This document shows positions 1 to 64,000 of a stretch of 64,000 nucleotides of DNA, in pieces. The notes under the pieces were generated by a model, which ran no database searches, had not been told where the DNA came from, and worked only from the letters and a program-made list of their open reading frames with translations. The DNA lies in the NCBI RefSeq assembly GCF_014202505.1, contig NZ_JACHGW010000003.1:124001-188000 (forward strand). The letters run 5' to 3'. The position numbers were made by a program, and so were the translations under genes. The stretch's first letter is position 1. The number at the start of each line of letters is the position of its first letter. This DNA comes from Armatimonas rosea. Its GTDB lineage: Bacteria; Armatimonadota; Armatimonadia; Armatimonadales; Armatimonadaceae.

Positions 1-70
1 TAACAACACCAGAGAGCCTCTGGTCGGCGCGTGCGGTGAGTAGCGCTTTCATGTGCCAGCAAGGGCTCAT
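1..70 (-). CDS. Anti-sigma factor, zinc-finger type (N-terminal part only)
   Basis: Only the first 23 codons lie in the window; the gene runs off its left edge. The ATG overlaps the TGA of the sigma-factor gene (ATGA), so the two are translationally coupled. The visible protein begins MSPCWHMKALLTARADQRLS and continues GVV. The segment ARADQRLSGVV resembles the start of the cytoplasmic zinc-finger (ZAS) anti-sigma domain, which usually continues into HxxxCxxC. That motif would lie outside the window, so the call rests on position and this short match. Its expected role is to hold the neighbouring ECF sigma factor inactive at the membrane. Confidence 0.55.
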   Translation of the reverse strand, partial: MSPCWHMKALLTARADQRLSGVV

Positions 71-657
71 GATAATTCCTCTTTCACTGGCATCCACCTC
101 TTTGCTATCGCACAAGGGAGGAGCGTTTGGTGTAGCATCTGCCGTGCTCGAAACAGGCGCGAGCGCACAGTGCCGAGGGGGATTCCTAAGGCAAGAGCTG
201 CTTCACTATACTCCAGCCCCTCAATGTCTACCAATAAAATCGCTGCCCGGAGCCCGTCGGGGAGGTCGGCGAGAGCACGCTCCAGTGGCTCATCGAGTAC
301 TCCAACAAGGAGCAAGTCTTCCGAGGAGCCGGAGAGGGCAAGGGGAAGGGTATCGATATCCACACCTGCATCCCAGCGATCCTGCCGTCTCTGACTTAGA
401 AAACGGTTTGTTAAGATACGCATGAGGTAGGCTCGCAGGTTGCCGCGATCGTCATAGCCGTCCCGAAGATATGCCTCAAAGGCACGGATGAGAGTGTCTT
501 GGACAAGATCTTGAGCAGGATCTTCATTACCACGAGTCAGGCGTCGGGCGAGTCGGAGCAAGTTTGAGGTTTGCTCATGGCAGCACTGAGCAAAGTCCTC
601 GGGGGGGAGGGCATGTTTTGTACGACGCTTCGTTAGGCGTGAAAAGAGTGCTCTCAC
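67..657 (-). CDS. ECF-family RNA polymerase sigma factor
   Basis: The 196-residue protein has the two-domain ECF layout. Region 2 (about residues 28-95) has the segment DLVQDTLIRAFEAY, and region 4 (about 125-180) has an HTH reading SEAALALGIPLGTVRSRLFR. There is no extra regulatory domain. The start is a GTG; no in-frame ATG fits the domain better. It lies downstream of a PEP-CTERM gene on the same strand and overlaps the anti-sigma gene by ATGA. Its upstream region contains a motif shared with the PEP-CTERM gene's upstream region, so autoregulation and control of that surface protein are plausible inferences. GC is clearly lower than in most of the window. Confidence 0.93.
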   Translation of the reverse strand: MRALFSRLTKRRTKHALPPEDFAQCCHEQTSNLLRLARRLTRGNEDPAQDLVQDTLIRAFEAYLRDGYDDRGNLRAYLMRILTNRFLSQRRQDRWDAGVDIDTLPLALSGSSEDLLLVGVLDEPLERALADLPDGLRAAILLVDIEGLEYSEAALALGIPLGTVRSRLFRARQMLHQTLLPCAIAKRWMPVKEELS

Positions 658-666
658 TACAGTAGT

Positions 667-692
667 AAACCCTTGAGGGGAGTGAAAAGTTC
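667..692 (-). promoter_or_regulatory. Candidate ECF promoter of the sigma gene
   Basis: Read on the minus strand, GAACTTTTC (692-684) is followed after 8 nt by CAAGGGTTT (675-667). Nearly the same pair occurs upstream of the PEP-CTERM gene (1652-1626). GAAC is typical of ECF -35 boxes. Assignment to this sigma factor is inference. Confidence 0.45.
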
Positions 693-703
693 ACTCCTCT
701 CAA
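673..703. other. 14-bp inverted repeat over the candidate -35 box
   Basis: Arms 673-686 and 690-703 pair with one G-T mismatch around a 3-nt centre. The repeat lies between the PEP-CTERM stop and the sigma start. It could be an operator covering the GAACTTTTC box or a weak terminator for the upstream gene, although no T-run follows on either strand. Confidence 0.6.
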
Positions 704-732
704 GAGATTTGTAATCGAGACAAAAATGTATC

Positions 733-1557
733 TTAGGATTTTTTTCTCAGGCGGGTAAGTCTACGGTGGATTCCCAATAATCCTAGTGCTGTGCTTGCCA
801 AAAGAAGAGTGCCAGGCTCAGGAGCACTGCTTGCTGTCGATGAGAAAGAGATCCGGTAGATATTTTGCGAGCTGCTTGGTAACAGCGTGCTGTCGAAGGT
901 ATATCCGGCGGCAGTTTGCAAGCCATTGTAGATGTCCAGCTCACTCCTGTCGAAGCCGATCAGACCATTCTCGGCAACTCTGAGATCGTTGTTCCCTCCG
1001 ACTAGAAATGCGGCATTTGCTGCAATCGCCACTTCGGAGTTGGCATCCCAAATCTGTCCGGCCGTTTGGGTGATACTGGTAATTGCCAGGCTCCCATCCG
1101 GGTTAAAAAGCTGAAATGCGTTAGGGCTGTCGTTTCCTAAAAATAAATCGTTGCTAGGAATCACCATGTTGGCAAACGTAAAAAAACGGGTATTGGCAGA
1201 CATCGTGTCAAAAGTGAAGACTGCAGAGGCTGTTGCTCCTGGTAGTAGTGCTCCTCCAACAGAGCCACGGACTGAGTTTGGTTCTGCGGCTGCGAAAGCA
1301 GGAAACCAGGCTGAACCACTACCGCCTTCGGCGACGGAAATAATTGCTGCACTTGCTGCTTGTCCATTGTTGAACGAATCGAAAGTTCCATTGCCAAAAC
1401 CAATGCGTAGAGGTGCAAAACTAATGCTATTCGTGGGAGCAAGATTTTCAATGGTTATTGTGATATCCATTATTCCAGCCTGGGCTGTAGATGGGGTCGT
1501 GAATATCACAAACAGGGCAGAAAATGCGGAGATAGTTAGTGTTTTTGTTGGGTTCAT
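733..1557 (-). CDS. Spondin-domain-like PEP-CTERM surface protein
   Basis: The 274-residue exported protein has a signal peptide (about 1-27, ending AQA), a body similar to the spondin_N fold, and a PEP-CTERM sorting tail. The spondin-like signs are DITITIENLAPTNSISFAPL near the start and the segment SGSAWFPAFAAAEPN. The tail is PEPGT, a hydrophobic stretch, then RRLTRLRKK. Such tails are processed by an exosortase in the inner membrane, but none is in this window. The gene is upstream of the ECF sigma gene and shares its promoter motif. Its GC is near 48%, low for the window, which suggests recent acquisition or relaxed codon choice. The substrate or ligand cannot be told from sequence. Confidence 0.8.
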   Translation of the reverse strand: MNPTKTLTISAFSALFVIFTTPSTAQAGIMDITITIENLAPTNSISFAPLRIGFGNGTFDSFNNGQAASAAIISVAEGGSGSAWFPAFAAAEPNSVRGSVGGALLPGATASAVFTFDTMSANTRFFTFANMVIPSNDLFLGNDSPNAFQLFNPDGSLAITSITQTAGQIWDANSEVAIAANAAFLVGGNNDLRVAENGLIGFDRSELDIYNGLQTAAGYTFDSTLLPSSSQNIYRISFSSTASSAPEPGTLLLASTALGLLGIHRRLTRLRKKS

Positions 1558-1595
1558 CTTGTTTTCCTTGACTTCAGACGTGTTAGTAGGGATGG

Positions 1596-1617
1596 AGTCG
1601 CAATCCTGATTGCGACT
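1596..1617. other. Perfect 9-bp inverted repeat in the PEP-CTERM leader
   Basis: AGTCGCAAT (1596-1604) and ATTGCGACT (1609-1617) flank CCTG. The repeat sits between the candidate ECF promoter and the start codon of the PEP-CTERM gene, so it would form a hairpin in the 5' UTR or serve as an operator. Confidence 0.6.
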
Positions 1618-1625
1618 TGTAAGGA

Positions 1626-1652
1626 AAACTCTTGGGGGGCGAGGAAAAGTTC
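1626..1652 (-). promoter_or_regulatory. Candidate ECF promoter of the PEP-CTERM gene
   Basis: On the minus strand GAACTTTTC (1652-1644), 9 nt, then CAAGAGTTT (1634-1626). It matches the element upstream of the adjacent sigma gene except for one base and 1 nt of spacing. The 5' UTR would be about 60 nt. Confidence 0.45.
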
Positions 1653-1726
1653 AGTCTAGGCAAAAAAAGATTTTTGAGTCGTAACCTTGATGCGCTTTAG
1701 AGTATCCTTTTCAGGAGGACTAGCGA

Positions 1727-2749
1727 ATGAGCCAAATTACCATCCGATCCATTGATATTCGAAACATCTCCGATGACGACGCGAGGGCATCGCACGAGCT
1801 ACGTGTGGCCATGGCGGCGGAGCGCACGCCCGACGATCCCGCGCCCAAGTGGGAGGAGACCGAGGCGCAGCTGAGGACCATTCCGCCCTTTGTGGATGTC
1901 TGGGTGTGGTCGGTGGAGCAAGACGGCAAGGCCCTGGGAACCGCCGATCTGGGCGTCATGCGCACCGATGAGAACCAGCACCTGGCGCAGTTCTCCATCA
2001 AGCTCCTTCCTGAAGTGCGCCAGCAGGGAATCGGCAGGCAGCTCCTGCGAGAGATTGTCGCCGTGGCGGAGGCGGAGAACCGGACGCTTCTGATGACCGA
2101 CACGGCGAGCACCGTTCCTGCGGGCGCGGCGTTTCTGGAGCGTGTCGGGGCGACCGTGGGGCTAGAGTCGCACGTGAACCAGCTCAAGCTCGCCGAGATT
2201 CCTGAGGGGCTTCTTGAGACTTGGACAAGCGAGCTGGCCGATGGATTTACGCCCTGCCTGTGGGAGGGGCCGTACCCGGAGGAGAATATCCAAGAAGTGA
2301 TCGAGCTCTTTGATATCTTCAACACCGTCCCGCGTGGCACGCTCCAAGTGGATGACTTCAAGCTCACCGAGGAGCAGCTACGCCACCAAGAAGAGTCGCG
2401 CGCCAAGCGGGGAGTGGAGCGCTGGAGCCTGCACCTGCGCGACAACGAGACGGGTAAGATCGCGGGGCTGACCGAGCTGTTCTGGAACCCGCACAAGCCG
2501 ACATTCGCGCACCAGGGGATCACGGCGGTCTGGCCGCAGTACCGGGGCAAGCGCCTGGGCCGCTGGCTCAAAGCGGAGCTGCTGCGAAAGCTAATCGCCG
2601 AGCGCCCCCAGGTGACCATTGTCCGCACGGAGAACGCCGATAGCAACGATGCCATGCTCAAGATCAACACCGAGCTTGGCTTCAAGCCCTACCTCGCGGA
2701 GCTTGTCTGGCAGGTGCCCACGGAGACCGTGAAGGCCTATCTCGGCTAG
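1727..2749 (+). CDS. Tandem-GNAT N-acetyltransferase
   Basis: The 340-residue protein has two GCN5-related acetyltransferase domains. The acetyl-CoA loop of the first reads QQGIGRQLL (99-107) and that of the second reads RGKRLGRWL (273-281). Two-domain GNATs of this length include antibiotic and mycothiol-type acetyltransferases, but the acceptor cannot be predicted here. A strong AGGAGG lies 9 nt before the ATG. Upstream, TTGAGT (1674-1679) and TAGAGT (1698-1703) are spaced 18 nt apart and make a plausible vegetative promoter. The sugar kinase gene follows after 14 nt and is probably co-transcribed. Confidence 0.88.
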   Translation: MSQITIRSIDIRNISDDDARASHELRVAMAAERTPDDPAPKWEETEAQLRTIPPFVDVWVWSVEQDGKALGTADLGVMRTDENQHLAQFSIKLLPEVRQQGIGRQLLREIVAVAEAENRTLLMTDTASTVPAGAAFLERVGATVGLESHVNQLKLAEIPEGLLETWTSELADGFTPCLWEGPYPEENIQEVIELFDIFNTVPRGTLQVDDFKLTEEQLRHQEESRAKRGVERWSLHLRDNETGKIAGLTELFWNPHKPTFAHQGITAVWPQYRGKRLGRWLKAELLRKLIAERPQVTIVRTENADSNDAMLKINTELGFKPYLAELVWQVPTETVKAYLG

Positions 2750-2763
2750 AGGAGGGGAGGCGT

Positions 2764-3627
2764 ATGTCCCAGGAGTCAAAACTTGCGGTGGTCGGGATCG
2801 GGGAGATTCTCTGGGACCTGCTGCCTGCGGGGCGCCAGCTCGGTGGCGCCCCGACCAACTTTGCCTACCACACCAATGCCCAGGGCTTCCCTGCGGCTGC
2901 CGTGAGCGCCGTGGGGGCGGATGCGCTCGGGCAGGACATCCAGGCGCAGGTGGCCGCAGGGGGGATGTCCACGGCGTTTCTTACCGTCCTACCTGACTAT
3001 CCCACCGGCACGGTGACAGTCGCTCTGGATGAAAAAGGCGTCCCGAGCTATGAGATTCACACCGGAGTCGCCTGGGATTACTTGCCCTGGACCGACTCCC
3101 TCGCCGCGCTCGCCCCGACCCTGCGGGCGGTCTGCTTTGGGACCCTGGGCCAGCGCTCGCCTGCCTCGCGGACTACCATCCAGCGCTTTGTGGCCGCGAC
3201 CGGCCCGGAGTGCCTGCGTGTCTGTGACATCAACCTGCGCCAGCAGTTCTATACCGATGAGCTTCTGCGCGAGTCGCTGGAGCTGGCGACGGTCCTGAAA
3301 CTCAACCACGAGGAACTGCCGATTATCGCGGCGAGCTTGGGGCTGACCGGCTCCCCGACCGAGCTCCTCACCCAGCTCTGTGCGCGCTTCGCCCTGCGCC
3401 TCGTGGCACTGACACGGGGTAGCCAGGGAAGCCTACTGGTAACCCCCGATGCGATCTCGGAGTTCACCGGGCGCTCGGTTAAGGTGGTCGATACGATCGG
3501 GGCAGGGGATGCGTTTACCGCGGCGCTGGTCGCGGGCCTGCTCCGGGGCGAGGCGCTCGACACGATCAATGAGGCCGCCAACGAGACCGCCGCCCAGGTC
3601 TGCCAGCACGCCGGGGCGATCCCGTAG
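2764..3627 (+). CDS. PfkB-family carbohydrate kinase (fructokinase-like)
   Basis: The 287-residue protein is a ribokinase-type sugar kinase. The N-terminal PfkB signature is seen as GEILWDLLPAGRQLGGAPTN, and the C-terminal signature is DTIGAGDAF (243-251), with the catalytic base Asp249. The GGAPTN start and short length resemble fructokinases more than ribokinases, but the sugar is not certain. It would phosphorylate a sugar with ATP in the cytoplasm. It follows the acetyltransferase gene closely and has the purine-rich GGAGGGGAGG before its ATG. No sugar transporter is adjacent. Confidence 0.88.
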   Translation: MSQESKLAVVGIGEILWDLLPAGRQLGGAPTNFAYHTNAQGFPAAAVSAVGADALGQDIQAQVAAGGMSTAFLTVLPDYPTGTVTVALDEKGVPSYEIHTGVAWDYLPWTDSLAALAPTLRAVCFGTLGQRSPASRTTIQRFVAATGPECLRVCDINLRQQFYTDELLRESLELATVLKLNHEELPIIAASLGLTGSPTELLTQLCARFALRLVALTRGSQGSLLVTPDAISEFTGRSVKVVDTIGAGDAFTAALVAGLLRGEALDTINEAANETAAQVCQHAGAIP

Positions 3628-3639
3628 AGGCTTGTGTGA

Positions 3640-3795
3640 TTGCCCTCGACGGTAAACCTCGGGGCTATGGGGCACTTTGTGCCGCCTCCTCGTTCCTCGT
3701 CGGTACTTTTTATAGGGCTGTAGAGCTGGTCGCCGCAGGCGCGGCCGAAGGCCCCAAAGCCGCACGATTTCCGTGCTGGGCTCACACGATTTCCG
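3640..3795. repeat. Dispersed palindromic element, copy 1
   Basis: This intergenic stretch shares long matches with 57442-57600, for example CCCTCGACGGTAAACCTCGG followed by GGCT(A/T)TGGGGC and GCCTCCTCGT. Its two ends are imperfect inverted repeats: the left end CGGTAAACC...GGCTATGGGGC matches the reverse complement of the right end GGCCCCAAAGCC...GATTTCCG. ACGATTTCCG occurs twice at the right end. No protein is encoded. The form is that of a MITE or REP-like element. Confidence 0.75.
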
Positions 3796-3884
3796 ACAGA
3801 AAGAAAAAACTTGGGGCGCTCTGTATTTTTCACTAAGATGGTGTATTCTTTCTCAGTGAATCCGAACCCTCGGAATGGAGAACG

Positions 3885-5144
3885 ATGTACATGAAACTCA
3901 TGAAGATTACCGCGCTGAGCCTTGTGATGGGCGCTGTGGCGCTTGCGGGATGCGGTGGTGGGAGCGCCGGAAGCTCCGTCGTAACCGGCAGCCGCGCGAC
4001 AATTCTACTGACCGATAGCCCCCGCGAGGACTACGGCCATGTCTGGGCGACGATCTATCATGTGGAGCTGACTCCCCAGGGCGGCGGGGCTCCGGTCGTG
4101 GTCTTCGATAACAGCGCGGGCGTACTGATCGACCTGCGCACCCTCCGAGATGCGAGCGGCGCACGCTACTCCTTCCTGAGTAGCGCCAGTGTCCCCGCCG
4201 GAACCTACACCGGAGTGAGCGTCACCGTGGGCTCGACCATGCAGCTGATCAAGACCGGCCAGACCACGGGGACATCGCTGACCGTCGATGCGAGTGTCGC
4301 CCGTGATGCCAATGGCAACGCGGTGATCCCGGTGACCTTCCGCTCCCCCAAGACCATTAGCAGCACCGCAACCAATGTCTGTATCGACTTCGACCTGGCA
4401 CGCTTTGTGATCTCAGGGAGCAAGATCCTGCCCTCCGTGGTCGAGGGCGACGGTGCAGGGCTCAGCGACCCGGCCCGTCATGAGAAAGACGACTACCACG
4501 GGACCATCAGTGGCCTTGCGGGAACTGCACCTAACTACACCTTCACGCTGACCATGGGGAGCGGCCAGACAGTCGCGGTGACCACGACTGCCGCCACGGC
4601 TCTCTATGGTGCGGCCCTGACCGAAGGAGCCCGTGTCGAGGTCGAGGGAACCCTGGATACCACCGCCCAGACCCTGGTTGCCACCAAGCTTGAGGTGCGT
4701 GGCACGGGGAGCAGCTCCGATGACCGCAAGACGCCCCGTGCGGCAGGGACAGCATCGGCACTGAATGCGAGTGCGGGGACCTTTACCCTGACCATCAAGC
4801 GCGCCGGGGGCTTCACGGTCTCGGGGACCACGGTCAATGTGGTGACCAATGCCTCGACGGTCTTCCGTGGGGACAAGGGCGCAACCCTGGCCGCCGCGGA
4901 CTTCTACACCGCGCTGGCAACCACCCCCAATGTTGGAGTCGAGGGCACCTACGATGCAACGACCAACACACTGACCGCCACAAAAGCACGTGCCTTCGAT
5001 CCTACCAAGGACGGCCCGGGTAAGGTCGGGGAGGCCCATAGCTTCCGTGACGCCGCCGAGCGTGGCGGTGGCGGCGATGCCATCAACGACCACGGCTGGG
5101 GAAATGACTCCCTGCGTGGTGGTCGCGGCGGTAGCGACGACTAG
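3885..5144 (+). CDS. DUF4382/DUF5666-type secreted lipoprotein
   Basis: The 419-residue protein starts with a lipoprotein signal peptide whose lipobox is LAGC (Cys at about 23), so it should be anchored to a membrane. Residues 36-150 fit DUF4382, with LLTDSPREDYGHVWATIYHV and VPAGTYTGVSVTVG. Two later beta-rich repeats (about 200-275 and 285-365) resemble DUF5666. The tail is rich in Gly, Asp and Arg. The biochemical role of these families is not known. GGAG 6 nt before ATG supports this start over the internal Met3 or Met6. A strong terminator follows the stop. Confidence 0.8.
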   Translation: MYMKLMKITALSLVMGAVALAGCGGGSAGSSVVTGSRATILLTDSPREDYGHVWATIYHVELTPQGGGAPVVVFDNSAGVLIDLRTLRDASGARYSFLSSASVPAGTYTGVSVTVGSTMQLIKTGQTTGTSLTVDASVARDANGNAVIPVTFRSPKTISSTATNVCIDFDLARFVISGSKILPSVVEGDGAGLSDPARHEKDDYHGTISGLAGTAPNYTFTLTMGSGQTVAVTTTAATALYGAALTEGARVEVEGTLDTTAQTLVATKLEVRGTGSSSDDRKTPRAAGTASALNASAGTFTLTIKRAGGFTVSGTTVNVVTNASTVFRGDKGATLAAADFYTALATTPNVGVEGTYDATTNTLTATKARAFDPTKDGPGKVGEAHSFRDAAERGGGGDAINDHGWGNDSLRGGRGGSDD

Positions 5145-5183
5145 CCTTCGCGTTTTACAGTTGCCTCTAACACTTCCTCCGTC

Positions 5184-5216
5184 GGGCCTGACAGTCTCTG
5201 TCAGGCCCTTTTTTTT
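5184..5216 (+). terminator. Rho-independent terminator
   Basis: GGGCCTGACAG (5184-5194) and CTGTCAGGCCC (5198-5208) form an 11-bp perfect stem with a TCT loop, followed by eight T. It ends the DUF4382 lipoprotein transcript and touches the stop of the converging PEP-CTERM gene. Confidence 0.95.
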
Positions 5217-5973
5217 ACCGTCTGCGGCGCAAGCCATAAGGGAGCAAGAGACCCCCTAGCCCAAGAAGTGCCAGTGTCCCAGGCTCGGGCGATGAGGCGG
5301 TGGGGACGATGGTCTCAAACTGCACCACGAGTGCGTAGGAGTTTGTGCTTGTCGTGGTGGTGGTGCTCCCAACCACACCCGCTGTCTGGCGGTACTCCGC
5401 CCGGGAGGGAATGGCACTTCCTGACCCTTGAGCTGCATCCCAGAGGAGGGTGTCTCCGCCGCCTGCGCTGTGGCTGACAGTCAGCAAGAGATCTCCCCCC
5501 AGGTAGGTATAAGGAGTCGTGAAGTCGATCAGAGGACCAAAGGAGCTAGGGCTGGTGTCGCTTGGAAAGCTTCCTGCCGCCCAGAAGAGCGAGCCCGACC
5601 GTGCCTGGATCGTGTCTGCCCCTAAGTTATCCGCGATGGTTGCACTAAGGCTCCCCGGGGTGCGGGTTGAGGTGCCGATACGGACATCAAAGGTCGCAAA
5701 GTTGTAGCTCGCCGACGAAAGGGCGTGCCAGCCACCATCGGCGCGGAAGCGCATCCCCGTGAGCTGGGTGCCAGGAACGAGGCTCGTCAAGAGGCTACTC
5801 GCATAGACCTGCTGGTAGGTAACAGAGAATGTCGGGGTGATCAGATAGCTGCTGTTGCCCTCTGCATTGGTGAACGCGCTGGGAACGACAGCCGTGCCCG
5901 CATAGGCTGTGGGGGCTAGGAGAGTTAGTGTTGCGAGTGCGGTGGTCAGGTGTGTGATAGAGAGGGAGCGCAC
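5215..5973 (-). CDS. PEP-CTERM sorting-domain surface protein
   Basis: The 252-residue protein has a signal peptide (about 1-25, TAYAG), a beta-rich body and a PEP-CTERM tail: PEPGT, then a hydrophobic segment and RRRR at the C-terminus. The middle resembles the PEP-CTERM proteins of unknown role that have a choice-of-anchor-type body. It starts at GTG 5973. A TATAAT box (6041-6036) lies about 60 nt upstream, so the transcript has a leader. The gene converges on the terminator of the lipoprotein gene. The ligand or structural role is unknown. Confidence 0.78.
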   Translation of the reverse strand: MRSLSITHLTTALATLTLLAPTAYAGTAVVPSAFTNAEGNSSYLITPTFSVTYQQVYASSLLTSLVPGTQLTGMRFRADGGWHALSSASYNFATFDVRIGTSTRTPGSLSATIADNLGADTIQARSGSLFWAAGSFPSDTSPSSFGPLIDFTTPYTYLGGDLLLTVSHSAGGGDTLLWDAAQGSGSAIPSRAEYRQTAGVVGSTTTTTSTNSYALVVQFETIVPTASSPEPGTLALLGLGGLLLPYGLRRRR

Positions 5974-6077
5974 GAGATCGTTACCTTTCAGGGCCTCTTG
6001 AGATCTGAAACGTCTTGGTCGGATAAGGCTAGGTAATTATAGCAGTTCTTTGTACAATGGGTGTCCGTGCCAGCACC

Positions 6078-7622
6078 TCATTTTAGAGGGTGGGTTTCGA
6101 GGCGTCGCACAATCGCCGTGAGAGGAAGTGTCATGGCGAGGTAGATCACGGCGACCGCCAGATAGATCGTGGTCGGGGCACCTGCGGTCGTGGCGAGCTC
6201 TTTTCCGACACGCATGAGCTCCGTGAGCGCCACGACCGAGACCAGCGACGAGTCCTTCAGCAGCGCGACTGCCTCGTTGGTGAGGGGAGGCAGAACCCGC
6301 TGGAAGGTCTGGGGCAGGATGACGAAGCGCATGGCCTGGCCGCTGGTCATGCCGAGCGCCCGCGCGGCCTCGCGCTGGCCGGTATCGATGCTCTCTATTC
6401 CCGCCCGGAAGATCTCACTGGCATAGGCCGCTGCATTGAGCGAGAGCGCCATCACGCCCGCCACAAACGGATTGAGCGAGATTCCCACGGCGGGGAAGAC
6501 AAAGTAGATGACGTAGATCTGCATCAGCAAGGGAGTTCCGCGCACGGCCTCGACATAGGCAATCGCCAGGGTCCGTAGCGGTGCGACTCGCCCCAGCCGC
6601 ACCAGCGCGATCCCGAGGCCCAGCGGCACCCCCAGCACCAGCGTGATCAGGGTCAGCTCCAGGGTCAGTAGCGCACCCTTGAGCAGGAGCGGGAGAGACT
6701 GGAGCAGGAGCTTTGGGCGGATGGTCAGCGCCCCGCCTTGGGCAGGAGCACCTGCCTCCACCGCGACCGCTTTGGTTGCTGTGGTCAGGAGCTCTGCGGG
6801 AATCGGCGTCCCATCGCCCTTGACCGCCTCCAGCTTGGCGATACCTGCCAAGGTAAACGGCTTGTGCATCCACTTCTCATAGATGCGAGCGTAGCGGCCA
6901 TCAACCACGATACGCTCCAGCGCCAGGTTCAGTGCCGCTAAGAGCGTGAGCGCGTCTTTCTTGGCGACAATTCCCAGGTTCTCCTCGACAAACGGCCCGC
7001 CGGGAGCCAGCTCCAGCTCGGGGTAGCCCTTTCGGATGATCTCTGCCAGCGCGGGCTCATCGCCCACCGCCACGTCGGACTTGCCGTTTTTGACGTCCAT
7101 CAGGCCGTCTTGCAGGGTATCGAAGCGGTGCAGGCGCTCCTTGGGGACTCCTGCTTTCTCCATCGCAAACTGCCCCGTGGTCTCTTGCTGCACCGCCGCC
7201 GTGCGCCCTTCGGGAAGGATATCGCTGGGTTTGGCAAAGCTCGTGCCTTTCTTACGCGCGATCACCTGCCCCGAGAGGAAGTAGGGGCGCGTGAAGCCAT
7301 TGCCTTTCTTGCGCTCCGCCGTGATGGTCACCCCCGAGATCACCAGGTCGCACTTCTGGGTCTCGACCGCCGCAAAGACCCCCGACCACTCCATCGAGAC
7401 CAGCTCTACCTGCACACCCAGCTCGCGCCCCAGCTCTGCGGCAAGCTCGGCATCGAATCCCACCACTTTCCCGTTCTCCATGTACTCAAAGGGCGGGTAG
7501 GTCGCATCGGTGGCGAGCTTCAGCACACCGCGCGCCTTCACCCGCGCCAGCGAGTCATCGTTTCGGGCAAGAGTCGGAAGGGCAAGGCAGAGAGTCAAGA
7601 GAGCGAGGAGAGAGCGAAGCAT
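6078..7622 (-). CDS. Fused amino-acid ABC transporter, binding protein plus permease
   Basis: One 514-residue chain joins an SBP_bac_3 periplasmic binding domain (about 25-260, e.g. LKLATDATYPPFEYM) to a HisM/GlnP-type permease (about 300-510) with the EAA loop EAARALG (418-424). It should import a polar amino acid or related compound across the inner membrane. This fused form is known in GlnP-type transporters. The ATPase needed to power it is not next to it. I chose ATG 7622 because it opens directly into the signal peptide MLRSLLALLTLCLALPTLA; a longer frame upstream lacks support. TAAAAT lies 5 nt before that ATG, which suggests a leaderless transcript. Confidence 0.9.
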   Translation of the reverse strand: MLRSLLALLTLCLALPTLARNDDSLARVKARGVLKLATDATYPPFEYMENGKVVGFDAELAAELGRELGVQVELVSMEWSGVFAAVETQKCDLVISGVTITAERKKGNGFTRPYFLSGQVIARKKGTSFAKPSDILPEGRTAAVQQETTGQFAMEKAGVPKERLHRFDTLQDGLMDVKNGKSDVAVGDEPALAEIIRKGYPELELAPGGPFVEENLGIVAKKDALTLLAALNLALERIVVDGRYARIYEKWMHKPFTLAGIAKLEAVKGDGTPIPAELLTTATKAVAVEAGAPAQGGALTIRPKLLLQSLPLLLKGALLTLELTLITLVLGVPLGLGIALVRLGRVAPLRTLAIAYVEAVRGTPLLMQIYVIYFVFPAVGISLNPFVAGVMALSLNAAAYASEIFRAGIESIDTGQREAARALGMTSGQAMRFVILPQTFQRVLPPLTNEAVALLKDSSLVSVVALTELMRVGKELATTAGAPTTIYLAVAVIYLAMTLPLTAIVRRLETHPLK

Positions 7623-7627
7623 GGTGC

Positions 7628-7633
7628 ATTTTA
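7628..7633 (-). promoter_or_regulatory. -10 box 5 nt before the ABC gene start (leaderless type)
   Basis: TAAAAT on the minus strand is followed by GCACC and the ATG at 7622. It supports the chosen start and a transcript with little or no leader. Confidence 0.5.
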
Positions 7634-7666
7634 CCTGAACGCTCCCGAAGCGACCTCCGCCGGCGA

Positions 7667-7685
7667 TATAATGCCAACCAGGAGG
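7667..7685 (+). promoter_or_regulatory. -10 box and Shine-Dalgarno of the toxin-antitoxin operon
   Basis: TATAAT (7667-7672) is followed after 7 nt by AGGAGG (7680-7685), then ATG at 7694. The transcript would start almost at the ribosome-binding site. No clear -35 box is seen. Confidence 0.6.
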
Positions 7686-7693
7686 AAGCACCA

Positions 7694-7921
7694 ATGCCAC
7701 AGACGATCCCTGCCCCCGCAAGTTTTGAAGAGCGACTGGAAAAGTACTTGAATCGGCCTCAGGAAGAAATTGAGGCCATGCACCATGAACGCCGGAGTAA
7801 AATTATTCCTGGCCGTCCACTTCCCGAAGGCAAAACTCTCACCGATGTTTTTGTCGGCTGTATGGCAGACATTGACGATGATGACACTGAGATTTTAGCA
7901 GCTCTTGAAGAACTCTCATGA
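7694..7921 (+). CDS. Probable antitoxin of a VapBC-like pair
   Basis: The 75-residue acidic protein lies directly upstream of a PIN-domain gene and overlaps it by ATGA. The first half is helical and charged (FEERLEKYLNRPQEEIEAMHHERRSK), and the C-terminal part is acidic (DIDDDDTEILAALEEL), as expected for an antitoxin tail that fills the toxin active site. I see no clear AbrB or RHH DNA-binding motif, so its family is not assigned. The call is by context. GC is lower than in flanking genes, as is common for mobile toxin pairs. Confidence 0.65.
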   Translation: MPQTIPAPASFEERLEKYLNRPQEEIEAMHHERRSKIIPGRPLPEGKTLTDVFVGCMADIDDDDTEILAALEELS

Positions 7922-8343
7922 GCCTTTTGTTACTAGATACCAATATCCTAATTCATGGCGCACGCCGCAGTGATGTCTGGGCACAGATTGTTTCTCTCTG
8001 TGATCCGATGCTTGCTCTACCAATCCCTCTTGTCCATATTGTTTCGCATGGCGAGTCCCTCTCATTTGCGGAGCAACGTAGCTGGGGAGAAGAACGCCGC
8101 AAACAGCTTACCTACTTGTTGGGCTACTTCGAGATGATCACAATTGATCCTCTTGATCTCGATTCATATGCCCTATTGGATAGTTACAGTCGTCGCAAAG
8201 GTTTTCGTATGGGCAAAAACGATCTCTGGATTGCTGCTGCGGCCCATACCTCGGGCGCGACTATTGTCACTACTGACAGAGATTTTGATCATCTGGACGG
8301 TAAGTTTCTTCAGCGTCTGTGGATTGATCCCACTACCCCTTGA
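7918..8343 (+). CDS. PIN-domain endoribonuclease toxin (VapC-like)
   Basis: The 141-residue protein has the PIN layout with the expected acidic residues: Asp7 in LLLDTN, Glu46 in HGESLS, Asp102 in GKNDLWIAA, and Asp120/Asp122 in TTDRDFD. These bind the divalent metal that cleaves RNA, often a tRNA or rRNA in VapC toxins. The start codon overlaps the antitoxin stop (ATGA). Its last 11 bp overlap the end of the converging RtcB RNA-ligase gene. The RNA target cannot be predicted. Confidence 0.9.
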   Translation: MSLLLLDTNILIHGARRSDVWAQIVSLCDPMLALPIPLVHIVSHGESLSFAEQRSWGEERRKQLTYLLGYFEMITIDPLDLDSYALLDSYSRRKGFRMGKNDLWIAAAAHTSGATIVTTDRDFDHLDGKFLQRLWIDPTTP

Positions 8344-9856
8344 TCGTCATCAGGGGGGTGAGCTCGGCGACGGGCTGGGCGATCTGTGCGCCGTGGAGGG
8401 TCTCGACGATGGGGCCGATTCCTTTGAAGGCGTAGGGGGCTTCCTGGCGGATCTCATCGAGCTTTTTCTCCACAATGTCGCGGCGGCTCTTGACATCCTG
8501 CCGGCGCAGGTCTGTCGGAGTGACGATACGAAAGCGCTCTAGGAACGCCTGAAACTCTGCTTCGTGGCCGTGGAGCGCATCGCCGCGGGAGAGGGCGCGG
8601 CCGGCACCGTGGCTGGCGCTACTCAGCGACTCGGGGTTGCCGCGCCCGGCAAGGAGAAAGCTGCTCGTGCCCATAGAACCGGGGACCAGAACGGGCTCGC
8701 CCGTGTAGGCAAACTCCGTACCCGCCATTGTCTCGTAGCCGCGCGCCGGACACGCGCCCTTGCGGTGGAGTACTTGGCCGCTTGCCTCGCGCCAGAGGTA
8801 GTTGTGGGGAGCGTCGTAGAGCAGCGACGATTCGCTCTCGCCGCAGACCGTAAAGAGGCCGCGTAGGGCGATCAGGGCGAGAAACATCCGGTTGGCAAAG
8901 GCGAAGCTGGCCGCGTTGTGGAAGGCGTCCCAGAAGAGCGCTGCCTCGGCACGAAAGCGCTCGCCCTCGGGGAGGAGGAAGATGCCGTTGGCGGGATGCT
9001 TGAGTGTCGCGGGGTAGAGCTGGCGCACGACATCGCGGTAGTAATTACCACAGAGGTGCCCGATCCCCACCGAGCCCGTGTGCACCATGACGGTCACCAT
9101 GCCCGGCTTAATCCCCCAAGCGTGCGCGGTCGTCCCGTCCAGGATCTTCTCGACCCGCTGAACCTCCACAAAGTGGTTGCCGCCGCCGATACTGCCGATC
9201 TGGTTGTCCCGGCTGAGGGTGCCCGGCTGGCCGATAAAGTCGTCGAGGGCGAAGACACGCTCCGCCTTGGGGCTTCCCTGGTGGTCGATCCGCCCTAGCT
9301 CGTCGGCGATGGGCAGGTCGTGGAAGAGCGCCCAGGTGCCCTCATCCTGAGACTTGGGAACCGTGTTCAGCAGGCCGGTGATCCCCTCGGTGAAGAGCGC
9401 CCGGCGCTGCGTGCCGGTCATGGGGATATTACGACCCCCTTCGAAGTACAGATGCCGAAAGGTCGTGTCCAGCTCCTCGCGCTTGCTCAAAATGGTCTCC
9501 GCATCGAGCCCCGTGAGGTGCAGGCGCATGCCGCAGTTGATGTCGCTGCCGATTGCCTGGGGCACCACAAAGCCGCGGGTAGCGAGCACGGTGCCCACGG
9601 GGACGCCGCGTGCCTTGTGAAAGTCCGGCGTGAGCGCCACTTGTTCAATGCCCGGTGCCTCGTCGAAGCTCTCCGGGAGCGCGTCGGCGAAGGCCTCCAC
9701 GGACTCCTGGAGTGTCAGCATCTCAAGCAGCTCGGAGACCGCATTGGCCTCGACCGGGACATCGTCGCTGGCAAAGAGAGTCGTGGCAATGCCCTGTGGG
9801 TTGTTCACTTTGAGCCGGAAGGCATCGAGGCGTGTCAGGCGCGGGTCGTGGTTCAT
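8333..9856 (-). CDS. rtcB: RtcB-family RNA ligase, paralogue 1
   Basis: The 507-residue protein has the RtcB ligands for Mn and GMP in order: SDINCGMR (Cys108), GGGNHFVE (His228), HTGSVGIGH (His259), DAPHN (His351), and SASHGAGR with the His416 that takes the guanylate. RtcB joins 2',3'-cyclic phosphate or 3'-phosphate ends to 5'-OH ends, the ends left by many toxin ribonucleases. A second, quite different RtcB is encoded at 24809-26158. No archease gene is present. The stop lies inside the end of the PIN toxin gene on the other strand. Confidence 0.93.
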   Translation of the reverse strand: MNHDPRLTRLDAFRLKVNNPQGIATTLFASDDVPVEANAVSELLEMLTLQESVEAFADALPESFDEAPGIEQVALTPDFHKARGVPVGTVLATRGFVVPQAIGSDINCGMRLHLTGLDAETILSKREELDTTFRHLYFEGGRNIPMTGTQRRALFTEGITGLLNTVPKSQDEGTWALFHDLPIADELGRIDHQGSPKAERVFALDDFIGQPGTLSRDNQIGSIGGGNHFVEVQRVEKILDGTTAHAWGIKPGMVTVMVHTGSVGIGHLCGNYYRDVVRQLYPATLKHPANGIFLLPEGERFRAEAALFWDAFHNAASFAFANRMFLALIALRGLFTVCGESESSLLYDAPHNYLWREASGQVLHRKGACPARGYETMAGTEFAYTGEPVLVPGSMGTSSFLLAGRGNPESLSSASHGAGRALSRGDALHGHEAEFQAFLERFRIVTPTDLRRQDVKSRRDIVEKKLDEIRQEAPYAFKGIGPIVETLHGAQIAQPVAELTPLMTIKG

Positions 9857-9908
9857 CAGTGCTGTATCGCCTGGGAGTGTCGTTCAGGTAAACTTATAGG
9901 CAGGTTCT

Positions 9909-10412
9909 ATGCAGGAGACACAACTGGATTCCCGTGTGCTCGGGGCGCAGGCACAGACGGGGGAGACACTGGAGGCGCTCACGGCCCGCAAGCCGACCAT
10001 GATTGTCTTTACACGCCACCTCGGCTGCCCGTTCTGCCGCGAGGTGCTACGGATTCTGGCGACCCGGCGTGCGGGGATCGAGGCGACCGGTATCCAGCTT
10101 GCCTTGGTGCACATGGCGAGCGAGGCGCAGGCCGCGCCGTTCTTCGCCAGCTTCGGCTTGGGCGATCTGCCGCGCTTCGCGGACCCGAGACAGCAGCTCT
10201 ACAAGGCATTTGGTCTGCAGCGGATGCGCTGGTGGGAGGTCTTCACACCGCGTTTCTGGCTCAAGGGAATCGCGATGACCACACGCAACGGCGGCGGCCT
10301 GCCGGTAGGGGATGTGTTCCAGCTCGCGGGAGCGTTTGTGGTCTTTCAAGGACGCATCGTCCAAGAGATTCGCACGGCCCGCTCTAGCGATACCCTAGAG
10401 CTGCCTCGCTAG
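9909..10412 (+). CDS. Peroxiredoxin-like (AhpC/TSA-related) protein
   Basis: The 167-residue protein has a thioredoxin fold with the active-site motif CPFC (Cys40, Cys43) in TRHLGCPFCREVL. It resembles the PRXL2/AhpC-TSA-like group, which lacks the usual T-x-x-C peroxiredoxin motif and is thought to reduce peroxides or disulfides. The C-terminal half contains a WEVFTPRFWLKG segment that often follows in this group. There is no signal peptide, so it is cytoplasmic. Its last 4 bp overlap the end of the converging small membrane-protein gene. Confidence 0.78.
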   Translation: MQETQLDSRVLGAQAQTGETLEALTARKPTMIVFTRHLGCPFCREVLRILATRRAGIEATGIQLALVHMASEAQAAPFFASFGLGDLPRFADPRQQLYKAFGLQRMRWWEVFTPRFWLKGIAMTTRNGGGLPVGDVFQLAGAFVVFQGRIVQEIRTARSSDTLELPR

Positions 10413-10768
10413 CGACGGCACCAACCGATAGTCAACAGTATCGTTGCTACCAGAGTCAGTGGAATTGAGAGGAAACCCCAGCTCTTGCTGAACGAGGAAA
10501 GGTTGAGGAAGGTGCCAAAGAGCGCTAGACAAAGCCCGAGGCTGATGCGAAGCACGCCACTCCACTTTGGCTCCATTCCTTTACCCCACTCGGCGATTCC
10601 GAGGAGGGCGACCAACCCGATGAGAGTCAGGGCCGTGCCGCTGATCTGAAAGATTCGTGCTCGGTCACCAAAGGGATCGTCGAGGGGCAGCAGACGCGAC
10701 GCGATCAGGAGGGCCGCTCCGTTGAAAATCGCAAGCATGCCGAGGCGGCGCTGGCTTCGGATGGTCAT
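10409..10768 (-). CDS. Small four-helix membrane protein, unknown
   Basis: The 119-residue protein has about four hydrophobic segments (about 9-25, 40-60, 70-88 and 97-115) and basic ends (MTIRSQRR, CRR). I do not recognise a family. It shares an 86-bp divergent promoter region with the phosphoesterase gene, and both promoters are of the leaderless type. Its TATAAT lies exactly 6 nt before the ATG. Confidence 0.75.
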   Translation of the reverse strand: MTIRSQRRLGMLAIFNGAALLIASRLLPLDDPFGDRARIFQISGTALTLIGLVALLGIAEWGKGMEPKWSGVLRISLGLCLALFGTFLNLSSFSKSWGFLSIPLTLVATILLTIGWCRR

Positions 10769-10774
10769 GTCGCT

Positions 10775-10780
10775 ATTATA
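10775..10780 (-). promoter_or_regulatory. Leaderless -10 box (small membrane protein)
   Basis: TATAAT on the minus strand, then AGCGAC, then ATG at 10768: a 6-nt gap. Confidence 0.65.
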
Positions 10781-10842
10781 GCGCTGGGGGAGCGGCCCCG
10801 GTTGTGGTGGCAGAATTTAATCTTTCTCCGGGCAAACTGCGC

Positions 10843-10848
10843 TACAAT
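10843..10848 (+). promoter_or_regulatory. Leaderless -10 box (phosphoesterase)
   Basis: TACAAT, then CGGGGC, then ATG at 10855: a 6-nt gap. It decides the start of the phosphoesterase gene. Confidence 0.65.
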
Positions 10849-10854
10849 CGGGGC

Positions 10855-13323
10855 ATGATAAGCAAACGCACCCTGGCTCTGAGTGGAGCCCTGATCCTTG
10901 GCACGAGCACGGCGCTGGTCGCGCGGCAGCGGCTGGATATCCTCAAGGGCGGCTCGCTGCGGCTGGCGGCGACGGGCTGGACGATCTCTCCCGTGGGGTC
11001 GGCACATGCGACGATGGGGGACACGCTGCTCTCTGCGGCGCTTCGGCCCGATGGCCAGCTCCTTGCGGTGACCAATGGCGGCGGCGCGGCACACGGGGTC
11101 AGCCTGATCGACACGGCGACCGGGGCGCTGAAGCAGCAGGTGAAGTTTGGGCGAACCCACGCGGGGCTGGTCTGGTCGCCCGATGGTGGGACTCTCTTTA
11201 TCTGTGGCGGGAACTCCGGGCTGATCCAGGTCTTGACCAAGCAGGCCGATGGCAGCTACGCGCCCGGAGCGCCGCTGACCGTGCTCGACACCAAGCCCAT
11301 TGCGGCGGGGACAAAGAAGGCAAAGCGCCAGAGCGGGGTCTATCTGGGGGGAATTACCCTGGCTCCCAGTGGCAAGCGCCTCTACGCCGCCGATCTCACG
11401 AGCGATACGATTGTCGCGCTGAATACCGATGGCACGGAGAAGATCGAGCGGGAGCTAGAGGACGGCGCAAGGCCGGGGGCGCTGAGGCCGACCGCGGACG
11501 GAAAGTATCTCCTCTGTGCGCTCTGGGGCAAGGCGCAGGTGCTGGTGCTGGATGCGGCGACCCTGGAGACCAAGCGGACCCTGAAAGTGGGGGCGCATCC
11601 CAACGACCTCCTGCTCGCCTCCGATGGCCGGCTCTTTGTCTCGTGTGGCAACGACGACTCGGTCTATGTGTTTGACTTTGCCAACCTCGATGTCTCGGCG
11701 TCGGTGCGCGATGAGGACTCGCCGCAGCTGGAGAAGATTGTCACGCGCCTGCCTCAGCAGAGCTCGCCGGGGGCTACGCCGTCGTCGCTGGCGCTCTCCC
11801 CCGACGAAAAGACCCTCTATGTCGCCTGCTCGGATATCAACGCGGTCGCCGTGATCGCCACCGAGCGCCGGGGCGGGAGCAAGGTCGCTGGGTTCATTCC
11901 CACCGCACACTACCCGACCACGGTGACGGTCTCCAGTGATGGGAAGAAGCTCTTTATCGGCAGTAGTAAGGGAGTCGGTACGGGGGCAAACCCCAGCGAG
12001 AAGCCCGACCCCGAGTACGCCCGCGGCTTTTCGTATATCCTGAGCCTGCTCAGTGGCGTGGTCTCCACGGTCCCGACCCCCGATGCCAAGCAGCTCGCCG
12101 ACCACACGCGCAAGTGCCTTGCCAATGTCCCCAAGGTCCGCGAGCCCAAGCCCGGCAGTAGCGCGATTCCCAGCAAGCTCGGGGAGAGGTCTCCCATTGA
12201 GCACGTGCTCTACATCATCAAGGAGAACCGCACCTACGACCAGGTGCTGGGCGACCTGGGCAAGGGCAACGGCGATAAGAGCCTCTGTCTGTTCGGCGAG
12301 GATGTCACCCCCAACCACCACGCGCTGGCCCGTGAGTACGTCACGCTGGACAACCTCTACTGCTCTGGCGAGGTGAGTGTGGACGGCCACCACTGGAGCA
12401 ACGCGGGGATTGTCCCGGACTTCATGCAGCGCACCTGGCCCGCGCAGTACGGCGGCAAGGGCGCACCCCCGCTCAATGGCGGCGACTCGGGCGACCCGCT
12501 CTCGATGACACCGTCGGGGAAGATCTGGGACGCCTGCCAGCGCGCTGGGGTGAGCTACCGGACCTACTACTACCACACCAAGAAGAACCAGAGCGAGGAG
12601 TGGGCCGCCGCCCGTGCCAAGGGCGAGCGCGACTCCAAGGCCGCCGATATCTTTATCCGTGAGCTGGCCGAGTTTGAGAAGAACAACAACCTCCCCAAGT
12701 TCATGGTCATGGCGCTCTCCGAGGACCACACCCGGGGCGCGACCGCGGGTGCGTTTACCCCCAAGGCCTCGGTGGCGTCCAACGACCAAGGAATCGGCAA
12801 GATTGTGGAGGCGTGTAGCAAGAGCAAGTACTGGAGCAAGCTGGCGATCTTCATTATCGAGGACGATGCCCAGAACGGCCCTGATCATGTCGATGCCCAC
12901 CGAACTGTGGGGCTGGTGGTCTCGCCCTACACCCGCTTGGGGCGCGTGGACTCGACTTTCTACACCACCTGCTCGTTCTTGCGCTCGATGGAGCTGATCC
13001 TGAACGTGCCGCCGCTCTCGGTCTTTGATGCCAGTGCCACCCCGCTCTGGGCCAGCTTCGGCACCAAGCCCGACACCACTCCCTACACCTGCCGCCCGCC
13101 CAAGATCGACCTGAATGCCAAGAACCCCGGCGGCACGAGCGAGGCCAAGGAGTCGGCGGAGCTGGACCTCGACGAGCCCGACCACCTCGACCAGGCCGAG
13201 GAGCAGACCCTCAATAAGGTGATCTGGGAGAGTGTCAAGGGCAAGGGCGTCCCTTACCCCGGCCCGACCCACCGGTTCCTGGGGATGTCTACGGCTTCAC
13301 CGCAAGCGCCCCGGGGATATTGA
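10855..13323 (+). CDS. Secreted beta-propeller/phosphoesterase (PF04185-like)
   Basis: The 822-residue protein has a signal-like N-terminus, a seven-bladed YVTN/NHL-type propeller (about 45-410, with repeats such as LSPDEKTLYVACSDINAVAV), and a phosphoesterase domain from about residue 450 (HVLYIIKENRTYDQVLGD). The metal-binding segment IIEDDAQNGPDHVDAHR is present. The domain belongs with phospholipase C and acid phosphatases of the alkaline-phosphatase superfamily. Proteins of this two-domain form are exported, but the substrate is not known. I chose ATG 10855 over an upstream in-frame codon because a TACAAT box lies 6 nt before it. The end overlaps the converging subtilase gene by 35 bp. 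Confidence 0.87.
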   Translation: MISKRTLALSGALILGTSTALVARQRLDILKGGSLRLAATGWTISPVGSAHATMGDTLLSAALRPDGQLLAVTNGGGAAHGVSLIDTATGALKQQVKFGRTHAGLVWSPDGGTLFICGGNSGLIQVLTKQADGSYAPGAPLTVLDTKPIAAGTKKAKRQSGVYLGGITLAPSGKRLYAADLTSDTIVALNTDGTEKIERELEDGARPGALRPTADGKYLLCALWGKAQVLVLDAATLETKRTLKVGAHPNDLLLASDGRLFVSCGNDDSVYVFDFANLDVSASVRDEDSPQLEKIVTRLPQQSSPGATPSSLALSPDEKTLYVACSDINAVAVIATERRGGSKVAGFIPTAHYPTTVTVSSDGKKLFIGSSKGVGTGANPSEKPDPEYARGFSYILSLLSGVVSTVPTPDAKQLADHTRKCLANVPKVREPKPGSSAIPSKLGERSPIEHVLYIIKENRTYDQVLGDLGKGNGDKSLCLFGEDVTPNHHALAREYVTLDNLYCSGEVSVDGHHWSNAGIVPDFMQRTWPAQYGGKGAPPLNGGDSGDPLSMTPSGKIWDACQRAGVSYRTYYYHTKKNQSEEWAAARAKGERDSKAADIFIRELAEFEKNNNLPKFMVMALSEDHTRGATAGAFTPKASVASNDQGIGKIVEACSKSKYWSKLAIFIIEDDAQNGPDHVDAHRTVGLVVSPYTRLGRVDSTFYTTCSFLRSMELILNVPPLSVFDASATPLWASFGTKPDTTPYTCRPPKIDLNAKNPGGTSEAKESAELDLDEPDHLDQAEEQTLNKVIWESVKGKGVPYPGPTHRFLGMSTASPQAPRGY

Positions 13324-14575
13324 GCACGCCCTTGCCGATGCGCCCGGCGTAGCTGGGGTTGACACTGTCCACCGAGCGCGCGCTCTTGGTGAGGGCATCG
13401 CCCACTTTATCGGCGGGCAGGCTCGGGCTGGCGGCGCGGACCAGCGCGGCGGCACCGGAGACAAACGGTGCCGCAAAGCTCGTGCCGGACCACGTGGCAA
13501 ACCCGCCGCCGATATAGGTGCTACGGATAGCGGTGCCCGGGGCGGAGAGGGCGACATGGGAGCCGTAGTTGGAGAAGCTGGACTTCTGGTCGGTGCTATC
13601 CACGGCGGCGACTGCGATCGCATCGCTGAAGCCGGCGGGGTAGTCGCGCTGCTCCTTGCCGGCGTTGCCGGCGGAGGCGACAACCACGACCCCGGCTTTG
13701 CGGGCATCCTGGATTGCATTCTGCAGGGTTCGTGAGGCCGTGGGGGTTCCAAAGCTCAGGTTGACCACGCTCGCGCCGTGGGAGACCGCCCAGCGCAGCC
13801 CCCGGACCACGTCAAAGACCGTCCCGGTGCCGTCGGCGTTGAGCACCCGCACCGGCATGATCCTGGCATCGGGGGCGACCTGTGCAATCACGCCCGCGAC
13901 CATGGTCCCGTGGCCTCGCGCCTGGTTCTGGGAGCCGTCGGCACTATCGTCGGGGGCGGCTGTGGGGGTGATGGCGTTGTAGCCCGTGGTCAGGTGCCCA
14001 CTGAGCGTCGGGTGGCTCGCCTCGACCCCCGTATCGAGCACCGCAACCGTCACGGAGCTGCTACGGCGGACACTGCGCGAGACGCTCAGCCCGACTTGCA
14101 GGCTTGGGTTGGGGTTGACCGTCGACGCACCGTAGTTGCTCGACAGCGAGACATAGCTACTATCGGAAGTGCCGACAAAGTCAAACGGGACATGGATCGG
14201 GTCGCCGGTGACACTCCCGCCCTCGGGGCAGCGCACGCCGTCGTCGGGCTCCGCATCGGTGAAGCGGGGGTCCTTGAGCATCCGCGCTGTGAGGCTCCCC
14301 CGGTCCTCGTGGTCGTCGTCGCGCTGCCGGAACTGGTAGAGGCTGCCGTCGGACTCGCCATCCGCGAGGGTGAGGCCGTACTCACGTGCGAGTGCCGCAG
14401 GGTCGACCCCGGGCTGGAGCCGTAGGACAATCCCCCGAGCCAGCGCGCTGTTGGGCGAGGGAGTCGGAGACGGGGTGGGCGTGGGGCTTGTCGTGCCGCT
14501 GCTTCCGCCGCAGCCTTGGAGAGCGAGGCTCACCAGTGCGAGCCCCAGGAGTGCAAATGCTGATCTCGTCATCAT
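13289..14575 (-). CDS. Secreted S8 subtilisin-like protease, lipoprotein
   Basis: The 428-residue protein starts with a lipoprotein signal (lipobox LQGC, Cys22), a short Pro/Ser/Thr linker, a propeptide-like region and an S8 domain. The catalytic triad is Asp181 (VAVLDTGVEASHP), His222 (RGHGTMVAG) and Ser366 (SGTSFAAPF), with oxyanion Asn304 (SAGNAG). The ATG follows the CHAT gene stop by 7 nt. The box GATAAT that precedes it by 6 nt overlaps that stop codon, so the gene can be both the fourth gene of the sigma-CHAT operon and separately transcribed. A GTG at 14590 is a possible alternative start. Confidence 0.9.
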   Translation of the reverse strand: MMTRSAFALLGLALVSLALQGCGGSSGTTSPTPTPSPTPSPNSALARGIVLRLQPGVDPAALAREYGLTLADGESDGSLYQFRQRDDDHEDRGSLTARMLKDPRFTDAEPDDGVRCPEGGSVTGDPIHVPFDFVGTSDSSYVSLSSNYGASTVNPNPSLQVGLSVSRSVRRSSSVTVAVLDTGVEASHPTLSGHLTTGYNAITPTAAPDDSADGSQNQARGHGTMVAGVIAQVAPDARIMPVRVLNADGTGTVFDVVRGLRWAVSHGASVVNLSFGTPTASRTLQNAIQDARKAGVVVVASAGNAGKEQRDYPAGFSDAIAVAAVDSTDQKSSFSNYGSHVALSAPGTAIRSTYIGGGFATWSGTSFAAPFVSGAAALVRAASPSLPADKVGDALTKSARSVDSVNPSYAGRIGKGVLNIPGALAVKP

Positions 14576-14581
14576 GTCTTG

Positions 14582-14587
14582 ATTATC
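14582..14587 (-). promoter_or_regulatory. Leaderless-type -10 box of the subtilase gene
   Basis: GATAAT, then CAAGAC, then ATG at 14575. The first base departs from TANNNT. The box overlaps the TAA stop of the CHAT gene. Confidence 0.45.
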
Positions 14588-17111
14588 CACTTCCTAGCAA
14601 GCAAAACGCTGCCCAGTAGTACGGGTGCGGACGCTGCCTCTGGAGGGCTTGTTGCGCCGCCCGTAGTGCTCCCGCAGGGGATCTTCCCTCGGCGAGCCGT
14701 TCGTAAAAATCCGCCATCAGGGTCGCCGTCGCTGCATCGTCGGCGGGCCAGAGGCTCGCGGCCACCCGCTGTGCCCCCGCCGCCAGAAAGCCGCGCACCA
14801 GCCCAAAAGGCTCCTCTCCCGCCCCGATCTGCGCCACGGCGGTCTGGCAGGCCGAGAGGGTCACCAGGTCCGCGTCGAGGCGCAGCCCGTAGAGGTCCCG
14901 TGCGAGCAGCCAGCCATCGGCGAGCTGTAGGCCCGAGAAGAGCGGGTTGTCCTGGCGGAAGAGCGCGTGGGTGGCCAGGTGCAGGATCGCCTTCCCCGCA
15001 CTCGCCGCCTGGACTGCTTCGAGGGTCGCCGCGCTCCCCGTCAGTGTCGTCACCCCCGTGAGACACGGGGTAATTGCTTCGACTTCCGCTTGGGCCTGCT
15101 CGGTTCCCACGCTGGGGAGGCTGACTAAGAGCGCGGGGCCGGTGCGTAGGGTCGAGCTTGCCCTGCGCTGGGAGAGCGTGTGCCAGACCGCCGCACTGGG
15201 CGTGACCACGAGTTCATGACGGTCCAGAAGATAGGCAGTGCCGTCGTGTAGGGCGGCGAGGGGCAGGCCGTGGAGGGGACCGGTGGGAACGACGATCAGC
15301 CGCTCGGTGCGAATCTTCTCCGCGAGCGGGCGAAAGCTGAGGTCGTAGAGCTGCCCTAGGACCGCATCCAGCTCGGTCTTGAGGGCGGGCGCGAGGAGGG
15401 GACGAAGGCTGGGAGCGCCGGCCATCTTTTGCAGGTGGTAGCGGAAGCGGCGCGCGGCGTGCTGGAGCTCGGTGAGGGAGGCGAGGTGGGGGACAGCGCT
15501 CAGGCGCTCCCGCTCCAGAACAAACGCCCCAAGGCTCTGGCCGAAGCGCCCGTAGACCAGGAGGGTCTCGTCGGGGGCGAGGGCTGCCTGGAGGCTCGCG
15601 AGGTCCGGGAGGGTGCTCTGAAAGATGCTCTGGGGGAGGAGCTGGGAGAGCTCACTCTGGCGGAGTGCCTGGGCGTAGGCGGACTCCAGCTGCGAGAGAT
15701 CGCGGGCGACCAGGCCATGACGCTGGGGCTCGCTGGGGTCTTGAGGGAGAGTCTCGCGGTAGGCGCGGCTGAGCTCGGCGCGGAGGGTCTCCAGGGCGGG
15801 GCTCGACGGTAGCTGGGTGGCGACCGCGAGGACACGCTCTAGCAGCAGGCGGGAGCGGGAGCGCTCGGTGACCGTGAGGGCCTCGGCGAGCTCGCTCTCG
15901 GTGGAGACGCCTTGGAGCAGCAGGCTCGCCAGCTCCCCGTAGACCGCCTCTTTATCGGAGAGGAAGGCGACATGGAGCTCCTCGGGGGCGATCCCGGCAC
16001 GGAGGCTCTCCAGCGCGCTCACGCTACGGCGTAGGTGCTCCAGGGCTTGCGTGCGATCGGGGGCTTGCAGACCCAAGGCGCGCTCGGCGCGGCTCTCCAG
16101 CCAGACCCGACCCGTGGTGCGTGCGAGCGCTGCGACCTCTTCCAGGCCCTCCCCCAGGACCAGCTGCGCCTCCGCGACCCAGCCGGGGAGCTGTGCGGCG
16201 GCGAAGCCGTCGCGTGCGGCCTCTGCTGCCTGTCGTGCCTCGTCGGTGCGGCCCTGGCGCTGGCGCAAGAGGGCGCGCAGGAGCTGGACATGGGCCTGTT
16301 GTACTGCATTGCCCTGCGCCACAAAGAGCGCCTCGGCCTCGGTGAGCCGCGCCTCGGCATCGTCGTTGCGCCCCTGCTGGGCAAAGACCGCCGCCTGCCC
16401 CAGCGCGCCCCGAGCACGGTCGTAGTCGAGGGGGAGCTGGTCGAAGATCGCCCGCGCGCTCTCGTAGTGGGCCAGTGCCTCGGGGAGCAGGTTGAGGGCG
16501 CGGTAGGTCTCGGCCAGGTCGATCGCGGCGCGTGCCTGCTCGTGCTCGGCGGCCTCTTGCTGAAACGTCTCTCGCGCCTCAGTGAGCAGGGCCAGCGCAC
16601 GGGCGTAGCGGCCTGCACTGACACTGAGAAACCCCAGGTTGGTGGTGACAACCGCGGCATCGAAGGCGGAGCCCAGGGTCTCGTAGCACTCTCGGGCCAG
16701 GGCATAGCGCCCCTCGGCCTCGTCGGCGCGGCCCAGGTAGGTCAGCGCGATCCCGGCATTGACCGCGAGGCCTGCCTGGAGGCGCGGGTCGGAGTCGAGG
16801 CCGCTTGCCTTGTCGTAGCAGGCGAGAGCGGCGCTGTACTCGTCCCGGCGCAGGTGGAGGCTCCCTAGGTTCCCCAGGACGCGGGCGGCATCGCGTGGCG
16901 GGAGCTGCGGCTGTAGTGTCTGGGCCAGGGCAATGGCCTCGTCGTAGCGCCCCAGCATGCCAAGGCTGTCGATCTCTCCGATCCGCACCTGCGCGGCCCG
17001 GAGCGTCTCGCCGGCGTCGGTTGCCTCTTGTACGGCGCGCGCAAAGGCAAGGAGCGCGTCTTCGTGGCGACCCTGTTGCCGGAGCGAACGCGCCTCCGCC
17101 AGCGCGTCCAT
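14583..17111 (-). CDS. TPR-CHAT caspase-like protease
   Basis: The 842-residue protein has about ten tetratricopeptide repeats in its first 330 residues, a linker, and a C-terminal CHAT domain (about 560-842). The CHAT dyad is intact: His715 in HLATHALF and Cys755 in LSACQT, with the GEEPFGLVRGF and SLWPADD motifs that follow. CHAT proteins are caspase/separase-clan cysteine proteases. In known cases a TPR partner or nucleic-acid sensor switches them on. There is no signal peptide. The start is 2 nt after the stop of the preceding small gene, so it is co-transcribed with the ECF sigma gene. The substrate is unknown; the adjacent genes are candidates. Confidence 0.92.
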   Translation of the reverse strand: MDALAEARSLRQQGRHEDALLAFARAVQEATDAGETLRAAQVRIGEIDSLGMLGRYDEAIALAQTLQPQLPPRDAARVLGNLGSLHLRRDEYSAALACYDKASGLDSDPRLQAGLAVNAGIALTYLGRADEAEGRYALARECYETLGSAFDAAVVTTNLGFLSVSAGRYARALALLTEARETFQQEAAEHEQARAAIDLAETYRALNLLPEALAHYESARAIFDQLPLDYDRARGALGQAAVFAQQGRNDDAEARLTEAEALFVAQGNAVQQAHVQLLRALLRQRQGRTDEARQAAEAARDGFAAAQLPGWVAEAQLVLGEGLEEVAALARTTGRVWLESRAERALGLQAPDRTQALEHLRRSVSALESLRAGIAPEELHVAFLSDKEAVYGELASLLLQGVSTESELAEALTVTERSRSRLLLERVLAVATQLPSSPALETLRAELSRAYRETLPQDPSEPQRHGLVARDLSQLESAYAQALRQSELSQLLPQSIFQSTLPDLASLQAALAPDETLLVYGRFGQSLGAFVLERERLSAVPHLASLTELQHAARRFRYHLQKMAGAPSLRPLLAPALKTELDAVLGQLYDLSFRPLAEKIRTERLIVVPTGPLHGLPLAALHDGTAYLLDRHELVVTPSAAVWHTLSQRRASSTLRTGPALLVSLPSVGTEQAQAEVEAITPCLTGVTTLTGSAATLEAVQAASAGKAILHLATHALFRQDNPLFSGLQLADGWLLARDLYGLRLDADLVTLSACQTAVAQIGAGEEPFGLVRGFLAAGAQRVAASLWPADDAATATLMADFYERLAEGRSPAGALRAAQQALQRQRPHPYYWAAFCLLGSG

Positions 17112-17113
17112 GG

Positions 17114-17587
17114 CTACCCGCCTACCTCGATCTCGGGGAGGAGGATATCGGTGTCGAGCAGGGCGCAGCGGAGGGCGTAGGTGCCGGGCGCGACCGCCGC
17201 GATATGGAACTCGCTCCCTTCCTGACGCGCGTCTTGCTCCGGGCTCTGTGCCGAGAGAAGAGTCACGGTGGTGGGAATGAGCGGCCCGCTGACCTTGTCG
17301 TAGACCTGCCCAATGAGATAGCGGCTGGTGCCGGCATCGGCCTCGTCCCAGAGCGTGATCAGGTGGCTATCGGTCTCGTAGAGGCGCTGCTGTGCCTCGC
17401 CGCCACGCGCCGTCGCGAGCGGCTGACCGCCGGAGACAAGGCGTGCCAGGAGCGACGGCCGGCTGGGCTTGGGGAGCATGCGCGCCAGCCCCAGAGCAAA
17501 GCCGACAGCGTCCTGCGACGGCCGCGGCTCTTCTGCCAGCGCTCTTCGCAGGGTTGTCTCTAGCCACTCATCCGTGAATTTTTCCAT
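17114..17587 (-). CDS. Small protein between ECF sigma factor and CHAT protease
   Basis: The 157-residue protein has a helical N-terminal half (about 1-50, MEKFTDEWLETTLRRALAEE) and a beta-rich C-terminal half (about 75-157, SRYLIGQVYDKVSGPLIPTTVTLL) that resembles a carboxypeptidase-regulatory or transthyretin-like beta sandwich. No membrane segment or zinc motif is seen, so it is not a standard anti-sigma factor. Its place, 40 nt after the sigma gene and 2 nt before the CHAT gene, suggests a regulator, adaptor or substrate for one of them. GAGAGG precedes the ATG. Confidence 0.75.
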   Translation of the reverse strand: MEKFTDEWLETTLRRALAEEPRPSQDAVGFALGLARMLPKPSRPSLLARLVSGGQPLATARGGEAQQRLYETDSHLITLWDEADAGTSRYLIGQVYDKVSGPLIPTTVTLLSAQSPEQDARQEGSEFHIAAVAPGTYALRCALLDTDILLPEIEVGG

Positions 17588-17627
17588 AACCTCTCAACAG
17601 AACCCGCAGGGGTGCCGGAAAATACAC

Positions 17628-18182
17628 CTACGGCTCCAGCTCCTCCCACTTTTTTTTCAGCCGCTCCAGGCAGCGTGCGCGCTGTGGCCCGATACTGCCC
17701 ACGGGAATCCCCAGCTGCTGTGAGACCTCGGCGTAGGGCGCGGCTTCCTCGGCGTAGAGCAGGCCCAGTAGCTTCTGGCACCTCTCCGGCAGCAGCTCCA
17801 GCGCCTGCCGCACGAGCTGCGCTTGCTCCGCCTGTAGTAGGTCTTCTTCCGGGAGCCGCGCATCGGCGAGGGCCTCGGCATCTTCCAGGCCCGTGGTGGG
17901 CTTGCGTCGGAGCAGCCGCAGGCCCTCCTGTCGCGCGACTTGTGCGATCCAGCCCGCCAGGCGCTCGGTGTCGCGTAGCTCGCTCAGGTGCAGGCAGAGC
18001 TTGAGGCTGACATTTTGAAAGATATCCTCGGCATCGGCCTGCCCAAAACCCATACGCAGCGGAATGTGAAAGATCAGCCGCTGGTAGCGCAGGATCAGAG
18101 CCTCCCACGCCGCCGCCTCCCCGACAAGGCACGCCGCCACCAGCTCATTGTCCGAGCGCTCTTTCCAGTCCCGCTTCCACAT
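17628..18182 (-). CDS. ECF-like sigma factor heading the CHAT operon
   Basis: The 184-residue protein has sigma region 2 (about 18-90, LILRYQRLIFHIPLRMGFGQADAEDIFQNVSLKL) and region 4 (about 120-175), whose HTH reads VSQQLGIPVGSIGPQRARCLERL. The region 4 sequence is of the type found in planctomycete and cyanobacterial sigma factors adjacent to TPR/CHAT genes. It probably transcribes its own operon or a stress regulon; no anti-sigma factor of usual type follows. TATAAC lies 6 nt before the ATG. Confidence 0.9.
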   Translation of the reverse strand: MWKRDWKERSDNELVAACLVGEAAAWEALILRYQRLIFHIPLRMGFGQADAEDIFQNVSLKLCLHLSELRDTERLAGWIAQVARQEGLRLLRRKPTTGLEDAEALADARLPEEDLLQAEQAQLVRQALELLPERCQKLLGLLYAEEAAPYAEVSQQLGIPVGSIGPQRARCLERLKKKWEELEP

Positions 18183-18188
18183 CGGTTT

Positions 18189-18194
18189 GTTATA
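18189..18194 (-). promoter_or_regulatory. Leaderless-type -10 box of the CHAT operon
   Basis: TATAAC, then AAACCG, then ATG at 18182. The last base departs from TANNNT but the 6-nt gap is kept. Confidence 0.5.
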
Positions 18195-18234
18195 TCAAAT
18201 TTACGAACGGAGGGTGTTAAACCGATAAAGAGGC

Positions 18235-18717
18235 ATGAAAGAACGCTGGCAGTTGGAGCTGGATCGTGCCGCGGCGCGGGATGCTTGGGAGCCGCGGTTG
18301 CACGCGCGTCATGGGGAGCCGTTTGTGGACTGGGCGCTCTGGCTTCTGGAGCAGGGAGTGACTGACGAGAGCGTGCAGATTCTGGCGGTTCTGCGCGGGC
18401 CGCTGAGCCGCTGGGAGGTCGAGAGCTCTCTGCGGCGTGTGCTCTTTGCCTTGGGGCTGGAGGCTCCCAACCCGGAGCGCTTTCCCTATGAACAGACGTG
18501 TGATCTGGCTCGGCGGACGATTGCCGGCGAACTCTCCCCGCAGGCCGGACTCGCCGCGATCTACCGGGAATGGAAGCGCCTCGACTACGATCCTGCTCTG
18601 AAGATTTGTTACGTGATGGAAGAGAAGCTGGAGCCGACCGATAGTCTGGAGGCGATTCTACCAGAGCTTCAGGTGCTACTCGCGACGCTTTCTGAGCCGT
18701 CGCGGGGGGAGAGGTAG
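18235..18717 (+). CDS. Hypothetical helical protein
   Basis: The 160-residue protein is predicted mostly helical and acidic, with no signal peptide or membrane segment. I do not recognise a domain. Segments such as EPFVDWALWLLEQGVTDESVQILAVLRG and LSPQAGLAAIYREWKRLDYDP look like packed helices. It is divergent from the CHAT operon (52 bp between starts) and is followed 2 bp later by another small unknown gene, with which it forms an operon. Confidence 0.7.
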   Translation: MKERWQLELDRAAARDAWEPRLHARHGEPFVDWALWLLEQGVTDESVQILAVLRGPLSRWEVESSLRRVLFALGLEAPNPERFPYEQTCDLARRTIAGELSPQAGLAAIYREWKRLDYDPALKICYVMEEKLEPTDSLEAILPELQVLLATLSEPSRGER

Positions 18718-18719
18718 GG

Positions 18720-19007
18720 ATGAAGACGGCGACACCCTGGTGGCAGTATTTTCCCAAAAAAAGTGCGCTGTTGCCGAGTGAGCCGGGGCGGCGGGACTCT
18801 CCTGATCCGACCCTGACACCCGGAACGTGGGTGCGGCTACGGGGGAAACCTGAGCGGGCACGGCGGGTGCTACGGGTGGAGTGGCACTACTACCGAAGGC
18901 AGTTTGTCTATATCGTGGAGACCCGTCGCTACTTTGATGCCTACTGGTTCGCGGAGCAGCTTGTCGTGGTGCCACAGGACGTTTTGAAGGCAGAGGGGTT
19001 ACAATAG
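18720..19007 (+). CDS. Hypothetical small basic protein
   Basis: The 95-residue protein has a short beta-rich core (about 38-75, GTWVRLRGKPERARRVLRVE) rich in Arg, Trp and Tyr, which resembles a small SH3/KOW-like barrel and may bind nucleic acid or protein. This is only a shape match. It starts 2 bp after the previous stop, with GAGAGG as ribosome site. Confidence 0.6.
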   Translation: MKTATPWWQYFPKKSALLPSEPGRRDSPDPTLTPGTWVRLRGKPERARRVLRVEWHYYRRQFVYIVETRRYFDAYWFAEQLVVVPQDVLKAEGLQ

Positions 19008-19044
19008 TCTCCCGAGGACTCGTTGTCCGGGTATAAGGAACGCC

Positions 19045-19770
19045 ATGAAAGACACGATAAGAACGCCGCTCGCCGCGCTAGGGGTGCTTCTCTGCGCCCT
19101 CTGCGCCAGCGCACAAGAGAAGCCGCACGCGGGCTCGACTCGGGGAGTGATTGACATCAACAAGACGGGCAGGCCGGCGGATGCGATCTCGTTGATCGGG
19201 GAGGCGGGCTATGCGCTTGTCCCCGAGAAAGAGGCGCCCACGCGCTGGGTCTTTGAGAAGGGGGTGCTCACCGCCCCACAGGGCTGGGAGAGCCTCGTGA
19301 CCAAAGACACCTACCGGGACTTTCGCCTGCATGTCGAGTTCAGTGTCAATGAGGTCAAGGATGTCGCCGATCCCGAGAAGAACGGCAACTCGGGGATCTA
19401 TATTCAGCAGCGCTACGAGATCCAGATCCTCAACTCCTACGGGGTCGCGGAGAAGGACTACAAGGCCAGCTATGGCGGCAGTGTCTACCAGCTCAAGAAG
19501 CCGGATCGGCTGGTCAGCAAGAAGGCGGGCGAGTGGCAGAGCTACGACATTGTCTTTCGGGCGGCTCGCTTCACGGGGGAGACAAAGACGGAGAACGCGC
19601 GGGTGACGGTCTATCAGAACCAGCAGCTGATCCACGATGACTACGCGATTCCGCGCAAGACGGGCGCGGGGCAAAAAGAGGGCCCGGAGCCTCGGCCGAT
19701 TCTGTTTCAGGGGCACAACAACCCCGTGCGCTTTCGCAATACCTGGATTCAGCCGCTCACGCTAGACTAG
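19045..19770 (+). CDS. DUF1080 secreted protein (3-keto-glycoside hydrolase/LamG fold)
   Basis: The 241-residue protein has a signal peptide (about 1-23) and one DUF1080 domain, shown by DFRLHVEFSVNE, NGNSGIYIQQRYEIQILNSYG and RFRNTWIQPL near the end. The domain has a concanavalin-like jelly roll. Members act on 3-keto-disaccharides or glycans and are abundant in Planctomycetota, Verrucomicrobiota and Armatimonadota. AAGGA precedes the ATG, and a TACAAT box lies about 50 nt upstream. The last 9 bp overlap the converging gene. Confidence 0.87.
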   Translation: MKDTIRTPLAALGVLLCALCASAQEKPHAGSTRGVIDINKTGRPADAISLIGEAGYALVPEKEAPTRWVFEKGVLTAPQGWESLVTKDTYRDFRLHVEFSVNEVKDVADPEKNGNSGIYIQQRYEIQILNSYGVAEKDYKASYGGSVYQLKKPDRLVSKKAGEWQSYDIVFRAARFTGETKTENARVTVYQNQQLIHDDYAIPRKTGAGQKEGPEPRPILFQGHNNPVRFRNTWIQPLTLD

Positions 19771-20487
19771 AGAGCCCTGAGTCGCAAGCGCAAGCCCCGC
19801 GTTGTCGCTGAGCCCGAGCGGCGGGTAGCCCAGGCTCGTAGCGGCGCTATCGCCAAAGAGCGCCGCGACAACCACGGGCATGTTGGCAGTGGGGGTATCT
19901 AGGAGCGGCGTGAGAATCTCGCAGGTGTAGGCGAGCTCTTCGGGATCGAGTGTCGGGAACTGAGTCTGGGCGGCGGCTTCGTGCTGGAGAACCTCTCGGA
20001 GCGTCGTCGGGTCGCCGTGGGTGAGGACATGGAGGGCACGGTGGAGCGTGGTGCGGGTGGCTTCGACCACCGCTTCAGCACTTGGTGTGCCGCTGGTCCA
20101 GAGCATCACCGAGAGCCAGCCCAAGCGCCGGAGTGTCGCCGCTAGCTGGGTGCGGAGCTTGTACTCGTAGTCAGTGCGGTTTGTCCAGCCGCCCTTGGCA
20201 TCGTCCACCAAGACCAGTGAGACACGGAGCGCGGCGTCGGTGGGGAGCTCTGCCAGCGTCTCCTCGGCGAGGCGCTCGGCGTCAATCTCAGGGGCGAGAT
20301 ACGCTTCCAGGAGTGCGTTGCAGTGCGCCTTGCCCATCGGGTTCATCGCCATCAGCGGTGCGACGTCGATAGCGTCGCCGGTCTCGTTGACCATGGTCTT
20401 GAGATAGCTCTGGAAGCGCTCGGTGCCACGGGGGAGCGTGTAGAGCTCCAGCTGCTTCTGGAGGAGCGGGACGTACGTGAGTGACAT
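19762..20487 (-). CDS. Hypothetical cytoplasmic protein
   Basis: The 241-residue protein has no signal or membrane segment and no motif that I recognise. Its N-terminal part (ETGDAIDVAPLMAMNPMGKAHCNALLEAYL) and middle (DAALRVSLVLVDDAKGGWTNR) suggest an alpha/beta fold. GATAGT lies 5 nt before the ATG. It is not clearly in an operon, because the gene upstream on this strand ends 30 bp away with its own composition. Confidence 0.65.
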   Translation of the reverse strand: MSLTYVPLLQKQLELYTLPRGTERFQSYLKTMVNETGDAIDVAPLMAMNPMGKAHCNALLEAYLAPEIDAERLAEETLAELPTDAALRVSLVLVDDAKGGWTNRTDYEYKLRTQLAATLRRLGWLSVMLWTSGTPSAEAVVEATRTTLHRALHVLTHGDPTTLREVLQHEAAAQTQFPTLDPEELAYTCEILTPLLDTPTANMPVVVAALFGDSAATSLGYPPLGLSDNAGLALATQGSLV

Positions 20488-20492
20488 GCTTC

Positions 20493-20498
20493 ACTATC
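20493..20498 (-). promoter_or_regulatory. Possible leaderless -10 box
   Basis: GATAGT, then GAAGC, then ATG at 20487: 5-nt gap, first base off consensus. Confidence 0.35.
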
Positions 20499-20517
20499 GC
20501 ACCAGACAGCACACTTG

Positions 20518-21414
20518 TTAACGAAGCTGCTGGAGAAGCGCATCGAGTGCGCGGCGAACCGCCGCGAGGGTGTCTTGGTCGCTCGGGCGGAGGGGGGCAA
20601 AGGCGCTCTGGTAGCTCTGGGCAAGGCTCTGGTAGAGCGGGGTGAGACGCTCCCGGTGCTCGTCGGGGATGGCGCGGTAGAGAGCGCTCACTCCCTCCAG
20701 CTGGCTCGTGAGCTGCTCCAGAGCAAAGGTACGCGGTACGGGCGCGAGGGCGAGTGCACGGGTAAGTCCCTCGCTCAGCTCCTGTTCCCGCTCGCTGTCC
20801 GAGAGCTGCACCAGCCCCTGAAAGTCGCGCTGGAGCCGATCGTAGCGCGTGGCATCGTCGGTGACGCGCCCCGCCGGTGCGCCCCCTTCCAGCCGAACAC
20901 GCACCTCCCAGCGGGTCTGAGTACGCTTGGCGAGTGTGTCGAGAACCCGAATGAGCGGCTCCTGCTGGAAGCGCAGCTTGAGGGGAGGCAGGCTCTCCGG
21001 GCCTTCAAAGAGCAGCCCCTGGCGGCTCCCAAAGGCGGCGAGCGTGAGGGGGAGATCACGCTGCGTCGTGACCGTGCGGTCTAAAAAGAGCGGCAGGCGG
21101 CGCTCACGTGGGGGCAGGGAATCGGTGGGAATGAAGCAGTAGCGCACCACAAGGCGTGCCGAGGTCTGGCGGGTGAGCGAGAGAAGCAGGCGCTCGGGGG
21201 AGAGGGGGCGTCCCTCTTGCGTGACGGGGAGCTTGCCTGTGGCCTCATCGGCGGTGAGCTGCGCGGCCACCAAGGGCTCCAGCGCCGCGAGAACCTCACG
21301 CAAGGGCTGGCTTGTCACGGGCGCGAGACGGAGCTGGCGCTCGGGGGTGACACGCACGGATATTGGGGGCTGGGGAGCTGTCAGCGCGAGGGCACAGAGA
21401 AAGACAGAGACCAT
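20518..21414 (-). CDS. Hypothetical secreted protein after the copper-radical oxidase
   Basis: The 298-residue protein starts with a short signal peptide (MVSVFLCALALTAPQPP). Two similar segments, VTSQPLREVLAALEPLVAAQL and LAKRTQTRWEVRVRLEGG, resemble the STN/secretin short domains or the repeats of unknown surface proteins in this group. The C-terminal 100 residues are helical and coiled. The gene is on the same strand as, and 51 bp after, the oxidase gene, with a hairpin in between. No enzymatic motif is visible. Confidence 0.65.
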   Translation of the reverse strand: MVSVFLCALALTAPQPPISVRVTPERQLRLAPVTSQPLREVLAALEPLVAAQLTADEATGKLPVTQEGRPLSPERLLLSLTRQTSARLVVRYCFIPTDSLPPRERRLPLFLDRTVTTQRDLPLTLAAFGSRQGLLFEGPESLPPLKLRFQQEPLIRVLDTLAKRTQTRWEVRVRLEGGAPAGRVTDDATRYDRLQRDFQGLVQLSDSEREQELSEGLTRALALAPVPRTFALEQLTSQLEGVSALYRAIPDEHRERLTPLYQSLAQSYQSAFAPLRPSDQDTLAAVRRALDALLQQLR

Positions 21415-21430
21415 AAAAACAGAGCTTTCC

Positions 21431-21454
21431 AGGCCGGGGTGGGTGCCCCGGCCT
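21431..21454 (-). terminator. Hairpin after the oxidase gene
   Basis: AGGCCGGGG (21431-21439) and CCCCGGCCT (21446-21454) form a 9-bp perfect stem. On the minus strand it is followed by GGAAAGCTCTGTTTTT, so it may be a leaky terminator that lowers expression of the next gene. Confidence 0.5.
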
Positions 21455-21465
21455 GTTGGGGGAGG

Positions 21466-24018
21466 TTAGTTGATGTAGAGCTGCTCTTTGGGGATAATCT
21501 GCCGTGGCTGAAGCGCGTGCTCCCACTCCAGCTTGAGGGTCGCCCCGCCCGAGCTGTCGTAGTACTCCACCGTGACCGCGTACTTCTGCCCCGCCACCAG
21601 GGTGATCGTCCCCGCGTTCTCCGTCGGCCCGTGGTCGGTCCAGTTATTGACCAGCTGCTGCCCATTGACCCAGAGCCGAACGCCATCGTCTGAGGTGGTG
21701 GTAAACGTGTAGACTCCCGAGTAGCGGGGCTGCACAAAGCCACTCCAGCGCGTGGAGAAGCCATCGACATTGACGCCTGGGGCCAGTGCGGTCGTGACCC
21801 AGCTAAAGTCGATTCCCGGCTCCACCCGGGTGACAATAGGTGTCCCCGTGAGGGTGAGGTTGTTGAAGTACTGCGCCGTCAGCCCGGTTCCCGTCCCCGG
21901 TCCGACCGAGCCACTGGGGGTCACGCTGGCGACATTGGTCGTTGCCAGGACGGTCGTCCCACTGAGTGCCTGGACACGGTAGTAGTAGGTCGTCCCATTG
22001 GTCCGTCCGGTATCCGTGGCGCTGGTTGCCGTGAGCCCCGAGACGACTGTCGTGAAGGGGCCTGCTGCGGCGGTGGCACGCTGGAGGGTGTAGCTTGCCG
22101 CACCTGGGTAGGGAGTCCAGCTCAGGCTCGCCTGCTGGTTTCCTGCAGTGCCGCTGAGAGTAAAGGCCACGGCGGCGGGGTAGAGAGCGCTGGCAGGGAC
22201 GATCTGCTGGGCTTGGCCGGGGTAGCTCCAGAACAGCTGCGCGATCGCACCGCCCCCGTTCTCGTAGTACTCCAGCTTGATGTCGTAGCGCTGCCCCGCG
22301 GTGAGTGTGAGTGTCCCGGAGTTGAGGGTCGGGCCATGGTCGGTCCAGTTATTGATGAGCTGCTGCCCGTTGACCCACAGCCGGATACCGTCGTCGGAGT
22401 TGGTGGTGAAGGTGTAGCTGCCGCTCACCGGCGCTTGGACCTGGCCGCTCCAGCGGGTGGAGAAGCCATTGATCCCGAGCCCGGTTCCGGGTGCGCCGAC
22501 TCCCCAGTCAAAGTTGACCGTCGCATCCACACGGGTGAGGGTGGGCGCGCCGGTGAAGCTGTAGTTGTAGTTGGTGAAGTACTCGCCGCGCAGGCCGGTG
22601 CCGGTGCCGGGGACATACTGCGGATCGACCCGCACCATCTTGGCGACTGAGGGGACGCCGGAGCTGTTGAGGACAAAGAGCATGTAGTAGCCCGGGGGCA
22701 TGTTCACCACCGTGCTGGGCGTGGTGGCGGTCACCTGGCCGGTCTGCTTGGTGAAGCTCAGCTTGACAATGCGCTGGTCGAAGTTGTTGGAGTGGGTCAC
22801 CGACGAGAGCTTGACCAGGTTGACGGCGGAGATTCCGGTGGCATCGGGGGTCTGGACCACGAAGCTCTGGTTCATTCCCACCACACTGGGAGCACTGGTG
22901 ATCGTGGGACGCGCACCTTTGAAGAGATACGGGGGCGAGTAGAGCTCCATGCTGAGGTTGTTGTCGCCGCCCGATGAGAGCACGCGGCCATCGGGGAGCA
23001 GGACGGTGGTGGAGTGGTACCAGCGGTTGCCGACCATACTAGCCAGCGCGGTGAACTGCTCCGTGGCCGGGTCCCAGAGCTCGGCGGTGAGAACGGGGGT
23101 GGTGAGGTTGTTAAAGCCCGCCCCCGATGTCCCCCCCGTGATCAGTACCTTGCCATCGGGGAGGAGTAGGCAGTTGGCCTGCCGCCGCGCCGTCCCCAGC
23201 TGCCCGACCGCACGCCAGGTGGGCGCAGCCTGGTTGAGGTCGATCACCTCGGCCGAGCGGGTGGGTGGGTCGCCGCCGCCACCGTAGAGAATCTTGCCGG
23301 TCTCGTACTGGCAGTAGAAGCCGTAGTCGCGGTTGCCAAAGGTCCGGTTGCCGACATTGCTCCAAGCGCCCGTCCCCGCCGTGTCCAGGTACTGCGACAT
23401 CTGGTTGGGCCCGAGCATGAAGAGCTTGCCATTGGGTGCGGGGACGATATCCGGGTAGAGGGGGACGATCTGGCGGGCGGTGGTGAGGTCGCGCCAGGTG
23501 CCGTTGGAGTAGACCTGGGGCAGGTCGTTGTGGGTGGAGGTCGTGCCGTAGGTTCCCGCCATCACCACCACATCGCCGCTTCCTAGCATCACGGAGCTGG
23601 GGTACCAGCGCCCGGCGTTCATATTGGCCTTGCGGGTGTAGGTATTGGTAAAGGGATCATAGACACTGGCGTAGGGGAGGCCGTCGCCGTCTTGGGTGTT
23701 GTGTCCGCCCAGGATCAGCAGGGTGCCGTCCGGGAGGAAGTTGTGCGACGAGCAAAACTCTTCGTAGCCGGGGCCGTTGATGGCGGCCAGCGTGTTGGTG
23801 GTCGGGTCGTAGAGGCGCGGCTGGGTGCCCTCGGGGGTGCGGGTCCAGAATAGCACCTTGCCCGTGGGGAGCATTGCGCTGTGGATCGAGCGGATCGGCC
23901 ACTGCTGGAGCGGCCCCCACTCACCCAGCACGTTGGTCTGCGCGAGCGCGGTGCGGGGGAGTAGCGAGGGAGCGGCAAGGAGGCAGAGAGCCGCACCCAT
24001 GCGGAGAAGACGAGACAT
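21466..24018 (-). CDS. Secreted copper-radical oxidase with two PA14 domains
   Basis: The 850-residue protein has a signal peptide (about 1-26), a kelch propeller of the galactose oxidase/glyoxal oxidase family, a DUF1929 domain (to about 465), PA14 (about 476-612), Fn3 (about 618-702) and a second PA14 (about 712-848). The expected copper and radical residues are present: Cys89 in FCSSHNF, Tyr139 in GRWYPSS, Tyr334 and His335 in NRWYHST, and His409 in SSVTHSNNFDQR. These enzymes oxidise primary alcohols or aldehydes to make H2O2, using a Cys-Tyr radical. PA14 domains bind glycans. The gene follows the CPYG-motif protein gene by 3 nt. The substrate is not known. Confidence 0.92.
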   Translation of the reverse strand: MSRLLRMGAALCLLAAPSLLPRTALAQTNVLGEWGPLQQWPIRSIHSAMLPTGKVLFWTRTPEGTQPRLYDPTTNTLAAINGPGYEEFCSSHNFLPDGTLLILGGHNTQDGDGLPYASVYDPFTNTYTRKANMNAGRWYPSSVMLGSGDVVVMAGTYGTTSTHNDLPQVYSNGTWRDLTTARQIVPLYPDIVPAPNGKLFMLGPNQMSQYLDTAGTGAWSNVGNRTFGNRDYGFYCQYETGKILYGGGGDPPTRSAEVIDLNQAAPTWRAVGQLGTARRQANCLLLPDGKVLITGGTSGAGFNNLTTPVLTAELWDPATEQFTALASMVGNRWYHSTTVLLPDGRVLSSGGDNNLSMELYSPPYLFKGARPTITSAPSVVGMNQSFVVQTPDATGISAVNLVKLSSVTHSNNFDQRIVKLSFTKQTGQVTATTPSTVVNMPPGYYMLFVLNSSGVPSVAKMVRVDPQYVPGTGTGLRGEYFTNYNYSFTGAPTLTRVDATVNFDWGVGAPGTGLGINGFSTRWSGQVQAPVSGSYTFTTNSDDGIRLWVNGQQLINNWTDHGPTLNSGTLTLTAGQRYDIKLEYYENGGGAIAQLFWSYPGQAQQIVPASALYPAAVAFTLSGTAGNQQASLSWTPYPGAASYTLQRATAAAGPFTTVVSGLTATSATDTGRTNGTTYYYRVQALSGTTVLATTNVASVTPSGSVGPGTGTGLTAQYFNNLTLTGTPIVTRVEPGIDFSWVTTALAPGVNVDGFSTRWSGFVQPRYSGVYTFTTTSDDGVRLWVNGQQLVNNWTDHGPTENAGTITLVAGQKYAVTVEYYDSSGGATLKLEWEHALQPRQIIPKEQLYIN

Positions 24019-24021
24019 GGT

Positions 24022-24615
24022 CTAGGGGGTTCCTTTCGAGAGGGGGGACGAGAGGGGGGAGAGGAGGCGCACCTCCAGCTGTCCGGCACGGAGCGGGCCG
24101 GTGACGGTAACGGGCTTGCCGACAAGGGTTTGGAGGCGTGCGTAGGTGCTCCGCTCGGAGTCGAGGAGGGGTGCGGCGCACTTGCCCTTGGTGTCCCACT
24201 GGACTTTCTGGGTCAGCGGCACCAGGGGCAGGCGCTCGCCGGTCTTGCGGCTCACCAGCCAGAGCGTCTCGCCCTGCTTCTGAACCGTTCCTACGACACT
24301 CAGCTCGATGCCGTAGAGATGAGCACCGATCTGGAGCGTGTCTTCCAGGTAGGTCTTGATCGCTTTTTCACTGGGCACACGGCCCGACGTCAGCGTCAAG
24401 GTTGCCGTCGAGGTCGCAAAGTCGGCGGTCTGGGGTACGTTGGCTACGCCTGACAGGCGTAGGAGTCCTTCACGGACATTGGGCCATCACGCCGCGAGCC
24501 CGTAGGGGCAGTTCATCTGAATCCCCAGCGTCATCGCGGTGACCTCTGCCCGGCCAGGGCGGCCCAGCGATAAGAGAGAGAGTGTGGCTACAAAAACAAA
24601 GAAAAGGTGTCGCAT
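24022..24615 (-). CDS. Exported CPYG-motif protein (HMA-like) with in-frame UGA, selenoprotein candidate
   Basis: Two open stretches in one frame, separated by a single TGA at codon 43 (24489-24487), read as one 197-residue protein. Residues 1-23 are a signal peptide (MRHLFFVFVATLSLLSLG). Next comes MNCPYGLAA, then the TGA, then WPNVREGLLRLSGVANV and a C-terminal beta-rich domain. The region around the TGA resembles the metal-binding loop and first helix of an HMA domain. Downstream codons keep normal bias. A hairpin with a G-containing loop follows the TGA at about 32 nt, as in bacterial SECIS elements. It lies 3 nt upstream of the copper-radical oxidase gene, so a role in copper delivery is plausible. 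A nonsense mutation or a base error is the plain alternative. Confidence 0.5.
24444..24462 (-). other. Hairpin after in-frame UGA, SECIS-like in outline
   Basis: On the minus strand CTACGCCT, loop GTC, AGGCGTAG: an 8-bp perfect stem starting 24 nt after the UGA. The loop begins with G. It lies fully inside the coding sequence. Confidence 0.4.
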
Positions 24616-24667
24616 GTGCTCAAGTGGACGCAATTTTAATGCCACGCCCTCATGAACGAGGGGGGCT

Positions 24668-24764
24668 CCGCTTCGCTTCTGGCATCCTGCCACAAAGTCG
24701 CTCCGCGACATCCCATCTCATGTCGCGGAGCGACTGTGCGGCGCTTGCGCCAGAAGCGAAGCGG
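24668..24764. repeat. Nested palindromic element
   Basis: The outer arms CCGCTTCGCTTCTGGC (24668-24683) and its perfect complement (24749-24764) enclose inner arms AGTCGCTCCGCGACAT (24696-24711) and complement (24720-24735). It occupies the gap between the CPYG gene and the RtcB2 gene. Function is unknown; the whole would fold into a two-tier hairpin in RNA or a cruciform in DNA. Confidence 0.8.
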
Positions 24765-24808
24765 GCCGGTGTCGTCCATGACACCCAGCACCTGAGCAGA
24801 CACCCGCT

Positions 24809-26158
24809 TTAATCCACACCCTTGATGCTGGCAATGGGGGTGAGCGTGGTCTCGACCGTGGCAAGATCGGCGGCGACCACGGCGTCGATCACGTCCTTGG
24901 CGGGCTTGTAGACATCGGGGGACTCGTCGATGGGGACATTGCCGCCAGCGTTGACCAGGACATTGAGTGCCTTCATCTGGCGGTTGACACCGCTCTGGGT
25001 GAGGCTCTGCTTGGCGGCACCGCGGCTCATCTTGCGCCCGCAACCGTGGTTGACACTCCAGAGCGCGTTGGCGGCCCCGGGGCGGGCGCGCAGGATGTAG
25101 CTCTTGTCGCCCATCGAGCCGGGGATGAGCACGGGGTGGCCGGTGGTCTCCCACTTGGTCCCGACCAGCTCCGGGTGGCCTGCGGGGTAGGCCCGGGTCG
25201 CGCCTTTTCGGTGTACCCAGGCATCGTCGCCGTCCGGGGTTTTCTCCGGCTGTGCGAGGTTGTGGCTGATCTCGTAGACCAGCTCGGGCTCCTTGCCAAA
25301 GACCCGCCGAAACGCCGTGCCGATCTGCTCCCAGAGAAAAAGTCGGTTGGCGATCGCGAAGTTTGCCCCGGCGGAGACCGCATTCTTGTAGCCCCACCAG
25401 AGCTTGGAGTCGGGCTTGATGTAGGTCGCCTCCACCCCCAGACCGCTACGGTCCTTGACCTCGTCACGGGCGGCGTACATGTAGTGCTGTGCTAGCTGGA
25501 ACCCAAAGCCGCGCGAGCCCGTGTGCACCATCACCCAGAGGTAGCCGTCTTGGTCGTACTGGAGCTCGGCGAAGTGGTTCCCGCCCCCCAGGCTCCCCAG
25601 CTGCCCGATCCCGCGGTTGAACGCCCGCTCGGGTGCCTCCCAGCCATCATCGACCGGCAGAAAGTCCCGCTCGGAGTTCTCCCGCTCGTAGCCTAGGGCG
25701 GCGGCACCGGTGCGGATGATCTCCTGAAACTGCTTGTTTGAGACAGAGATGCTGCCGCGCTGCCCAACCCCGAGGCCAATGCGCCGCATCACTTCCTCGC
25801 TGAACTTGCGCCGGAGCTTCTCATCGAGTCCCTTGGTGTGGGGCACATCGGACTTGAAGCAGAGGATGCCGCAGCCAATATCGAAGCCAATCGGGGCGAG
25901 GAGCAGCGTACCATCGGTGGCGACCACGCAGCCGACGGGGACACAGTTACCGACATGGGCATCGGGGGTAAGCACGAGGTCCTTGACACCGGGGTAGGTG
26001 GCGGCCCAGGCGAGCTGAGAAAACACGGATTCTTCTAGCTGCCCGAAGAGTTTTTCGGTGAAGAAGAGACGTGCAGGTTTCTCTAGCCCCAGCTCACGCA
26101 GGTCGAGGGTATAGTAGCCACCACTCTCATGGCGGCAACAGGCGTCTTTGTAGCTCAT
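24809..26158 (-). CDS. rtcB: RtcB-family RNA ligase, paralogue 2
   Basis: The 449-residue protein carries the complete RtcB motif set: GFDIGCG (Cys96), GGGNHFAEL (His195), HTGSRGFG (His212), SHN (His299), HRKG, PGSMGDKS and VNHGCGRKMSR (His371). It diverges strongly from paralogue 1 in length and spacing, so the two are not a recent duplication. It would rejoin 3'-phosphate or cyclic-phosphate RNA ends to 5'-OH ends with GTP. TATGGT lies 5 nt before the ATG. Confidence 0.93.
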   Translation of the reverse strand: MSYKDACCRHESGGYYTLDLRELGLEKPARLFFTEKLFGQLEESVFSQLAWAATYPGVKDLVLTPDAHVGNCVPVGCVVATDGTLLLAPIGFDIGCGILCFKSDVPHTKGLDEKLRRKFSEEVMRRIGLGVGQRGSISVSNKQFQEIIRTGAAALGYERENSERDFLPVDDGWEAPERAFNRGIGQLGSLGGGNHFAELQYDQDGYLWVMVHTGSRGFGFQLAQHYMYAARDEVKDRSGLGVEATYIKPDSKLWWGYKNAVSAGANFAIANRLFLWEQIGTAFRRVFGKEPELVYEISHNLAQPEKTPDGDDAWVHRKGATRAYPAGHPELVGTKWETTGHPVLIPGSMGDKSYILRARPGAANALWSVNHGCGRKMSRGAAKQSLTQSGVNRQMKALNVLVNAGGNVPIDESPDVYKPAKDVIDAVVAADLATVETTLTPIASIKGVD

Positions 26159-26163
26159 ACGGC

Positions 26164-26169
26164 ACCATA
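26164..26169 (-). promoter_or_regulatory. Leaderless -10 box (RtcB2)
   Basis: TATGGT, then GCCGT, then ATG at 26158: a 5-nt gap. Confidence 0.45.
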
Positions 26170-26227
26170 TCGCCCATTAATGGTACAGTGGTAAAGGTTT
26201 TAAGATTTTTACCGTGGGGACAAAAGA

Positions 26228-26542
26228 ATGAACTCTGCTCAGCGTCTATTGCGTAGCTCTGTTGTCGCTCTGGTCTTGCTTCTGGTGGCGTTTCCGCCCT
26301 ATGTCATTCGCGAAGATGTGAACGGAGCTCGCTGGGTCACCTTTGGGCCGATCTGGCAGCCACCGTATCCCGAAAAAGCGAATGCCCTTCCCACGCAGCC
26401 GTACCGCGCGGAAGGGCATCCGGAGCTCTTTCTAGTGCTGGTCGAGATCGGGATGATCTGGATGGCTTCCAGCTTTCTCTACGAGCGTTTTGGCAAGCAG
26501 GCCTTCGACCGTGCCAAGTACCCCGAGTACTACCGCCCGTAG
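26228..26542 (+). CDS. Small membrane protein, unknown
   Basis: The 104-residue protein has an N-terminal membrane segment (about 9-26, SSVVALVLLLVAFPPYV) and a second one (about 66-84, LFLVLVEIGMIWMASSFLY). The segment between them (about 27-65) probably lies in the periplasm. No family is recognised. It stands alone between RtcB2 (divergent) and a converging subtilase gene whose stop is 4 bp away. Confidence 0.6.
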   Translation: MNSAQRLLRSSVVALVLLLVAFPPYVIREDVNGARWVTFGPIWQPPYPEKANALPTQPYRAEGHPELFLVLVEIGMIWMASSFLYERFGKQAFDRAKYPEYYRP

Positions 26543-26545
26543 GGT

Positions 26546-28225
26546 TTACTCTCCCCGAATCGCCTTACTGCTGAGATCAACCGTGTTGGTATTGGTTCCC
26601 CAGATCACCTGGTTGCTCCAGACCGCACTGCCCCAGATCACCTGGCTGGCATTGAGGATATTGGCACTGGTTCCCCAGATCACCTGGTTGCCCCAGACCA
26701 CCTTGAGGTTATTGACCCCATTGACCCCCCAGATCACCTGAGTGCCCCCGAGCATGCTACTGGTATTGATGTAGACATTGCCAGCGCCATCCTGGTAGAG
26801 GTTGGGGCTCACGGCGGGGGCGGTGGCCACGGCGGTGCTCTGGATGGCGTTGTAGATATTGAGCATCCCCGCGCCATAGGAGCAGGGATCGGTGTAGAGG
26901 CCGCCTTTATCGCTCACTTTGTCGGCGGAGAGCATGAGGCGTGCCTTGATCGTGTCGGGGGTGAGCCAGGGCTCTTTCTCCAGCAAGATCGCCGCCGCCC
27001 CGGAGACTACCGGAGCCGCCATCGAGGTCCCGGAGAGCCGGAAGTAGAAGCGCGAGCTGGTATCGCGGCCGGTCTTGTACTCGGTCTGCTTGACCGCGTT
27101 GGTTGCACCGTAGGTTGTCGCGAGATAGCTGGTATTTGAGAGAGTGGAGATCACTTGGTTGCCGGGGGCGACAAGATCAGGCTTGAGGATAAAGTCGAGG
27201 CGGCTGGGGCCACGGCTGGAGTAGGTCGCGAGCTTATCGTTGGCCCGGTTGCCATCGACATTCTTGACCGCTCCAACCGTGATGACATACGGGTCGTTGC
27301 CCGGCGACTGGATCGAGCCGTAGTTGATCCCGTAGCCCTCGTTGAGCTGGCCCGCTTGCGCCGTATCGCTCTGGCGCCCCGTATTGCCCGCGGCACAGAC
27401 CACGACAATTCCGGCCTTCCACGCGGCCTCGACAGCCTGGCAGAGCGGGTCGGTCTTGTAGCTCTCCCCAACAGGGTGCCCAAGCGAGAGGTTGAGGATG
27501 CGAATATTGAGCGCGGTCTTATTGGCGATCACCCACTGGATCCCCGCGATCACATCGGTGACACTGCCTTGGCCCTTGCCATCGAGGACCGTGACATCCA
27601 CCAGGTAGGCTCCCGGTGCGACTCCGTAGAACGTGCGGAAGCTGCCTGGCCCCGACGAGGCACAGCCAAAGCCGGCGATAATGCCCGCGACATGGGTCCC
27701 GTGGCCGCAGGGATCCTCCGTATTGCCACTGGCGTTGAAGTTGGCATTGGCGATCACACCGCCTGCCATATCGGGATGGTTGTCCTTGATCCCGCTGTCC
27801 AGCACCGCCACATTGACTCCCCAGCCGGCGTAGCCAAAGTCGTTCCAGACCGCCTTAGCATTGGAGTGCTCGGTGATGAACTCATCGCTTTTCTTGACAG
27901 TCGTGTCGGCGGAGAGGTGCTCCACAAACGGGAGGGCGGCGAGGGCCTTGAGGTTCCGGGTCGGAAGCCGCACCCCCGCTGAGCCGATCAGCTCCAGGTT
28001 GCGGTAGGTGTCTGCTTGGAGCGCCGTGAGCTGCTGGCGCTGGTTGCTATCGAGCTTGCCGGAAAACTTCACCACCACCGAGGTCCAGCCCGCACTCTGG
28101 TTAGAGGCACGAGCCAGTACAGGACGGAGGAAGCTATCGGCCTTGGTGAGCTCTGTCTGTGCTCGTGCCCCACTGGCGAGCAGGGGCAAGAGTGTCAGGG
28201 CAGCTAGAGAGAGTCGATTTCGCAT
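26546..28225 (-). CDS. Secreted S8 subtilase with Trp-Gly repeat tail, copy 2
   Basis: The 559-residue protein has a signal peptide (about 1-22), an I9-like propeptide (about 35-110), an S8 domain with triad Asp143 (AVLDSG), His175 (CGHGTHVAG) and Ser401 (SGTSMAAP), and a tail (about 495-559) with irregular repeats of the form QVIWG or KVVWG. It is about 13 bp downstream of a close paralogue on the same strand, so the pair is a tandem duplication and an operon. AGGAAAGAG precedes ATG 28225, and the longer upstream frame is not needed. The tail may bind a surface or aid export; this is not known. Confidence 0.92.
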   Translation of the reverse strand: MRNRLSLAALTLLPLLASGARAQTELTKADSFLRPVLARASNQSAGWTSVVVKFSGKLDSNQRQQLTALQADTYRNLELIGSAGVRLPTRNLKALAALPFVEHLSADTTVKKSDEFITEHSNAKAVWNDFGYAGWGVNVAVLDSGIKDNHPDMAGGVIANANFNASGNTEDPCGHGTHVAGIIAGFGCASSGPGSFRTFYGVAPGAYLVDVTVLDGKGQGSVTDVIAGIQWVIANKTALNIRILNLSLGHPVGESYKTDPLCQAVEAAWKAGIVVVCAAGNTGRQSDTAQAGQLNEGYGINYGSIQSPGNDPYVITVGAVKNVDGNRANDKLATYSSRGPSRLDFILKPDLVAPGNQVISTLSNTSYLATTYGATNAVKQTEYKTGRDTSSRFYFRLSGTSMAAPVVSGAAAILLEKEPWLTPDTIKARLMLSADKVSDKGGLYTDPCSYGAGMLNIYNAIQSTAVATAPAVSPNLYQDGAGNVYINTSSMLGGTQVIWGVNGVNNLKVVWGNQVIWGTSANILNASQVIWGSAVWSNQVIWGTNTNTVDLSSKAIRGE

Positions 28226-28238
28226 GGGAGTCTCTTTC

Positions 28239-29966
28239 CTAGCTCTCACCAAAGATCGCGGTACTACTCAGGTCGGCAGCGGTGCTATTGGTTCCCCAGA
28301 TCGCCATATTGCCCCAGAGCGCTTGGTTTCCCCAGATCGCCTGGGTACTGTTGACCGTAAAGCCCCAGATCGCCTTGTTTCCCCAGATTGCCTGGACCCC
28401 CCAGATCGCTTGCACGCCCCAGATCGCCTGGTAGCTGGTGACACTCTGAACCCCCCAGATCGCGCGGGTGCTTCCCACCGCGCCCCAGATCGCACGGTTT
28501 GGGTCGACCAGCATGACACCTGTGGTGCCGGACTTCAGGAGAGGAGGGCTCAGAGCCGCCACCGTGGTCTTGACACTCTGGCCCAGTGCCGCGGGAATAT
28601 TGAGCAGGCCCGCGCCGTAGGTGCAGGGATCGCTCCAGAGCTTGTCGGCGGAGAACATCAGGCGCGCCTTGACGGTGTCGGGGGTGAGGGTCGAGTCTTT
28701 CTGGAGCAGAAGTGCTGCTGCCCCTGCAACTACCGGAGCCGCCATCGAGGTCCCCGAGAGGTAGAAGTAGCGCAGAGAGTCGTCGGAGGACCCAACATTC
28801 AGGTAGGTGTTCCAGGGCAGAGCGTTGGTGGCCGCGTAGGCCTGGCTGAGCGTGTTGTAGCCCAGAGCGGAGTTGAGGCTGATAACACGGTTGCCGGGGG
28901 CGACCAGATCGGGCTTCATCACATTGTCGATGCGGCTAGGCCCCCGGCTGGAGTAGGTGGCGATCTGGTCGAGCAGGCGGCTGTTGAAGTTGTTCTTGAC
29001 CGCCCCGACCGTGATGACATAGGGATCGTTGCCTGGCGAGGTGATCGAGCCGTAGTTACTGCCGTAGCCCTCGTTGGGTTGCCCGAGCTTCGCGACCCCA
29101 TTCAAGCGGCCCTCGTTTCCTGCGGCACAGACCACGACAATCCCCGCCTTCCACGCGGCCTCGACAGCCAGGCAGAGGGGGTCGGTCTTGTAGCTCTCCC
29201 CGACTTCATGGCCGAGGGAGAGGTTCAGGACACGAATATTGTTGCCATTGAGGTCTTTGTTGGTGATCACCCACTGGATCGCAGCGATGGCGTTGCTGAC
29301 CTTCCCCTCGCCATTGTGATCGAGGATGCGGACATTGATGATCTTAGCCTCCGGCGCGATCCCATAGAACGTCCGGAAAGCCTTGGTGCCGGACGAGGCG
29401 GAGCCATCGCCGGCGATAATGCCTGCGACATGGCTCCCATGCCCACAGGGGTCTCCCGCCTTGTCCTCACCGGCAAAGTCGGGTGACGAGACGATGCGCG
29501 ACTTTAGGCCATCGAGGAGGTCGGGGTGGAGGGGAGCGACTCCGCTATCCAGAACCGCGACCCCCACGCCCGTTCCCTTGAAGCCGTAGCTCCACGCCAC
29601 ATCGGCTCCCGAGTGCCCAACCGTGAACTCATCCGTTTTCCTGACCGTGACATCGGCGGAGAGGCGCTCCACAAACGCAAGAGCACTCAGGGCGGTGAGT
29701 TTGCGCGCGGGGATACGGAGCGCCACAGAGTGGACCAGCGGGAGGTGGCGGTAGATATCTCCTCCCAGGGCCTTGAGCTGCGCCTCTTCGGCAGCACTGA
29801 CTCCCTGTGGCGAGCGGACAATCACCGAAGTCCACCCCGACGACTGCGTGCGCCTTGCCTGGAGAAACGCATCCGTCTTTGGAGCCTGACCCCACGAGGA
29901 GGAAGTGATGAGGGAGAGGAGGGTAGTAGTAAGTAGCGAGCTTCGATAGATTTTTAGTTTGCGCAT
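28239..29966 (-). CDS. Secreted S8 subtilase with Trp-Gly repeat tail, copy 1
   Basis: The 575-residue protein has a signal peptide (about 1-26), a propeptide, and an S8 domain with Asp140 (AVLDSG), His176 (CGHGSHVAG) and Ser407 (SGTSMAAP). A tail (about 490-575) has nine or so units ending AIWG or ALWG, some only five residues apart (VQAIWGVQAIWGNKAIWG). The DNA over these units repeats CCCCAGATCGC on the plus strand. I chose ATG 29966 (MRKLKIYRSSLL) because it opens the signal peptide and has AGGAAA upstream; a frame 43 codons longer reads into an AT-rich promoter region. Confidence 0.92.
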   Translation of the reverse strand: MRKLKIYRSSLLTTTLLSLITSSSWGQAPKTDAFLQARRTQSSGWTSVIVRSPQGVSAAEEAQLKALGGDIYRHLPLVHSVALRIPARKLTALSALAFVERLSADVTVRKTDEFTVGHSGADVAWSYGFKGTGVGVAVLDSGVAPLHPDLLDGLKSRIVSSPDFAGEDKAGDPCGHGSHVAGIIAGDGSASSGTKAFRTFYGIAPEAKIINVRILDHNGEGKVSNAIAAIQWVITNKDLNGNNIRVLNLSLGHEVGESYKTDPLCLAVEAAWKAGIVVVCAAGNEGRLNGVAKLGQPNEGYGSNYGSITSPGNDPYVITVGAVKNNFNSRLLDQIATYSSRGPSRIDNVMKPDLVAPGNRVISLNSALGYNTLSQAYAATNALPWNTYLNVGSSDDSLRYFYLSGTSMAAPVVAGAAALLLQKDSTLTPDTVKARLMFSADKLWSDPCTYGAGLLNIPAALGQSVKTTVAALSPPLLKSGTTGVMLVDPNRAIWGAVGSTRAIWGVQSVTSYQAIWGVQAIWGVQAIWGNKAIWGFTVNSTQAIWGNQALWGNMAIWGTNSTAADLSSTAIFGES

Positions 29967-30078
29967 CGTTTTTCCTGCCAATTGTTTAATTTCTGGCTGG
30001 TACTTAAGATGCGCTTGTCCTGAATTGACGATAAGCCGGTAAAATAACTTGTTTATAAACGGGGTAACATAGTAAATA

Positions 30079-31794
30079 ATGATATCTTTTGTCACACTAA
30101 CGCAGCAAAGCCTTCCCTTCCCTCAGCTTCCCTCCGTCGTCCTTGATGAGCCCAACACGGGCTACGGCCTCGCGCAGCAGCTCTGCCGTGAGCGAAAGGC
30201 GCAGGGGCGGCTCCTCTGGGTGGACGCAACCGCCAATATCGACCGGGTCAATACGGCGGAGAAGATCCAGGTGCTGGTCGCGAAGATCAAGAGCGTGGGC
30301 TTCAATACCATTGTCTTTGATGTGAAGCCGATCTTGGGGGAGACACTCTACCCGAGCAAGCTGGCACCCAAGCTCACGGAGTGGGTGCGGCCCTGGGCGA
30401 CCTACAAGCTCCCCGCTGACTTTGATCCGCTGAAGGTGATGAGCACGGAGTGCCGCAAGCAAGGGCTAAGCCTGATTGTCGCCTTCAATGCCTTCTCCGA
30501 GGGGCACCGTGAGTTCCCCAAGAAAGGCCTCGCGGTGGCAAAGCCCGAGTGGCAGACGGTCCTCTACGAAAACACCGTGGCGATCGAGGGAAATACGCTC
30601 GGGGAGAACCTTCAGATACTCACCGATACCGCCAAGCTCCCCAAGCTCACTCCCGAGAGCTACGCCGTGGCGCTGGACAAAGACGGTAAGCTGGTCGCGC
30701 TGTTTGAGGGCGCGGCACTGGCGGCGCTGACCCCTAAGACGAGCGAGGGGGGGGCGTTCTTGCTGGCCGTGGGGAAGGACGAGGCGGCGTGGCTGCGGAG
30801 CAAGAAGCTCGGGGAGAGCCTGCAGCCGACCGTGACGCCGCGTTTTGCGAGGCTAGGGGAGATGGCGCAGCGCCAAGTTCCGCTGATGACCAACCCCCAC
30901 CACCCCGACGTCCGCCAGCGCTTGCTGGACATCCTCACCGAGGTGGCGAGCGGCTACGATATCGACGGCGTGATCTTCGATGACCGCCTGCGCTACGCCG
31001 CCCTCAACGCGGACTTCTCCGACTTGGCGCGCAAGGACTTTGAGGCCTGGCGCGGCCAGCCGGTGGAGAGCTGGCCCCAGGATATCTTCCGCTGGGAGGT
31101 AGCCTGGCCCACCCTGGAGCGGCGCTGGGCGGTCCCCGGCCCGCTCTACGAGCAGTGGCTGGTCTTCCGGGCCCAGACCCTCAAGCGCTTTGTTAGCGAT
31201 GCGGCCCGGACCGTGAAGGCGGTCAAGCCCGGCCTCTGCTTTGCAACCTATGTCGGCTCCTGGTACCCGGACTACCCGGAGCTGGGCGCAAACTGGGCCG
31301 CCGACGATCTCCAGGCCGGCCTGCACTTCCTCAGCGATAGCTACCGTGCCACGGGCTGGGCGGGGCTGACCGACTTTATGGTCACGGGCTGCTACTACAA
31401 GATTCCCACACTGCGGGATGCGCTCACCCTCGGGCGAAATATCGGCGATACGGTGGAGGCAGCCGGCCAGTTCTCCAACCGAGCGGTGGGGGACGCCACT
31501 TTTGTCTACGCCGGCATCTCTCTGGAGCACTACAAGGGCCGCCCCGAAGAGCTCAAGCGCACCCTCCAAGCCGCCTGCGCCACGACCCAGGGGATCATGT
31601 GCTTCGACCTCTCCCACGATATCGAGCCGCTCTGGCCGCTCTTCACCGAGGCCTTCAAGACGCCCCTGCCCGCGCCCCACACCCTCCCCGGCCTCCTCCC
31701 CGAGCTACGCCGCCGCCGCGAAAAGAAAAAAGCCAGCGGAAAGCCCGAGCCCCCCGTGATCCTCTACCGAGGCACATCGGGGACCGGATTTTAG
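30079..31794 (+). CDS. GHL10-like glycosidase-family protein
   Basis: The 571-residue protein resembles the GHL10 (YngK/DUF187-related) TIM-barrel family: RLLWVDATANIDRVNTAEKIQ and GFNTIVFDVKP near the start, and YDIDGVIFDDRLRYAALN in the middle, a form typical of the catalytic Asp strand. The C-terminus is basic and low-complexity. No signal peptide is obvious, so export is uncertain. These enzymes are thought to cleave polysaccharides, but the substrate is not known. It is divergent from the subtilase pair, with 112 bp of AT-rich DNA between the starts. Confidence 0.78.
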   Translation: MISFVTLTQQSLPFPQLPSVVLDEPNTGYGLAQQLCRERKAQGRLLWVDATANIDRVNTAEKIQVLVAKIKSVGFNTIVFDVKPILGETLYPSKLAPKLTEWVRPWATYKLPADFDPLKVMSTECRKQGLSLIVAFNAFSEGHREFPKKGLAVAKPEWQTVLYENTVAIEGNTLGENLQILTDTAKLPKLTPESYAVALDKDGKLVALFEGAALAALTPKTSEGGAFLLAVGKDEAAWLRSKKLGESLQPTVTPRFARLGEMAQRQVPLMTNPHHPDVRQRLLDILTEVASGYDIDGVIFDDRLRYAALNADFSDLARKDFEAWRGQPVESWPQDIFRWEVAWPTLERRWAVPGPLYEQWLVFRAQTLKRFVSDAARTVKAVKPGLCFATYVGSWYPDYPELGANWAADDLQAGLHFLSDSYRATGWAGLTDFMVTGCYYKIPTLRDALTLGRNIGDTVEAAGQFSNRAVGDATFVYAGISLEHYKGRPEELKRTLQAACATTQGIMCFDLSHDIEPLWPLFTEAFKTPLPAPHTLPGLLPELRRRREKKKASGKPEPPVILYRGTSGTGF

Positions 31795-31850
31795 CGTTTA
31801 TCCTCAAGATCTAAGGCCGTCTTGCCGATACTTTCACCAGGAAGGCGTTT

Positions 31851-32066
31851 ATGTGGATCTATAGTAAGAAATCAAGTGCTGCGTACAATGTGAATCATGT
31901 CGCACGCTTGTTTATTGAAGTGACGGGAAGTGGCGCGGCGCTAAAAGCGGAGATCGCGGGGAAACCGCAGATGCTGGCCTACTTCGATGATAAAGACATG
32001 GCGCAGGCTGCACTCCTGGATATCCTAGCCAAGCGCGAGATGGGCATTCCCCTGATGCGGATGTAG
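31851..32066 (+). CDS. Small hypothetical protein
   Basis: The 71-residue protein (MWIYSKKSSAAYNVNHVARL and onward) looks like an alternating beta-alpha fold with no membrane segment. AGGAAGG stands 5 nt before the ATG, and codon use is ordinary, so it is probably real. It ends 12 bp before the adenosine-deaminase-like gene, whose promoter overlaps its last codons. Function unknown. Confidence 0.65.
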   Translation: MWIYSKKSSAAYNVNHVARLFIEVTGSGAALKAEIAGKPQMLAYFDDKDMAQAALLDILAKREMGIPLMRM

Positions 32067-32072
32067 TACAAT
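32067..32072 (+). promoter_or_regulatory. Leaderless -10 box (adenosine-deaminase-like gene)
   Basis: TACAAT, then GATCGG, then GTG at 32079: a 6-nt gap. It supports GTG as the start. Confidence 0.6.
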
Positions 32073-32078
32073 GATCGG

Positions 32079-33062
32079 GTGAACTTTCCTGATCTGCACC
32101 GACACCTCGGCGGGGCAACCCACCCGCGGATTCTCTGGGGCTGGATCGAGAAGCACGGTCGAGAGACGAAGACGGCGGCGAGGCTTCGGGAGCGATTCCC
32201 GGACTACGCCGCCTTTTCCTTTTTTTTCAACCGTCCCTTCCACGATCTCGCCGACTACCTCACGGTCCATCATTTGGTCGAGGAGCTCCAAGCCGAGGAG
32301 CTGACCTACTTCACCCACCGCGCGGTTCGGGGCGCGGCGGTCTTCGAGGCGCTGGACTATTTAGAGCTGCGCTTCAACCCCTACAAGCGCACCCCCGCTG
32401 GCCTCCCCGAGGCCGAGCGCCTTGCCCTCATGCCCGAGGCCGCGCAGCAGGTGATCCGCGCCGCCCAGACCGAGTTTCCCATTCAGACCGCCTTTATTCT
32501 CTGCATGGACCGCGGCTTCTCACCCACCCTCAACCGGCAGATTATCGCGCTGGCCGAACAGCTCCCCGACGTGGTCGCGGTCGATCTGGCAGGGCCCTAC
32601 CAGCCCGGTGGCCCGACCCTGGACCAGTGGGTCGAGCTCTACGCGGAGGCACAGGCGCGGGGGCTCCACACCACCGCGCACATGGCGGAGTCCGACCCCA
32701 CCGATATCCACCCCACTCTCTTTCCCTATCTAGAGCGTATCGGGCATGGGATTCAGATCGCGCTACACCGCCCCGAGCTGCTCCCCGAGCTGGCGGAGCG
32801 GGGGATCTGCCTGGAGGTCTGCCCGACAACCTACCTACGCACCAACACCCTCCCCGACCTCGCCGAGCTACGCCCGGTCTTTGAGCGCTGCACGATTGCG
32901 GGCGTCCCCATCTCGATCGCCACCGACAACCCCGCCCTCCACGGCGAGGCGGGAAAGCTGGTCAATGAGTACGAAAAGCTGGTCCGTGCGGAGGCGATCC
33001 ACTTCAACGATATCCTGACGCATGCGGCGGTGGGGTACCAGCACGCCTTTAAGAAAGGGTGA
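32079..33062 (+). CDS. Adenosine-deaminase-family amidohydrolase
   Basis: The 327-residue protein has the zinc and substrate motifs of the adenosine/AMP deaminase family: DLHRHLGG (His7, His9), HTTAHMAES, RIGHGIQ, EVCPTTYLRT and ATDNPALHG. It would deaminate adenosine or a related 6-amino purine in the cytoplasm, with one catalytic zinc. The length is near the family norm. It overlaps the converging histidine-kinase gene by 14 bp. Confidence 0.9.
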   Translation: MNFPDLHRHLGGATHPRILWGWIEKHGRETKTAARLRERFPDYAAFSFFFNRPFHDLADYLTVHHLVEELQAEELTYFTHRAVRGAAVFEALDYLELRFNPYKRTPAGLPEAERLALMPEAAQQVIRAAQTEFPIQTAFILCMDRGFSPTLNRQIIALAEQLPDVVAVDLAGPYQPGGPTLDQWVELYAEAQARGLHTTAHMAESDPTDIHPTLFPYLERIGHGIQIALHRPELLPELAERGICLEVCPTTYLRTNTLPDLAELRPVFERCTIAGVPISIATDNPALHGEAGKLVNEYEKLVRAEAIHFNDILTHAAVGYQHAFKKG

Positions 33063-34440
33063 CCGTGGCGACCGTGCCCTTGCCCGGCTCGCTCTCCAGG
33101 GTGAGTGTCCCTCCCAGGGTTGCGGCGATAGCATGGCAGATCGAGAGCCCCAGCCCCGTCCCGCCATCGTCGCGGGCTCGGGCTGTGTCGGGGCGGTAGA
33201 AGGGCTGTCCCAGCTGTGCTAGGTGCTCCGGCGCGATCCCGGAGCCGGTGTCGCGAATCGTGAGCACAAGGGAGTCGCCCACACGCTGCGCCTGAACCGT
33301 CACGAGGCCATCGGGCGGGGTGTGGCGCAGGGCGTTGCTGACAAGGTTACCCACCAGCCGCAGGAGCAGATCGCGGTCCGACGAAAACTCCAGTGTCGGG
33401 GCGATCTCCAGGAGGGCGGGGGGCGGAACCGCGGCACGGAGCACCTCGGCGAGCTGGAGGGGCGTGCGTCGCACCGGGAGCGCGCCGTTCTGCGAGCGTG
33501 CCAGAAAGAGCAGGTCGCCCACCAGACGATTTGCCCGGTCCGTGGCATCGTCGGCGCTGGCCACCGCCTCTGCATGGAGGGCCGGGGGAAGGTCGGAGCG
33601 GCGGAGCAGGCCCAGCGCGGTCTTGATGGTGGCAAGGGGCGTGCGGAGCTCGTGGCTGGCGTGCGACGTGAACTGCTTCTGGCGCGTAAAGGCATCGTCG
33701 AGGCGCGCGAGCGAGCGGTTGAGCATCTGGGTCAGCTGGTCGAGCTCATCGCCGCCTCCCGGCTCGGGCAGGCGCTCCCCAAGCTTCTCCGCCTCGATAT
33801 GGCTCGCCGCCTCGGTGAGCTGGCGGACCGGGGCGAGGGCGCGGCTGGTCAGCCAGAGGCCACCCAGACCCGCAAAGAGGCAGAGGATCGGCAGCAAGAG
33901 CACCAGCGAGTAGGTCACCGACGAGAGCGCGGCCTCGACGGGGCCGGTGGGGGCACCTGTCTGAACCGCCCCGAGAAGGTGGCCGTCGGGGGCGTAGACG
34001 GGCCGGGTGTAGGTCAGGACCTCCACTCCCTCCGAGTCCCCAAGGTTCCAGGTTGCCTTGCCCTGGCGTGCCGCCTCCAGACCGACCTCGGACCAGGGGG
34101 CCTGCCCCTCGTTCTGGTCAAAGTTCCAGCGTCGGGGGCGCAGAGGGAGCCCAAAGTCGGCGGGACGGGGCCGTCCTAGGCCTGGTGGACCGCCGCGCTC
34201 TCGCTCGCCGGGGGGACCCTCGCGCTCGGGACGCGGACCCTCAGGACCGCCCTCACCGCCGGGAAGCCCGCGGGCCATGGCATTGGCGAGTGGCTCGGCC
34301 TGCGCGATCAGGAGCTGCTCCTGGCGCTCGTGGAGCACCTTGCCGATCACCAGGCGTGTCGCGGTGGCAAAGCCCAGGAGCGCCAGCGCCAGGAGCCCGA
34401 CATTGCCCATCGTCAGGCGCGTGCGCACCGAGAGCCTCAC
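33049..34440 (-). CDS. Two-component sensor histidine kinase
   Basis: The 463-residue protein has a membrane helix at about 13-33, a periplasmic sensor region, a second helix at about 177-197, HAMP, a HisKA domain with phospho-acceptor His263 in ASHELRTP, and an HATPase domain with the N box LVGNLVSNALRH, DTGSGI and GGTGLGLS. The periplasmic part holds a Pro/Gly/Arg/Glu-rich stretch (about 58-97) of low complexity. It overlaps the response-regulator gene by ATGA, and is its partner. The signal is not known. Confidence 0.93.
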   Translation of the reverse strand: MRLSVRTRLTMGNVGLLALALLGFATATRLVIGKVLHERQEQLLIAQAEPLANAMARGLPGGEGGPEGPRPEREGPPGERERGGPPGLGRPRPADFGLPLRPRRWNFDQNEGQAPWSEVGLEAARQGKATWNLGDSEGVEVLTYTRPVYAPDGHLLGAVQTGAPTGPVEAALSSVTYSLVLLLPILCLFAGLGGLWLTSRALAPVRQLTEAASHIEAEKLGERLPEPGGGDELDQLTQMLNRSLARLDDAFTRQKQFTSHASHELRTPLATIKTALGLLRRSDLPPALHAEAVASADDATDRANRLVGDLLFLARSQNGALPVRRTPLQLAEVLRAAVPPPALLEIAPTLEFSSDRDLLLRLVGNLVSNALRHTPPDGLVTVQAQRVGDSLVLTIRDTGSGIAPEHLAQLGQPFYRPDTARARDDGGTGLGLSICHAIAATLGGTLTLESEPGKGTVATVTLS

Positions 34441-35114
34441 GACGAAGTCTCCCGCAGGATATAGCCGCGGCGGTGGACCGTGTGGATGAGCTTCTCCTCC
34501 TCCGCGCGGCCCCCGTCGATCTTCCGACGAAGCGCGGCGACATGCACATCGACCGTGTTCGATGCCGAGTCCGGGTCGCCCCAGGCCGCCAGGATCGCCT
34601 CCCGGCTCACGACATGCCCCTCCCGGCTGGCGAGTGTGGCGAGCAATTCGTACTCTCGGGGGGTGAGGCTAAGGGCCTGCCCGGCGCGTGTTGCCTCCTG
34701 CGCCTCGGTGTCGATCTCGATATCCGCGACTTTAATATGCCGCCGCCGCTGCTGGCGCTCCCGTCGGATCAGCGCTGCTACCCGCGCTTGGAGCTCCTCA
34801 AAGGCAAAGGGCTTGACCAGGTAGTCATCGGCCCCCAGATTCAGCCCCTTCACTCGCTCCTCGACTTCATCGAGGGCCGTGAGCATCAAGATCGGGGTGG
34901 TGTTGCGCCTATCGCGGAGCCGGCGGCAGATCCCCCAGCCGTCCATGCCCGGGAGCATGACGTCCATTAAGATCACCGCCCAGCCCCCCTCGCAGGCACG
35001 CTCAAAGCCCTCGATGCCGTCGCGGCAGACCGTGACCTGGTAGCCCGCTAGCTCTAGTCCCTGGGAGATCAGTCGCCCCAGAGCCAGCTCATCCTCAATC
35101 AAGAGCACCCGCAT
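34437..35114 (-). CDS. OmpR-family response regulator
   Basis: The 225-residue protein has a receiver domain with Asp51 as phospho-acceptor (VILMDVMLPGMDGW) and Lys101 (LVKPF), then a winged-helix DNA-binding domain (about 125-225, LSLTPREYELLATLASREGHV, ending RRGYILRE). It is transcribed first, followed by its histidine kinase with ATGA overlap. I start it at ATG 35114 (MRVLLIEDE), 5 nt after a TACAAT box. A longer in-frame stretch upstream is not plausible for this family. Confidence 0.95.
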   Translation of the reverse strand: MRVLLIEDELALGRLISQGLELAGYQVTVCRDGIEGFERACEGGWAVILMDVMLPGMDGWGICRRLRDRRNTTPILMLTALDEVEERVKGLNLGADDYLVKPFAFEELQARVAALIRRERQQRRRHIKVADIEIDTEAQEATRAGQALSLTPREYELLATLASREGHVVSREAILAAWGDPDSASNTVDVHVAALRRKIDGGRAEEEKLIHTVHRRGYILRETSS

Positions 35115-35119
35115 GGCGT

Positions 35120-35125
35120 ATTGTA
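35120..35125 (-). promoter_or_regulatory. Leaderless -10 box (two-component operon)
   Basis: TACAAT, then ACGCC, then ATG at 35114: a 5-nt gap that fixes the start. Confidence 0.55.
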
Positions 35126-35172
35126 CGGCACATGAGAATCTAAGGGCAGTTTGCCAATAATCCTTACTTAGA

Positions 35173-36831
35173 ATGTCACAAACGAACGAGGCCCTCGACC
35201 AGCTACTTGCCGAAGCCACACAGTGGGAGCGGCGTAGCCTCACGCAAGCACAGGTGCTGGCTCAGGAAGCGCTTCGACGCTGTCAGGAAGAAGACTATGC
35301 CTCGGGGTGTGTCTATGCCCAGCGCCTGCTGGCAGGTATCGCCCTGCAAGAGGGGCGGATGGACGAAGCTGCACAGCGTCTTGAGGAGGGGCTTGCCCTC
35401 GCGCGGCCCCTGGGAGACCCCGCACCGATCAGCGCTTGTCTCTACACCCGCGGCTGGCTTCTCTACTCCCAGGGGGCGCTCTGGGAGGCGATTGCCAGCT
35501 ACTCCGAGGCGGCGACCCTGCGTGCGGGGCCGGGGCTGGAGACACCGCGCGCCAATACATTTAACGCGATGGGGATTGTCTACCGTGAGCTCGGGGACTA
35601 CGATCAGTCGCTTGCCTGCTACAGTCAAGCCCGGGCGCTCTTTCGCCAAGTCAAGGATGTCTTTGGCGAGGGAACCACTCTCAATAACCTCGGGCTCCTG
35701 GAGGCGGACTGGAAGAGCTACACAAATGCGCTTCGGTACTACCATGAGACACTAGAGTGTGCTCTGGCGTGTGGGGACCTCATGCTCCAGACATCGGCCT
35801 ACTACAATATCGCTCTTGCCCATATCCTCCTAGACGAGCCCTGGCACTCGGTTCCCTTTGCCCGCCACGCCCGGCGCACGGCCCGTGTGCTCGGCAACCC
35901 GAGCTGGCGGATCAATGCGCGCTTGCTGGATGGTATGGTCTACTGTGCCCTACGACGCTTCCCGCGTGCGGAGCGCTCCCTGCTCTGGGCACTTCAGGAG
36001 ACCCGCACACTTCCCGACAACCAGCTGGAGCTACGGGTTCTCAATGAGCTGGGAAACCTCTACCTGCGCTGGCAGCGACCCCACGAGGCACGGGGGCACC
36101 TGGAGCGCTGCCTGGAGCTCGCTGGGGCGATGCAGGCCAACCTGCAGCTGGTAACTTGCCATGAGTACCTGGTTGAGACGATGGAGCTGCTGCAAGACTT
36201 CGAGCGCGCCCTCTACCATCACAAGGAGTTCCACCGCATGGAGCGCCAGCGCTTCGATAGTGTCACCGAGAAGCAGCGCCTCATGCTCCGCATGAGCCTG
36301 GATATCGAGCGCCGCGAGCGGGAGGCGGCCCGCCAGCGGGAGCGCAATCGAGAGCTGGAGGAGCTGACACGCCGCGATAGCATGACTGGGCTCTACAACC
36401 ACCGTGCCTTTCAGGAGTTTTTGCGCGAGTCTCTGGCGCGTGAGAAGCCGCTTGCTCTGCTCTTTCTGGATGTGGATCACTTCAAGGACTACAACGATAC
36501 CTTTGGTCACCCCGCCGGCGATGAGGTTCTCCAGCGGCTTGCACGTGTTCTGTGCGAGAGCCTCCACGAGGGGGATATCGCCGCACGCTACGGGGGCGAG
36601 GAGTTTGCCGTGATCCTCACCGGGGCCTCGGCCAAGCGTGCCCACGCGTGTGCGGCACAGCTGGGACAGCGCATCCGGGAGACCCCTTTTCCGCACCGTC
36701 GCGTGACTCTCAGTGTCGGGGTGGCCTTGGCGACCAAGGGAATCACCCCGGACCGCCTGATCGCCGCCGCCGACACGGCGCTCTACCAGGCCAAGAACGC
36801 GGGCCGCGACCGCTGGGCAAGGGCTGCCTAG
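35173..36831 (+). CDS. TPR-GGDEF diguanylate cyclase
   Basis: The 552-residue protein has about seven tetratricopeptide-type repeats (about 20-360), a coiled segment and a GGDEF domain (about 395-550) with active-site GGEEF at 474-478 and DVDHFKDYND upstream. It should make c-di-GMP from GTP in the cytoplasm. The RxxD inhibitory site is not present. TPR domains usually receive a protein signal. It is divergent from the two-component operon (58 bp). Confidence 0.92.
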   Translation: MSQTNEALDQLLAEATQWERRSLTQAQVLAQEALRRCQEEDYASGCVYAQRLLAGIALQEGRMDEAAQRLEEGLALARPLGDPAPISACLYTRGWLLYSQGALWEAIASYSEAATLRAGPGLETPRANTFNAMGIVYRELGDYDQSLACYSQARALFRQVKDVFGEGTTLNNLGLLEADWKSYTNALRYYHETLECALACGDLMLQTSAYYNIALAHILLDEPWHSVPFARHARRTARVLGNPSWRINARLLDGMVYCALRRFPRAERSLLWALQETRTLPDNQLELRVLNELGNLYLRWQRPHEARGHLERCLELAGAMQANLQLVTCHEYLVETMELLQDFERALYHHKEFHRMERQRFDSVTEKQRLMLRMSLDIERREREAARQRERNRELEELTRRDSMTGLYNHRAFQEFLRESLAREKPLALLFLDVDHFKDYNDTFGHPAGDEVLQRLARVLCESLHEGDIAARYGGEEFAVILTGASAKRAHACAAQLGQRIRETPFPHRRVTLSVGVALATKGITPDRLIAAADTALYQAKNAGRDRWARAA

Positions 36832-36872
36832 CACAATCCTACGAAAAATTCGTAAGTTTTCCGCGTCCTATC

Positions 36873-36901
36873 TTGAAATTCAAAGCGCACTGCGGTATCC
36901 T
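36873..36901 (+). promoter_or_regulatory. Vegetative promoter of groESL
   Basis: TTGAAA (36873-36878), 17 bp, TATCCT (36896-36901): a near-consensus housekeeping promoter directly upstream of the CIRCE-like site. Confidence 0.75.
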
Positions 36902-36909
36902 CATACCCG

Positions 36910-36936
36910 TTGGCAGACTCAGTACGAGAGTGCTAA
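36910..36936 (+). promoter_or_regulatory. CIRCE-like HrcA operator
   Basis: The right half GAGTGCTAA matches the CIRCE consensus exactly; the left half TTGGCAGAC keeps 6 of 9 bases, and the 9-bp spacer is correct. The site covers the expected transcription start, so HrcA repression of groESL is likely. The weak left half suggests a loose operator. Confidence 0.8.
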
Positions 36937-36975
36937 AACTGTCAGAAAATTTCGAGATTTTGAGGTTCAAGAAAG

Positions 36976-37263
36976 ATGCTTAAACCACTGGGAGACCGAA
37001 TCGTTGTTAAGGCTGTCGAGGCCGAGACGACCACCGCGGGGGGAATCCTCCTGCCCGATACGGCAAAAGAGAAGCCGCAGACCGCTGAAGTGCTGGCCGT
37101 GGGACCAGGCAAGACCCTGGACAATGGCACCGTTGTCGCGCTAGAGATCGCGGTGGGCGACAAGGTTGTCTACGGCAAGTACAGCGGCACCGAGATCAAG
37201 GTCGATGGCCAGGAGCTGATTATCCTGCGCCAGGACGATGTCCTTGGGATTGTGGAGGGTTAA
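36976..37263 (+). CDS. groES: Co-chaperonin GroES
   Basis: The 95-residue protein is a standard Hsp10: MLKPLGDRIVVKAVEAETTT, the mobile loop TAGGILLPDTAKEKP and the C-terminal EIKVDGQELIILRQDDVLG. It forms the heptameric lid of GroEL. It is first in the operon, 9 bp before groEL, under the promoter and CIRCE-like site upstream. The 5' UTR is about 70 nt. Confidence 0.97.
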   Translation: MLKPLGDRIVVKAVEAETTTAGGILLPDTAKEKPQTAEVLAVGPGKTLDNGTVVALEIAVGDKVVYGKYSGTEIKVDGQELIILRQDDVLGIVEG

Positions 37264-38910
<1,647 letters not shown>

Positions 38911-38914
38911 ATCA

Positions 38915-39000
38915 CCGGGGATTCAAATCCCCGGCTGGTTGTCCAGAGCGTCCCGGGGACGCGCCGAGCGCAGTGCGTTTGGTGCGTCCTCGGGACGCTC
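38915..39000 (+). terminator. Hairpins after groEL; includes dispersed palindrome, copy 1
   Basis: A first hairpin, CCGGGG-ATTCAAAT-CCCCGG (38915-38934), is followed by a long one with arms GAGCGTCCCGGGGACGC (38946-38962) and GCGTCCTCGGGACGCTC (38984-39000), one mismatch. TCGTTTTAAT follows. The second is nearly identical to arms at 60956-61009, so it is a repeat element that may also end transcription. Confidence 0.7.
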
Positions 39001-39044
39001 TCGTTTTAATGGGAGGATGGGTTTTCTCTTTTTGGGGAGCATGG

Positions 39045-39050
39045 TAGCAT
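39045..39050 (+). promoter_or_regulatory. Leaderless -10 box (toxin-antitoxin operon)
   Basis: TAGCAT, then AGCGCT, then ATG at 39057: a 6-nt gap. Confidence 0.55.
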
Positions 39051-39056
39051 AGCGCT

Positions 39057-39362
39057 ATGGAACAGGCGACAACCACACTACTTGAAAATGGTCAGGTGCG
39101 TGTCCGCGTGGGCGAGGCAGAGGGAACCTTTGTTGTGCATGGTAAGCGGCTGGTTCCTTTGTCGCAAGAGCGCGTCTATCGTGACCTCGAACAGGTCTGG
39201 GATCATCTACGAGGACTGGTTTTAGAGGCGGAGGCAGAGCGCTGGCTTTATGCACCGAATCCCACCTTAGAGGGCGCATCGCCGCGCGATCTGATCGAAC
39301 AAGGGGAGACAGAGCGAGTACTAGAGCTGGTTGCGATGGTCGAGCATGGTATCTATTCCTGA
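39057..39362 (+). CDS. Antitoxin of a RES pair (MbcA/ParS-type C-terminus)
   Basis: The 101-residue protein ends with the Xre/MbcA/ParS toxin-binding segment (about 70-101, TLEGASPRDLIEQGETERVL), the form that pairs with RES toxins. The usual Xre helix-turn-helix is absent: the first 40 residues read as beta strands (NGQVRVRVGEAEGTFVVHGK). It may have its own N-terminal fold. It overlaps the toxin gene by 17 bp. No other DNA-binding gene is nearby. Confidence 0.78.
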   Translation: MEQATTTLLENGQVRVRVGEAEGTFVVHGKRLVPLSQERVYRDLEQVWDHLRGLVLEAEAERWLYAPNPTLEGASPRDLIEQGETERVLELVAMVEHGIYS

Positions 39363-39870
39363 CTCCGTTCTTGCCAACCCCGCGCAGTACAATGGGCTCT
39401 GCTACCGAATCTCGGCCCCGCGCTACGCAAATGTCCGTGATGCTCTCTCTGGTGCTGGGGCTCTTCGTGTGGCTGGACGCTACCACGAAAGAGGGGCTTT
39501 CCGATTGGTCTACACGGCAACGACATTTGAAGTCGCGCAAGCCGAGTATTTTCATACAGTAAGCCGTGCTGGTTTCGTTATTGCGGATTTGCTCCCCGTG
39601 ACGATCTTCGCGATAACGGCGCAGCTCTCCAAAGTGCTTGACCTCACGGAGGATACTGTACTCACCGAACTAGGGCTCACATCTGATCTTCTCCTCGGGG
39701 ATTGGGTACTTCCTCAGGCACTCGGACAAGCCGCCAAAGATGCGGGCTACGAAGCTATCCTCGCTCCTTCTACCCATGGTGGGGTGAATCTAAATATCTT
39801 TGTGGAAAACCTCTTACCCACCTCTACCTTCGAAGTTCGCAATCCCGATAAGCTTACTCTCCCCGTTTAA
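39346..39870 (+). CDS. RES-domain toxin, NAD-degrading type
   Basis: The 174-residue protein is a RES-domain toxin: LCYRISAPRY with the expected Arg, GRYHERGAFRLVYTATTFEVAQAEYF with the Glu, and a Ser-containing C-terminal motif SRAGFV. RES toxins of the MbcT/ParT type consume NAD+ by phosphorolysis or ADP-ribosyl transfer. I start at ATG 39346 (MVSIPDSV), which overlaps the antitoxin stop; an ATG at 39331 is an alternative. Neutralised by the antitoxin upstream. Confidence 0.85.
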   Translation: MVSIPDSVLANPAQYNGLCYRISAPRYANVRDALSGAGALRVAGRYHERGAFRLVYTATTFEVAQAEYFHTVSRAGFVIADLLPVTIFAITAQLSKVLDLTEDTVLTELGLTSDLLLGDWVLPQALGQAAKDAGYEAILAPSTHGGVNLNIFVENLLPTSTFEVRNPDKLTLPV

Positions 39871-39906
39871 CTCCATCATGGTTTTGGGGCTGTGGTGTAT
39901 AAACGG

Positions 39907-39912
39907 TAAGAT
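39907..39912 (+). promoter_or_regulatory. Leaderless -10 box (beta-lactamase-fold gene)
   Basis: TAAGAT, then ACCCCT, then ATG at 39919: a 6-nt gap. Confidence 0.55.
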
Positions 39913-39918
39913 ACCCCT

Positions 39919-40995
39919 ATGCAAGACCAAGTGGAGCGTGCGGCTGCGATCCTGACCGATGCCTGTGCGCAGGGGCAGGTGCGGGGGGCGGTGCTGGCGG
40001 TTCGGTGGGGGGCGGAGCGGGTGACCCAGGTGTTTGGGGAGACACCCTCTGTGGACGTGGCGTTTCTCCTGGGCTCGATCTCAAAGCCCATCGTCGTGGC
40101 GGCGGTGATGATCCTCTTCGACCAGGGGCGCTTTGGGCTCGACGACCTAGTGCGCGACTACTTGCCGGAGTTCACGGGGGAGGGGCGCGACCAGGTGACA
40201 GTGCGGCACGTGCTCACCCATGTCTCCGGCCTCCCCGACCAGCTCCCGGAGAACGCGGCCCTGCGCCAGGGCCATGCGCCGCTCTCGGCGTTTGTGGAGG
40301 GGGCGTGCCGGGTGCCGCTGGGGTTTGCGCCGGGGACACGCTACGAGTACTCCAGCATGGCGATCTTGCTGGCGGCGGAGCTGGCACAGCGGCTCACAGG
40401 AGTTGAGATTCGGCAGCTGGTGGCGGAGGCGGTCTTGCTGCCGCTGGGGATGTACCACTCCGCGCTGGGATTGGGAGAACTCGACCCGGCCTTGCTCATG
40501 CCCTGCCAGGTGGAGCATGCGGCAATCGAGGCGGGCGGCGGTGCGCCGGGCTCGGAGGGGTGGGACTGGAACAGCCCGTACTGGCGTGCGCTAGGCTCTC
40601 CCTGGGGCGGTGTCCACGCATCGGCGGGCGATGTGCTGCGCTTCCTAGACGCGTTTCTCCACCCGCACGGGGAGCTCTTTCGGCCGGAGGTCGCGCAGCT
40701 GATGGTCCAGAACCACAACCCCGAAGGGCTCAAGCCGCGCGGCCTTGGCTTTGATTTGGGCCTTGCGGGCACGGAGCGGAGCTTTGGCCACACCGGCTCC
40801 ACGGGGACCCATGCCTGGGCCGACCCCGAGCGCGACTTGACCTGCGTGGTGCTCACCACCCTCCCGACCCGAGCGGTCACGCCGCACCCCACCCAGCTTG
40901 CCTCGGACTATATCGCGGCGATCTCGGCGACAATGGCATCCGTGGCAGCGACTGGGTCTGCGGCGGCGGTGATGGCCCGACCGACAACCAGGTAG
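39919..40995 (+). CDS. Class C beta-lactamase-fold serine hydrolase
   Basis: The 358-residue protein has the penicillin-binding fold motifs: SxxK as Ser53-Ile-Ser-Lys56, a Tyr144-Ser-Ser motif, and HTGSTG in place of KTG. Such proteins are often esterases or D-amino-acid peptidases rather than true beta-lactamases. No signal peptide is evident, so it is likely cytoplasmic. The last 29 codons (AISATMASVAATG and on) lie antisense to the end of pyrF, and seem to be a run-on past a lost stop. Confidence 0.85.
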   Translation: MQDQVERAAAILTDACAQGQVRGAVLAVRWGAERVTQVFGETPSVDVAFLLGSISKPIVVAAVMILFDQGRFGLDDLVRDYLPEFTGEGRDQVTVRHVLTHVSGLPDQLPENAALRQGHAPLSAFVEGACRVPLGFAPGTRYEYSSMAILLAAELAQRLTGVEIRQLVAEAVLLPLGMYHSALGLGELDPALLMPCQVEHAAIEAGGGAPGSEGWDWNSPYWRALGSPWGGVHASAGDVLRFLDAFLHPHGELFRPEVAQLMVQNHNPEGLKPRGLGFDLGLAGTERSFGHTGSTGTHAWADPERDLTCVVLTTLPTRAVTPHPTQLASDYIAAISATMASVAATGSAAAVMARPTTR

Positions 40996-41624
40996 TGTGC
41001 GCCCGCGGCAACGGCGGTGGCTGGGGTGGCGATGCGCTTTTGGTCCTGTGCGCCCACGCCCGCCGGCCGGATGCCGGGGATCACGGTCACAAAGTCTGGG
41101 CCACAGGTCGCGCGGATGGCATCGAGCTCTAGCGGGCTAGAGACCACCCCATCCAGGCCCGCCTCCTGCGCGAGAGCGGCGAGGTGGCTGACGTGCTTGC
41201 TCACGGGGCCGGTCACCCGCAGGTCCGAGGCGAGCGTGAGCTGGTCGATACTGGTCAGGACGGTCACCCCGATCAGCAGGGGCGGTGTCTCGCTCGTGGC
41301 GTGGGCGGCATCGCGGGCGGCCTCCATCATCGCCTTCCCCCCCGACGTGTGCACATTGACCATCCACACCCCACGCTTGGTGGCGGCGCGAATCGCCCCG
41401 GCGACTGTGTTGGGAATGTCATGGAACTTGGCATCGTAGAAGATGCGGTCGATCCCGGCGTCCTGGAGGCGTGCGAAGATATCAAATCCCGCCGCGTTCA
41501 CCAGCTCCAGGCCCACTTTGACGCCGCCTACTTTCCCGGCAAGCTGCTGGGCAAGGGCGAGGGCGTCGTCGGCGGTATCGAAGTCGAGGGCGACTAAAAC
41601 TCGGTCTTTTGGTTCGTTTATCAT
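40908..41624 (-). CDS. pyrF: Orotidine 5'-phosphate decarboxylase
   Basis: The 238-residue protein has the PyrF motif DAKFHDIPNTV, with the catalytic Asp64-Lys66-Asp69 set, and the phosphate-binding PGIRPAG loop and VVGRAIT. It converts OMP to UMP, the last step of de novo pyrimidine synthesis. It starts 3 nt after the stop of the glycosyltransferase gene and so is transcribed with it. Its end overlaps the converging hydrolase gene by 88 bp. Confidence 0.96.
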   Translation of the reverse strand: MINEPKDRVLVALDFDTADDALALAQQLAGKVGGVKVGLELVNAAGFDIFARLQDAGIDRIFYDAKFHDIPNTVAGAIRAATKRGVWMVNVHTSGGKAMMEAARDAAHATSETPPLLIGVTVLTSIDQLTLASDLRVTGPVSKHVSHLAALAQEAGLDGVVSSPLELDAIRATCGPDFVTVIPGIRPAGVGAQDQKRIATPATAVAAGAHYLVVGRAITAAADPVAATDAIVAEIAAI

Positions 41625-41627
41625 AGC

Positions 41628-43160
41628 TTATTCTTTGGTAAAAACTACCACACTCTGGTTGGGATAGAGCATGTCGATGGGGAGCGGCTGGACGGGCAGG
41701 CCATTGCTCTCGCGTGCTCCCAGCAGGGGCAAGGGGCGCACGAATGCCGTCTTGGTGGGGTAGCGCGCCGTGAGGGCGGCCAGATAGGCCAGCGCCTGTG
41801 GGTTTTGGGTGCGAAGCGCCGCCGCGTACTCAAACTCTGAGAGCACGACCGCATCGGGCTGGGTCTCGTCGAGCAGGGAGGCATCCCAGTCCCGGCCGTC
41901 GGGCACTGCAAAGAGCCGTAGCTTCGTCGATTTGTTGGCGGTGCCCTTTGCCATCAGCGGGGAAGGGTGCGCAAGCCCAGGATCGAGCGGTGGCGACCAG
42001 AACCACGGGCCACGGGCAAACCCCACCGACGTAGCGCCTCTTTTCATGAGGAACGCCGCGGCTTCGTCGCGCGGATCGGGGCCGGCCATCACGGAGCAGA
42101 GTGCGACCGAGAACGCCGCTGCGAGGAGGCCACCCACAGCGACCACGGGCCTCCACGGCAGGCTCGCCACCAGCCAGCAGAGTGCGGGCAGGAGCGGCAG
42201 GCAGTAGCGGAGATACTGGTTGGCCGAGACCGCGAGCAGGAGGAAGTAGGGCAGCACAAACGCCAGCAAGACAAGCTCGGTCTTGGTGCGGCTTGCCAGC
42301 GCCTTCCCGACTCCAAGAATCCAGAGCGGGCTTCCCAGCGCCGCGAGCAGTCCCAGAGTCGGCCAGTAGAGTGCGGCGAGCTGCCCGATAAAGTACTCCT
42401 CGCGCCCGTGCTTGAGCTCAAAGGAAAAGTCGGTCCAGAACTGGGAGAAGTTGATGGCGACGCCGGGGCAGCCGAGCAGAAAACCGAGTGCGGCACCAGC
42501 CAGTAGCAGCACCATGTTTTTGCCTCCCCCGGCTCGCTTAGGCTCGCCACCCTCTCCGGCTTCGCGAAGGGGGAAGATGGTAGTGGCAATACCGGTCAGC
42601 AGGACCAGGCCCGCGTTGTACTTGGTGGCCGCGGCGAGTCCCGCGAAGAGGCCGGCCCAGAAGAGCCTGGGGTTGGTGAGCGCCATGAGTAGGCTTGCCG
42701 TGACCCAGAACGTGGCGGGGACATCGACTGTGGCGAAGTGCCCGTGCTGGACCGCGAGCGGTGCAACCGCGTAGAGTGTCGCCGCGCTCAGGCCGACCTC
42801 GGGCTTTTCCAGGCGCTTGCCCAGGGCGATCAGCAAGCCGCACGTCCCGACTCCGTAGGCGACCGTCAGCAAGCGGGCGAGGAGCAGGCTGCCTGTGGTG
42901 GGAAAGCCGGTCGCCGCGCCGGTGGCGAGGAGCAGGAAGCGGTCGGTGAGGGTGGCGAGGGAGCCGTAGTTGTAGAAGCCGGTGTCGAGGAGATTTTGGC
43001 CGGGCTGGAGGGAGCCATAGCCCACGACCATGGACTCGTCGGGGTGGTAGGAGAAGGCATGACTCGCATCGGGGAGGCCCCAGGTGATCCCCCAGAGCCG
43101 CAGCACCAGCGCCAGCAAGAGAACCAGCAGGGGCAGGTAGCGGCGAAGCGAGGCAGGCAT
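41628..43160 (-). CDS. Glycosyltransferase family 39-like membrane protein
   Basis: The 510-residue protein has about ten membrane helices and the GT39/ArnT-PMT form, with YHPDES near the first periplasmic loop (residues 39-44) as the expected acidic active-site motif. It probably transfers a sugar from a polyprenyl-phosphate donor on the periplasmic side. I start at ATG 43160, where the first helix begins. A loop at about 196-213 (REAGEGGEPKRAGGG) is coded by DNA rich in palindromes and may be an insertion. It is upstream of pyrF in an operon. Confidence 0.82.
   Translation of the reverse strand: MPASLRRYLPLLVLLLALVLRLWGITWGLPDASHAFSYHPDESMVVGYGSLQPGQNLLDTGFYNYGSLATLTDRFLLLATGAATGFPTTGSLLLARLLTVAYGVGTCGLLIALGKRLEKPEVGLSAATLYAVAPLAVQHGHFATVDVPATFWVTASLLMALTNPRLFWAGLFAGLAAATKYNAGLVLLTGIATTIFPLREAGEGGEPKRAGGGKNMVLLLAGAALGFLLGCPGVAINFSQFWTDFSFELKHGREEYFIGQLAALYWPTLGLLAALGSPLWILGVGKALASRTKTELVLLAFVLPYFLLLAVSANQYLRYCLPLLPALCWLVASLPWRPVVAVGGLLAAAFSVALCSVMAGPDPRDEAAAFLMKRGATSVGFARGPWFWSPPLDPGLAHPSPLMAKGTANKSTKLRLFAVPDGRDWDASLLDETQPDAVVLSEFEYAAALRTQNPQALAYLAALTARYPTKTAFVRPLPLLGARESNGLPVQPLPIDMLYPNQSVVVFTKE
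42523..42576. repeat. Possible palindromic insertion within the glycosyltransferase gene
   Basis: The ends CCTCCCCC and GGGGGAAG are near-complementary, and a perfect palindrome CTTCGCGAAG lies near the right end. The coded residues form a Gly/Glu/Arg-rich loop between two membrane helices. Confidence 0.35.
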
Positions 43161-43235
43161 ACAGCAGTCAGTATACCGTCCCTCGGTCACGGACAGCGCG
43201 GCAAAATCGTTGTATAAAGCATAGGAGAGACGACA

Positions 43236-43883
43236 ATGAAACGACAGACGATTGTGATGCTAGCGACCGTGGTGGGCATGGGGGCCCTGGTGCCGGTGTG
43301 GGCACAGCGGGAGCGGGTTCGAGCCACCACCCCCGAGGCAATGGCGCGCGACCTAGGCGATGACCTACGGGAGGCGCGCGGTCTCCTGGATCGGGTCTTG
43401 CTGGCATCCCGTGGCACCGTGCGCGAAAACGGGGGCGCACGGGAGCGCGAGGTTCGCCGCGACGGAGACAGCGACCGCCGCCGCCTGGAGCTGCTCTTGG
43501 AGAGCTCGGAGCGCAATGCCCGGGACCTAGAGCGAGAGATCTCCCGCCTGCGGAACCAAGGCTACAGTCCGTCGCTGGACCGCTCTCGTGAGCGTCAGGC
43601 CATCCGTGACAGCGAGTTCGACCAGGTCCTTTTCTCGGTGCACCGGGCACGGACCGCGAGCGAGGAGATGCGGATCGTGCGGCAGCTGGCGGTGGGGCCG
43701 TGGATCAGTGTGGGACAGCTCCGGGAGCTGATCAAGGTGGTCGACCAGCCCAGGGATCAGGAAGAGACTGCCTTCCTGCTCTACACACGCCTCACCGATC
43801 CGGGACGCTTCTACACCGTCCGTGAGGTGTTCAAGTCGTCGGACTCCTGGGAGAATGTCTGCCGGCGCCTCGGAGTTCGGTAG
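43236..43883 (+). CDS. Secreted DUF4476-like coiled-coil protein
   Basis: The 215-residue protein has a signal peptide (about 1-23, PVWAQ), an Arg/Glu-rich coiled-coil region (about 60-110) and a C-terminal helical domain with the DUF4476 pattern (DSEFDQVLFSVHRARTASEE, QLRELIKVVDQPRDQEETAF, LTDPGRFYTVREVF). TAGGAGAG precedes the ATG. A strong two-way terminator follows. Role unknown. Confidence 0.72.
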   Translation: MKRQTIVMLATVVGMGALVPVWAQRERVRATTPEAMARDLGDDLREARGLLDRVLLASRGTVRENGGAREREVRRDGDSDRRRLELLLESSERNARDLEREISRLRNQGYSPSLDRSRERQAIRDSEFDQVLFSVHRARTASEEMRIVRQLAVGPWISVGQLRELIKVVDQPRDQEETAFLLYTRLTDPGRFYTVREVFKSSDSWENVCRRLGVR

Positions 43884-43890
43884 GAAAATA

Positions 43891-43927
43891 AAAATAGCCC
43901 GCCGCAGTGTTTGCGGCGGGCTATTTT
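43891..43927. terminator. Bidirectional terminator
   Basis: AAAATAGCCCGCCGCA (43891-43906) and its perfect complement (43912-43927) form a 16-bp stem with A/T-run flanks on both sides. It serves the two converging genes. Confidence 0.95.
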
Positions 43928-43936
43928 CCTTTGGAG

Positions 43937-44332
43937 TTAGAGCTGGAACGACTCGCCGACTTGGACGAGCCGGTTGTAAGAGGTCGTGCTTCGGCTGTAG
44001 TAGTGAGGACCATTCTCAACGACCTGCTTGGTGACGGTGATGGTTACCGGCTGGGGGGAGGTGCCCCACTGCGCTCGTACACGTCTAATCCCATGATCCC
44101 GTGTGATGGTGGCGGTACAGCCATCCCAAGAGAAGGTCTGCGACTCCGCAAGAGGAGCCAGGATGCTCGCGTTGGGGCCTTGGATAGTCAGTGTGCTTTG
44201 TGTCGGAGGGGCCTGCACAGCGACGGTGGCGTTCTTGTTGCAGTGCACGGTGCGCTGTGGGAGGCTGATCGCAGCCCAGATCGCGGTGGCGGTGACGACA
44301 CCTGCGGCAGTCCAGAGAACAGATTTCTTCAT
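43937..44332 (-). CDS. Hypothetical exported protein
   Basis: The 131-residue protein has an N-terminal membrane or signal segment (KKSVLWTAAGVVTATAIWAA) and a beta-rich rest (STLTIQGPNASILAPLAES, FSWDGCTATITRDHGIRRV). It has no motif that I know. A TAGAAT box, then AAAGGAG and ATG give a normal leadered start. It is divergent from the adaptor gene. Confidence 0.65.
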   Translation of the reverse strand: MKKSVLWTAAGVVTATAIWAAISLPQRTVHCNKNATVAVQAPPTQSTLTIQGPNASILAPLAESQTFSWDGCTATITRDHGIRRVRAQWGTSPQPVTITVTKQVVENGPHYYSRSTTSYNRLVQVGESFQL

Positions 44333-44422
44333 CGGTAAACGCTCCTTTGCCGTATTCTACCGCCTGAATTTGTAACCTGCCGCAAGCAAGTGCTGTCCTA
44401 GTGTGCGAAGAGGGCAAGACAG

Positions 44423-46120
44423 GTGTCAGGAAAAGTTTTACGGACAGCGATTATTGGGCTGGTGGTGCTGGGGGGCGCGGGCTTTGGTTACTCCCGAATG
44501 CAGGCAAAGGCGACGGCCAAGCCGGAACTGGGGCGGCTCGTGACCGCCAAGACCGGGGCGATCGCTATCAAGGTCTCGGAGACGGGGACCTTGGAGCCGG
44601 TGACCAAGGTCGATGTGAAGTCGCGGGTCGGGGGACGCTTGCTCAAGATCTTTGTTAGGCCCGGCGACCGCGTGGGCGTGGGCGCTCCCCTGGCGACAGT
44701 CGATCCCACGGAGGTCTCTCGCCAGGTCGCCAGTGTGCAGGCGCAGCTCCAGGCCAGCCAGGCGGGGCTTGCCCAGTCGCGGGAGAACTACCAGCTCTCC
44801 CTCCAGACCACGGCGCTCGCGGTCCGGCGCGCGGAGGTCGGGCTGGAGAACGCCAAGGTCAGCCTGCGCGAGGCGGGGGTGAATGTTAAAGACGCCGAGG
44901 TGGGCCTTCGGGATGCCGAGGTCGCGCTGGACAATGCCAAGGTGGGGATTGTCCAGGCCCAGACCCGTGTTGACCAGGCATCGGCCCCGACCCGCTCTCA
45001 GGACATCCAGCAGGCCGAGCAGAGTGTCCGGCGCATCAAGGCCCAGATCGCCGATGCCAACCGGACTCTGGAGCGCCGCAAGCTCTTGCTGGAGAAGGGC
45101 TACATCTCCCAGCAGGAGGTGGACTCCGCACGCACCCAGATCGATCTCGCGGAGGCCGATCTGGCCAGTGCCCAGCAGCGGGTCGAGCTCCTCAAGGAGG
45201 GGCCGCGCAAGGAAGATATCGCCCCCACCCAGATCGGGGTGGACACGGCCAAGATGGCGGTGGAGTCGGCCAAGATTCGGGTCGAGACCGCCAAGGTGCG
45301 TGTCGAGCAGTCGAAGGTGCGCTACAACCAGGCACAAGTCGCGCTCAAGACCGCCGAGGTCCAGCTCGCTACCGAGCGTGCTAATGCGCGCCAGGCGCAG
45401 GTGCGGAGTAAGGATATCCTGCGCTCCCAGGCCGATGTCGCCCAGAGCGAGAACCGCCTCGCGGAGCAGTCCGTACAGCTCAAGGAGACCCGCATTGTCG
45501 CCCCGATCGCGGGCGAGGTGACCGGCAAGTACCTGGAAGAGGGGGAGCTGGTCGCCTCGGCCACGGCGGGGTTTGCCCAAGGCGCGGCGATTGTCACGAT
45601 CGCGGATCTGGCCAAGATGCAGGTGAAGGTCAATGTGAATGAGGTCGATGTCTCCCGGCTCTCGGTGGGGCTGCCCGTGGAGATTCGTGTGGACGGCATT
45701 CAAGAGGGGACCTTTCATGGCCGAGTCGTCTCGCTTGCGCCCGCCTCGCTCACCAGCACCCAGCAAGGCACCAGTGCCAGCGCCAGCGGCAACATTGTCC
45801 GCTTTGAAGTCAAGATCGCGGTCACGGAGCACGACAGGCGGCTGCGCCCCGGCATGACCGCCAACGTGGATATCCTGCTCAATAAGAAAGACAATGTTGT
45901 GGTTCTGCCCGCCGAGGCGCTCCGTCCGGGAAACAAAGTGGTGGTCGTGACGGGAACCGGGAAGAAAGCTGCGAAAGAAGAGCGGCAGGTGACGCTTGGC
46001 CTCAAGGACGATGCCCGGGTCGAGATTCTCTCGGGCCTCAAGCCGGGCGATCAGGTGGAGGTTCCGAAATTGGATGCCAAGGACCGGAGAACCATCAAGA
46101 TGGATGGCCCGCAAGGTTAG
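44423..46120 (+). CDS. MacA/HlyD-type periplasmic adaptor with extra-long coiled coil
   Basis: The 565-residue protein is a membrane-fusion protein. It has an N-terminal helix (about 6-22), a lipoyl half-motif (SETGTLEPVTKVDVKSRVGG), a long helical hairpin (about 97-350) with repeating KV/AE segments, the second half-motif (ETRIVAPIAGEVTGKY), and beta-barrel and membrane-proximal domains. The length is greater than MacA (about 370), mainly in the hairpin. It starts at GTG. No MacB, RND or outer-membrane partner follows; a gene-free T/G-rich tract does, so partners are elsewhere. Confidence 0.88.
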   Translation: MSGKVLRTAIIGLVVLGGAGFGYSRMQAKATAKPELGRLVTAKTGAIAIKVSETGTLEPVTKVDVKSRVGGRLLKIFVRPGDRVGVGAPLATVDPTEVSRQVASVQAQLQASQAGLAQSRENYQLSLQTTALAVRRAEVGLENAKVSLREAGVNVKDAEVGLRDAEVALDNAKVGIVQAQTRVDQASAPTRSQDIQQAEQSVRRIKAQIADANRTLERRKLLLEKGYISQQEVDSARTQIDLAEADLASAQQRVELLKEGPRKEDIAPTQIGVDTAKMAVESAKIRVETAKVRVEQSKVRYNQAQVALKTAEVQLATERANARQAQVRSKDILRSQADVAQSENRLAEQSVQLKETRIVAPIAGEVTGKYLEEGELVASATAGFAQGAAIVTIADLAKMQVKVNVNEVDVSRLSVGLPVEIRVDGIQEGTFHGRVVSLAPASLTSTQQGTSASASGNIVRFEVKIAVTEHDRRLRPGMTANVDILLNKKDNVVVLPAEALRPGNKVVVVTGTGKKAAKEERQVTLGLKDDARVEILSGLKPGDQVEVPKLDAKDRRTIKMDGPQG

Positions 46121-46155
46121 GTAAAATTGCCTATTCGTGAGCGTTTTGCTCTTTA

Positions 46156-46204
46156 CTCCTCGTGAAAAGTTTAGTGAGCTCTGTTGAGAAAGTTTCACGA
46201 GGAG
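46156..46204 (+). terminator. Inverted repeat after the adaptor gene
   Basis: CTCCTCGTGAAA (46156-46167) and TTTCACGAGGAG (46193-46204) are perfect 12-bp arms with a 25-nt loop. It may end the adaptor transcript, although the T-run is weak. Confidence 0.5.
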
Positions 46205-46209
46205 AAGTT

Positions 46210-46588
46210 TAGCGTTTTATTCTAGAATGTAGACAAATAGAATCTCTCTTGTTGCATGGAGATTTGAAAATTTGAACTGCTGTCAGGCTATCCTCGTAAA
46301 TACTGTTTTTCGTGTTTTGTGTGTGTTTTTTGCTGGTATGATATTATCGGGATTGTGATCTTGTTTTGGTTATAGTATTGTGTAGATTTTGGATTGGTTT
46401 TGATTGATGGTTTGTTTGTGGGCGTATTGTATGTTTTTGGTTTTTTATTAAGTGTTTTGTACTGTCTGTTTTTGCTTGTTTATGTTTTTGTAATTGAGTT
46501 GTATATTCATAATTTATTTTGATTAGGATGCTCGCAGGATATGGAATAGCGGAAATAAATCTTTTGATCTTGATAAATAAACGGATTT
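46210..46588. other. T/G-rich gene-free tract
   Basis: This stretch has no open frame with credible coding signs. The plus strand is rich in T and G and poor in C, especially 46300-46530 with runs such as GGTTTGTTTGTGGG. The A+T content is about 65-70% by eye, against roughly 38% in flanking genes. No repeat unit stands out. It separates the adaptor and a PEP-CTERM gene. Confidence 0.75.
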
Positions 46589-46617
46589 CTATGTGCTATA
46601 ATCCTCCAATCACATAG
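46589..46617 (+). promoter_or_regulatory. Promoter with flanking operator-like repeat, PEP-CTERM gene
   Basis: TATAAT (46597-46602) is bracketed by CTATGTG (46589-46595) and CACATAG (46611-46617), a perfect 7-bp inverted repeat. A regulator bound there would cover the -10 box and start site. Confidence 0.55.
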
Positions 46618-46630
46618 GGCGGTAATAATC

Positions 46631-47629
46631 ATGAGACAAAAAGACAAACTCGCATCGCTTACTCTCTTGGGGCTCACTAGTCTGTTTGGGGTTTCTTCTG
46701 CTGCCCACGCGCAGCTGATCGCGGCGGACGCCTACCCGATTGGTAGTAACCTCGCCAACGGGGAGTATCCCGCAAATACCGCACTGAGTAACAATACCGG
46801 TGTGCTCACGGGGCTGGCGACGATTGGGTTCCAGTCCGGGCGGTACGCTGGGGGAACCGGAACCGCCCAGTTCGCTGCGACATCGTCGGGGCTGAACTAC
46901 GCTCCTCTGAACGCGAGCAGCTCCGCCAGTGGGAAGGTCACGTACTCGGCAACAGGCCTCGACAATACCGTGCGCTCTACGGCACGGAACCTCGCACCCG
47001 CCGCTCCCTCCAGCTCCACCTACTGGATGAGTATTCTCCTCAACCGCGGCGCGGTGCCCGCGACCACCGGGCGCAACTATGTCATGGCAGGCTTCGGGGG
47101 GACGGCTGCTCCCACGCTGGCGAGTGAGGTCGCCGGAGCGGCGACCGGCCCAGGGCTCTTTGTGGGCTACTCGGGTGATGTGGGAAACCTGGCGATTCGC
47201 TACCGGGACAATGGAGGCACGGCGGCTTGGCAGGAGACGGTGCTGGCCTCGGGGGCGGGGACTGCTCTCGATAATATCACGAACGCCGTGGTAGTGAAGA
47301 TCCAGGTCAACACCGCAGGCATCACCGACTCTGTCTCTTGGTGGCTCAACCCCACGGACTTCACCGACGAGACCACCTTGGGAACGTCGAGTGCCAGCAC
47401 CGGCACGATCGCCAACGCCAATGTCCTCTCCTCCAATACCGACTTGGTCCGGCTAAACTACGCCTCGCGCAACTGGAATGGAAGCGCTTTCTTCGATGAG
47501 CTTCGCCTCTCCCAGGATCTCTTTGGCCTCGGGGGCGGCATTGCCGGGGTGGTGCCGGAGCCAGGGACCCTGGCGTTCGGTCTGCTGGGCCTGGGAGCCC
47601 TCGCCCTTGGTGCTCGCCGCCGTCGCTGA
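46631..47629 (+). CDS. PEP-CTERM sorting-domain surface protein
   Basis: The 332-residue protein has a signal peptide (about 1-28, AHAQ), a LamG-like beta sandwich (AYPIGSNLANGEYPANTALS, RTYWMSILLNRG-type strands) and a PEP-CTERM tail (PEPGT, hydrophobic segment, ARRRR). It is expected to be processed by an exosortase at the inner membrane and moved to the surface. A weak GGGCGG ribosome site precedes the ATG. It ends at a strong two-way terminator. Confidence 0.82.
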   Translation: MRQKDKLASLTLLGLTSLFGVSSAAHAQLIAADAYPIGSNLANGEYPANTALSNNTGVLTGLATIGFQSGRYAGGTGTAQFAATSSGLNYAPLNASSSASGKVTYSATGLDNTVRSTARNLAPAAPSSSTYWMSILLNRGAVPATTGRNYVMAGFGGTAAPTLASEVAGAATGPGLFVGYSGDVGNLAIRYRDNGGTAAWQETVLASGAGTALDNITNAVVVKIQVNTAGITDSVSWWLNPTDFTDETTLGTSSASTGTIANANVLSSNTDLVRLNYASRNWNGSAFFDELRLSQDLFGLGGGIAGVVPEPGTLAFGLLGLGALALGARRRR

Positions 47630-47642
47630 GCCCCAGGAAAAG

Positions 47643-47683
47643 AAAGAGGCCGCCCGCCGGATCTTCCGGCGGGCGGCCTCTTT
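47643..47683. terminator. Bidirectional terminator
   Basis: AAAGAGGCCGCCCGCCGG (47643-47660) and its perfect complement (47666-47683) form an 18-bp stem with flanking A and T runs. It serves two converging PEP-CTERM genes. Confidence 0.95.
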
Positions 47684-47696
47684 TTGCGTTGTGTGG

Positions 47697-48833
47697 CTAG
47701 CGCGTCTGCTTGCGGCGCAGGCCCAGCCCGACGCCCAGCCCGAGGGCGCACAGCGCTAGGGTTCCCGGCTCCGGAGCCACCGAGCCCGCGCTCGCGCCGA
47801 CCGAGAAGATATAGAGCTGCTTGTTGGAGAAGTCGCTCACCGCCAGGGTCTTGCTGACAGAGTCGTAGGAGAAGTCGTAGGACCCGACACCCACCGTTGC
47901 CACCGGGTCGATCCCCGTGAAGGCCAGCGTGAGCGCCGTTCCTGTGGTGGTGTAGGCCTGCAGAACCGTCCCCAGCTGCTGGCCGCTGGCTCCACTGGCT
48001 CGGTTGTTGACCAGCAGGAAGTTGCCCGTGGCGCTGTTATTGACAAAGGCGATGTTCTGGCTGTCCACCGCGGTCGCGCCCACACTCGCTACCAGGGTCG
48101 TGCTGGCGTTGCCGGAGAAGCCGTTGTTGCTCGTGCGGGTCGCCTTGCCGATCCGGTTGCTCTCCCGGGTGTAGAGATCGCCGGTTGCCGGGTCGAAGGC
48201 CAGATCCCGCCAGGTGGTGCTGGTGGGGGAGAAGTTGATGATCGCATCGGCGTTGCCTCCCGTGCCGCCGTTGAGGTACGCCCCGGTGGTCGGATTGACC
48301 ACGAAGCGCCGCCCCGAGCCGATCGAGAGGAACGCCGCCCCCCCCGCGTTGGTTCCCGTGCCGTTGAAGCCCGGATCGAAGGCCGTGCCGTTGCCACGCT
48401 TGGCAGAGTCGTTGCCTCCGGCCGCATCCCCGAGTGCCCAGAGCTGTGTCCCTGTGCTTCCGGTGAAGGCACGGATCGAGCTGGCATTGTTCGCACCGTT
48501 GTCCAGGGAGGCGATCAGGGTTCCGCTACTATTGACCGAGAGGCTGGAGATTCCGCGGGTATTGCTGGTGCTGAAGGTGCCAAAGCTCGTCCCGACGGTC
48601 GGCGAGGTCAGGACATTGGCGACCGGGACGATAAACGTGTTGGCCGCCGCCCCCGAGTTGTTGTAGACCCCGACCCAGGCATTGGTGCCGTCCCAGGCCA
48701 CCGCCGAGGGCTGGATCCCATTGCCCATCGCGCCCGTGAGGCTGACACTAGTCAGAAGAGAGAGCTGCACTTGTGCGCTCGCCGGGAGAGTGGCCGCACA
48801 GACGAGAACCAGGGGTAAGATAAGTCGCTTCAT
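47697..48833 (-). CDS. PEP-CTERM sorting-domain protein, propeller-like body
   Basis: The 378-residue protein has a signal peptide (about 1-20), a body with repeated propeller-like segments (NTRGISSLSVNSSGTLIASL, WRDLAFDPATGDLYTRESN), and a PEP-CTERM tail (PEPGT, hydrophobic segment, LRRKQTR). Many DPATGDLY-type strands suggest a beta-propeller. TAGAAT lies 6 nt before the ATG. It is divergent, by 43 bp, from the TPR lipoprotein gene. Confidence 0.82.
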   Translation of the reverse strand: MKRLILPLVLVCAATLPASAQVQLSLLTSVSLTGAMGNGIQPSAVAWDGTNAWVGVYNNSGAAANTFIVPVANVLTSPTVGTSFGTFSTSNTRGISSLSVNSSGTLIASLDNGANNASSIRAFTGSTGTQLWALGDAAGGNDSAKRGNGTAFDPGFNGTGTNAGGAAFLSIGSGRRFVVNPTTGAYLNGGTGGNADAIINFSPTSTTWRDLAFDPATGDLYTRESNRIGKATRTSNNGFSGNASTTLVASVGATAVDSQNIAFVNNSATGNFLLVNNRASGASGQQLGTVLQAYTTTGTALTLAFTGIDPVATVGVGSYDFSYDSVSKTLAVSDFSNKQLYIFSVGASAGSVAPEPGTLALCALGLGVGLGLRRKQTR

Positions 48834-48839
48834 TTTTTG

Positions 48840-48845
48840 ATTCTA
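48840..48845 (-). promoter_or_regulatory. Leaderless -10 box (PEP-CTERM gene)
   Basis: TAGAAT, then CAAAAA, then ATG at 48833: a 6-nt gap. Confidence 0.65.
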
Positions 48846-48864
48846 CCTACTCCTACTGAGGCGA

Positions 48865-48870
48865 TACTAT
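48865..48870 (+). promoter_or_regulatory. Leaderless -10 box (TPR lipoprotein)
   Basis: TACTAT, then AGCTCT, then ATG at 48877: a 6-nt gap. With the box at 48840-48845 this makes a very compact divergent promoter. Confidence 0.65.
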
Positions 48871-48876
48871 AGCTCT

Positions 48877-49635
48877 ATGAAATTATCTCCCTGGGTTTAC
48901 CTGTTTTTGTTAGCCTCGGGCTGTGAGGGGCCACGCGAGAAGCCCAAGCCTCTGGAGATCAAGCTCCCCGCCGCGAGCCCGACCCCTGCTTCGACAGTCG
49001 TCCTCTACGCCGATATCTTCCGCCGGCGCCTCGTCCCCCCCGGAACCGACACCAATGTCGATCGGGTCGAGACCGAGCTGGCGAAACACCCTAAAGACCC
49101 CAAGGCACTTAAAGCCGTCGGGCTGGCCTACTACGCCGCCGGGGGCTACGAAGCCGCGATCAAGCGCCTCACCGGCCTCGAAGACCCCGAGGCCCAGCTC
49201 TATCTCGGCTACTCGCAGATGGCACTGGGAAATCACACCGAAGCACTAGCCGCGCTGGGGAAGCTCACCCCCAATACTGCCGGCCTCACCGAGAAACAGC
49301 TGGGGCAGGCGCTTCTCGAGCAGGGAAATATCTACTTCCAGGCGCTGAAAAAAGACGACAAGGCCGAGGCATGGTACCGCATCGCACTTCGGTACGACTC
49401 TTCCGGGGAAGCCACCTTGGCCCTAGGACTCCTAAAAGCCAGCCAGGGCAAGACTGGGGAGGCGCAGAAGAGCCTGGTGAAGGCAAGCGAGACACTCCCT
49501 GCAGGGAAGCTGCGTGCGGCGGCGTTTGCGGCGCTAGGGCGGCTGGAGAGCGATCCGGCAAAGGCGCGCGCTTGGTACGATAAGACCCGAAAGGACGACC
49601 CGGAGAACCCATGGCTCAAGAAGCTTGCACAGTAG
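48877..49635 (+). CDS. TPR-containing lipoprotein
   Basis: The 252-residue protein has a lipoprotein signal (LFLLASGC, Cys at 16) and about five tetratricopeptide-like repeats (about 60-250, for example DPKALKAVGLAYYAAGGYEA). It is probably membrane-anchored and faces the periplasm as an assembly or scaffold protein. Its end overlaps the start of the PPC-domain gene by 25 bp, so it heads a compact gene run. Confidence 0.8.
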   Translation: MKLSPWVYLFLLASGCEGPREKPKPLEIKLPAASPTPASTVVLYADIFRRRLVPPGTDTNVDRVETELAKHPKDPKALKAVGLAYYAAGGYEAAIKRLTGLEDPEAQLYLGYSQMALGNHTEALAALGKLTPNTAGLTEKQLGQALLEQGNIYFQALKKDDKAEAWYRIALRYDSSGEATLALGLLKASQGKTGEAQKSLVKASETLPAGKLRAAAFAALGRLESDPAKARAWYDKTRKDDPENPWLKKLAQ

Positions 49636-50024
49636 TTGCCCTCCGGCTCACACCGGGGCAGGATCTGAAGCAAGCGCTGGTCGCCCTGAGCCAGCGCGAG
49701 GGGATCGGCGCGGCGTGCGTGCTGACTTGTGTGGGGAGCCTGAGCACGGCGAACCTGCGCTACGCGGGCAAGTCCGAGGGGGCGACTCTGGAGCGGCCTC
49801 TGGAAATCCTCAGCCTTGTCGGAACCCTGGGGCGCGGTGGGGTTCACTTGCACCTCACGGTCGCCGATGAGCAGGGGCAGACCCTGGGGGGACATCTCCT
49901 CGACGGCTGCTTAGTGCGCACGACCGCGGAGCTGGTTCTGGGAGTCCTGCCCGGTGTGATCTTCGACCGCGAGCCCGACCCCGAGACAGGCTATCTTGAG
50001 CTGGTGGTGCGCTCTGAGCCCTGA
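49611..50024 (+). CDS. PPC/DUF296-domain protein
   Basis: The 137-residue protein consists of one PPC (plants and prokaryotes conserved, DUF296) domain with the signature LGGHLLDGCLVRTTAELVL near 95-113 and HLHLTVADEQG. Bacterial members form trimers; some bind DNA and others small molecules. It overlaps the TPR lipoprotein gene by 25 bp and the next gene by about 29 bp. Confidence 0.87.
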   Translation: MAQEACTVVALRLTPGQDLKQALVALSQREGIGAACVLTCVGSLSTANLRYAGKSEGATLERPLEILSLVGTLGRGGVHLHLTVADEQGQTLGGHLLDGCLVRTTAELVLGVLPGVIFDREPDPETGYLELVVRSEP

Positions 50025-50454
50025 CGCGCGGCTCGACGAGGCCATCACGCTAATCGCGACGGTGCCCGGCTACGAGGCAGTCGCGGCGCACCTGCGGCGC
50101 TGCACGATCCGCTATGTCCCGACTCTGGAGGACCGGGGGCAGGTGACGCGCTTTACCGGCGTGATCCTGATTGGCCCCGAGGCGCTCTACCAAGGCGTGG
50201 TTGGGTTGGCGGAGACTCTGGTCCACGAGGAGTACCACACGCGCCAGCATCCCCTGCTCAAGACCCACTCGTTCTGGAGCGGGGTCTTTACCCGCACCGA
50301 TGTCATGGCCCGCTACGAGCGCCCGGCCTACCAAGCGGCCGCGGACTTTCTGGATTCCCTTGCACGCACGCACCCGGAGCACGCCGAGGAAGCCCAGGCG
50401 GAGGCGGAGCTGGTACGCGCGAGCTACACAAGTCTCTATGGGCTTGACCCCTGA
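49996..50454 (+). CDS. HEEYH-motif putative metalloprotein
   Basis: The protein of up to 152 residues contains VHEEYHTRQHP, which fits the HExxH zinc-binding motif of metallopeptidases, and a short helical C-terminus. No signal peptide is seen. The start is uncertain: TTG 49996 or CTG 50014 are the only candidates in this frame that give a full N-terminus, and both overlap the PPC gene. Function is unknown; the motif gives only a weak protease call. Confidence 0.6.
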   Translation: MSWWCALSPDARLDEAITLIATVPGYEAVAAHLRRCTIRYVPTLEDRGQVTRFTGVILIGPEALYQGVVGLAETLVHEEYHTRQHPLLKTHSFWSGVFTRTDVMARYERPAYQAAADFLDSLARTHPEHAEEAQAEAELVRASYTSLYGLDP

Positions 50455-50479
50455 CCACTGCGTGATAAAATCAGTTCCT

Positions 50480-50935
50480 GTGCGAGCCGTACTACAGAGA
50501 GTGACCGAGGCATCGGTATCCGTGGAGGGCGAGGTTGTCGGTCAGATCGGCTCCGGTCTGCTGGTCCTGCTGGGGGTCGCCGAGGGCGATACCGACACGG
50601 ACGCCGAGACAATCGCTACCAAGATCGCCGAGATTCGCCTCTTTCCCCCCGAGGGAGAAGCCAGTGGCATGGAGCGCTCGGTGACGGAGACGGCGGGCGC
50701 GGTGCTGGTGGTCTCACAGTTTACGCTGATGGGGGACTGCCGCAAGGGACGACGCCCAAGCTGGCTTGCCGCCGCCCGCCCCGACGAGGGCAAGCGGCTC
50801 TATGAGCGCGTGGTAGCCGCCCTTCAAGCACGCGGGGTTCCCACCCAGACCGGCACCTTTCGCACCCACATGCAGGTGCAGCTCACAAACGATGGCCCGG
50901 TGACGATCTTGCTGGACAGCAGGAAGGCATTCTGA
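50480..50935 (+). CDS. dtd: D-aminoacyl-tRNA deacylase
   Basis: The 151-residue protein matches Dtd over its full length. It has the SQFTL motif and the NDGPVTI cross-subunit Gly-cisPro motif. It removes D-amino acids (and glycine from tRNA-Ala) mischarged to tRNA. It starts at GTG 50480, MRAVLQRVTEASV, which fits the family start exactly. TAAAAT lies 8 nt upstream, so a short-leader promoter inside the operon is possible. It ends 6 bp before the TPR gene. Confidence 0.95.
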   Translation: MRAVLQRVTEASVSVEGEVVGQIGSGLLVLLGVAEGDTDTDAETIATKIAEIRLFPPEGEASGMERSVTETAGAVLVVSQFTLMGDCRKGRRPSWLAAARPDEGKRLYERVVAALQARGVPTQTGTFRTHMQVQLTNDGPVTILLDSRKAF

Positions 50936-50941
50936 GAACAA

Positions 50942-51940
50942 ATGGACGAACGCGACGACGACCTGGCACCTGTGGCGGAAGAAAATGCCGCTCCGACATC
51001 GGGCGAGGCCGGGCACGAAGAGCCCGATGACGATGTCCGAGACAGCGATCCCTACTCCACGCTCTCGGGCGACGAGGACGAGGCACAGCCCACCGCACAG
51101 CTCCTCTCCGAGCAAGGGGAGAAGCGCCTCGATGAGGGCAATATCGGGGAGGCACTGGACAAGTACCGGGGAGCGGTTCGCGCTGCCCGCAAGACGGGCG
51201 AGGATGAGAGCGACCACCGGGTGAACTTGGGCGATGCCTACGCCTACTCCGGTCAGGGCCTCAACGCCTTTCGTCAGTACAAGCGCGCCATCAAGCTCTC
51301 TCCCCGCAAGGCCGAGCCGCACTTCTCGATGGGCGAGCTCTACCACCGCTACGGCCGCCTCCCCAGCGCGGTCCATGAGTACCGCACCGCCCTCCAGTTC
51401 GCCCCCGACAATGCCTGGTACCGCTACCGCCTGAGCGAGGCCCTGCTCCAGATGGGCGATCTCCCCGCCGCGATCGCGGAGCTGGAGGAGACCGTCAAGC
51501 TCAAGCCCCAGGACGGCTTCTACCACTTCTGGCTCGGCGATCTCTACGGCCGTGCGGAGCGCTTCGATGAGGCCATCCGGGAGCTGCAGCAAGCGACTCT
51601 CTTTGCGCCCTACGATGCCTACTACAATGTCCGGCTGGGCGCGTTTTACCGCCGCCGCAAGATGTACCGGGACGCCGCGCTCGCGGTACGCCAGGCCCTG
51701 CGCCTCGCGCCGAAGAACGCGCCCTACCACTGCCTCCTCGCCGATCTCTACTCCGACCTACGCCTCGACGACTACGCCGTGCACCACTACCAAGCCGCCG
51801 GGATGCTCGACGACTACGACACCGAGCAGCTCCACCGCCTGCGGGTCTACGCCGGGATTGAGAGCGAGGACCTGCTTGCTCTCGAAGCCTTCGAGCTCGA
51901 CGCCAACGGCGACTTCGCCATGCCCTCCGACCGGGAGTAG
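50942..51940 (+). CDS. TPR protein
   Basis: The 332-residue protein has an acidic N-terminal stretch (MDERDDDLAPVAEENAAPTS and on, to about 60) followed by about seven TPRs (for example AEPHFSMGELYHRYGRLPSA) up to about 300. No signal peptide. It is probably a cytoplasmic scaffold. It is the last gene of the compact run from 48877 and starts 6 bp after dtd. Confidence 0.82.
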   Translation: MDERDDDLAPVAEENAAPTSGEAGHEEPDDDVRDSDPYSTLSGDEDEAQPTAQLLSEQGEKRLDEGNIGEALDKYRGAVRAARKTGEDESDHRVNLGDAYAYSGQGLNAFRQYKRAIKLSPRKAEPHFSMGELYHRYGRLPSAVHEYRTALQFAPDNAWYRYRLSEALLQMGDLPAAIAELEETVKLKPQDGFYHFWLGDLYGRAERFDEAIRELQQATLFAPYDAYYNVRLGAFYRRRKMYRDAALAVRQALRLAPKNAPYHCLLADLYSDLRLDDYAVHHYQAAGMLDDYDTEQLHRLRVYAGIESEDLLALEAFELDANGDFAMPSDRE

Positions 51941-52116
51941 GGGATCGTTAGATCGTTCGCGTTTAGATCGCTCCCAGGAACGCACCCAAGGGGTACCCGG
52001 TCTTGCTGTCCTCGTGCCTCGGACACAAAGGGCTGCGCCCATAATTCGGTATGGCCGGAGGCCTTCGTGTCGGAGCTTGCGACGACAGCGAGACGCCCCG
52101 CTCCAACCGGGGCGAG
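51941..52116. other. Intergenic region with inverted repeats
   Basis: An imperfect pair of arms about 25 bp long (52007-52030 and 52062-52087, sharing TGTCnTCG and GGACAC-like blocks) is followed by CGCCCCG (52094-52100) and CGGGGCG (52108-52114). The latter hairpin follows the stop of the GH26-like gene on the minus strand and may end it. The segment TCCTCGTGCCTCG is also found in the dispersed element at 57442-57600. Confidence 0.55.
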
Positions 52117-53532
52117 CTACTTCGCCGTCACGCTCGCTTCTGTCTTGGTCGCCACACGGCCTTTGTCGTCGGTGACGATAGCGGTGATTTTGTGGGGGCC
52201 GGGGGAGAGCGTGAGTGTTGCCTCGCGACCGCCAGGCTCGGTGGCGGAGGCGGCGTCTTTACCGTCCACTTGGTAGGTCACCCGGAACGACTCGGCGTAG
52301 CAGCGCGCCCACGACGAGACCCGGAGCGTGCCGCTCGGAACCGTGAGGCCGGTCGCAGGAATCGGAACCGTGGTCGCCACTTTGGCCGTCGCGCCGATAC
52401 GGGAGAGGAAGTAGTCCGACGCAATCGCCCGCTTGTAGCCCGCCAAGACCTCGTCGGAGTCGGTCACCGAGTAGTTGTTGAGCTGGCGGCCCGGTGTGGC
52501 GTACTTTAGGTTGTCCATGTCGAAGATATCGACCAGCTTCACGCGCGGGTAGAGGCGCGGCAATGAGGCGTAGAGCTCGTTGATCTTCTTGCTGGCCCAG
52601 GCGCTCCGGTCCTTGCCATCGGCCTTGGAGAGGTGGGACGCGCCAAACTCACAGATCGCGATAGGCTTCTTGGGGGCGTAGGTCGCGTAGACATACTTGA
52701 GGTAGTCCGCCGGGTTGTCCGCCATCCCCGAGCGCTTGGGATCGTTGTCGTAGAACGGGACCGAGTAGAAATTAATGCCCACCCAGTCGACATAGGCATC
52801 GCCGGGGTAGAACTTGGTGATGTTCTTCTCTGGGATCACATTGACACACCAGACCATCGCCACATTGGGCGCAATCTGGGCAAAGACCTGCCGCACGAGC
52901 TGCCACTTGACGATATAGTCAGCCGCGTTGGCATCGCCGCCGTAGCGGGTCCAGTCGCCGTTCATCTCCGAGGCGTAGCGCAGAAAGATCGGGCAGTCTG
53001 CCTCGGCGGCGTCTTGGGCGAACTGGCGCAGGTAGGTATCTTGCTTGACCACTTGCAGGCCATCGTTGGGCTCCCAGGCGATATGCGGCGCGACCCCTTG
53101 TTCTTTGAGCCGCGCGACCCACTTCTTAGGAAACGGCCGTCCGTAGCTGACATAACAAAAGACACTCGCGTGCTTCTTGCCGGTCTTCTCCCCAAAGGCC
53201 GCCGGGTCCTCGTGGCTCTGGAAGTTCTCGTCCTGAAACGTAGTGCCCAGGCGCTCGTCGCGGTCGATAAAGCCCCCGAGGTAGCACCCGTAGGGCGGCT
53301 CCCACTTGGCTAGTGGCGACATAATCTTGGGCGCGACCGTCGGCAGGTGGGCAAAGAGCTGGACGCTGCTAGAGATGCGGGCCGCCTTGCCCTCCTCGAC
53401 ACGCGCCCCCTCGGTATCCCCGTTCTTGCGGTAGATCGCGGCCTCTTTGCGGTAGGCGTCTGCCGCCTCCGCGAACTTCCCCGCCTTCTCCAGCGCTTCC
53501 GCACGACGACGCCACTCAGCAGCAGATTGCAT
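52117..53532 (-). CDS. GH26-like glycoside hydrolase with Ig-like tail
   Basis: The 471-residue protein has a helical N-terminus (1-60), a TIM-barrel region similar to beta-mannanase/GH26 or related clan GH-A enzymes, and an Ig/Big-like C-terminal domain (about 385-471). The two likely catalytic acids are Glu189 in RYASEMNGDW (acid/base) and Glu295 in AICEFGAS (nucleophile). There is no signal peptide, which is odd for such an enzyme. TAAAAT lies 6 nt before the ATG. The substrate is not proven. Confidence 0.8.
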   Translation of the reverse strand: MQSAAEWRRRAEALEKAGKFAEAADAYRKEAAIYRKNGDTEGARVEEGKAARISSSVQLFAHLPTVAPKIMSPLAKWEPPYGCYLGGFIDRDERLGTTFQDENFQSHEDPAAFGEKTGKKHASVFCYVSYGRPFPKKWVARLKEQGVAPHIAWEPNDGLQVVKQDTYLRQFAQDAAEADCPIFLRYASEMNGDWTRYGGDANAADYIVKWQLVRQVFAQIAPNVAMVWCVNVIPEKNITKFYPGDAYVDWVGINFYSVPFYDNDPKRSGMADNPADYLKYVYATYAPKKPIAICEFGASHLSKADGKDRSAWASKKINELYASLPRLYPRVKLVDIFDMDNLKYATPGRQLNNYSVTDSDEVLAGYKRAIASDYFLSRIGATAKVATTVPIPATGLTVPSGTLRVSSWARCYAESFRVTYQVDGKDAASATEPGGREATLTLSPGPHKITAIVTDDKGRVATKTEASVTAK

Positions 53533-53538
53533 GGGGCT

Positions 53539-53544
53539 ATTTTA
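53539..53544 (-). promoter_or_regulatory. Leaderless -10 box (GH26-like gene)
   Basis: TAAAAT, then AGCCCC, then ATG at 53532: a 6-nt gap. Confidence 0.65.
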
Positions 53545-53574
53545 CTCTCTTGTACGCCCTGACAACAAGTGTCT

Positions 53575-53671
53575 GGGCTTAAGAGGGCGACGCTCGCCTT
53601 CGCGAGCAGTAGATTCGCTTGGGCACGAAGGTGCCCGTCGCCCTCTTAAGCCCGAACCCTTGTGGTTCGGG
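53575..53671. repeat. Three-way-junction palindrome upstream of metH
   Basis: Outer arms GGGCTTAAGAGGGCGACG (53575-53592) and its perfect complement (53636-53653) enclose two small hairpins: CTCGC/GCGAG (53593-53606) and GGGCAC/GTGCCC (53621-53636). A further hairpin, CCCGAACC/GGTTCGGG, covers 53651-53671. It lies between two divergent leaderless promoters. It has no features of a SAM or cobalamin riboswitch. Confidence 0.8.
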
Positions 53672-53687
53672 TAACGCGTGACAGTGA

Positions 53688-53693
53688 TAAAAT
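53688..53693 (+). promoter_or_regulatory. Leaderless -10 box (metH)
   Basis: TAAAAT, then ACGTCC, then ATG at 53700: a 6-nt gap. A leaderless transcript leaves no room for a riboswitch. Confidence 0.65.
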
Positions 53694-53699
53694 ACGTCC

Positions 53700-57416
<3,717 letters not shown>

Positions 57417-57441
57417 GCGATGCACAAATTTTTTACTTCCT

Positions 57442-57600
57442 GTGATCGCCCTCGACGGTAAACCTCGGGGCTTTGGGGCCTTTGGTCGCCTCCTCGTGCC
57501 TCGTCGGTATTGTGAGCCTTGTCGGTACAAGAGAATTCCGAGCGAAGCGAGGCGGCGGAGGTACGACGCCCTACAGCCCGACGATTTCCGTCGAGGCCAG
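57442..57600. repeat. Dispersed palindromic element, copy 2
   Basis: It shares long identical blocks with 3640-3795. Its ends are CCTCGACGG (57450-57458) and CCGTCGAGG (57588-57596), the tips of an imperfect terminal inverted repeat about 30 bp long. No open frame. It fills most of the gap between metH and the next gene. Confidence 0.78.
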
Positions 57601-57664
57601 TCCTTCCCTCTTTTCTCCTACAGCAGTTTTAAGCTAAAATACGCGCTGTAGGAGGAGAGTAGAG

Positions 57665-58576
57665 ATGAGTAGTGGACTCCAGCCGCTTGGGGGCGGCCTA
57701 ACACCAATGGGCGGTGGGGAAGAGAAGAAAGAGACACCCCCCGCGCCCCCCGCAGCCCCAGCACCCACGGGCCCTGTCACCCCACCCGGAGCGCCCCGGA
57801 CTGCCGTGCCCGCGCCCAATACCCGGGACTTTTACCGCGACGAAGAAGACGCAGGGCGGCGGCGCCTTCCCTGGCTGATCGGGGCCGGCGTTTTGGTTGC
57901 CGCGTCGATCGTTTTCGCGCTACTGCGACCCCTGGGCCCCGCCGCACTTCCCACCGGCACGACCCCGTTTCTTGCGGCGGACCAGGCATTTGCTTGCGAC
58001 ATCCCCACCAACTGGGACAAGACTCCCCTGGGAACCGCCGCGGAGGGAGGCCAGACCACCACGAGCCCGGGTGTCCGTGTCACCTCCGGCGGCGGGACGA
58101 TGGAGGTGACCTTTAGCACGGTTCGTGGCCTGATGACGGGCCAGCTTCTCTTTGGGAATGAGCTGACCCCGGGCTCCATGCAGGGGCAGTCCAATGCCCT
58201 CGCGGTCGCAAATCTCCAGAAAAAAGGGGTACGGAAGCGCCTTGCCGGCTACCAAGAGACCAAGCAGCCCGCCTGTCCCAGCGGCATGGGGGCGATGATT
58301 ATCGGGGAGAGCAAGACCTTTGTCGCCGATGCGGTCTTGTACGAGTTCACGGCGCAAGGAGCAGGCCTGCACCAGCGGGGGGCGATCCATGGCTACCGCG
58401 CAGTGGTGGCAGGAGCGACCCTGATCGGTGCGGTGCTCTGCTGGTGCGATGAGAGCGACTGGCCCAAGCTCAAGCCAGAGTTTCTGAAGTTCATCGGCAG
58501 TATCAAAGAGGCTCGGCCCAGCCAGCCCAAGAGCATGCTCGGGACCTCCGGTTCGCTGGGGGGCGGCGGGTATTGA
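57665..58576 (+). CDS. Membrane-anchored protein with extracytoplasmic domain, unknown
   Basis: The 303-residue protein has a Gly/Pro-rich cytoplasmic N-terminus (1-60), one membrane helix (about 69-87, LPWLIGAGVLVAASIVFALL) and a beta-rich domain (about 100-285) of a PsbP-like or similar shape, with FACDIPTNWDKTPLG at its start and a Gly-rich tail. GTAGGAGGAG precedes the ATG, and TAAAAT lies just upstream of that. It overlaps the ceramidase-like gene by TTGA. No function is known. Confidence 0.7.
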   Translation: MSSGLQPLGGGLTPMGGGEEKKETPPAPPAAPAPTGPVTPPGAPRTAVPAPNTRDFYRDEEDAGRRRLPWLIGAGVLVAASIVFALLRPLGPAALPTGTTPFLAADQAFACDIPTNWDKTPLGTAAEGGQTTTSPGVRVTSGGGTMEVTFSTVRGLMTGQLLFGNELTPGSMQGQSNALAVANLQKKGVRKRLAGYQETKQPACPSGMGAMIIGESKTFVADAVLYEFTAQGAGLHQRGAIHGYRAVVAGATLIGAVLCWCDESDWPKLKPEFLKFIGSIKEARPSQPKSMLGTSGSLGGGGY

Positions 58577-59814
58577 GAGCAGGAGTCGCGCTCGCCGATA
58601 TCACGCCACCGGTGGGGACGCGCCTATCGGGGTTCGCGGGGCGGCCCGTGCCGGGGTTTGTGAGCACGGGAGTCCGCGACCCGCTTCGTGCGACCGTGCT
58701 CTGGATAGACGGAGCGCTGATTGTCGCGCTGGACACCATTGGGCTCACGCCGCGTGATGACGGAGCGCTGCGCCGACGGCTAGCCCGCGCCGTGGGGTGT
58801 GCGCCGGAGGCCGTGCTCATCGCCTGTAGCCACACGCACTCGGGTGCGGCCACGATGACGATTCGGGCGACGGGCGACAAGGAAGTGGCTTGGACGCGTG
58901 AGCTCTTTCGGCGGGTCGAGATGGCGGCTAAGGAGGCGAAGGCGAGCGCCAGGTCCCTGGTTGAGGCGCGTTTGGGAGAGGCGAGCTGCGATGCGGCGAT
59001 CAACCGCCGCCGCGCTGAGGGGCCACGGGATGCACGGGTTCGGACACTGCAGCTACAGACCGACAGCGGCCCCCTGGTGACCCTGGTGCACTTTGCCTGC
59101 CACCCAGTCGCGCTGGGGAACCAGAACACCCTGCTCTCCGCCGACTGGGTCGCGAGCCTGCGGGAGCACGCCGAGCCCGCTCTAGGCTGTCCGACTCTCT
59201 TTCTGCAGGGCTGCTGCGGCGACATCAACCCTCGTTTTGGCACCAGCCGCGGCGAGAGTGAGGCAGCTCGGGTCGGCAAGGAGGTCGCGGAGGCCGTGCT
59301 TGCTGCTGCGACGGCCAGCGAGCGCGTCGCGCTGACTGCCCCCGTTGCGGTCCACCGCCGCGCCCGCCTGCCCCTCCACCCCTATCCCGACCACGCAACA
59401 CTCGCCGAGCGGGAGCAGGAGGCGCAGGAGAGGCTCGCCGCACTCGGGCGCTCGGATATCGACCAGGGCTTTCTGGAGTGGATCGCCGCCGTGCGAAAAA
59501 AGCCCGAGCGCCGCTTCGCTAGCGCCACAGTCTCGCAGCTTGCACTGGGGCCGCTTACCCTTGTCGGGCTGCCGGGGGAGATCTTCACCGAGATCGGGCA
59601 GGCGCTTGAGACCGATGCGTGGCCGGTTGGGTTTGCCAATGGAAATCTCGGCTACCTCTACCCGGACAGCGCCTTCGACGAAGGCGGCTACGAGGTGACC
59701 CTGGCCTACAAGCTCTACGGCGAGCAGCAGGCCGGGCGAGGGACCGCGCAGGCGCTTATTCGTGCGGCGCAAACATCCCGCGGACATACTCCAGGTACGC
59801 CGCATCGTCGGTGA
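58573..59814 (+). CDS. Neutral-ceramidase-like hydrolase
   Basis: The 413-residue protein matches the N-terminal part of neutral/alkaline ceramidases: AGVALADITPPVGTRLSGFAGR, IACSHTHSGAATM with zinc His ligands, and FLQGCCGDINPR. Many bacterial members lack proof of ceramidase action. It starts at TTG, which overlaps the previous stop, and has no signal peptide. The last 19 codons (AQTSRGHTPGTPHRR at the end) lie antisense to the pncB end, an overlap of 59 bp. Confidence 0.85.
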   Translation: MRAGVALADITPPVGTRLSGFAGRPVPGFVSTGVRDPLRATVLWIDGALIVALDTIGLTPRDDGALRRRLARAVGCAPEAVLIACSHTHSGAATMTIRATGDKEVAWTRELFRRVEMAAKEAKASARSLVEARLGEASCDAAINRRRAEGPRDARVRTLQLQTDSGPLVTLVHFACHPVALGNQNTLLSADWVASLREHAEPALGCPTLFLQGCCGDINPRFGTSRGESEAARVGKEVAEAVLAAATASERVALTAPVAVHRRARLPLHPYPDHATLAEREQEAQERLAALGRSDIDQGFLEWIAAVRKKPERRFASATVSQLALGPLTLVGLPGEIFTEIGQALETDAWPVGFANGNLGYLYPDSAFDEGGYEVTLAYKLYGEQQAGRGTAQALIRAAQTSRGHTPGTPHRR

Positions 59815-60901
59815 TGGCTTTTCCTGGGGAGTCGGAGAGCTTGACCACGGGTTGACCGTTGAGGCGCACGAGCTTGAGGACGATCTGAAGCGCCTTGTCG
59901 CCCAGGTCGTTGCTCAGGTCCGTGCCGATCCCGAAGATCGTCCGAATCCGCCCGTCGAAGCGCTCCGCAAGGGCGATCGCCTTGGGGATATTCAGGCCAT
60001 CGGAGAAGACCGCAGTCTTGGCACGGGCATCGACCCCCAGGGCCTCGTAGTGTGCCAGGAGCCTCTCGCCCCACGCCGCCGGGTCGCCCGAGTCGTGCCG
60101 GCAGCCGTCGTAGGCCTTGGCAAAGAGCCGGTCGAAGTCGGCAAGAAACGCATCGAAGCCAAAGACATCCGAGAGCGCGATTCCCAGGTCCCCGCGGTAG
60201 AACTGCATCCACTCCTCCAGCATGAGCTTCTGGGACTGGAGCAGGGGGGCCAGTGCCTGCCCCGCTTGCAGAAACTCATGGGCCATGGTCCCAAAAGGCT
60301 TGAGCCCAAGCTTGTGGGCCAGGTGCACATTGCTCGTCCCGATCAGGTGGGGGGCCAGCCGCGCGGTGACACGCTCTTGCCACGCCTGGGAGTACCGCCG
60401 CCGCGTCCCAAACTCCATGACATTGAGGGGAACTGCGGCGCTTGTTAGCTGTCCTAGCTTCTCCTCCAAGCGTCGTAGCCCCTCTGCCTCGCGCTCGGGC
60501 GTGAGCGGAAAGTGGTGCCGCGACCAGACCTCGTTGATGGTGGCCAGCACGGGGACCTCAAAGAGAATGGTCGCCAGCCACGGCCCTCGGATACGGAGCG
60601 CGAAGCCCCCCTCCGTGGTGAGCTCAATCTGGCGCGGATCGAGCGTGACATGCTCCAGAAAGTCCACAAACTCCGGGCGAAGGTAGCGGATCGAGCGCAA
60701 GAACGCTGCCTCGTCGGGCTGGAGCCGGAGCGTGGCGAGCTTGTCGAGCTCCGCGCGAATCTCGGCGGCAAAGGGGGCCAGGTCGGCGTCTTTGGTGCGG
60801 CACTGGAACGCATACTCGGCCTGCGCCTGGGGAAAGCGTCCCCAGACCACCTGCATCATGGTGAACTTGTAGAGATCGGTATCTAAAAGCGATGTTATCA
60901 T
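59756..60901 (-). CDS. pncB: Nicotinate phosphoribosyltransferase
   Basis: The 381-residue protein matches PncB, with SLLDTDLYKFTMMQ at the start, the GTSNVHLAHKLGLKPFGTMAHEF segment with the phosphorylated His, and the FGIGTDLSNDLG motif near the end. It converts nicotinate to nicotinate mononucleotide in NAD salvage. I start at ATG 60901; an open frame continues upstream across a palindromic repeat but adds no known domain. The nicotinamidase gene is 127 bp upstream on the same strand. Confidence 0.95.
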   Translation of the reverse strand: MITSLLDTDLYKFTMMQVVWGRFPQAQAEYAFQCRTKDADLAPFAAEIRAELDKLATLRLQPDEAAFLRSIRYLRPEFVDFLEHVTLDPRQIELTTEGGFALRIRGPWLATILFEVPVLATINEVWSRHHFPLTPEREAEGLRRLEEKLGQLTSAAVPLNVMEFGTRRRYSQAWQERVTARLAPHLIGTSNVHLAHKLGLKPFGTMAHEFLQAGQALAPLLQSQKLMLEEWMQFYRGDLGIALSDVFGFDAFLADFDRLFAKAYDGCRHDSGDPAAWGERLLAHYEALGVDARAKTAVFSDGLNIPKAIALAERFDGRIRTIFGIGTDLSNDLGDKALQIVLKLVRLNGQPVVKLSDSPGKAITDDAAYLEYVRGMFAPHE

Positions 60902-60955
60902 CTTGATTTTGTCGGGCAATGAGTCGGGCAATAAATTACCCGCCTTCGGAAAAGG

Positions 60956-61009
60956 GAGCGTCCCGAGGACGCAGAGAGTATAAGGATTTTTTGCGTCCTC
61001 GGGACGCTC
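60956..61009. repeat. Dispersed palindrome, copy 2
   Basis: GAGCGTCCCGAGGACGC (60956-60972) and its perfect complement (60993-61009) flank a 20-nt loop. It is nearly the same as the arms at 38946-39000. It sits between pncA and pncB and may attenuate pncB. Confidence 0.8.
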
Positions 61010-61028
61010 CTTGCTTCTGCCGGGGATT

Positions 61029-61781
61029 TTAACCTCCGGTAATTTTTGCCCCCACGGCGGTGAGCTCGCTGAGGAAAGTGCTTTGCAGGGCCTCGAAGCC
61101 AGGGACCGGCGAGAAGCAATCGGTGAGGAGCGTGAGTTTCTGCGCCGGGATGCCGTGGGCGACCAAATCCCGCACCGTGTTGGCAACACAGTGGCTGCCC
61201 GCTTCGCCACAGACCAGGATCTCATCGGCCTCTTGGAGCGCCGAGAGCAGCGCTTGGTTGGGCAGAGTCGCCGGGTCGCTCGGGTCGGGGACATCGGCGG
61301 CGATTGCGCTGTAGTGCTCGGTGAAGGGGTTCTCGCCCTTGCGGACATAGTCCACGCTCTGGCCCGTGCGCGCCTCCCAGTCGCAGAGCGCGGCAAAGAG
61401 CTCGGCGGCGACCGCATGGCCCGCGCTCCCGATCAGGCAGTGGGGCGGCCAGATGCACAGCGGGTAGCGCCCGTTCTGCGCCAGCGCCGCGACATAGGCC
61501 GCGCTCTGGGCCTGGTGCGCGGGGTCGGCGGCGTGCCAGCGCGTGAGCTCGTCGATAATCGTAAAGGGAGCGGGCGGGTTTCCGTCGGAGTCGCGCCACC
61601 AGAGCGGGTGGGCGATATCCAAAACATGGTGCGTGTCGAGGGTCACGTGGACCGCCGCAAGGGGCTGGCTCAGGAGCGCGGCGATGCGTGGGATGTCCCG
61701 CTCCGCCCCGGGGACGAAGAGTGCACCGCTCGGGTTGCAGAAGTCCTCCTGCGGGTCGATGATGAGTAAGTGTCGTTTCAT
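61029..61781 (-). CDS. pncA: Nicotinamidase
   Basis: The 250-residue protein has the isochorismatase/nicotinamidase fold with the catalytic triad Asp9 (LIIDPQEDF), Lys148 (YVRKGENP) and Cys198 (GSHCVANT). Metal ligands Asp49, His51 and His58 are in LDTHHVLDIAHP. It hydrolyses nicotinamide to nicotinate, the substrate of PncB downstream. It is divergent from the rhamnosidase-like gene. Confidence 0.94.
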   Translation of the reverse strand: MKRHLLIIDPQEDFCNPSGALFVPGAERDIPRIAALLSQPLAAVHVTLDTHHVLDIAHPLWWRDSDGNPPAPFTIIDELTRWHAADPAHQAQSAAYVAALAQNGRYPLCIWPPHCLIGSAGHAVAAELFAALCDWEARTGQSVDYVRKGENPFTEHYSAIAADVPDPSDPATLPNQALLSALQEADEILVCGEAGSHCVANTVRDLVAHGIPAQKLTLLTDCFSPVPGFEALQSTFLSELTAVGAKITGG

Positions 61782-61833
61782 AGCTTATTAGTGTTTTGAA
61801 AACACGATTGGTTGCAAGGTTTTTGCTTGCCTC

Positions 61834-61848
61834 CCGATATAATATCGG
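61834..61848 (+). promoter_or_regulatory. Palindrome over the -10 box of the rhamnosidase-like gene
   Basis: CCGATAT-A-ATATCGG (61834-61848) contains TATAAT (61838-61843), 10 nt before ATG 61854. A dimeric repressor bound here would block the promoter. Confidence 0.5.
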
Positions 61849-61853
61849 AGTAC

Positions 61854-63446
61854 ATGACTATTAGACCCGATCCCCGGGCGCGGTTTTTTATCAAGCCGAC
61901 ACGCCTGGTTGCCAAAGAAGACGCCCGCCTCGCCCAGGCACTCCTGGAAGAGACGGAAGAAGTTTGCCAGCTTCCTCCCGGTGCCTGGATTCTCCTGGAC
62001 TTTGGCCGCGAGCTCCACGGTGGGGTGCGCCTCGATGTCCCGACCACCACGCCCAATGGGAGCCCCTTGGTGCGGGTGCGCTTTGGGGAGTCGGTGAGTG
62101 AGGCCATGGGCCTCCCCGACCAGGACCACGCCATCCACGACCACCGGGTGCCGGTCGCCTGGATGGGACGCACGGAGGTGGGGGAGACGGGCTTTCGCTT
62201 TGTGCGCATCGACAATGTCGATCCCGGGATCACGATCCAGCTCCGGTCGGTTGAGGCCGTGCACCTGATCCGCCCCGAGCCCTGGCAGGGCTCGTTTGAG
62301 TGCTCCGACCCACGCCTCAACCAGATCTGGCAGACCGGAGCCTACACGGTGCACCTGTGCATGCAGGACCATGTCTGGGACGGCATCAAGCGCGATCGCC
62401 TGGTCTGGATCGGGGACCTGCACCCCGAGGCGATGGTGATTGCCACGGTCTTTGGCGACCACCCGATTGTCCGGGAGAGCCTGGATTCTGTCCGCGACCG
62501 CACCCCGCTGCCCCAGTGGATGAACGGGATCTCGTCGTACTCTCTCTGGTGGCTCCTGATCCACGCCGACTGGTACGCCCGCTTTGGCGACCTTGGCTAT
62601 CTCATGCAGCAGCGGAGCTATCTCAAGGGGCTCCTGGAGCAAATCCTGCGGTGCATCCGCCCGGATGGGGGAGAGTTCCTCGATGGCCATCGCTTCCTGG
62701 AGTGGCCGACCTCGGGGGACCCCGATGCGATCGCGGCGGGGCTTCAGGCGCTGGTGGTGCGTACCCTGCAGCGCGGGACCCAGCTCTGTCGGGTGCTGGG
62801 GGAGCAGGAGCTGGCGGCGCGCTGTGAGCTGGTGGTCGAGCGCGCCCGGCGTGCGGAGCGTCCCACGGTCAGCAAGCAAGCCCACGCTCTGAAAGTGCTC
62901 GCGGGCATGAGCAACCCGGACCTGGCCAACCGCAATGTCTTCTCGGTGCGACCCGACCGGGGGCTCTCGACCTTCTACGGCTACTACGTCCTAGAGGCAC
63001 GGGCACAGGCAGGCGACTTCACCGGCTGCCTGGAGCTGATCCGAAGCTACTGGGGAGGAATGCTGGATCTGGGCGCGACTACCTTCTGGGAGGGCTTTGA
63101 GCTGGACTGGGCACACAACGCCACCCGGATCGACGAGCTCCCGGTCCGGGGGCGCCCCGATATCCATGCGGACTTTGGCGACTGGTGCTACAAGGGCCTG
63201 CGCCACTCGCTCTGCCACGGCTGGGCCGCCGGCCCCACCGCCTGGCTGACCGACTGGGTCCTGGGGCTACGCGCCGCGGAGCCGGGGATGGGCAAGCTCC
63301 ACTGCCAGCCGCACCTGGGCGAGCTAGACTGGGCACGGGGAACCCTTCCCACCCCCCACGGGCTCGTGCGGGTGGAGCACCAGCGCAGCACCGATGGCAC
63401 GGTCCAGACCCGCCTCACGCTCCCCGAGGGCATCTCCCGCGCGTGA
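61854..63446 (+). CDS. Alpha-L-rhamnosidase-like enzyme (six-hairpin family)
   Basis: The 530-residue protein resembles GH78-type rhamnosidases, lacking some accessory domains. It has a jelly-roll part at the start (LDFGRELHGGVRLDV) and an (alpha/alpha)6 barrel with DHVWDGIKRDRLVWIGDLHPE and FWEGFELDW, positions where the general acid and base usually lie. No signal peptide. It may act on small glycosides in the cytoplasm. I start at ATG 61854, after the -10 palindrome. The next gene overlaps the stop by GTGA. Confidence 0.87.
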   Translation: MTIRPDPRARFFIKPTRLVAKEDARLAQALLEETEEVCQLPPGAWILLDFGRELHGGVRLDVPTTTPNGSPLVRVRFGESVSEAMGLPDQDHAIHDHRVPVAWMGRTEVGETGFRFVRIDNVDPGITIQLRSVEAVHLIRPEPWQGSFECSDPRLNQIWQTGAYTVHLCMQDHVWDGIKRDRLVWIGDLHPEAMVIATVFGDHPIVRESLDSVRDRTPLPQWMNGISSYSLWWLLIHADWYARFGDLGYLMQQRSYLKGLLEQILRCIRPDGGEFLDGHRFLEWPTSGDPDAIAAGLQALVVRTLQRGTQLCRVLGEQELAARCELVVERARRAERPTVSKQAHALKVLAGMSNPDLANRNVFSVRPDRGLSTFYGYYVLEARAQAGDFTGCLELIRSYWGGMLDLGATTFWEGFELDWAHNATRIDELPVRGRPDIHADFGDWCYKGLRHSLCHGWAAGPTAWLTDWVLGLRAAEPGMGKLHCQPHLGELDWARGTLPTPHGLVRVEHQRSTDGTVQTRLTLPEGISRA

Positions 63447-64000
63447 ACTTCCTCTCGCACCACGCTCTTGCGCTCGCGCTTGCCCCCGACAACCCGCCTC
63501 TGTTTTATGCTGGCAACCTGCTCCCGGACTGGCTGGGAATCTCCCAGGAGGGGGCTCTGAAAAAGCACCATCTCGAGGGCAAAGACGGCGCACTGGCCGA
63601 CGGGGCTCGCCTGCACTTGCTGGCCGACCTGCGCTTCCACCGTGACCCGGTCTTTGTGGCGCTCTGTGAGCAGGCCAAGGAACTCTTGCGGCCGCTTCCT
63701 CTCACGCGGGTGTTTTTCTTTGCCCATGTGGCGGTGGAGCTGGCAATGGACGCCCACCTCTTGCGCACGGACCCTGCCCACGCCGACGATCTCTTCGCGC
63801 GGCTAGCACTCTGCCAGCCTGAGATCGCTCCGGAGGCGGCGCGCTTGCTGGAGCGGGAGGCGCTCCCTGAGCTGGCGGGGGTGACGGAGCGCTTTGTCCA
63901 ACACCGCTGGGTCCTGGCCTACGAGACCGACTCGGGCCTGGCACGGCGGCTGATGCAGCTGGGGCGACGCGTGGGAATCCCCACGCTACAAAGCGACGAC
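63443..64000 (+). CDS. ACP-phosphodiesterase-like protein (N-terminal 186 codons)
   Basis: A GTG overlaps the rhamnosidase stop (GTGA) and opens a frame that stays open to the window end. It reads MNFLSHHALALALAPDNPPL, then YAGNLLPDWLG and GARLHLLADLRFHRDPVFVA, followed by a helical stretch with FFFAHVAVELAMDAHL. The start MNFLSHH and the spaced His and Asp residues resemble the AcpH (acyl-carrier-protein phosphodiesterase) family, an HD-like fold. The C-terminus lies outside. It is translationally coupled to the rhamnosidase-like gene. Confidence 0.6.
   Translation, partial: MNFLSHHALALALAPDNPPLFYAGNLLPDWLGISQEGALKKHHLEGKDGALADGARLHLLADLRFHRDPVFVALCEQAKELLRPLPLTRVFFFAHVAVELAMDAHLLRTDPAHADDLFARLALCQPEIAPEAARLLEREALPELAGVTERFVQHRWVLAYETDSGLARRLMQLGRRVGIPTLQSDD

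Follow-up and report, generated by a model that had tools for sequence, protein, structure and literature searches.

We propose that the 64,000-nucleotide stretch of Armatimonas rosea DNA analysed here (the window) encodes a selenoprotein that supplies copper to the oxidase encoded by the next gene. In our proposal an in-frame UGA is decoded as selenocysteine (Sec) by SelA, SelB, SelD and tRNA-Sec, and the resulting secreted protein, made up of an HMA and an OB domain, holds Cu(I) and passes it to the neighbouring copper-radical oxidase; we give this reading as a whole a probability of roughly two-thirds. Its parts differ in strength. That the UGA codes for Sec is, judged from sequence comparison, nearly certain, and the Sec decoding, the fold, the linkage of the genes and the intact copper ligands of the partner are each supported by computation.

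Decoding of the in-frame UGA

The selenoprotein gene is a single frame of 197 codons and a TAG stop codon that is interrupted only by the TGA at codon 43 (Table 1). The interruption is as the sequence-only reading had described it, and the other parts named there, a signal peptide and MNCPYGLAA before the UGA and WPNVREGLLRLSGV after it, all match the sequence. Between this gene and an rtcB-like gene lie nested inverted repeats (window 24668-24764; 23-nt arms 91% and 16-nt arms 100% complementary) that resemble a REP or MITE element. Two tandem subtilase genes are also present in the window (26546-30095, minus strand), and their C-terminal tails are runs of VIWG/AIWG repeats.

Table 1. Features of the selenoprotein gene and its oxidase neighbour, in window coordinates.
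Feature	Position	Strand	Basis or remark
Selenoprotein gene	24022..24615	-	197 codons; codon 43 (24489-24487) is UGA, almost certainly Sec; TAG at 24024-24022; in homologues codon 43 is either UGA or Cys
Signal peptide, residues 1-22	24550..24615	-	Pattern MRH-LFFVFVATLSLLSL-GRPGRA; cleavage site judged by eye, without a predictor
Cys36 codon, first candidate metal ligand, invariant	24508..24510	-	Homologue alignment
UGA codon 43, almost certainly Sec, where the HMA fold has its second metal-binding Cys	24487..24489	-	L011 and L012 also have UGA in this column, 14 homologues have Cys
Small upstream hairpin	24465..24477	-	Some other UGA genes have a similar hairpin in a shifted register
Apical SECIS-like hairpin, 8 bp, loop GUC	24444..24462	-	CUACGCCU-GUC-AGGCGUAG; stem in the same columns in ten UGA genes
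HMA-like domain (approximate boundary)	24292..24549	-	AlphaFold, Foldseek, profile comparison
OB-fold domain (approximate boundary)	24046..24291	-	AlphaFold, Foldseek
GlxA/galactose-oxidase-like copper-radical oxidase with PA14 and fn3 domains, probable client	21466..24018	-	Pfam, NCBIfam; ligands kept

The sequence-only reading had proposed a search of the genome for selA, selB, selD and tRNA-Sec. We found that all four are present in the genome to which the window belongs (G000; 6.3 Mb, 98% complete), so that the Sec machinery is complete: the tRNA-Sec has a UCA anticodon (61.6 bits) and was confirmed with ARAGORN, and the three genes score 506.7 bits (selA), 356.6 bits (selB) and 372.3 bits (selD). 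The selD gene is itself split by a TGA near its N-terminus, within the sequence GUASK, which resembles the UxxK motif of Sec-containing SelD. This indicates that UGA serves for Sec elsewhere in the same genome.

When 300 related genomes were searched, five homologues of the window protein were found. Two of these, L011 and L012 (genomes G185 and G029), belong to other families of the phylum Armatimonadota and have TGA in the same column, in the context NCPYGLAG-UGA-W, while the homologues in G243, G014 and G227 have TGT or TGC there. A scan of contigs across genomes, using a pattern that demanded Cys at the site, gave 13 Cys homologues, all of which show CP[YD]G[LI]xxC, from Armatimonadota, Actinobacteria, Nostoc, Planctomycetia, Verrucomicrobiota and Acidobacteria; the search for the UGA form was confined to Armatimonadota. 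Since the contigs of G243 and G227 recur among these 13, the addition of the G014 homologue (L014) brings the Cys homologues to 14, and the homologues overall cover six phyla. It can be seen from the family alignment that Cys36 and residue 43 (Sec or Cys) are invariant. An alignment at codon 43 had also been proposed as a check, and only UGA (three genomes) or Cys (14 homologues) occurs there.

The UCA tRNA-Sec is present in every genome that has a UGA gene, namely G000, G185 and G029 together with G170 and G024, which carry more distant UGA genes. In Armatimonadota, the three genomes whose homologue has Cys gave only tRNA-Ser-like matches, all below the cut-off, and no selA above the cut-off. 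A real selA was not found in G185, a genome that is just 64% complete. A scan of viral contigs found no relatives, and in a tree of the 17 domains the support was too low to tell a single from a multiple origin of the three Sec forms.

An 8-bp perfect stem with the loop GTC had been reported to start 24 nt after the UGA, and this hairpin is indeed found there. It lies just 3' of the UGA and has an early G in its apical loop, the features looked for in a SECIS element. Among all TGA triplets of the window, 4.3% are followed in the same range by a stem of at least 8 bp, and synonymous recodings of the same peptide yield a stem this long in 7% of cases. Because chance stems are found at 4-7% of comparable sites, the hairpin in a single gene is weak evidence, and we did not use it alone.

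The comparison was extended to ten UGA genes, which share the position of a seven-column stem, 25 nt downstream of the last UGA. All seven columns pair in the window gene, L011, L012, L043 and L107, and the other five UGA genes have one or two mismatches; the seven-pair stem is complete in none of the 14 Cys homologues. The outermost pair takes four types across the UGA genes (A-U, U-A, C-G and G-C), and 91% of cells are paired at the true register as against 37-53% when the partner is slid. A null model in which codons were redrawn while each peptide was kept gave a combined p of about 6e-7, a value that overstates the case because the genes are taken as independent though they are related.

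A potential explanation that would not need to invoke Sec is that the UGA is a true stop, either in a pseudogene, through a base error, or at the end of a 42-residue product that is followed by an unrelated frame. The frequency with which comparably good hairpins arise by chance would be compatible with this. However, the frame is homologous and intact on both sides of the UGA, the full Sec machinery is present, the hairpin is shared, and the UGA occurs in the same column in independent genomes with Cys elsewhere, so we consider a true stop scarcely credible. In particular, a base error or a fresh pseudogene is ruled out by the recurrence of the UGA in independent genomes. Decoding of the UGA as Trp was likewise ruled out, as homologues have Cys at this place and the conserved Trp occupies the following position. 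The earlier suggestion of a selenoprotein is thus supported by the complete machinery, the exchange of UGA and Cys at codon 43 and the same-column UGA in other genomes.

Fold and candidate metal site

The window protein matched no Pfam or NCBIfam family. PF00403 (HMA) gave no match for proteins P0001-P0006, the window protein matched neither the SCO1-SenC family of Pfam nor NF041115 (UxxU metal-binding selenoprotein), and a profile search of PDB sequences returned nothing meaningful, so that fold comparison was required. With 14 natural sequences as input, AlphaFold gave a model with pLDDT 92 and pTM 0.85. Foldseek assigned domain 1 to the HMA fold, with matches to the CopA N-terminal domain (1kqk) and MerP (1osd), and domain 2 to the OB fold (STN1, lysyl-tRNA synthetase); the beta-alpha-beta-beta-alpha-beta order of the HMA fold is present in the model. 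The site itself is not the CxxC of metal carriers but CPYGLxxU/C, which is four residues longer.

In profile-profile comparison the family aligned with CxxU/UxxU proteins over both domains (probability 96.7), with four residues inserted between Cys36 and residue 43, and one of these relatives, P0007, exceeds the Pfam HMA cut-off. This alignment, together with the HMA match of the relative, puts Sec43 where an HMA domain has its second metal-binding Cys. The proposal that Cys36 and Sec43 would bind a metal gains support from the homology and fold relationship to HMA domains, and we conclude, on computational support from sequence and model, that the mature protein probably consists of an HMA-type metal carrier with an attached OB domain.

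The CxxU/UxxU proteins came to light because the family profile also retrieved two more distant HMA-OB genes, L043 (CxxU) and L044 (UxxU). A profile of these two found five further UGA genes in the phylum, L104-L108. P0007 and P0008 score 27.8 and 33.0 bits against NF041115, where the cut-off is 95, and the relatives match CopZ, MerP and UxxU metal-binding models. No GlxA gene was found near the sister genes in L070 and L071. The sister group (L102-L108 with L043 and L044, near position 1501 of each) is made up of HMA-OB selenoproteins of Armatimonadota with CxxU or UxxU sites and the same hairpin. Downstream of the CxxU gene in L043 there is a second HMA-like frame (2145-2546, plus strand) with an in-frame TGA in the sequence DGALUGGCAG (UxxC).

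Association with copper-radical oxidases

The oxidase gene starts 3 nt after the stop codon of the selenoprotein. Its product shares the kelch and E-set domains and all the copper-radical residues of GlxA and galactose oxidases, to which PA14 domains are added, and it scores 222.5 bits against the NCBIfam GlxA equivalog (cut-off 800). The CYYHH set (the Cys-Tyr pair, the axial Tyr and two His) is kept both in the window oxidase and in all linked homologues. In G029 the selenoprotein precedes the oxidase as in the window, with the oxidase frame starting at once, and in G185 the oxidase gene lies directly upstream of the selenoprotein on the same strand. Of the 14 Cys homologues, 11 follow the oxidase as a C-terminal fusion, one (L025) is fused to the oxidase N-terminus, and two (L027 and L034) are separate genes near an oxidase. 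Members of the CPYG family are therefore adjacent or fused to a GlxA-like oxidase in 17/17 cases, which include 12 fusions and span six phyla. The sequence-only reading had remarked on the nearby copper-radical oxidase, and the association goes beyond that remark, since it holds for every CPYG homologue found.

Since every case found is encoded next to a copper-radical oxidase or as a fusion with one, the protein probably provides that oxidase with copper. The hairpin 3' of the UGA would direct the SelA/SelB/SelD/tRNA-Sec machinery to insert Sec at codon 43, and Cys36 and Sec43 would replace the two metal cysteines of the HMA domain, at a spacing that is wider by four residues (CPYGLAAU). The secreted protein could then hold Cu(I) outside the cytoplasm and hand it to the apo-oxidase, which would form its Tyr-Cys cofactor. 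A selenolate, compared with a thiolate, would bind Cu(I) more tightly and be deprotonated at lower pH. We infer copper as the metal, its transfer to the oxidase and an advantage of selenium.

A GlxA-like gene is present in 19/291 genomes of the phylum, and these 19 include all six genomes with the CPYG family, which speaks for our proposal. Two observations count against copper delivery. Firstly, HMA carriers have CxxC, a spacing unlike the CX6U found here. Secondly, the other 13 of the 19 GlxA-bearing genomes manage without the protein. Strong Sco homologues (E < 1e-20) are found in seven of these 13 genomes and in none of the six that have a CPYG protein. In Streptomyces, Sco supplies copper to GlxA (PMC4736821). 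The distribution of Sco counts in favour of our proposal, as it hints at one chaperone replacing another, in a sample that is small and confounded by descent.

The chief rival to copper delivery is a redox or peroxide-removing role, in which a true selenoprotein would use Cys36 and Sec43 as a thiol/selenol centre that clears the H2O2 of the oxidase, or that helps to form or reduce its Tyr-Cys site, and would carry no copper. A redox function is assumed for most selenoproteins (PMC13188914), GlxA produces H2O2 and requires the peroxidase DtpA for its maturation in Streptomyces (PMC4736821), and the invariance of Cys36 and residue 43 would suit such a centre. However, the fold is that of an HMA metal carrier rather than thioredoxin-like and the relatives match CopZ and MerP models, and we regard a redox role as unlikely. 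It is less probable still that the selenoprotein binds or sequesters another soft metal, such as Hg or Cd, and that the link to the oxidase is incidental. The matches of the relatives to MerP and UxxU metal-binding models besides CopZ point in that direction, as do the ties of known metal-site Sec proteins to mercury and arsenic (PMC13188914), but the linkage to a copper oxidase is without exception among the 17 cases, and the window neighbours that were examined showed no mer genes.

If the protein does deliver copper, the supply of selenium might govern the copper enzyme, making both maturation and output of the oxidase selenium-dependent. Because the selenoprotein stop lies so close to the oxidase start, a UGA left undecoded at low selenium would cost the cell the carrier and also uncouple translation of the oxidase. 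We hold this idea to be doubtful; no link of selenium to the copper-radical oxidase class was found in the open-licence papers searched.

Relation to known systems

The selenoprotein had been suspected to be undescribed, and besides having no Pfam or NCBIfam match it is absent from a 2026 review that lists 119 prokaryotic selenoprotein families and subfamilies (PMC13188914). Neither the CPYGLxxU motif nor the oxidase partner appears in any of these 119, the nearest being NF041115, Sec-containing MerT-type transporters and Sec-containing P-type ATPases. The open-licence papers retrieved that mention both a selenoprotein and galactose oxidase have titles and abstracts on other subjects.

Each of the nearest systems shares some of the features of the window protein. 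The NF041115 protein likewise carries Sec in the metal site of an HMA-like metal-binding domain, whereas the window protein has CX6U in place of UxxU, an extra OB domain and the linkage to a copper-radical oxidase. HMA copper carriers (CopZ, the CopA N-terminal domain and MerP; PF00403) have the same fold and the same two ligand positions; the window protein differs from them in lacking the Pfam match, in the four residues added between the ligands, and in its Sec, fused OB domain and signal peptide. Sec is also located at heavy-metal sites in the MerT-type transporters and P-type ATPases (PMC13188914), but these are membrane transporters of other architecture and have no oxidase partner. Sco would share the proposed role, extracytoplasmic delivery of copper to an oxidase of the GlxA type (PMC4736821), but it belongs to the SCO1-SenC domain family, is encoded elsewhere in S. 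lividans and is without Sec.

We conclude that the window protein appears to represent a new selenoprotein family within the HMA-like metal carriers with Sec, the latter being already known. The copper-supply claim is directly testable with the Cys homologues, most of which are fused to the oxidase and some of which come from cultured strains, such as the fused L028 of Geodermatophilus amargosae. If it is true, a copper-radical oxidase would have a dedicated carrier with Sec in its metal site, and the HMA-OB domain would be the copper supply for a broad group of bacterial galactose-oxidase-like enzymes, here found in six phyla.
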